Source of the DNA: a virus
Reading direction: 5' to 3' (one strand)
DNA: 24,272 bases
IMG/VR virus record: IMGVR_UViG_3300013099_000088
Location: 1 to 24,272 of that record
Below are positions 1 through 24,272 of the stretch, piece by piece. The notes under the pieces are model-generated. The model was not told the origin of the DNA. It saw only the letters and a list, made by a program, of their open reading frames with translations, and searched no databases. The stretch's first letter is position 1. The number at the start of each line of letters is the position of its first letter. Both the position numbers and the translations under genes were made by a program.

Positions 1-2
1 CC

Positions 3-596
3 AAAGAACGGGAAATGTTTAAAATATGTGCAGGTTGCGAATTAGAAATGCCTATAGCCAGGAGAGAATGTCCAGAATGTGGTTTTCAATTTGAACCAGC
101 CGAGTGTGTCATTGCGGAAGCATTGCCCGACATGGAAAAGGTCGAGTTCGGGTTTATCATCCCGTCTGAGCCAGAATGGTATCCGGTCATAGACTGGTCA
201 ATTGAGATCCATACGAGCAGGAAAAATGGGAAAAATTTAGGGAAGGTCACATTTATTTATCCTGAGACTGAGTATAAGACAGGTCGCGTTTTCATGTGGT
301 TGTGCTTTGCCGATCATTATTCAGGGTTTGCGGTTTCTATGGCAAAGGACCGATGGTCAGAGATATCCCATGACACTTTCCCGATAAGCGTGGAAGATTT
401 TATGGAGTCCCACTTTGATAATCCTATTAAAATCTTACTGGATATCAACGGTAAGTATCCAGAGCTAAAAGAGGTTTTTAGTAAATGGGTTGAAATCGAG
501 AAAAACTATTATGACCCGGATGACGATGTTGTTGTCGTTGAACAAGAAAATGCATTTGTGGTCCCGGCATTTGAGGATGATGAGATACCTTTTTAA
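3..596 (+). CDS. C-terminal part of a probable phage superfamily II (DEAD/DEAH) helicase, 5' end outside window
   Basis: The frame is open to the left edge of the window and the first ATG (position 15) has no convincing ribosome site, so this is more likely the tail of a longer gene than a 193-residue protein. Counting from that ATG, Cys5, Cys8, Cys19 and Cys22 form a four-cysteine zinc ribbon. It is followed by an alpha/beta region with the motif WLCFADHYSGFA near residues 95-106 and a later GKYPEL near 146-151. From memory, this ribbon followed by a W-(L/V)-C-F...GFA...A..W pattern is the usual C-terminal appendage of phage DEAD/DEAH helicases, which unwind DNA during phage replication. The tail is very acidic and ends in DDEIPF. 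The position just upstream of the primase-helicase gene fits a replication role. The helicase motor motifs themselves are not in the window, so the assignment rests on the appendage alone. Confidence 0.6.
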   Translation, partial: KEREMFKICAGCELEMPIARRECPECGFQFEPAECVIAEALPDMEKVEFGFIIPSEPEWYPVIDWSIEIHTSRKNGKNLGKVTFIYPETEYKTGRVFMWLCFADHYSGFAVSMAKDRWSEISHDTFPISVEDFMESHFDNPIKILLDINGKYPELKEVFSKWVEIEKNYYDPDDDVVVVEQENAFVVPAFEDDEIPF

Positions 597-605
597 AGGA
601 GTGCT

Positions 606-1409
606 ATGCAAGCTATAATTGAAAGCCAAAAGAAATGCACAAGATGTAATCAATATTTCACATTAACGTCTGAGTTTTGGTATAAAAATAAACTTAGTAA
701 AGATAGTTTCGCTTGGGTTTGCAAAGAATGCTCAAAAATTTACGTAAAAGTCAATTCGGATATTTTAAAGAAAAAATCTAAAGAACGAAGAGAAAGAAAA
801 AAAGATAAATTAAATGCTTACAGCAGGGGTTACAATCTTGAACATAAGAAAGAACTTTCAAAACTCAATAAAATATATCTTCAGTCTCCAGCTAAATATA
901 AAACATATGCCCATAAAATATCGTTTGCCGACAGAATTAATCAAGAAAAAAACGGGTCCCTACTCGCTTATTGTACATATTGTAATAAACCATTCCATCC
1001 TACAAATACGCAATGTAAAAATAGGGTAGCCGCCCTTCATAGTGAAATTGGATCAGAAAACAGGCTTTATTGCTCGACTGAATGTAAACTATCTTGTCCT
1101 GTATATAAAAAAATTAAACATCCCAACAGATATAAAAAAGCAAGCTCCAGGGAGACAAACCCAATTCTACGACAATTAGTATTTGAAAGAGACAAATGGA
1201 TTTGTCAAAAATGTGGATCGACAGGAATAGGAGTTACTTTGCACTGTCATCATATATTACCAGCGACTCAAAATCCAATGAATGCAAATGATCCAGATGT
1301 GTGTATGTGTGTTTGCAAATCATGCCACAAAGACATTCATAAACAAAATGGTTGTGGATATAACGATCTGAAATGTTACAGGGAAAATGGAAAAAGGGCA
1401 AATGGATAA
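606..1409 (+). CDS. HNH endonuclease with several zinc-finger knuckles (probable mobile homing-type gene)
   Basis: A 267-residue protein with ribosome site AAAGGAG five bases before the ATG. The C-terminal HNH domain shows Cys200-x-x-Cys203 and Cys237-x-x-Cys240 as zinc ligands, the histidine pair His215-His216 of the beta-beta-alpha-metal motif, asparagines at 226 and 228, and His241/His245 in the helix. A separate CxxC pair lies at Cys11/Cys14 with another near residue 38, followed by a long Lys/Arg-rich helical stretch and a middle cysteine cluster (about 120-165). Such proteins nick or cut double-stranded DNA. The gene is clearly richer in A and T than its neighbours and sits between two replication genes, ending eight bases inside the next gene, as free-standing phage HNH genes often do. 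A host-takeover or packaging-linked nuclease is possible but less likely, because packaging-linked HNH genes sit beside the terminase. Confidence 0.85.
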   Translation: MQAIIESQKKCTRCNQYFTLTSEFWYKNKLSKDSFAWVCKECSKIYVKVNSDILKKKSKERRERKKDKLNAYSRGYNLEHKKELSKLNKIYLQSPAKYKTYAHKISFADRINQEKNGSLLAYCTYCNKPFHPTNTQCKNRVAALHSEIGSENRLYCSTECKLSCPVYKKIKHPNRYKKASSRETNPILRQLVFERDKWICQKCGSTGIGVTLHCHHILPATQNPMNANDPDVCMCVCKSCHKDIHKQNGCGYNDLKCYRENGKRANG

Positions 1410-3516
1410 TATTAAAACGGAGTTGTCCTCATTTGGGCTTGATGTGACAAATATAATACCAGACGGCAATATTCATCGGTGTCATACTGCTGCTAAACGT
1501 AAAAAAAATTTGGATGGCTGGTACGTATGTCGGGACTTTAAAAACAGCTTTTGGTGTATTTACGGTTGCTGGATCAGGGGGGAACAAGGTAAATGCTCAA
1601 CCTTGAACGGGACCGGCACCGTCAACCATGAGGCATGGGAGAAATTAGAAGAACAACGGCAGATTGAAGCGATAATACGAGAGAAAGAGGGCAGGATTAG
1701 GGCTGAAAAGTATATCGCAGAATCCATTGATATTGATCAACCCCATGCCTACCTGGATAAAAAACAGATATCGACCTGCGGCACATTGAGAAATGGAAAT
1801 CTGATTGTCATCCCTCTTTATAATAAGGATGGGATCATCAGCAGCTACCAGACAATCAGCGAAACCGGCAGAAAACAATTCATGCCAGGTGGGATTGTGG
1901 GTGGGTGTTGTTATCCCATCCCTGGGAACGAAAAGGTTGTCTGTATTTGTGAAGGGTTTGCCACGGGTGCCAGCATCAACGCCGCAACCGGGCATAAAGT
2001 TCTGGTGGCTCTAAACGCTGGGAACATCGTTAAGGTTGCAAAGTCTGCCAAAGAACGGTTCCCCAATTCAGAGATATTGTTATGCTGTGATAACGACCAT
2101 TCCAAAGAGAAGAATGTGGGCCTTGAAACAGGGAAGAAGGTGGCGAAGGATTTGGGGCTTGCGTATGTCTATCCAACAGGTATTAAGGGGTCCGATTTTA
2201 ACGATATGGCTATTGAAAAGAGCATTGATATTGTAGCACAGAGTATCAATCAGCGGTTGGCCATCAATATGGTTACAATAGATGATGTTAATTCTTGTAG
2301 CAGAACACTGTATATTCCAAAAGAGGCCATCCCCGCCGGGCTAATCAGGGAGGGGGTTGAGGCTTCTGGTCAAGACATAATCCAATACACATTACCATTA
2401 ATTTTGACAGTTATTTCAAGGGCGATTGCCGGGAAAATTTGTTTTGCCGGGCATCATCCTAATATCTATAATATAAAAGTGGGAGGGACCAGCACCGGGA
2501 AATCAGAGACGGACAAACTTTTTAAGACCCATATGAATATCGAGAAGTTTTTCGGGTTAACTGATATGGCATCAGGTCCTGGACTGTTAAGAAGCATATC
2601 AGAGAATCCGTGTGGGTTAGGATTGTTTGACGAGGTTTCCAGTTTGTTTCAGCATTATGGCCAATCTGACCCGGTACGAGATGGCAAAATAAATATGCTA
2701 TTAGAACTATATTCTGCGTCGGGCGGGTATATCAAGAGAGTGTATGGGGATAGCCGGAACAGTATAGAAATAAACAATCCATGTTTTTCTCTTATCGGAA
2801 ATGCCACGCCAACCATCTTTGACACAATAAAAACAGAAGATTTTGAAACAGGTTTGATGCAGAGGTTTAATTTCTGGATGTATGAGGGTTTGATCCCACC
2901 TAAAAAGATATTCCATAAACCAGATGATATATTAAAGATAGAAGCCTTTATTCAACGGTTAAATGACATTGTGATGTCTAAGCCACCTCAAAGTGAGTTG
3001 GCGAATGCTATGGGTATCAGTTTTCCATTGTCTGCTTCAAAAGACGCTTTAATTCTTCTCCAGGAGTACAGCGATTCTATTATAGAGGCTGCTAATAACG
3101 AATCAGACGAGGGGAAAAAGGGTATAATCTCCAGGCAATATGAATTGTGTATTAAGTATGCGATGGGACACCATGCTTCTGTCGGGGATCTTTATATAGA
3201 TATGACATCTGCTGATTTTCAATTTGGTATTTTAATAGCCGGTCTTCTTAGTGATTGGAAATTAACTATTTTAGATAAACAGGTTGTGTCTGGAGAGTTC
3301 CATAAGAGTTGTGAGGTTTTTAAGCAGGCGATTGTGGCAAGCATGAAGGCCGGAAGAGGGAATCCAACCTTTGCGTACATGACTAGCAGAAGGACCATAT
3401 TAAAAAATTGGGATCAGAAGTATTCAAAGGAGGTTATTGAGGTGTTAAAAAAGCGCAAAGAGGTTGTCACACAAGAGATTGATGGGATAACCCGATATTA
3501 TTTGGTGAAGATATGA
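1402..3516 (+). CDS. Primase-helicase (zinc finger, TOPRIM and P-loop ATPase domains, C-terminal winged-helix-like domain)
   Basis: I start at ATG 1402, behind an AAAAAGGG site, giving 704 residues; an in-frame ATG at 1387 lacks a good site. Residues 20-70 carry scattered cysteines and aromatic residues of a primase-type zinc domain. Residues about 120-285 are a TOPRIM domain, with the acidic glutamate in CEGFATGAS (Glu184) and the metal-binding Asp230/Asp232 in CCDND. An ATPase follows: Walker A GGTSTGKS at 361-368, Walker B GLFDE with Asp410/Glu411, a sensor-like NATP and a probable arginine finger in GLMQRF. This resembles DUF927/DUF3987-type phage primase-helicases, which make primers and unwind DNA at the fork. 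Residues 636-704 form a compact domain that is repeated as a separate protein encoded at 3807-4058. In the related phage P4 alpha protein the C-terminal domain binds origin iterons, and repeat sequences lie just downstream here. Confidence 0.88.
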   Translation: MDNIKTELSSFGLDVTNIIPDGNIHRCHTAAKRKKNLDGWYVCRDFKNSFWCIYGCWIRGEQGKCSTLNGTGTVNHEAWEKLEEQRQIEAIIREKEGRIRAEKYIAESIDIDQPHAYLDKKQISTCGTLRNGNLIVIPLYNKDGIISSYQTISETGRKQFMPGGIVGGCCYPIPGNEKVVCICEGFATGASINAATGHKVLVALNAGNIVKVAKSAKERFPNSEILLCCDNDHSKEKNVGLETGKKVAKDLGLAYVYPTGIKGSDFNDMAIEKSIDIVAQSINQRLAINMVTIDDVNSCSRTLYIPKEAIPAGLIREGVEASGQDIIQYTLPLILTVISRAIAGKICFAGHHPNIYNIKVGGTSTGKSETDKLFKTHMNIEKFFGLTDMASGPGLLRSISENPCGLGLFDEVSSLFQHYGQSDPVRDGKINMLLELYSASGGYIKRVYGDSRNSIEINNPCFSLIGNATPTIFDTIKTEDFETGLMQRFNFWMYEGLIPPKKIFHKPDDILKIEAFIQRLNDIVMSKPPQSELANAMGISFPLSASKDALILLQEYSDSIIEAANNESDEGKKGIISRQYELCIKYAMGHHASVGDLYIDMTSADFQFGILIAGLLSDWKLTILDKQVVSGEFHKSCEVFKQAIVASMKAGRGNPTFAYMTSRRTILKNWDQKYSKEVIEVLKKRKEVVTQEIDGITRYYLVKI

Positions 3517-3532
3517 GGCCCATACAAAGGCA

Positions 3533-3635
3533 GTACAATCTCCGTACAAAATGGAAAAGTTTGTACGGAGATTTCAAGGTTTCCGTACAGGAAAAAAAAG
3601 TTTTGTACGTATTTTGTACTCAGTTTTGTACGGAG
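3533..3635. repeat. Cluster of GTAC-centred iterons (candidate replication origin or operator)
   Basis: GTAC occurs at 3533, 3544, 3563, 3585, 3605, 3616 and 3628, with spacings of 11, 19, 22, 20, 11 and 12 bases, close to one or two helical turns. The fullest unit is TTTTGTACGGAG: complete at 3624-3635, in reverse at 3540-3551, nearly complete at 3560-3570, and as the shorter TTTTGTAC at 3601 and 3612. A degenerate reverse copy lies at 3582-3592. The cluster is non-coding and begins 16 bases after the primase-helicase stop. Iterons beside a replication gene are typical of phage and plasmid origins; autoregulatory operators look the same. The seen part is the repeats; the function is inferred. 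Confidence 0.65.
3537..3573. repeat. Perfect 14-bp inverted repeat with 9-base spacer within the iteron cluster
   Basis: Positions 3537-3550 (AATCTCCGTACAAA) are the exact reverse complement of 3560-3573. The spacer is ATGGAAAAG. Two full-length iterons face each other here, which would suit a dimeric binding protein. As RNA it would fold into a strong hairpin, but no T-tract follows, so a standard intrinsic terminator is unlikely. Confidence 0.75.
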
Positions 3636-3663
3636 AAAAGATGGGGATAAATATAGTAATAAT

Positions 3664-3697
3664 AGGGGTTTATATATATATGTATATATATAAGTAC
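3664..3697. other. AT-only near-palindrome next to the iterons (candidate DNA unwinding element)
   Basis: From 3670 to 3693 the sequence is alternating T and A except for one G, with 11-base arms that are exact reverse complements around a single central mismatch. It is preceded by AGGGG and followed further on by a run of five C at about 3714-3719. A block this AT-rich melts easily. Lying about 30 bases from the iteron cluster it fits the unwinding element of an iteron origin. It could equally contain promoter -10 elements, for example TATAGT at 3652-3657. No function is proven by sequence alone. Confidence 0.45.
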
Positions 3698-3751
3698 AAG
3701 AATACAACACTATACCCCCAAACCTACATTTTTATATGTTTTCTGTGTGTG

Positions 3752-3782
3752 TGCCTTAACGCGTGCGCGTACGCACGAGGCA
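3752..3782. promoter_or_regulatory. GC-rich hairpin just before the small wHTH-like gene
   Basis: CGTGCG at 3762-3767 pairs with CGCACG at 3772-3777 across the four-base loop CGTA. TGCCT at 3752-3756 can pair with AGGCA at 3778-3782 around a one-sided bulge. The apex contains one more GTAC (3769-3772). It ends nine bases before the ribosome site of the gene at 3807, so it could be an operator, an mRNA leader hairpin or part of the origin. It stands out sharply from the AT-rich surroundings. Confidence 0.4.
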
Positions 3783-3806
3783 AGGCCAATTAAAAGGAGC
3801 TTAAAA

Positions 3807-4058
3807 ATGGAAGAAATGACATTTGTTCAAAAAATAATATTAGACAGTGACTGTGAATCTTTTAAACAAGCGATTATATCAAATTTAAGATCCGACCGGG
3901 AAGACCCAATATTCGAAGAGTTGGAAGCCTACTCATGGCGGGTGAACAGTTGGGAACCAGAATATGCACAGAAAATTATCAACGAATTAAAAACCCGGGG
4001 TGAAGTTATCACAAAAAAAATCAATGGATATCCCAGATATTTTTTGGTTAAAAGTTGA
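3807..4058 (+). CDS. Stand-alone paralogue of the primase-helicase C-terminal domain (winged-helix-like, 83 aa)
   Basis: The start is ATG 3807, six bases after the site AAAAGGAG; a longer frame from 3747 runs through the GC-rich hairpin and has no ribosome site. Residues 15-83 align without gaps to residues 636-704 of the primase-helicase encoded just upstream, with 26 of 69 identities by eye. Conserved blocks are CE.FKQAI, E(V)(I/V)T..I.G and RY(F/Y)LVK at the very C-terminus. The pattern of helices followed by a beta-hairpin-like end (EVITKKINGYPRYFLV) suggests a winged helix, so DNA binding is likely. Only 14 residues precede the domain, so the protein is the domain and little else. It probably binds the iterons between the two genes and acts on replication or on its own transcription. 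No protein of known function is recognised beyond this paralogy. Confidence 0.8.
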   Translation: MEEMTFVQKIILDSDCESFKQAIISNLRSDREDPIFEELEAYSWRVNSWEPEYAQKIINELKTRGEVITKKINGYPRYFLVKS

Positions 4059-4068
4059 ATACAAGTTA

Positions 4069-4148
4069 GCGCCTGGGCCTCCGAGGGCGAGGCATGGCGT
4101 CCTAATAGGTATCCTCCCAGACTCATCCTGTTTTATTTTCCTGACAGG
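4069..4148 (+). promoter_or_regulatory. Structured leader upstream of the dNTP diphosphohydrolase gene
   Basis: A nested hairpin can form at 4069-4100: CGCC 4070-4073 pairs with GGCG 4096-4099 (plus a G-T pair outside), enclosing GCCTC 4077-4081 pairing with GAGGC 4089-4093. A second weak hairpin pairs CCTGT 4127-4131 with ACAGG 4144-4148. There is no T-tract after either. The stretch is more GC-rich than the iteron region before it. A role as leader RNA, processing site or leftover coding sequence cannot be told apart. Confidence 0.3.
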
Positions 4149-4165
4149 TTAAAAGGATATCATCC

Positions 4166-4198
4166 ATGCTACCCAAAAACGCAAATAAACTAAGATAA
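4166..4198 (+). CDS. Possible 10-codon leader peptide (MLPKNANKLR)
   Basis: ATG 4166 follows AAAAGGA at 4151-4157 at a proper spacing, and the stop TAA at 4196-4198 overlaps the start of the ribosome site AAGGAG of the next gene. Such an arrangement could couple translation to the gene at 4208. A ten-codon frame can arise by chance, and no attenuator is obvious, so this is weak. Confidence 0.2.
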   Translation: MLPKNANKLR

Positions 4199-4207
4199 GG
4201 AGCTCGT

Positions 4208-4573
4208 ATGATTGAAACAGACCCGAACGGAATAGACACCCATGACCCAGGAGCTAAACTAGATGATGGTAAACTCCTTGCCGGTATCCTCCAGCAATGG
4301 CCTAGGGCACTAACTGCTGTTTTGGAAGTTGCAACATTTGGTGCAAAAAAATACAGCCGTGGAGGCTGGCAGCATGTACCAAACGGAGTAGAGCGCTACA
4401 CAGACGCAATGATCCGGCATCTACTTAAAGAACCATTAGAAACTGCGGACCCAGACTCAGGGTTGAGCCATGAAGTCCACGCCGCCTGGAATGCTTTATC
4501 GCGCCTGGAATTGATGCTACGAGAACAAGAACAGGAGCAGCGGAGGACCCCCAGGAGAGTCACTTCTATATGA
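4208..4573 (+). CDS. dATP/dGTP diphosphohydrolase, MazZ-like (all-alpha MazG-type NTP pyrophosphohydrolase)
   Basis: A 121-residue protein with site AAGGAG. Family hallmarks visible in order are GAKLDDGK (residues 15-22), E40 followed by FGAKKY (44-49), GGW (52-54), PNGVERYTDAMIRHL (58-72) and HEVHAAWNALSRLEL (88-102). This matches the phage family described as the dATP/dGTP diphosphohydrolase N-terminal domain, to which MazZ of the Z-genome vibriophage phiVC8 belongs. These enzymes remove pyrophosphate from purine deoxynucleoside triphosphates using Mg2+ held by acidic helices; in Z phages the dGMP feeds 2-aminoadenine synthesis. Stand-alone copies are also common in phages with no known base change, where they probably trim the nucleotide pool. 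No PurZ-like or DNA polymerase gene is in the window. It overlaps the next gene by four bases (ATGA). Confidence 0.8.
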   Translation: MIETDPNGIDTHDPGAKLDDGKLLAGILQQWPRALTAVLEVATFGAKKYSRGGWQHVPNGVERYTDAMIRHLLKEPLETADPDSGLSHEVHAAWNALSRLELMLREQEQEQRRTPRRVTSI

Positions 4574-4860
4574 TAGATGAAGAAAAATGCCTGTCATGTG
4601 GCTTACGGAAAACTGCGCTATGCGTTAATCCAGGCCGGTGCATCATCAATGGTTTCTCAATGTATCGGCCAGCTAAACCGTGGAAAAAATGCGAAAATAT
4701 TGAATGTGGTGCAGGCATGAGAACTATCAGAACAAAAAAAATGTCTGAGACAGTTGTTGAAACATATTACGAATGCCCTGTTTGTAGATTACAAGCGAAG
4801 GTGGTTCAGGAGTATATCAGAATCCACGTTAAACGACCCAAGGCTATGAAGACTAAATAA
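4570..4860 (+). CDS. Small protein with two four-cysteine zinc sites, function unknown
   Basis: Ninety-six residues, translationally coupled to the preceding gene through ATGA. Cys7, Cys10, Cys18 and Cys24 form a first cluster; Cys41, Cys46, Cys69 and Cys72 form a second, with the CPVC knuckle looking like a zinc ribbon. Between them lies a Lys/Arg-rich segment, and the C-terminus is strongly basic (HVKRPKAMKTK). The layout suggests a nucleic-acid-binding accessory or regulatory protein. I do not recognise a named family. It is the last gene before a hairpin terminator, so it probably closes the early or middle transcript that begins with the replication genes. Confidence 0.7.
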   Translation: MIDEEKCLSCGLRKTALCVNPGRCIINGFSMYRPAKPWKKCENIECGAGMRTIRTKKMSETVVETYYECPVCRLQAKVVQEYIRIHVKRPKAMKTK

Positions 4861-4881
4861 TATATAAACACATTCCAATAC

Positions 4882-4917
4882 AAAGGGCCCCAGATTAATT
4901 TTTGGGGCCTTTCCCCT
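4882..4917 (+). terminator. Probable intrinsic terminator closing the replication module
   Basis: AAAGGGCCCC at 4882-4891 pairs with GGGGCCTTT at 4904-4912 (one bulged G), around an AT-rich loop, 21 bases after the stop of the zinc-ribbon gene. The following bases TTTCCCCTTTC are pyrimidine-rich but not a clean T-run, so the signal is moderate. Its position between two modules supports it. The rest of the gap up to 5033 holds only a small inverted repeat CACAC/GTGTG near 4938-4953 and no recognisable promoter. Confidence 0.55.
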
Positions 4918-5033
4918 TTCTATCCCGCCTGTTAATCACACCAAAAAGTGTGTTTCACCCCCAAATACACCCAACACTAGCGACTCTTCATCTATCCCAT
5001 GATATTTTTAAAAAAAACTGGAGATTTATTTAA

Positions 5034-5285
5034 ATGTTTAACTCAAGAGATTTAAAAAATTTGTGGGCCGCTGTGCTGCACCAGACCATTGACGATATCG
5101 TCAATCCAAGCAGGGAAAAACTCTCTCTCAAACAGTTTTGTCGAAGAAAAGCTCTTGTGTGGATAAAGACCAAATCCACAGCCCCAGAGCCACAATCGTT
5201 TATCGGAGTTTGCTGGATATTGGGGCTTGATCCTGATGATACCCGGGACCGGATACTCTCGATGCCAAGGGTGCAGCTTCTATGA
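5034..5285 (+). CDS. Small helical phage protein upstream of the terminase, function unknown
   Basis: Eighty-three residues, with GGAG ten bases before the ATG. The pattern LWAAVLHQTIDDI near the N-terminus, an alanine/tryptophan helix in the middle (RRKALVWIK) and FIGVCWILGLDPDDTRDRIL at the end resembles small phage proteins that I have seen next to late regulators and terminase genes; their role is not established. The C-terminal helix pair around GLDPDDTR could be a helix-turn-helix. It opens the packaging transcript and overlaps the following zinc-ribbon gene by four bases (ATGA), so the two are likely made together. Confidence 0.7.
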   Translation: MFNSRDLKNLWAAVLHQTIDDIVNPSREKLSLKQFCRRKALVWIKTKSTAPEPQSFIGVCWILGLDPDDTRDRILSMPRVQLL

Positions 5286-5479
5286 TCTGTCCCATTTGCG
5301 GATTAGGAAAGCCCGGAGTTGTCAACACCTACGGATTTTTAGACGACACAATCCCCCGAGTTCGCCGTTGCGCTATCTGTAAATATTCTTTTTCCACTAC
5401 TGAACATATCGATAAAGACGAAGACTTTCAATGCAGGAGGGTAGATTATGAGAAAAGACACGTCAAAGCTGACGCCTAA
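5282..5479 (+). CDS. NrdR-like zinc-ribbon protein, possible transcription regulator
   Basis: Sixty-five residues. Cys3-x-x-Cys6 and Cys30-x-x-Cys33 enclose a beta-type core with VRRC before the second knuckle and YSFST after it. This is the arrangement of the N-terminal zinc ribbon of the NrdR repressor (CPxCG ... RRRxCxxCxxRF), but the ATP-cone domain of NrdR is absent. Free-standing ribbons of this kind often bind nucleic acid. The gene overlaps the small terminase gene by 32 bases and its neighbour upstream by four. A late-gene activator (Ogr-like) is one alternative; the spacing of the cysteines fits NrdR better. Confidence 0.65.
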   Translation: MICPICGLGKPGVVNTYGFLDDTIPRVRRCAICKYSFSTTEHIDKDEDFQCRRVDYEKRHVKADA

Positions 5480-6017
5480 GCAGGCCCGATTTGTGGAAGA
5501 GTATTTGATCGATCTTAATGCGACTCAGGCGTATATTCGGGCTGGATATGCAGCAAAAGGTGCGGCTGTCTCTGCTTGTAAGCTGCTAACAATTCTTAAG
5601 ATTCAGACATATATCCAGAAAAAACGGGCTGATATGTCTGAGAAATTAGAGATATCAGCAGAAAGAGTCCTCCAAGAACACGCTAAAATAGCATTTTATA
5701 ATATCATAGACCTGTTCAACGATGACGGCACCATGAAACCCATCAATGAGATTAAGCGCTCATTGGGTGCAGCTATGCACGGGATTGAAGTGGTTGATAT
5801 ATCGAGTGATGAGAACGTCAACACACTCATAAAGAAAATCAGGTTCCAATCCAAAGACAAGGCTCTGGATGCACTCTCTAAGCATCTTGGGTTATTTGAT
5901 GCTGATAACACCCAGAAAGGCAATGCTGACCTGATGACCCTGAGCCAAGCAGCAACAGCCCTTGTTGACGGTATCCGTGGCACAACCGGTCTGCCCGAGC
6001 CGAGGGATAAAAAATGA
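5448..6017 (+). CDS. terS: Terminase small subunit
   Basis: The 189-residue protein has the sequence signature of the Terminase_2 family: LTPKQARFVEEYL (residues 8-20), then DLNATQAYIRAGYA and a helix-turn-helix through the alanine-rich helix that follows. A predicted helical oligomerisation region (residues 65-120) and a C-terminal tail that would touch the large subunit follow. TerS forms a ring that recognises the packaging site on concatemeric phage DNA. The ribosome site AGGAGGG at 5435 sets the start. Its last four bases (ATGA) start the large-subunit gene, as is usual for this pair. Confidence 0.92.
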   Translation: MRKDTSKLTPKQARFVEEYLIDLNATQAYIRAGYAAKGAAVSACKLLTILKIQTYIQKKRADMSEKLEISAERVLQEHAKIAFYNIIDLFNDDGTMKPINEIKRSLGAAMHGIEVVDISSDENVNTLIKKIRFQSKDKALDALSKHLGLFDADNTQKGNADLMTLSQAATALVDGIRGTTGLPEPRDKK

Positions 6018-7615
6018 TTGATCCTTGGGCAGATGAAGAAGACGATATGGAGCCCCTTCCAGATGATGACCCGGTACTTAACGTTGCCCGTAAGGATGTT
6101 GACCATTCCCTGGAGAACTACACCTGGGCCGACCTCGAAGAAGGCATGTCAAAACAGTGGTGGAGACTAACACATCTTTATTACATCATTGACAAATTTG
6201 GAAAGCGGATACTGTTCAGGCCTAATGCGGACCAGGCCAGGCTTTATGATGATATGTGGTACCAAAATATCGTCCTGAAAGCCCGTCAACGTGGGTTTAC
6301 AACATTCATTGACATATTTTTCCTGGATCGTTGTTTATGGAATGATGACGTGGAAGCCGGGATTATTGCCCATAACCGAGAGGATGTATCCAAGATTTTC
6401 CGGAGAAAAATCCTTTACCCGTATGAAAATTTACCAGAACTCCTAAAAGAAACCAGGCCGACTAAATCCAAATCTAAAACTGAAATTGAGTTTACGAACA
6501 ATAGCATTATATCCGTTGGTACGTCCATGAGGTCCGGGACATTGCAATTACTCCATGTCTCCGAGTTCGGCAAGGTTTGCGCCCGGTATCCAGAGAAAGC
6601 CCGGGAAATCGTCACAGGAGCGTTTGAAGCCATTCATACTCAGACCGGTGAAAGTCTCCTGTTTGTAGAATCTACCGCCGAAGGTCGAGCCGGTTATTTC
6701 TATGATTTTTGCAAAGAGGCCCAGGACCGTGACAAAGAGGGGCGGGAACCAACTCCCCAGGAATTCAAGTTTCATTTCTTCCCCTGGTGGGACAATACGG
6801 ACAATCTGCAAGAGGAACCCGTGCCCATCGTCCAGGCCATGGTGGATTATTTTGCCGAAGTCGAGGCCAAGATAGGCCGCAAACTCTCTCCAGCACAGCG
6901 TCATTGGTACGTCACTCGTTGGGCCAGGCTGGGGGATGATATGAAGAGGGAGAACCCAGCAACCCCGGAAGAGGCGTTCGAGAGCGCAATTAAGGGTGCA
7001 TACTTCTCCAGCCAATTTGCCCAAATCAGAAAGGAGAAACGCATATGCTCCGTGCCGTATCAGCCCGGGATAGCTGTCAAGACCTGGTGGGACCTGGGGA
7101 TGAACGATGTCATGTCAATATGGTTCTCTCAGGATATCGGAAGAGAGATCCACATTATAGATTACTACGAGAATTCCGGGGAGGGTTTCGAACATTATTG
7201 GGAAGAGATGCAAAAGCGGGGCTATCTGTACGGCAGGCACTACGCTCCACATGATATCTCCGTCCGGGAGCTGGGAGCCAATGGCCGGTCACGTTGGGAA
7301 TCAGCTGCCAAGATCGGGTTACACTTTATAAAAGTGCCCAGGGTCAAGCGGAAAATGGACTCAATCAATGCTGCCAGGCGGTTCTTGCCTATTTGCTGGT
7401 TTGACAAAGTGAAATGCTCCAAGGGGATCGCCAGGCTGGAAGGATACCGAAAAGATTGGAACGAAAATCTGCAGACATACCGGGATACTCCCCTGCATGA
7501 TGTCAATTCTAATGGTGCCGATGCTTTTCAAACACTTGCCATGGGTCATGATTTTCGTGTTGCCATGGGTGCAGCTATTACAATCAAACAAGAATCATCA
7601 AAGGGGTGGACATGA
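6014..7615 (+). CDS. terL: Terminase large subunit (packaging ATPase and nuclease)
   Basis: The protein has 533 residues. The ATPase half shows an adenine-type Gln at DQARLYDDMW, a variant Walker A KARQRGFTT (residues 89-97, lacking the classic GK but typical of this terminase group), Walker B LLHVSEFGK with Glu184, and the coupling motif VESTAEG (218-224). The RNase-H-like nuclease half carries the metal-binding aspartates Asp360 in WWDLGMND, Asp414 in PHDISVRELG and Asp503 in NGADAFQTL. It drives DNA into the prohead through the portal and cuts the concatemer. The replacement of the P-loop lysine by this R-Q-R-G-F form is a known variant of the family, not damage. Downstream genes follow at once, with a four-base overlap. 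Confidence 0.93.
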   Translation: MIDPWADEEDDMEPLPDDDPVLNVARKDVDHSLENYTWADLEEGMSKQWWRLTHLYYIIDKFGKRILFRPNADQARLYDDMWYQNIVLKARQRGFTTFIDIFFLDRCLWNDDVEAGIIAHNREDVSKIFRRKILYPYENLPELLKETRPTKSKSKTEIEFTNNSIISVGTSMRSGTLQLLHVSEFGKVCARYPEKAREIVTGAFEAIHTQTGESLLFVESTAEGRAGYFYDFCKEAQDRDKEGREPTPQEFKFHFFPWWDNTDNLQEEPVPIVQAMVDYFAEVEAKIGRKLSPAQRHWYVTRWARLGDDMKRENPATPEEAFESAIKGAYFSSQFAQIRKEKRICSVPYQPGIAVKTWWDLGMNDVMSIWFSQDIGREIHIIDYYENSGEGFEHYWEEMQKRGYLYGRHYAPHDISVRELGANGRSRWESAAKIGLHFIKVPRVKRKMDSINAARRFLPICWFDKVKCSKGIARLEGYRKDWNENLQTYRDTPLHDVNSNGADAFQTLAMGHDFRVAMGAAITIKQESSKGWT

Positions 7616-7794
7616 TCTATATTATTTATGACGATTTTTTAGGTTTTAATGTCCTGGTTCGTGAAGACGATTCTCAGCACCACCAGTTCACTGACCACAA
7701 AGCAACAAAGGACCACAGATATTACAAGAGGCATAGCGGGCCTTCTTTAAGTGTCAAACCAAACCAAACCTATAGGAGTAAGCAATGCCGATGA
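7612..7794 (+). CDS. Small protein between large terminase and portal, unknown
   Basis: I start at ATG 7612, which overlaps the terminase stop as ATGA and follows AAAGGGGTGG; a GTG at 7606 is possible and would add two residues. The 60 residues begin with a hydrophobic, tyrosine-rich strand region (MIYIIYDDFLGFNVLV) and end in a basic, histidine-rich tail (residues about 25-60). It overlaps the portal gene by ten bases. No family is recognised. Its position suggests a minor head or packaging accessory. The good ribosome site and coupled ends on both sides argue that it is translated. Confidence 0.6.
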   Translation: MIYIIYDDFLGFNVLVREDDSQHHQFTDHKATKDHRYYKRHSGPSLSVKPNQTYRSKQCR

Positions 7795-9995
7795 ATTTCA
7801 CGCCCAATCAGGCCCTTGATCAAAGGGAAGCTGAACAGGCAAAAGCAGAACAGGAAGCCAAGGAGCGGCAAAGGCGCCCGATAATCACATCATTGGCCGG
7901 ATACGTCCGGACAGTGTTTGAAGCCTCAAGGGAAGCAAAACAGAAGATTGAACAGGAGGATATCGAATCGCTCCGTCAGCGGAACGGGATATACTCCCCT
8001 GCAAAATTAACAGAGATCCGGGCAAACGGCGGTTCTGAGATATTTATGATGCTCACGGATGAAAAATGTTCAGCGGTCACAAGTTGGCTTGCAGACATTC
8101 TTTTCCCTGGGGGAGAAACTCCTTGGTCGGTCAGTCCCACACCTGTACCAGATTTAAAGCCAGAGCAGCAGGCAGAGATTGAGCAGGCAGTACAGGCCGA
8201 GTTTCAGGCCGAGATCATGGCCGCCATCCAGGCAAATTTTCAGGCGGAGGTTGTCCAGGCTATCAATTCCGGACAGATCAACTCAGATGCAGAGGCAAGC
8301 CAGTTCATGCAGGCCAAGGCCGCAGAGCTTTTTAATCCTGCAATGATCCAGGAGGAAATGCAGGCTCGAGCAGAAGAGATGGGCCAGGAAATACGGCAAG
8401 ACATGGAATCCAAAGCCAAGGAAGCCCGGGACCGGGTAGAAACAAAGCTCCAGGATGTCATTGTAGAGGCTGGCTGGGAAAATGCCGTGCATGAAGCCCT
8501 GGACGATATCTCAACGTTTAAGGCTGGCGTCATCAAAGGCCCGGTTTTGCGTCACAAGAAAAAAATGAAGTGGCTATCGCCCCAGCCCCAGGATGGCATG
8601 GTGGTCACAGAGGAATTCCAGGGCAAGGCAAACCAAGTTGTTGAAGTGGTTGAAGAGGTGTCCATTGATTTCAACCGTGTTTCCCCTTTTGACATTTATC
8701 CCCTGCCCAACGCCAGGATCCCGGAAGATGGATTGATTGAACGTCATAGGCTCACCAGGCGATACCTGACAAGCCTGATCGGTATCAAGGGATATGATGA
8801 TGACGCAATCAGGATGGTACTCAAGGAATACGGCACAGCCGGTCAATTCACATGGCTTTCCATTTCTAACGATCAGACCCGGCAAGACCTTGAAAACCGG
8901 CCAAATGAATGGAGATCCCCAGAGGCCATGATTGATGCGCTCCAATTCTGGGGCAATGTCCAGGGCTTAAAGCTCCTTGAATACGGCATGAGCCCGGAAG
9001 AGATCGAGGACCCCTTCTCTGATTATGCCGTGGAAGTCTGGTTAATCGGGAATTATGTGATTAAAGCAGAGATCAACGGGGATCCATTAGGCCGGGTGCC
9101 TTATCACTTTGCCTCTTTTAGAAAAAGGAATGGTTCCATATGGGGAGCAGGGCCACCAGAGATTATCAGAGATTCACAAGAAGCGTGTAACGCGACAGCC
9201 CGGGCCATGATCAACAACCTTGCAATATCTTCCGGTCCCCAAGTGACAGTTGATGTTTCTCAGCTTCCCCCGGGTACTAATATCACGGATCTGAAACCGT
9301 GGAAAATTTGGCAATTCAACGGGCAGGCGGCCATCGGATCAACGGCAAAGTCCCCCATTGGTTTCTTTGCTCCGCCCTCAGTTACTAGAGAATTGATGGA
9401 AGTGTATCAATTTTATGCCAGCGAAGCGGACAACAAAACCGGGATACCCAAGTATTCTTATGGCGGTGGTGGGGAGAGTTCAGGTGGAGCCCTTGGGACA
9501 GCAACCGGGTTTTCAATGATGATGAACAATGCCAGCCGGGGTATCAAGAACGTTGTCCGGAACATTGATAACGGCATCATCAAGCCGTCTATTGAACGGA
9601 CCCACGAATTCCAGCTCCTGTTCTTTAATGATCCTGAATACCATCAGGGCGATATCAAGATCATTGCCAAAGGCAGTTCCTCCCTAGTTGCAAAGGAACA
9701 GGCAGCGGTGCGAAGGAACGAGTTGCTACAGGTCGTGACCGGTTCCGAGACGGTATTGAACATCATAGGACAAAAGGGGCTTGCCTCCATGCTCCGGGAA
9801 ATTTTCAAGTCAGCAGATTTCCAGGATGACGAAATCGTACCAGGGAAGCGGGAAATGCTCCAGCGGGAACAGCAGAACCAGGCGGCCATGCAGCAGGAAC
9901 AGGCCCTGATTCAGCAGGAAGAACAGGCGAAGCTTGACCAGGAGACAGACCCAGCTGGCAATGTTGCCGGGGGAAAGGATGTGAGGACGGTATGA
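7785..9995 (+). CDS. Portal protein
   Basis: The 736-residue protein starts behind AGGAG and is of the size of short-tailed-phage portals. The N-terminal part has the typical pattern of a helical region followed by MLTDEKCSAVTSWLADILFPGGETPWSVSPTP (near residues 85-115, shown here by its key WLADILFP and WSVSPTP). Residues 125-225 are a Gln/Ala/Glu-rich coiled-coil insert. The core contains IERHRLTRRYL, the beta-rich stem region and a conserved G-x-x-x-R-D-S-Q-E-x-x-N-A-x-x-R helix around 455-475. The C-terminus is glutamine-rich, as in portals with a helical barrel or crown. It forms the dodecameric entry for DNA and binds the terminase. The large coiled-coil insert is longer than I would expect for the family. 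Confidence 0.87.
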   Translation: MPMNFTPNQALDQREAEQAKAEQEAKERQRRPIITSLAGYVRTVFEASREAKQKIEQEDIESLRQRNGIYSPAKLTEIRANGGSEIFMMLTDEKCSAVTSWLADILFPGGETPWSVSPTPVPDLKPEQQAEIEQAVQAEFQAEIMAAIQANFQAEVVQAINSGQINSDAEASQFMQAKAAELFNPAMIQEEMQARAEEMGQEIRQDMESKAKEARDRVETKLQDVIVEAGWENAVHEALDDISTFKAGVIKGPVLRHKKKMKWLSPQPQDGMVVTEEFQGKANQVVEVVEEVSIDFNRVSPFDIYPLPNARIPEDGLIERHRLTRRYLTSLIGIKGYDDDAIRMVLKEYGTAGQFTWLSISNDQTRQDLENRPNEWRSPEAMIDALQFWGNVQGLKLLEYGMSPEEIEDPFSDYAVEVWLIGNYVIKAEINGDPLGRVPYHFASFRKRNGSIWGAGPPEIIRDSQEACNATARAMINNLAISSGPQVTVDVSQLPPGTNITDLKPWKIWQFNGQAAIGSTAKSPIGFFAPPSVTRELMEVYQFYASEADNKTGIPKYSYGGGGESSGGALGTATGFSMMMNNASRGIKNVVRNIDNGIIKPSIERTHEFQLLFFNDPEYHQGDIKIIAKGSSSLVAKEQAAVRRNELLQVVTGSETVLNIIGQKGLASMLREIFKSADFQDDEIVPGKREMLQREQQNQAAMQQEQALIQQEEQAKLDQETDPAGNVAGGKDVRTV

Positions 9996-10011
9996 CACAG
10001 GAGAAAAATTA

Positions 10012-10416
10012 ATGGGAATAGCAGACAGAGACACAACCCTGGGCGATCTAAACCGGCTTGACCGGGACAATTACGCTCACATCGACAACAAGGATTGCAA
10101 GACATATGCTTTCCCTTCCTATAAATTCGCTGTCAAGTTCATGGGCCAGGCATTTGATAATGCCATGCGAAAGTGTGGCGTTAAGGTCCGGGTTGGGATG
10201 GCTTCCACAAAGATAGATAGGATGATGAAATCCCGTGGCGTGAAGGTCGAACACAGGGAATACGGCCAGGATGAGATCCTGTACCGGTCTGGTATCTTCA
10301 TATATGATAACCGGGAGATAGCAGCTTTTATCAGCAACCCGTTTGTCAGAGAGGGGAATATCATTGATCTTTATGAAAAATATCATGTCCGGACAAACGT
10401 AAAGGGTGTGTTTTGA
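10012..10416 (+). CDS. Conserved-looking small phage protein after the portal, unknown
   Basis: A 134-residue protein with site CAGGAG. No named domain is recognised. The middle has a Lys/Arg-rich helix (FDNAMRKCGVKVRVG) and the second half, EYGQDEILYRSGIFIYDNREIAAFISNP, looks like beta strands carrying an exposed loop. It lies between the portal and a second small gene in the head operon, so a head assembly or accessory role is likely. The TTGA overlap with the next gene shows coupled expression. Confidence 0.65.
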   Translation: MGIADRDTTLGDLNRLDRDNYAHIDNKDCKTYAFPSYKFAVKFMGQAFDNAMRKCGVKVRVGMASTKIDRMMKSRGVKVEHREYGQDEILYRSGIFIYDNREIAAFISNPFVREGNIIDLYEKYHVRTNVKGVF

Positions 10417-10649
10417 TAACAGAACTCAAAGAACAGCAACGAATAGCAAAAGAGGCAGGAGAGGCGATGCTTCGGCTTTCTTTCAATGCCGATTATAAAG
10501 CCGTCAATGCTTACCTGCAAGCCCGACTCAACGATATGCGTAGGCGTGGGGACCATTTGATTGACCAGGACCTTGCTTGGAACCAGGGCCAATGTCAGGC
10601 CCTGCAGTTTGTCCTCGACCTGCCAGCAACCGTAAAATCCCCAAAATAA
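10413..10649 (+). CDS. Small helical head-region protein, TTG start
   Basis: Start is TTG 10413, overlapping the preceding stop as TTGA, with AAAGGGTG seven bases upstream; there is no ATG in frame that would keep the N-terminal helix. The 78 residues are almost all helical: RIAKEAGEAMLRL, then DYKAVNAYLQARLNDMRRRGD, then WNQGQCQALQFVLDLP. The last pattern (x-G-x-x-Q-A-L-x-x-x-L) is familiar from small phage proteins encoded between portal and scaffold whose role is unknown. It closes the packaging transcript, 8 bases before a terminator hairpin. Confidence 0.65.
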   Translation: MITELKEQQRIAKEAGEAMLRLSFNADYKAVNAYLQARLNDMRRRGDHLIDQDLAWNQGQCQALQFVLDLPATVKSPK

Positions 10650-10657
10650 TTACTATA

Positions 10658-10697
10658 CCCCGGGACTTATCCCTCCTTCCCGGGGCTTCTTTTTTTT
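10658..10697 (+). terminator. Strong intrinsic terminator after the packaging module
   Basis: CCCCGGG at 10658-10664 is the exact reverse complement of CCCGGGG at 10679-10685, and a T-rich run (CTTCTTTTTTTT) follows to 10697. This is a textbook stem plus U-tract. It separates the portal cluster from the scaffold and capsid genes, so these probably have their own promoter between here and 10835. Confidence 0.85.
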
Positions 10698-10713
10698 CAG
10701 ATATATATATCTG
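10698..10713. repeat. Perfect 16-bp palindrome CAG(AT)5CTG behind the terminator
   Basis: The sequence CAGATATATATATCTG reads the same on both strands and begins at the last base of the terminator tract. It could be an operator for a regulator acting on the capsid promoter. The 122 bases from there to the scaffold start hold a short GTGG/CCAC hairpin near 10763 and no clear -35/-10 pair. Confidence 0.5.
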
Positions 10714-10835
10714 ATTTGCCGAGGTAGAAACAATCCTTCCATCCTCTTAGTCTGATTGCATCCGTGGATACCACCACACAGTGACCCACACTTTTAACGC
10801 GACACCCCGAAAGGGACCGCAGGAGAAAAGAAAAA

Positions 10836-11795
10836 ATGCAATTACCAAAAGCCGTGCAGGCCGCAGCTAAAAGCTCTGATGACCTGCAAAAACAACTCAA
10901 CGATCCAAAACCCGATGACCAGCAAGGCCAGGACACTCCGTTACCGGAAGACGGAACCCTGACACAGCAAGGCCCGGACACTTTGAATCCTGACGTTGCA
11001 CCGACAGACCCAGCACAACCGGCCCCTGATGACTGGCAGCAAAAATACCTGACACTTCAAGGCAAATTTAATGCCCAGGTGCCCAGGCTCCAGCAGGATA
11101 TCCAACATTTGCAGGGACAACTGTCTTCCCTTGATGCTGAAAACAAGCAGCTCAAAGAGGCTGCAACTCAACCCAAAACACTTGATTCCCATGGTGATAC
11201 CTCTCCCCTGGACAGAGCAACAATCTCTGAATATGGGGAAGAATTCGGCACCCTTGTTGACACAATAGAGCAATTGCGCTCTGACAATGCCTCTTTATCG
11301 ACTCAGATACAGACCCTTTCTGGGGATGTGACAGGTGATAGGCAGGCCCAGGCCAAAAAGGCATATGACGGTTATCTGGGCGATGTCTCAAGCAAAATTG
11401 CAGCTCTTGGGGGTGATTTCTCCGTTTTAAATGGGGACCCCAATTTTCTGAACTGGCTCCGTCAGTATCCGGAAGGAGAAGCCGAACCCAGACACGCAAA
11501 ATTAAAGCGTGCAGAAGGTCAGCAAGATGTCACAGCCACCATGGAAATCTTTACAGAATATTTGAGGCCCACCCAACCACAGGCACAGCCCAACCTTGCC
11601 CCGAACCTGCAACCGCCCACAGCCCATAGTTCCCCAGCACCGACCACCCAGCCAGAAGGCAGGATGTGGACAAGGGCTGGAATAGCCAAGTTCTATCAGG
11701 ACAAGGTTAAAGGCGTTTTTAAAGGAAGAGACGAGGAAGCCGCCCAATTAGAGGCGGATATCCACGCTGCACCTGGAGAAGGTAGAGTCTCTTAG
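10836..11795 (+). CDS. Scaffolding protein
   Basis: The 319-residue protein is placed directly before the major capsid gene and starts behind AGGAG. The N-terminus (1-60) is acidic and rich in Asp, Gln and Pro, hence disordered. Residues 65-115 (from DDWQQKYLTLQGKFN) form a coiled coil, and a second helical region follows at 125-165. A proline/glutamine-rich linker (about 235-275) leads to a basic C-terminal helix with GRMWTRAGIAKFYQDKVKG, which would bind the inner face of the coat. These features are those of phage scaffolds, which shape the prohead and then leave. No protease motif is seen. Confidence 0.85.
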   Translation: MQLPKAVQAAAKSSDDLQKQLNDPKPDDQQGQDTPLPEDGTLTQQGPDTLNPDVAPTDPAQPAPDDWQQKYLTLQGKFNAQVPRLQQDIQHLQGQLSSLDAENKQLKEAATQPKTLDSHGDTSPLDRATISEYGEEFGTLVDTIEQLRSDNASLSTQIQTLSGDVTGDRQAQAKKAYDGYLGDVSSKIAALGGDFSVLNGDPNFLNWLRQYPEGEAEPRHAKLKRAEGQQDVTATMEIFTEYLRPTQPQAQPNLAPNLQPPTAHSSPAPTTQPEGRMWTRAGIAKFYQDKVKGVFKGRDEEAAQLEADIHAAPGEGRVS

Positions 11796-11805
11796 GAGAT
11801 TATAA

Positions 11806-12762
11806 ATGGTTTATCCTATTGATGCAAGCTTAGGCGGTTATGCCACTGCCGGACTTTCCGGGACTTACATTCCCGAAATTTGGTCCGGAAAATTGATTGA
11901 AAAATTTTACCTGGCTACCGTGTTCGCCGCCATTTCCAATACCGACTATGAAGGCGAGATTTCCGCATATGGCGATAAAGTACAAATCCGTACCGTACCG
12001 GATATCACTATCAGCGATTACGAAGTTGGGAAGTCTTTGAACTACGAAAAACCCCAGTCAGACAACGTGGAATTGCTGATTGATAAAGGCAAATACTACG
12101 GTGTTGCCATCAACTCCGTTGAGCAGAAACAGGCAGATATCGACTATGTTGGAAAATGGGCTGAAGATGCCAGCGAACAGATGAAAATCAAAATTGACCA
12201 AGGCATCCTGGCCGATATATATTCAGATGTGCATGCGTCGAACAACGGGGCAACAGCCGGTGCAATTACAAGCTCTGTTGATCTGGGCACAACTGGTACC
12301 AACGGCGGATCGGCTGAATCTCTTACCAACGGCAACATTGTTGACAAAATGGTTGAGTGCGGACAGGTCTTGACCGAGCAGAATGTTCCTCAGACCAACC
12401 GGTGGTTTGTTGTACCCGCCTGGGCATCTTCCAGGATCAAAACATCTGAATTGTCCGAGGCCTCCTATTCCGGTGATGGCGTTTCCATGAGACGTAATGG
12501 CCGTATTGGTGTGATTGACAGCTTTGAGCTTTTTGTCAGCAACAATATTGCTTCCGAAGCAGAAGGAACCGCAACCCTGTATCATCTGCTTTTTGGCCAT
12601 AAATCTGCCCTGACTTTCGCCAGCCAACTCACGGAAAATGAACTGATCGACAACCCGGACGATTTCGGGAAGTTGATGAGGGGATTGCAAGTTTACGGTT
12701 ATAAGGTAATTAAAGCCGAGTCCATGGGACATTTACTGGCCGTGCCTGGCGCAATCACATAG
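11806..12762 (+). CDS. Major capsid protein
   Basis: The 318-residue protein follows the scaffold with ten bases between, behind TTAGGAG. The N-terminal arm runs to TYIPEIWSGKLIEKFYLATVFA (helix about 22-43), with a strand region YGDKVQIRTVP, a long helix QADIDYVGKWAEDASEQMKIKIDQGI and a spine region ending with a conserved patch FVVPAWASSRI. This is the pattern of HK97-fold coat proteins of the P22-gp5/podovirus sort. It would assemble into an icosahedral shell. A Gly/Ser/Thr-rich loop (about 144-170) is a candidate surface insertion. Hairpin 12788-12812 follows the stop. Confidence 0.88.
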   Translation: MVYPIDASLGGYATAGLSGTYIPEIWSGKLIEKFYLATVFAAISNTDYEGEISAYGDKVQIRTVPDITISDYEVGKSLNYEKPQSDNVELLIDKGKYYGVAINSVEQKQADIDYVGKWAEDASEQMKIKIDQGILADIYSDVHASNNGATAGAITSSVDLGTTGTNGGSAESLTNGNIVDKMVECGQVLTEQNVPQTNRWFVVPAWASSRIKTSELSEASYSGDGVSMRRNGRIGVIDSFELFVSNNIASEAEGTATLYHLLFGHKSALTFASQLTENELIDNPDDFGKLMRGLQVYGYKVIKAESMGHLLAVPGAIT

Positions 12763-12787
12763 CGGTATCAGCCAAACAATAATCGGG

Positions 12788-12812
12788 CCTGGGATCCGCA
12801 CATAATCCCAGG
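12788..12812 (+). promoter_or_regulatory. Hairpin after the major capsid gene, mRNA stabiliser or weak terminator
   Basis: CCTGGGAT at 12788-12795 is the exact reverse complement of ATCCCAGG at 12805-12812, around a nine-base loop. There is no T-run behind it, so it is not a standard terminator. Such hairpins after a highly expressed gene often protect the 3' end of mRNA. The next gene starts 38 bases later with its own ribosome site. Confidence 0.5.
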
Positions 12813-12849
12813 ATCACCTATTAAATCCTTAGTTACAGGAGATAACACG

Positions 12850-13260
12850 ATGAAAATTAGAACTGTAAAAAAACTGGTTTCCCAGGTCTTGGCTGCTGCA
12901 GATATGACAGGTGCCACCACGACCGGCACCATTGATTTTGACGGTGCCCTACCAGTGGGTGCCCTGGTGCTGGGCTGGAAAGCCGTTGTATCCGGTGCGT
13001 TTGCCGGTGACACTTCCGCTGTCCTTTCGGTCGGTATTACAGGAGATCTTGATAAATATTCAGCCAACACCGCCCAGAGTGTTTTTGCTGCCGGTACGGT
13101 GGGCTCTCTTGCTTTGGCCGCTGATGCCGCAACCGGTTTTTCCGCCGCCAAGACTCCGAGAGTTACCGTCACCGCTGCAACAGACTTTTCGGATGTTGTG
13201 ACGGAAGGGACCGGCGCAATGGTCGTAACCATTTATTACATTGACACAGATGGTGTCTAA
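12850..13260 (+). CDS. Probable capsid decoration or minor head protein
   Basis: A 136-residue protein rich in Ala, Gly, Thr and Val, with site ACAGGAG. The alternation of short strands (TGTIDFDGALPVGALVLGW, AVLSVGITGD, TPRVTVTAA, GAMVVTIYYI) predicts an all-beta fold. The position right behind the major capsid gene, the composition, and the phrase PVGALVLG followed by a last beta strand VVTIYYI match small beta-rich proteins often found there in tailed phages. A role as decoration protein is inferred. The near lack of long open charged segments and of Cys is normal for such virion proteins. Confidence 0.6.
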   Translation: MKIRTVKKLVSQVLAAADMTGATTTGTIDFDGALPVGALVLGWKAVVSGAFAGDTSAVLSVGITGDLDKYSANTAQSVFAAGTVGSLALAADAATGFSAAKTPRVTVTAATDFSDVVTEGTGAMVVTIYYIDTDGV

Positions 13261-13291
13261 TTAAGTAACCCCAAGGCCCGCTACCTTGACC

Positions 13292-13328
13292 AAGGGGAAG
13301 GTGTAAAAGCCTTCCCCTTATTAAATTT
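13292..13328 (+). terminator. Ten-base-pair hairpin, probable terminator or attenuator
   Basis: AAGGGGAAGG at 13292-13301 is the exact reverse complement of CCTTCCCCTT at 13310-13319, with an eight-base loop; the following ATTAAATTT is AT-rich but has no straight T-run. A smaller stem CAAGG/CCTTG precedes it at about 13272-13287. It could lower the transcription of the connector genes relative to the capsid genes. Confidence 0.5.
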
Positions 13329-13348
13329 AACTGAAGGGAAATATAATT

Positions 13349-13672
13349 ATGAAAGATAAATTTTTGAAAAATAAAAGAACCGGCTGTATTTTCCGTAGCA
13401 CCCCCGCCCTTGAGAAAAAAACGGACATGATCCCCTGTGCGGATCCCCGGGAAAAACCTGTTGAGACAGAACCAGTGCCAGAAGTAGAGTCAAACGTCAC
13501 CCAGGAAGAAGGTGCAGACTTGATCAAAGAATGGTTTGATCAGGGAGTAGGGGATGTGACCATTGTTGATCTGAAGGAATTTGCACAGGGGAAAGGCATT
13601 GAAATCCCCGGCAGGCTCAAAAAACTTGAGCTGGTTACTGCTATCAAAAAAGCACTCACCACGGAGGTGTAA
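13349..13672 (+). CDS. Head-region protein with C-terminal SAP/HeH-like domain
   Basis: One hundred and seven residues, with site GAAGGGA. Residues 1-30 carry the phrase KNKRTGCIFRSTPAL...DMIPC, seen in small phage proteins encoded behind the capsid genes. An acidic linker (about 33-52) leads to helices LIKEWFDQG and then TIVDLKEFAQGKGIEIPGRLKKLELVTAIKKAL, the helix-extended loop-helix pattern of SAP or HeH/LEM-like domains, which bind DNA or serve as adaptors. It sits 3 bases before the first connector gene. The domain call is from pattern only. Confidence 0.6.
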   Translation: MKDKFLKNKRTGCIFRSTPALEKKTDMIPCADPREKPVETEPVPEVESNVTQEEGADLIKEWFDQGVGDVTIVDLKEFAQGKGIEIPGRLKKLELVTAIKKALTTEV

Positions 13673-13675
13673 CCC

Positions 13676-14296
13676 ATGACCGGCGCGGACCTTTTAACTA
13701 CAATAAGAAGTTTATTGCTTGACCCGGATAACGGCGTCTGGAGCGATGTCTTGAAAGTTGCCTTTGTCAATGAGGCCATGAATACCATCGTTGCATTACG
13801 GCCAGATTCTACCGCAGTAACAGCGGAGGTGGCATTGACCAGTGGGACACCCAAACAGGCAATCCCCGCTACCGGTGCTAAATTCTTGGACCTTATCCGT
13901 AATGTTGACGGAAGGGCAATCACAAAGACAGACCGGGGAGCCCTGGGGAAAATTTTCCCTGATTGGCCCACACAAACTGGCTCTGAGGTTAACTATTATA
14001 TGTTTGATGCGGAGAACCCCACATCTTTCTGGGTATTCCCGACACCATCAACCGGGTTCAGCGTTGAAATGGTATACGCTGGCAGCCCGACTGTCTTTAC
14101 TGCAGATGCAAGCTCCCTTGGCCTGCCAGATATATATATTGCTCCTATCACAGAATATGTCCTGTATCGGGCATTGAATATGCAGAGCGCAGGACAGAAC
14201 ACCCAGAAGGCATCTATGCACCTGCAAAATTTTTATACCGCAATTGGTGCCCAGGTGAAAGGGGATTCAATGCTTGCCGCTGTTCAGGAGGGCTAA
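13676..14296 (+). CDS. Head-tail adaptor protein 1 (DUF6682-like)
   Basis: The 206-residue protein starts behind GGAGG. The N-terminal helices LLTTIRSLLLDPDNGVWSD and FVNEAMNTIVALRPDSTAV match the pattern of phage adaptor proteins that bind the portal (L..IR.LL.D....W.D..L..F.NEA...I...RPD), often labelled DUF6682. A beta region and a C-terminal helix pair follow (YIAPITEYVLYRALNMQSA and ASMHLQNFYTAIGA). It would form the ring under the portal. The next gene is three bases on and is a second connector, so the pair acts together. Confidence 0.75.
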   Translation: MTGADLLTTIRSLLLDPDNGVWSDVLKVAFVNEAMNTIVALRPDSTAVTAEVALTSGTPKQAIPATGAKFLDLIRNVDGRAITKTDRGALGKIFPDWPTQTGSEVNYYMFDAENPTSFWVFPTPSTGFSVEMVYAGSPTVFTADASSLGLPDIYIAPITEYVLYRALNMQSAGQNTQKASMHLQNFYTAIGAQVKGDSMLAAVQEG

Positions 14297-14299
14297 TAA

Positions 14300-14845
14300 A
14301 TGGATCGGTTTTTACCTTTTATAAGGCCATACGTCCCAGGATGTTCGAACGATTGGATTAGCCGGGCGGTTCTGAATGCTGCCACCCGGTTTTGTGTCCG
14401 TTCACGGATTTGGCAGGCGGAAACGGAACACTCAATGGCTGTAGATGACCAGGCTATTACAGTGACCCTTTTAGATGATGCCGTTGTTGATTCTGTCAAA
14501 GTGTCCGGTCCATATTGGTTCCGGGCAGATTACACCCTGGCAGGAAACGTCATTACATTTGATGATGCGTTTAGCAACGCAATTGACATTACGGTTGTTT
14601 CGTATTTCAAGCCTGACAGAGAGGCTGTTTTCTTGGACGATACCCTTTGTGACAACTGGTTTGAGGGCATTGAGTCTGGGGCAAATGCGGAATTAATGCG
14701 GATGCCAGGTAAGCCATGGACGAACCTTGAACTTTCCGCTGTCAATCAGAAAATATATCTGCATAGCGTTGGAGAGGCAACGGTCAGGGCAAACAAAGCG
14801 AACACACAAGAAGTCTTGGTCGTAAAACCAAGGAGATTCATATGA
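14300..14845 (+). CDS. Head-tail adaptor or tail completion protein 2
   Basis: A 181-residue protein with site CAGGAGGG. The opening IRPYVPGCSNDWISRAVLNAATRFCVRSRIWQ (residues about 8-38; key PGC...D...A...A...FC..(T/S)RIW) is the well-known start of phage proteins encoded beside DUF6682-type adaptors. A beta-rich middle (ITVTLLDDAVVDSVKVSG) and helix FEGIESGANAELMRMPGKPW follow. It most likely binds adaptor 1 and joins head to tail. The gene overlaps the next one by ATGA. Confidence 0.72.
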   Translation: MDRFLPFIRPYVPGCSNDWISRAVLNAATRFCVRSRIWQAETEHSMAVDDQAITVTLLDDAVVDSVKVSGPYWFRADYTLAGNVITFDDAFSNAIDITVVSYFKPDREAVFLDDTLCDNWFEGIESGANAELMRMPGKPWTNLELSAVNQKIYLHSVGEATVRANKANTQEVLVVKPRRFI

Positions 14846-16467
14846 TTGATATCTCTCAGTTTGCCGGTGAGATCCCAAAACTGTCCTATAAGCTCTTACC
14901 TGTCAATGCAGCAGAGGTCGCAACTAATTGTGACATTGAAACTGGTCGGCTGCAGGCAAGCAAAGGGGTTTCTTCTGTCACAGATGTGGCCACAGGAACA
15001 CAAACCATATATAGGATGAATTCGGGGAAATTTCTCCAATGGACTGACAAGGTAAATGTTGTGAAATCTCTCGTTGCTGATTCTGGTTACCGGATTCTAT
15101 TTTCCGGAGATTCGTATCCCAAGGACACCAACGCCGATCTTGCCCTGGGTTCATCTTCTTACCCAGCGGCAACCAGGCGTCTTGGGATACCCGCACCTGA
15201 TACGGCGTTAACGATTGGCATTAACGGGACACCGGAAGACGATGCCGAAGTTCTCCGGGCTTGCTCTTACGTTTATACAATCGTGGGCAAGTGGGAAGAT
15301 GGGAGCGAGGTTGAATCAGCACCATCCCCACCTACGGCAGTTATAGATCAGTATGACGGTGTAACGTTTGAATTGTCCGGGTTTGTAAATTCGGAGTTAG
15401 CGGGGGTATATACAACTCATTATCGTATGTATCGTCTTAATTCTGGGAATTACGGGGCAGAATATCAATTTGTTGATGATTTTTCTACCGGGACCACAAC
15501 ATATCCGGATAATGTCGATGATGCGGACCTGGGGGAAGTGATACCATCAACGGAATGGACGTCCCCAGATGCGAGTCTTGAAGGAATAATCGCAACCTCA
15601 CATGGCCTGGTCTTCGGATTTGTCGGCAACACAATTTATCCGTCAGAGGTCTTTATCCCATACGCCTACCCTACTGTATATAGCCTGGTTACTGAATCTG
15701 ATATTGTCGGGTTGGGATACACAGGTTCAATGGTTGTAGTATTAACGGATACTGTTCCATATGTATTGATTGGGCAAGATCCATCAACGATGTCAATCCA
15801 AAGACTTGGCTATCAACAGCCGTGCGTGGCCGAAAGGTCCATAGTAAACCTTCCTGGCGGGGTCGTTTATGCGTCTGCTGATGGTCTGTTTTCAATAGGG
15901 GAGTCCGGAGCCGGGTCCTTGATCACAAAAGATATTTTCACAAAAACCCAATGGAACGACCTTTCTCCTGAAAACCTACTCGGGTTCTATTATAATGATG
16001 CCTATTACGGGTTCTTTACTGGCACCGTCAATGGGTTCAGATTCGATTTGACCACTGGTATATATGACAGCCTTTCTCTATCGCAACCAGTATATGGCGG
16101 TGAATATTGCCCGGAAGATGATTTGCTGTATTTGATACAAACCAAATCATCTGTAAGGGAAATTGTTTCTTGGGGCCAGGGCAGTTACCAGGATTATACC
16201 TGGAAGTCGAAAGGATTTTCCTCTCCGGGACTACTGGCATATACAGCTGGATTTATCCAGGGGGACTTTGATCCGGGAGACATTGTTTTTAATTTGTATG
16301 TAAATGGAGTCCTGTCCTTTACCACCACGATTGATAGCGATGACATCTTTAGGATATCCCCCAAACTTGGACACACATTTCAGATTGAGGTCATTGGCAA
16401 GGCCACGATAGACCGCATTGTCATTGGCCCGTCTGTAACAGATATAATAGAGGTGATCAATGGCTGA
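14842..16467 (+). CDS. Probable tail nozzle or beta-propeller-type tail structural protein
   Basis: A 541-residue protein coupled to adaptor 2 by a four-base overlap. It begins MIDISQFAGEIPKLSYKLLPVNAAEVATNCDIETG, a start shared by many phage tail proteins encoded after the adaptors (key GEIP, LLP.NAA..A.NC). The body has repeated beta units: YRMNSGKFLQW near 55, a beta-sandwich-like insert YVYTIVGKWEDGSEVESAPSPP, and blades such as GGVVYASADGLFSIGE and LLGFYYNDAYYGFF. Repeating Gly/Tyr/Phe-rich strands suggest a propeller, comparable to nozzle proteins of short-tailed phages. Its exact place in the tail is inferred from gene order. Confidence 0.65.
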   Translation: MIDISQFAGEIPKLSYKLLPVNAAEVATNCDIETGRLQASKGVSSVTDVATGTQTIYRMNSGKFLQWTDKVNVVKSLVADSGYRILFSGDSYPKDTNADLALGSSSYPAATRRLGIPAPDTALTIGINGTPEDDAEVLRACSYVYTIVGKWEDGSEVESAPSPPTAVIDQYDGVTFELSGFVNSELAGVYTTHYRMYRLNSGNYGAEYQFVDDFSTGTTTYPDNVDDADLGEVIPSTEWTSPDASLEGIIATSHGLVFGFVGNTIYPSEVFIPYAYPTVYSLVTESDIVGLGYTGSMVVVLTDTVPYVLIGQDPSTMSIQRLGYQQPCVAERSIVNLPGGVVYASADGLFSIGESGAGSLITKDIFTKTQWNDLSPENLLGFYYNDAYYGFFTGTVNGFRFDLTTGIYDSLSLSQPVYGGEYCPEDDLLYLIQTKSSVREIVSWGQGSYQDYTWKSKGFSSPGLLAYTAGFIQGDFDPGDIVFNLYVNGVLSFTTTIDSDDIFRISPKLGHTFQIEVIGKATIDRIVIGPSVTDIIEVING

Positions 16468-19189
16468 TCCTGTAATCCCAAACGTGCCGACTTCTCTTTC
16501 CCCTTCTGAAATTGCATTTTTTACAGCGCTCAAAAGCGGGATAGAATATCTTTTCGGTCAGGGCCGGTTTAAAGAAGATGACAGGGCCGTTAAGGTCAGT
16601 GAGCTGGACGCCTTGAGAGCACAATTAGGCCAAAATATAGATAGTGTTGCCCTGGGAGGAATGGGAGACACTGATCTGGGCGATGCCCCGGACCCGCCGA
16701 CAAATCTGATAGTCACCAAAATCCCGTTTGTCCACATTCTTACCTGGGACAACCCAACAGACATAACTGCTTGGTACATTGAAGTATGGGCAGCAGAGGG
16801 CAGCCAGAGCAGGGATGACGCCAGGCTTGAAGGCATCTATACCATAACAGAAGATGTAAGGGGAGAAGAGGGGACCTTTAAGCACTCCGGATTTACACCA
16901 ACGGAAGACATGACGTATTGGATAAGATCGGTTTCTTATAGTGGGCTTTACTCCCAATGGTGTCCACCTGACGATCAAGGTGGGTATGTTGTCCCTGGAG
17001 ACGAGACTCTTCAGGATTTCATTGATGGCATCTTAGATATCTTGCATGGAAATATCACAGAGAATGAACTTTACCAGGATCTTAATAGCCGGATTGATTT
17101 GATTGATGCGGATGACTTTGGTCTATGGGATAAGGTGGAAGAGCTTAGGCTTACTGCCCTTACTTTCACGGACTATGAAAATAAGACGTATGCCATTGGT
17201 GATATCGTTGAGTACAACAATAAACTTTATATTTGTATCCAGACAATATCATCTCTCCCGGCCCCGATTCCTACGAATACAAGCTATTGGGAAAAGATAG
17301 GTATCACGGCATCCTTGACAACAAGCGTTACCGCCAACTCAAGTGCAATCGGTTTGGTGACATCGACAGTCAACGATACAGAGGATGGCGTTCTTGCCAA
17401 TGCCTCTAAGATAGATGATTTGGCAGGTGATATAACAGATCCGTTGACGGGTCTTGGCGCCAGTGCCAATGCAATAGACGCCCTTGAAGTGACCGTTAAC
17501 CATTCTATCACGGGGGTTCTTGCCAATGCCTCTAATATAACGGATTTAACGTCTGCCATAGAAGACCCGACAACGGGCCTTGACGCTAGCGCAGGTGCTA
17601 TTGACATACTCCAAGCTGCTGTAAGCCATGACGTGATCGGGCTTGTAGCAAGCTCGAATAGGATAACGGCTTTAGCTGTCACTGTTGGCAACATAGATAC
17701 TGAAGGTATCTCGGTAAACGCAGATGCCATAGATAGCCTTGAAGTGACCGTGAACCATTCTGTGACTGGCGTATCTGCCAGTGCCTTAAAGATAACGAAT
17801 TTAACGGCTACTATAGAAGATCCTGTGACCGGGCTCTCTGTAACCGCTGGTGCCGTAAGTTCCCTGCAGACCGATGTGTCAGATATCGAGGGTGATATCA
17901 CCGCCATATCCAGTGCTGTTACCGGAGTAACCACGACAGTAGGTGAAAACACTACAGCCGTTGAGGTTGTAGCCGAAAGCGTTGATGGCCTTGAAGGAAA
18001 ATACACCGTCAAGGTTGACAACAACGGGTATGTGTCCGGTTTCGGCTTGGCCAGCACGAACAACAATAGCACCCCCACCAGTGAGTTCATTGTGCTGGTG
18101 GATGAGTTCAAGATCGTCACCCCGGGCAAAAGCCCCTGTGTGCCCTTTGCCGTTGGGACTGTTAGTGGGGTTTCTACTGTTGGCATTGACGGAAACATGG
18201 TCGTGGATGGGACTATCACGGCATTAAAGATTGATGCAGATGCCATAACGGCCAATCACATAGATGCCAATGTCATTAATTCCACACACATTGCGGCAGA
18301 TGCAATACAGGCCGAACATATTGATACTTCTGAAATATATGTGGGTATGCTTTTGCAGAGTACAAGTTATTCTTCCAGGGTAAGTGGTTGGAAGATAGAC
18401 AATAACGGAATAGAAGTTAATTCTTCTGGTGGGCTTACCCTTAATCAAAATTCTGATATCTATTTTGCCGATTCTTCCGGAAACCAAGAGTCCAGGATTG
18501 ATAATGTCCCCGGATACTCCGGTCCCATGGGGGATTCGTCAATAATCTGGTATTCTGACTATAGTGTTTGTATCCCTAACCTTCGAACCGAAAAATTATA
18601 CATAGACGAATCATCCTCCAATAACGATATAGGAGAGGATTTAAGGCCATTTAACGATATCTACACTGAGCGGATTAATTTCAGAAGGACGTATGATTAT
18701 ATTCAAGCTGAATATTCTGATGAAATGTGGTGGATGTATTTTTATGTTGGAAATGCCTATCGGATGACGCTTGCCTCAAACGGAAAACTTTGGATTTCCG
18801 GGGAGTGTTCTGCAAACTCTTTTGTAGACAGGTCCCATATTTATACTGGAGACAATGCAATTGATCTGTTGAAGGCTATCCAGCCTGAGTCTCAAGATAA
18901 CTCTCCAGGATCATGGAAGAAGGTGGACCATGATACTCTGCCAGATACTGTTAAGGTCACATCCAAGAGGACAGAGATTAGAGAAAAGGTCAGCGGAAAG
19001 CTGGTGCAAAAAAAAGACCTCCCGAAAGATCACAATCCAGAAGACTACGACGAAATTGAAATAGAAGTCCCAGGTCGTGATATCGGTCGGCAGCTTCAAA
19101 TAGCCACACAAGCAATCCTCCTTTTGACTGCACGTGTGGAAAAGTTAGAATCTCAACTTGAAAAACAGGAGTCCAAAAAAGCACAATGA
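16460..19189 (+). CDS. Tail fibre / host-recognition protein with FN3-like, CBM-like, 21-residue repeat and gpJ-type (DUF1983-like) regions
   Basis: The 909-residue protein starts eight bases inside the preceding gene, behind AGAGGTG. Residues 1-70 would anchor to the tail. Residues 75-175 (DAPDPPTNL ... YWIRSVSYSG) look like a fibronectin type III domain. Residues 236-282 (YENKTYAIGDIVEYNNKLYIC ... YWEKIG, key GD(I)V.YN.KLY.C and YW) resemble a CBM5/12 chitin-binding-like module. Eight 21-22-residue repeats span 310-478. Residues 515-628 (YTVKVDNNGYVSGFGL ... ALKIDADAITANHI) match the C-terminal DUF1983-type region of lambda gpJ-like tail tip proteins. A beta region with many Asn and Ser leads to a C-terminal part (from about 787) ending in GRQLQIATQAILLLTARVEKLE, a trimerising coiled coil. 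It would bind the cell surface. The mosaic make-up points to exchange between phages. Confidence 0.85.
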   Translation: MADPVIPNVPTSLSPSEIAFFTALKSGIEYLFGQGRFKEDDRAVKVSELDALRAQLGQNIDSVALGGMGDTDLGDAPDPPTNLIVTKIPFVHILTWDNPTDITAWYIEVWAAEGSQSRDDARLEGIYTITEDVRGEEGTFKHSGFTPTEDMTYWIRSVSYSGLYSQWCPPDDQGGYVVPGDETLQDFIDGILDILHGNITENELYQDLNSRIDLIDADDFGLWDKVEELRLTALTFTDYENKTYAIGDIVEYNNKLYICIQTISSLPAPIPTNTSYWEKIGITASLTTSVTANSSAIGLVTSTVNDTEDGVLANASKIDDLAGDITDPLTGLGASANAIDALEVTVNHSITGVLANASNITDLTSAIEDPTTGLDASAGAIDILQAAVSHDVIGLVASSNRITALAVTVGNIDTEGISVNADAIDSLEVTVNHSVTGVSASALKITNLTATIEDPVTGLSVTAGAVSSLQTDVSDIEGDITAISSAVTGVTTTVGENTTAVEVVAESVDGLEGKYTVKVDNNGYVSGFGLASTNNNSTPTSEFIVLVDEFKIVTPGKSPCVPFAVGTVSGVSTVGIDGNMVVDGTITALKIDADAITANHIDANVINSTHIAADAIQAEHIDTSEIYVGMLLQSTSYSSRVSGWKIDNNGIEVNSSGGLTLNQNSDIYFADSSGNQESRIDNVPGYSGPMGDSSIIWYSDYSVCIPNLRTEKLYIDESSSNNDIGEDLRPFNDIYTERINFRRTYDYIQAEYSDEMWWMYFYVGNAYRMTLASNGKLWISGECSANSFVDRSHIYTGDNAIDLLKAIQPESQDNSPGSWKKVDHDTLPDTVKVTSKRTEIREKVSGKLVQKKDLPKDHNPEDYDEIEIEVPGRDIGRQLQIATQAILLLTARVEKLESQLEKQESKKAQ
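17387..17893 (+). repeat. Eight tandem 21-22-codon repeats in the tail fibre gene
   Basis: Units begin GVLANASKI, GLGASANAI, GVLANASNI, GLDASAGAI, GLVASSNRI, GISVNADAI, GVSASALKI and GLSVTAGAV, each followed by a helical half and most ending DP.T or (N/S)H..(T/I). Two types alternate, so the larger period is 42 residues. At DNA level a 20-base string recurs at 17390 and 17516, exactly 126 bases apart, and a 15-base string (CCTTGAAGTGACCGT) recurs at 17482 and 17737. Repeat growth by unequal exchange is likely. The product is probably an extended coiled or beta-helical shaft. Confidence 0.8.
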
Positions 19190-19734
19190 AAAAAAATAAC
19201 ATAACCCTTCTTCCATACACAGAAGTAGACGGAATCCGGACCGCTGCTGATTCTGACATAAAAAGGCTTTTTGCCCGGACGGTTGAAGACGGGTCAGACA
19301 AAATAGTTTTCTATGAGGGCACGATAAAAACCGTTTGTGATTTCTTGGCAATGGCCAAGTCCGGTAATGTACTTTTTTATATTGTCTTGATTGGCGTTGA
19401 TACCGTTGGATATGTTTGGGTCAACCGGCTTGAGAATAAAACTGCACATTTTCATTTCTGCAGTTTCAAGGAATATTGGGGGAAGAATGAAGAGATGGGT
19501 AGGCACATCCTTACCACCATTTTGGGCTGGAAAAATAAAGAGGGCCGGTACATGCTTGACTTGCTGATAGGCTATATCCCTGCATGGAATAAACGAGCAA
19601 TAGCCTTTTCCCTGAAATGCGGGGGCAAGTCTGCAGGCACAATCCCCAATGCAATCTGGAATGGTGAGACACAGAAAAGCGAAGACGCCGTATTTATATA
19701 TTATACAAGGGGGCATGATGATTTACCGGGATAA
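19186..19734 (+). CDS. GNAT-like acetyltransferase-fold protein
   Basis: A 182-residue protein coupled to the fibre gene by a four-base overlap; its own ribosome site is weak. The fold pattern is that of GNAT proteins often encoded beside phage tail genes: a strand IVLIGVDTVGYVWVNRL, AHFHFCSFKEYWG, a helix EEMGRHILTTILGW, and the late motif LIGYIPAWNKRAIAFSLKCGGKSAGT (key IP..N..A......G....G). GNATs move an acyl group from coenzyme A to an amine. The classic R/Q-x-x-G-x-G/A loop is not clear here, so catalytic activity is unproven and a structural or chaperone role is possible. Its position among virion genes suggests modification of virion or host proteins. Confidence 0.6.
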   Translation: MKKNNITLLPYTEVDGIRTAADSDIKRLFARTVEDGSDKIVFYEGTIKTVCDFLAMAKSGNVLFYIVLIGVDTVGYVWVNRLENKTAHFHFCSFKEYWGKNEEMGRHILTTILGWKNKEGRYMLDLLIGYIPAWNKRAIAFSLKCGGKSAGTIPNAIWNGETQKSEDAVFIYYTRGHDDLPG

Positions 19735-20797
19735 TTACGATTATTTGAGAAAGAGATCCATTTATTTCAAGGGGGGTAGCTCGGACTCTGTTGATGAAGT
19801 GTATAACGCCGGGATGCTTCAATTGTCTGAACACCAGCAGGAAATGGCTGATGAATTATTTGCATTCTATAAAAACGGTACTGGTGGTTCCTGGGAAGAA
19901 ACACAGGTCGAAACCAAAGCAGCATCAACAGGGACAAATCAAGTTTGGCAGGATGGTAGCGGAAGGGATGGTATGGGGCGGCAGGTTACCGAAACCTACG
20001 ATATCCCTGCTGAGTACGAAACCCAAAGGACCTGGGTTCCTGATGGCACAACCAACGGGTATATGGATATGGAACAGGCCCAGATAGATGCCAACATGGA
20101 GTTGGTTCCGGGAGAAACAGCTCTGTCTAAAGCCCAGATAGATGCCAACATGGAGTTGATTCCCATTGAAACTGCTGCCCAGGAAAGTGTGCTTGGGTTG
20201 CAAATGGAACAGAATACATCTGCAATGGAACTTCTCCCAGGACAAACGGCTTTAACGCAACAACAAATCAATGCTGAATCCGGTCTGGTTAAATCAAGAT
20301 CAGATACCGAATCGGCCCAATTAAATACGGCTCGGATACAAGCTAATGCCGACAGAAAAGTTATCGGTTATGACCGGGAGGCGAGACAAGCAGCATTCAC
20401 CTATGACAAAGAAAAGTCAATGGCCGACCTTAGTCTACTCCCTCAGCAAACGGCTTTATCAGCACAAACCATGGCTGACACATCCTCTATGATTAATGAG
20501 CGTGCCCCTGTTCGCCAGGCGTTCTATCAGGAGGCACAAAACGGTGTTAATGCAGAGGATAGAGCGAACAGGGCCGCAGCTGATGCCGCTCATGCTTTTG
20601 TAAACTCCAATAGCACATCAAGGCGTGATTCTGCCAGGATGGGCATTAACCCAAATTCTGGACGATTCACAGCGATGCAGACCAGTAACGATATGAACAG
20701 AGCTAAGGCAATTGGCGGGGCAAGAACAACGGCCAGGATCGATGCAGAGAACGAAAACTTTGGTCGGCTACAGACTGCTATGAATTATGGAGGATAA
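19718..20797 (+). CDS. Probable internal virion protein 1, Gln/Ala-rich with short repeats
   Basis: I start at ATG 19718, four bases behind AAGGGGG, giving 359 residues; ATG 19715 is an alternative and a start at 19649 lies inside the preceding gene without a site. After the N-terminus MIYRDNYDYLRKRSIYF comes a helical part rich in Gln, Ala, Glu and Met. The phrase (A)QIDANMEL(I/V)P recurs at an 18-residue spacing, and LLP..TAL variants recur later. The end carries FYQEAQNGVN...A...A...F and ARMGINPNSGRF, a motif I know from phage proteins encoded before the ejection proteins. It has no membrane segment and is likely packed in the capsid or the tail. Confidence 0.6.
   Translation: MIYRDNYDYLRKRSIYFKGGSSDSVDEVYNAGMLQLSEHQQEMADELFAFYKNGTGGSWEETQVETKAASTGTNQVWQDGSGRDGMGRQVTETYDIPAEYETQRTWVPDGTTNGYMDMEQAQIDANMELVPGETALSKAQIDANMELIPIETAAQESVLGLQMEQNTSAMELLPGQTALTQQQINAESGLVKSRSDTESAQLNTARIQANADRKVIGYDREARQAAFTYDKEKSMADLSLLPQQTALSAQTMADTSSMINERAPVRQAFYQEAQNGVNAEDRANRAAADAAHAFVNSNSTSRRDSARMGINPNSGRFTAMQTSNDMNRAKAIGGARTTARIDAENENFGRLQTAMNYGG
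20078..20158 (+). repeat. Tandem 27-bp perfect repeat at 54-bp spacing
   Basis: Bases 20078-20104 and 20132-20158 are identical (beginning GCCCAGATAGATGCC). They encode two copies of an 18-residue repeat in internal virion protein 1. Perfect identity points to a recent duplication, while the later related copies have drifted. Confidence 0.8.
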
Positions 20798-20799
20798 CC

Positions 20800-21585
20800 A
20801 TGTTGTATCAAATTGAAAGTCCATATGGGAAAGCTGAACAAGGGATGTCCCAGGCAATTTCAACATATGGCAAACGGTTCAGGCAAAAGCCAAAAGCAAA
20901 ACAAAACCCGGCGGCAAACATCAAAAGTGTCGTGGATGCAGCTAAGGGCGCATATAAGCTCAAGGACCTTTACAATCAATGGGGCGCTGACGGGGCAGGT
21001 GATACCGATGTATGGGCAAGGGACAATATGGCCAATCTTCCGGACGTAGGAACCCCCCTTGAAAGTATGGGTGGAGGCGGTGAAGGTGTGGTGGATATGT
21101 CTCAAGAGGGCCTTGCCTGGAGCCGACCAGAAACAGCTTTGGGTGGCGGGCCAGCCGGTCCGGAGGCAATAGCAACACCGGCCGTCACGCCAGGTACCCC
21201 GGGAGGCATGCCTCCCACTCCAGCTATGCCGATGGCCGCACCAGAGACAGCCGCCGCAGAGGTCGCACAGATGGCCGCACCTGAAACCGCCATATCTGGT
21301 GGGGCTGGGCTTGATGCCGTTGCCGGTGGCGTTGGTTCAGACATTGCCGCTGGTGGCGCAGCCGTTGAAACTGGGATTGCAGCCGCTGGGGCCGCTGCTG
21401 GTGCAGCCGAAGCAGGGGCGGTAACAATGGGTGTGGCGGGTGCTGCAATACCTGCCGCTGAAGCTGCTGCCTTGGCATCTACCGTGGGAGTGGAAACTGC
21501 AATGGCTGCTGGCTCAGTTGCCGGACCGGTCGGACTTATTGCCGGTGGGTTGGTCGCTGGTATCGGTTCCTTTTTATTTTCATAG
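20800..21585 (+). CDS. Probable internal virion protein 2, Ala/Gly-rich, membrane-active C-terminus
   Basis: A 261-residue protein with site ATGGAGG. Residues 1-75 are basic and helical (SQAISTYGKRFRQKPKAKQN). Residues 80-165 are Gly/Pro/Ala-rich and low in complexity, and 165-225 are almost only Ala and Gly. The end (VAGPVGLIAGGLVAGIGSFLFS, about 240-261) is a hydrophobic glycine-zipper-like segment able to enter a membrane. Proteins of this make-up in the same place act as ejection proteins that help make a channel for DNA in short-tailed phages. There is no signal peptide. The function is inferred from place and composition. Confidence 0.6.
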   Translation: MLYQIESPYGKAEQGMSQAISTYGKRFRQKPKAKQNPAANIKSVVDAAKGAYKLKDLYNQWGADGAGDTDVWARDNMANLPDVGTPLESMGGGGEGVVDMSQEGLAWSRPETALGGGPAGPEAIATPAVTPGTPGGMPPTPAMPMAAPETAAAEVAQMAAPETAISGGAGLDAVAGGVGSDIAAGGAAVETGIAAAGAAAGAAEAGAVTMGVAGAAIPAAEAAALASTVGVETAMAAGSVAGPVGLIAGGLVAGIGSFLFS

Positions 21586-21597
21586 GAGACAAAACAA

Positions 21598-23397
21598 ATG
21601 GGTGATTTCGATTTATACGATGTGGCAAAGGGTTTTTCCTATGTTACTGATGGTTTGTCCGACATCAACAAAATGAACAATAGAAATACGCTGATGAAAC
21701 AGCAGGAAGAGGACCGGGCAGAAAAGAAACAGTTTGATGCTGATGTGAATACCAACATGGGCACCATGTCAGGCCCCATGAACGAGAATCAACAATCTTA
21801 CGCCATGGTCGGATCACCTACTGTCCAGGCAGAGGCAAGAAGACGGGTTGCTGTTGACACTCAGGCCAAAGATGCAATCCAGGAATCCAAAGATAATGAT
21901 GAGTATAAAGCGAAGGCGAATGCCCAAATTCAATGGATGTTGGCGAACCCTGGAGTTGATAGGGACAATATGCCGCCCAAGCTTTCAGCCGGGTTCCAGG
22001 GAAAAAAGGCACAGGCCTTTCTGATTAATCAGGAGGCTATGTCAGAAGAAGGTCAGCTCAGAATCAATCAATCCAGGGCTGCAAAGTTCAAGTTGAAGTT
22101 TGAGCAGTTTACCAATTCTAAAAATCATGTGATGACAGCGTATGACAATGGAGACACGACCACGGTGGTATCTGGCCTCCAGCAAATAGTAAAGAATTTA
22201 CCGTTTCCTTATAAGCTGGGCGAGTTCGACGAAACCACCCAAGATTTTTCTGTGAAATATCTTGATAGGCAATCTGGGGAGTTCATGGAAACTGGCCGAA
22301 GAGTCAGTATTCCAGAGGTCATTGCCGAGATCAAGCAGACCGGGGCAGAAAAATTTTTTAAGCAGAGTGCCAACAGTGCGGAAACAATCCGTAGGCAAAA
22401 CGTAGAGAACAGGATGACTCCAGAGTATGCAGTCCGTAAGGCTGACGGCCAACGGTTCATCATAAACAGGCAAAAAGAGCCAACTGACCCAAGGCAAGTC
22501 TTTATTGAGATCAGCGACGAGAAAAGCGGGGAGACGTTTATCGTTAAGTCTGAGGCGGAGATGAATAAGATGGGGATTTTTCCAGAGAACCTTGGCCGTG
22601 AAAAGGCCATGAAGGGTATGTCGGTGCAGGATGCTCAGATTCGTAGAAATGACCGGGCCAATCAACCGAGTGCTGCAGGCGGGGCGAAACAGCAGACCGC
22701 AAATAGAAAAGCATATATGGATACCATGAACATGGGTGCAAAGTTCTTTAATGAAGGTGGTGGTTCCATGTTTGACGAGGATGGGAACATCACAGCGGCC
22801 GGAGATAATGCTCTCACGAACGCCTTATCATTCTATAACGACAACAAGGCAGATACCAAGGCCCTTGACGATACAGAATACCAGAAATTTATGATTGCTG
22901 GCTCCATGCTGAATGCTGCAGGAAAATTCTTTGGCGGTTCTGGTGGGAAAGCACCAGTACAAAAACCGAATCCTGGACCCGAACAACAGACCCCTGCTAT
23001 ATCAGTAGCGGAGGCCAAGGTAATGGGGGCAAAAAAACTGCCTGATGGTCGATGGGTTGTTCCTTCCCAAATAAAGGGCAAAGCCAAGATTGTTAATGTG
23101 GATGAGAGTTTAAGGCAACAACCTGGCAATTCAGGATCAGCTAATGGGCAAGGCATGAATGAATATGCCGCAGGCCTGCCAACGATGGGTGACGTAGCAC
23201 ACCAGGGGAACGCCATGGGTAACGGGAACGGATGGGACCAAACAATGCTAGGGCAAGTCGAGCAGAACGTTAAAAAACTCCCACAAAATATCCGAGACTC
23301 AAACAGGGCAAACGAAGAAGCCTATCAGGCCATGAATAAAAAAAGGACCACAGGGTCTTCAATCCCTGGCATGAACACATTCAAACGAACCTATTAA
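21598..23397 (+). CDS. Probable internal virion (ejection) protein 3
   Basis: A 599-residue protein; the ribosome site ATAGGAG overlaps the stop of the preceding gene. The N-terminal region (1-150) is helical and rich in Gln, Lys, Asp and Met; residues 20-50 (INKMNNRNTLMKQQEEDRAEKK) would form a coiled coil. The middle (about 160-320) mixes strands and helices with phrases such as KNLPFPYKLGEF and FIVKSEAEMNKMG. The last third is Gly/Asn/Gln-rich and disordered. No enzyme motif is seen. Size, composition and place between two probable ejection proteins suggest it is carried in the capsid and released into the cell with the DNA. Confidence 0.55.
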   Translation: MGDFDLYDVAKGFSYVTDGLSDINKMNNRNTLMKQQEEDRAEKKQFDADVNTNMGTMSGPMNENQQSYAMVGSPTVQAEARRRVAVDTQAKDAIQESKDNDEYKAKANAQIQWMLANPGVDRDNMPPKLSAGFQGKKAQAFLINQEAMSEEGQLRINQSRAAKFKLKFEQFTNSKNHVMTAYDNGDTTTVVSGLQQIVKNLPFPYKLGEFDETTQDFSVKYLDRQSGEFMETGRRVSIPEVIAEIKQTGAEKFFKQSANSAETIRRQNVENRMTPEYAVRKADGQRFIINRQKEPTDPRQVFIEISDEKSGETFIVKSEAEMNKMGIFPENLGREKAMKGMSVQDAQIRRNDRANQPSAAGGAKQQTANRKAYMDTMNMGAKFFNEGGGSMFDEDGNITAAGDNALTNALSFYNDNKADTKALDDTEYQKFMIAGSMLNAAGKFFGGSGGKAPVQKPNPGPEQQTPAISVAEAKVMGAKKLPDGRWVVPSQIKGKAKIVNVDESLRQQPGNSGSANGQGMNEYAAGLPTMGDVAHQGNAMGNGNGWDQTMLGQVEQNVKKLPQNIRDSNRANEEAYQAMNKKRTTGSSIPGMNTFKRTY

Positions 23398-23408
23398 GGG
23401 ATAAAATA

Positions 23409-24272
23409 ATGGCAGATTATAATGAAGCTGAATATGTGGATGTCGAGCCTGGATTTTTTGATAGAATAGATAATGATGACGATGCGGAATACATTGATGT
23501 TCCTGATGATTTTTTTGGTGAAGAACCGGAAAGCCCAGACAGCGATTTTATCCCCGGGGTAAAAAGAGGGATCGACCAGACTCAGGCCATGGGGTTTGGT
23601 GCTGTTGCTTTAGGTGCTTCTGCCATGGGCCTTGACTCCGTCAAAGATTGGGGCATGGAAGGATACCAGAGAAATATAGAAGAGGCCGGGGAGAACCCGA
23701 AGCAGCAGACGTTTAAGGATGTCTATACCGGAAAAGCAGGCGTGGGTGGTTCAATTGATTGGATACAGGGAACCCTTGGGGAACTTATTCCTTCCATGGT
23801 TGAGGCTGCCGTTGGTGCTGCAATTGGGTCTGCTATTGCTCCTGGTCCTGGTACCGGTGCTGGTGCGTTTGCCAGTAGAACTATTTTAAAAAAATCCATT
23901 GAAAAACTAACCAAAGAAACTATCGAAGCCCAAATAAAGAAGGGTGTCCTTAAGGCCGGTGCAACCGAGGCCGTTGAAGCACAAATCAAAAAACAGGTTA
24001 CAAAGCAAGCCCTTAAAAAACTTGGGGGAAAGGTTGGTATGGGGGCCGCAGTTCTTCCCATGGAATCTGGTGGAAATTATGCCGGTCTTTTGGAAGAAAA
24101 AGGTATAGACGCACCTGGTACTGCCTTATTCTTCGGGGCGCTGGCAACCTCTCTTGAATATGCCGGTGGTAACAGCCGTTTGATTGACACTTTTATTGAT
24201 GGGGTTTCTAAAGGAAATGGTAATATTGTAAAACGGGTTGCCAAAGAATTATTGACCAATGTTCCCGAAGAG
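23409..24272 (+). CDS. Large internal virion (ejection) protein 4, 3' end outside window
   Basis: ATG 23409 follows TTAAGGGAT; the frame stays open for 288 codons to the edge of the window. The first 45 residues are very acidic (YVDVEPGFFD, DVPDDFFGEE). Hydrophobic, small-residue segments follow at about 60-75 (MGFGAVALGASAMGL) and 123-155 (LGELIPSMVEAAVGAAIG ... PGPGTGAGAFA), then amphipathic Lys/Ala helices, and another at about 238-255 (ALFFGALATSLEYAGG). Phage proteins with this layout, including the MESGG.YAGLLEE phrase, are usually very long internal virion proteins that may carry a murein hydrolase or form the ejection channel. No hydrolase motif is seen in the part present. Confidence 0.65.
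   Translation, partial: MADYNEAEYVDVEPGFFDRIDNDDDAEYIDVPDDFFGEEPESPDSDFIPGVKRGIDQTQAMGFGAVALGASAMGLDSVKDWGMEGYQRNIEEAGENPKQQTFKDVYTGKAGVGGSIDWIQGTLGELIPSMVEAAVGAAIGSAIAPGPGTGAGAFASRTILKKSIEKLTKETIEAQIKKGVLKAGATEAVEAQIKKQVTKQALKKLGGKVGMGAAVLPMESGGNYAGLLEEKGIDAPGTALFFGALATSLEYAGGNSRLIDTFIDGVSKGNGNIVKRVAKELLTNVPEE

Follow-up and report, generated by a model that had tools for sequence, protein, structure and literature searches.

The alpha protein of phage P4 is a helicase-primase with a C-terminal origin-binding domain, accompanied by a small regulator, Cnr, which to our knowledge is not a copy of alpha's end domain. Copy control by Cnr is noted in PMC8628076. The Rep protein of SaPI and Cch2 of SCCmec use their C-terminal domain to recognise repeats situated directly 3' of their own gene (PMC7581432). 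A shorter, initiator-derived protein of plasmid pIGRK, RepR', acts as a negative regulator of the same replication system (PMC6854812). In Odn of phage ICP1, which is aimed at a satellite, a nuclease is fused to a DNA-binding domain copied from an initiator and ~42% identical to the RepA_N domain of the target (PMC8263062).

The locus described here lies in a window of 24,272 nucleotides (the whole stretch of DNA that was analysed, from virus record IMGVR_UViG_3300013099_000088), in which a small gene, P0001, follows the gene of a primase-helicase; judged by its sequence, its product is a free-standing, diverged paralogue of that enzyme's winged-helix tail (Table 1). As in the SaPI Rep and Cch2 systems, repeats and AT-rich DNA are found directly 3' of the helicase gene. 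However, those proteins are DUF927 or D5/Primase_Cterm helicases, whereas the window enzyme combines Toprim and DUF3987, and the sections of PMC7581432 drawn on here describe no separately encoded copy of their C-terminal domain. With RepR', P0001 would have in common that a piece of an initiator serves as a brake, but RepR' arises from an in-frame internal start within the initiator gene and derives from an ordinary plasmid Rep, whereas P0001 is a separate, diverged gene. The parallel with alpha and Cnr, drawn in the original prediction, is functional at best: Pfam and PHROG gave no convincing family match that would link P0001 to Cnr. Gene order and families are unlike those of the window.

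Table 1. Features of the primase-helicase locus and the small gene behind it (window coordinates).
Feature	Position	Strand	Basis
Parent primase-helicase	1387..3516 (likelier start 1402)	+	Pfam, PHROG, visible motifs, winged-helix model
Coding stretch of the duplicated C-terminal domain (last 69 residues)	3307..3513	+	alignment; 54-57% conserved in L093 and L094
Putative replication origin, nine GTAC-core boxes	3517..3785	.	box excess; conserved spacing
AT-rich tract in the origin-like region, then conserved GTAC...AATACAACACTA element	3647..3706	.	GC, DNA alignment
Small hairpin CGTGCG-CGTA-CGCACG	3762..3777	+	read directly; folds, z only -1.4
Shine-Dalgarno AAGGAG of P0001	3794..3799	+	read directly
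Free copy of the C-terminal domain, P0001, 83 aa	3807..4058	+	homology to primase tail; codon usage; ORF
Next gene, dATP/dGTP diphosphohydrolase N-terminal-type protein	4208..4573	+	Pfam PF18909 2.5e-23
Ogr/Delta-like zinc-finger protein	4570..4860	+	PF04606 4.2e-05, below cut-off
Strong terminator-like hairpin, after the Ogr-like gene	~4883-4914		-20.2 kcal/mol, z -3.2

The parent enzyme is composed of a Toprim_3 domain (residues ~185-279; Pfam 4.5e-10), a DUF3987 helicase-like ATPase (~394-597; 3.6e-10) and a C-terminal winged helix (~641-709); it matches DNA primase in PHROG (3.5e-50), and its catalytic motifs, Walker A GGTSTGKS and Toprim CEG/DND, are visibly intact. Its tail is numbered 641-709 of 709 when counted from the longest open frame (1387) and 636-704, as in the original prediction, when counted from the sixth residue of that frame (1402), the latter start being likelier because the primases of L093 and L094, 56% and 47% identical to the window primase, begin where the 704-residue version does. 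The tail family comprises six primases, those of the window and of loci L093, L094, L095, L208 and L209. A further match to the primase tail at 23409-24272 of the window (43 residues, E 0.02) was taken as chance. The gene preceding the primase (606-1409) overlaps the primase start; it begins with a Lar-like match and ends with an HNH endonuclease domain.

The gapless alignment reported in the original prediction, of P0001 residues 15-83 to the final 69 residues of the primase-helicase encoded upstream, with 26/69 identities, was reproduced together with all three of the conserved blocks named there. The claim that the helicase end domain also exists as a free copy is borne out by a Smith-Waterman score of 152, against a maximum of 65 among 2000 shuffles, and by the search of the 24 kb record, in which the primase C-terminus is the only other match to P0001 (E 1.6e-15, 38%). 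Weak similarity continues, with a four-residue deletion, to the Met of P0001. The small protein shares 34%-39% identity with the tail of its own parent, while the parent tail shares 54%-57% with those of its two nearest relatives, L093 and L094, which argues that P0001 is no recent duplicate unless it has evolved very fast. Its ATG lies eight bases downstream of AAGGAG, its frame has the best codon-usage score of the six (0.146, the phage's genes ranging from 0.01 to 0.28), and an open frame as long as 83 codons would arise by chance with a probability of ~0.001 at this composition. Eleven of the 21 residues invariant across the six enzyme tails are kept in P0001, compared with 17 of 62 at other positions. 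By these features P0001 reads as a real gene rather than debris. A PHROG search with P0001 gave no match, no family in Pfam or PHROG matched convincingly, and no close relatives were found in IMG/VR or among annotated phages.

The original prediction ascribed a winged-helix fold to the end domain and proposed that both segments be modelled. The model of the enzyme tail, built from five sequences (overall pLDDT 78, block means of 79-91 in the domain), retrieved mostly winged-helix proteins as its top Foldseek matches (probability ~0.95-1.0, E ~0.03), with AF1382, KAT6A and MarR and ArsR regulators among its nearest solved structures, and the tail is accordingly modelled as a winged helix, in agreement with that claim. 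The predicted order of elements, H-H-H-H-E-E, is the same in the enzyme tail and in P0001, the P0001 model being the weaker one (pLDDT 64); a common fold is also expected from sequence similarity at this level. Solved-structure neighbours of the P0001 model are not meaningful at that pLDDT of 64, and the viral fold library returned scattered winged-helix and some primase matches, none of them significant.

The two domains differ markedly in charge, a comparison chosen after seeing the data. Each of the six enzyme tails is basic (net +5 to +11, pI 9.6-10.1), whereas P0001 is net 0 across the matching stretch, with an overall pI of 5.0. Conservation among the closest enzymes is greatest in a second-helix segment, PTFAYMTxRxxxLKNW, which carries net +3 to +5 (+8 in L208); its counterpart in P0001, DPIFEELEAYSWRVNSW, carries net -5, so that on these values P0001 lacks a basic DNA-facing surface. 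Its third helix is neutral and its wing retains net +4. The suggestion that free domain and helicase have DNA sites in common and could compete at the origin, simply for the same boxes, is weakened by this shift of the segment from net +3 to +5 down to -5 and of the pI from 9.6-10.1 to 5.0. Many winged-helix regulators are acidic overall, and the loss of charge is therefore not decisive against DNA binding; it could equally reflect an unrelated new job taken on by P0001.

The repeats that the original prediction placed between the two genes are real: the stretch 3517-3806 contains nine GTAC boxes against 1.75 expected (P ~2e-4), the highest density in the entire window, and they are conserved in relatives. 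The boxes are positioned at 3533, 3544, 3563, 3585, 3605, 3616, 3628, 3694 and 3769. Gaps within the left cluster (11, 19, 22, 20, 11 and 12 bp) correspond to about one or two helical turns, and the remaining gaps of 66 and 75 bp span the AT-rich tract, which has a GC content of 0.17 across ~60 bp and is conserved in the DNA alignment. The 12-66-75 spacing recurs identically in L093, and that of L094 (12-53-88) has the same 153-bp total. GTAC boxes in excess, mostly helically spaced, characterise the window, L093, L094 and L209, whereas L208 and L095 show an excess of GAACA/TGTTC instead. The small hairpin listed in Table 1 overlaps the last GTAC box, just 5' of the ribosome-binding site of P0001. 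No sigma-70-like promoter above chance was detected upstream of P0001 in the window, and no structured RNA or tRNA was found in the window. Taken together, the density, spacing and conservation of the boxes make region 3517-3785 a likely replication origin, and we infer that the enzyme tail may be what reads them. A separate observation concerns L095 and L209, whose tails are 84% identical, yet whose post-primase repeats are GAACA/TGTTC and GTAC, respectively; this difference between such similar tails offers a natural way to test which repeats the tail recognises.

A search of related phages for the same pair of genes, as proposed originally, gave a divided answer: the pair was not found in L093, L094, L208 or L209, and a comparable arrangement exists in the lineage of PHROG 29311, described below. 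Among the six primases of the tail family the free copy was found only in the window, the search covering the whole records of L093, L094 and L095 and the locus DNA of L208 and L209; as all related loci are fragments, with L095 ending 257 bp past the primase gene, absence of the copy is not proof. In L208, inspection by eye places a diphosphohydrolase-like ORF directly 3' of the origin-like region with no free domain between them. This position of what looks like the window's next gene suggests that the copy was gained in the window lineage, and the free copy is likely a lineage-specific gain. In the best tree, P0001 and its own primase form a pair at a support of 70/81, other placings not being rejected (p-AU 0.14-0.30), and the P0001 branch is very long (4.6 changes per column). 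An insertion of one residue and the RY.LVK ending, common only to P0001 and its own primase, agree with that pairing, within alignments that are thin and a single genome carrying P0001, a 24 kb fragment. No member of the tail family was found in two bacterial genomes with distant primases.

The site after the origin-like region seems to take changing small genes. The ORFs found there in L093 (6487-6660), L094 (6511-6708) and L209 (6758-6913) are small, basic and mutually different, that of L209 resembling by eye a ribbon-helix-helix protein. They were considered as diverged copies of the free domain and rejected, as none of them (57, 65 and 51 aa, respectively) is similar to P0001.

A scan of DUF3987 loci for a second ORF resembling the tail of their own primase yielded three further cases, in L150, L155 and L158. 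The proteins, annotated as hypothetical, match the PHROG 29311 profile (1e-20 to 6e-30), which P0001 does not. Relatives in this family include gp46 of Pseudomonas phage Epa40 (Septimatrevirus), gp37 of FtMidnight and gp49 of RcTitan, together with proteins of Brenneria phage BREN6 and Variovorax phage VCLv11. Like P0001, they are separate genes carrying the tail of their own DUF3987 primase (E 1e-8 to 1e-13), in a less basic form (net -2 to +3, against +5 to +7 in the primase tail), and mostly located just 3' of strongly AT-rich DNA. They differ in their length (~205-235 aa), in an additional N-terminal region of ~110 aa, in forming their own clade, and in the distance of 0.6-3.9 kb from gene to primase. 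In a comparison of AT-rich DNA, also chosen after seeing the data, seven of the eight loci have the most AT-rich 60-mer of the interval (GC 0.05-0.13) placed 105-241 bp ahead of the PHROG 29311 gene start, and in these seven the 300 bp upstream of the gene rank in the lowest 1.4% of locus GC; in RcTitan, AT-rich DNA still precedes the gene though the primase is 3.9 kb distant. This DNA may serve a promoter, not an origin. By eye, TTGACA followed by a TATAAT-like hexamer, close to the promoter consensus, can be read 5' of the gene in L150, L158, L173, L174, L175 and L177, and words such as TTCAATCTGTATA and GTTGATTNTAAAGGA are shared near the AT-rich DNA in several of these loci.

PHROG 29311 proteins are generally closer to each other than to any primase, a pattern suggesting that they go back to a single old event. 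When the window tail family and the PHROG 29311/3022 tail were compared directly as profiles, the match was not significant, and PHROG 29311 is thus a parallel in arrangement: a second phage lineage reached a similar arrangement independently of the window. The L093 and L094 primases align with PHROG 3022 nearly to its end.

How might such a free domain act? P0001 is probably a regulator of replication. Our leading reading, held tentatively and at somewhat less than an even chance, is that P0001 modulates the primase-helicase in trans at the origin next to it, as a brake more likely than as a helper, working through the enzyme or through altered binding. Its gene is the first to follow the putative origin, where the protein would act on its own primase-helicase and most likely restrain initiation. 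It may do so through the enzyme, by entering mixed complexes on the tail domains, or alternatively by binding DNA weakly and in an altered manner rather than by filling the same boxes; the loss of the basic surface favours either route over box occupation. The same anatomy would suit a positive cofactor that loads or stabilises the primase-helicase at the origin, and P4 Cnr illustrates that a small protein can act through an initiator helicase. Four related loci with the same tail family and an origin-like region show no copy, however, so the free domain is not a generally required loader, and we regard a helping role as quite improbable.

Instead of touching the helicase directly, P0001 could be a local transcription regulator, binding the GTAC boxes (or only box 3769) to control its own operon. 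Its fold is typical of MarR/ArsR-like regulators, its wing has kept its positive charge, a GTAC box and hairpin immediately precede its ribosome-binding site, and it is the first in a run of three genes, followed by the diphosphohydrolase and the Ogr-like gene, that ends at a strong terminator-like hairpin; the PHROG 29311 gene, too, is by eye the first after a consensus-like promoter. This possibility, the main rival of the leading reading, deserves attention but is unlikely, given that the window has no sigma-70-like promoter above chance upstream, that the basic second-helix segment is lost, and that it leaves unexplained why a helicase tail was copied, twice. P0001 might also be a functionless remnant, expressed or not: the end of an earlier primase gene that module exchange or a partial duplication failed to remove. 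Its occurrence in one genome only, its very long branch of unsettled placing and the plain exchange of replication modules among terminase relatives would fit such an origin. It is nonetheless an account we rather doubt: 83 codons have stayed open at ~34% identity (chance ~0.001), with a ribosome-binding site, start and gene-like codon usage of their own and preferential retention of enzyme-invariant residues, P0001 is not followed by the second origin-like region that a duplicated or replaced tail-plus-origin unit would leave, and PHROG 29311 offers a parallel. Finally, the free domain could recognise the origin of another element and counter a competitor, as Odn does with its copy of the DNA-binding domain of the PLE initiator (PMC8263062). 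The strong divergence of P0001 from the enzyme tail and the varying box sequence among relatives (GTAC, or GAACA/TGTTC in L208 and L095) are compatible with this, but P0001 has no nuclease domain, has lost its basic surface and has no known competitor, which makes such a role very improbable.

Returning to the tentative reading of P0001 as a modulator of its own primase-helicase, a broader version may be formulated, in which phages at least twice freed the tail of a primase-helicase, shed its basic surface and kept it by the origin to set replication by pairing with the enzyme tails. We consider this generalisation a speculation that is probably too broad; if true, it would represent a general, undescribed replication control in phages with DUF3987 primases. 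The DUF3987 helicases form a large family in phage replication, on which little experimental work was found in the literature. The locus supplies for them an origin candidate with conserved box spacing and, in P0001, a possible regulator that descends from the enzyme, and the hypothetical proteins of PHROG 29311 occur in phages, including cultivated ones, in which the idea is testable.

Terminase relatives of the window (67%-85% identical) were considered as a source of the pair and set aside; they gave no primase match, and those that were read carry other replication genes, e.g., DnaB. Two observations made by eye concern terminase genes. In L010 (6293-7409) the TerS frame appears interrupted, with one ORF that starts TerS-like and runs on as a GIY-YIG-nuclease-like protein and a second that holds the TerS end, while in L011 (7206-8894) a 562-aa transposase-like ORF separates the small and large terminase genes. 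A conserved protein of ~100 aa (MKKLCDRCGSAS...) is encoded in L011 (5140-5445), L014 (7322-7627) and, on the minus strand, L093 (8146-8448), and connects this last, a primase relative, with the terminase relatives of the window.
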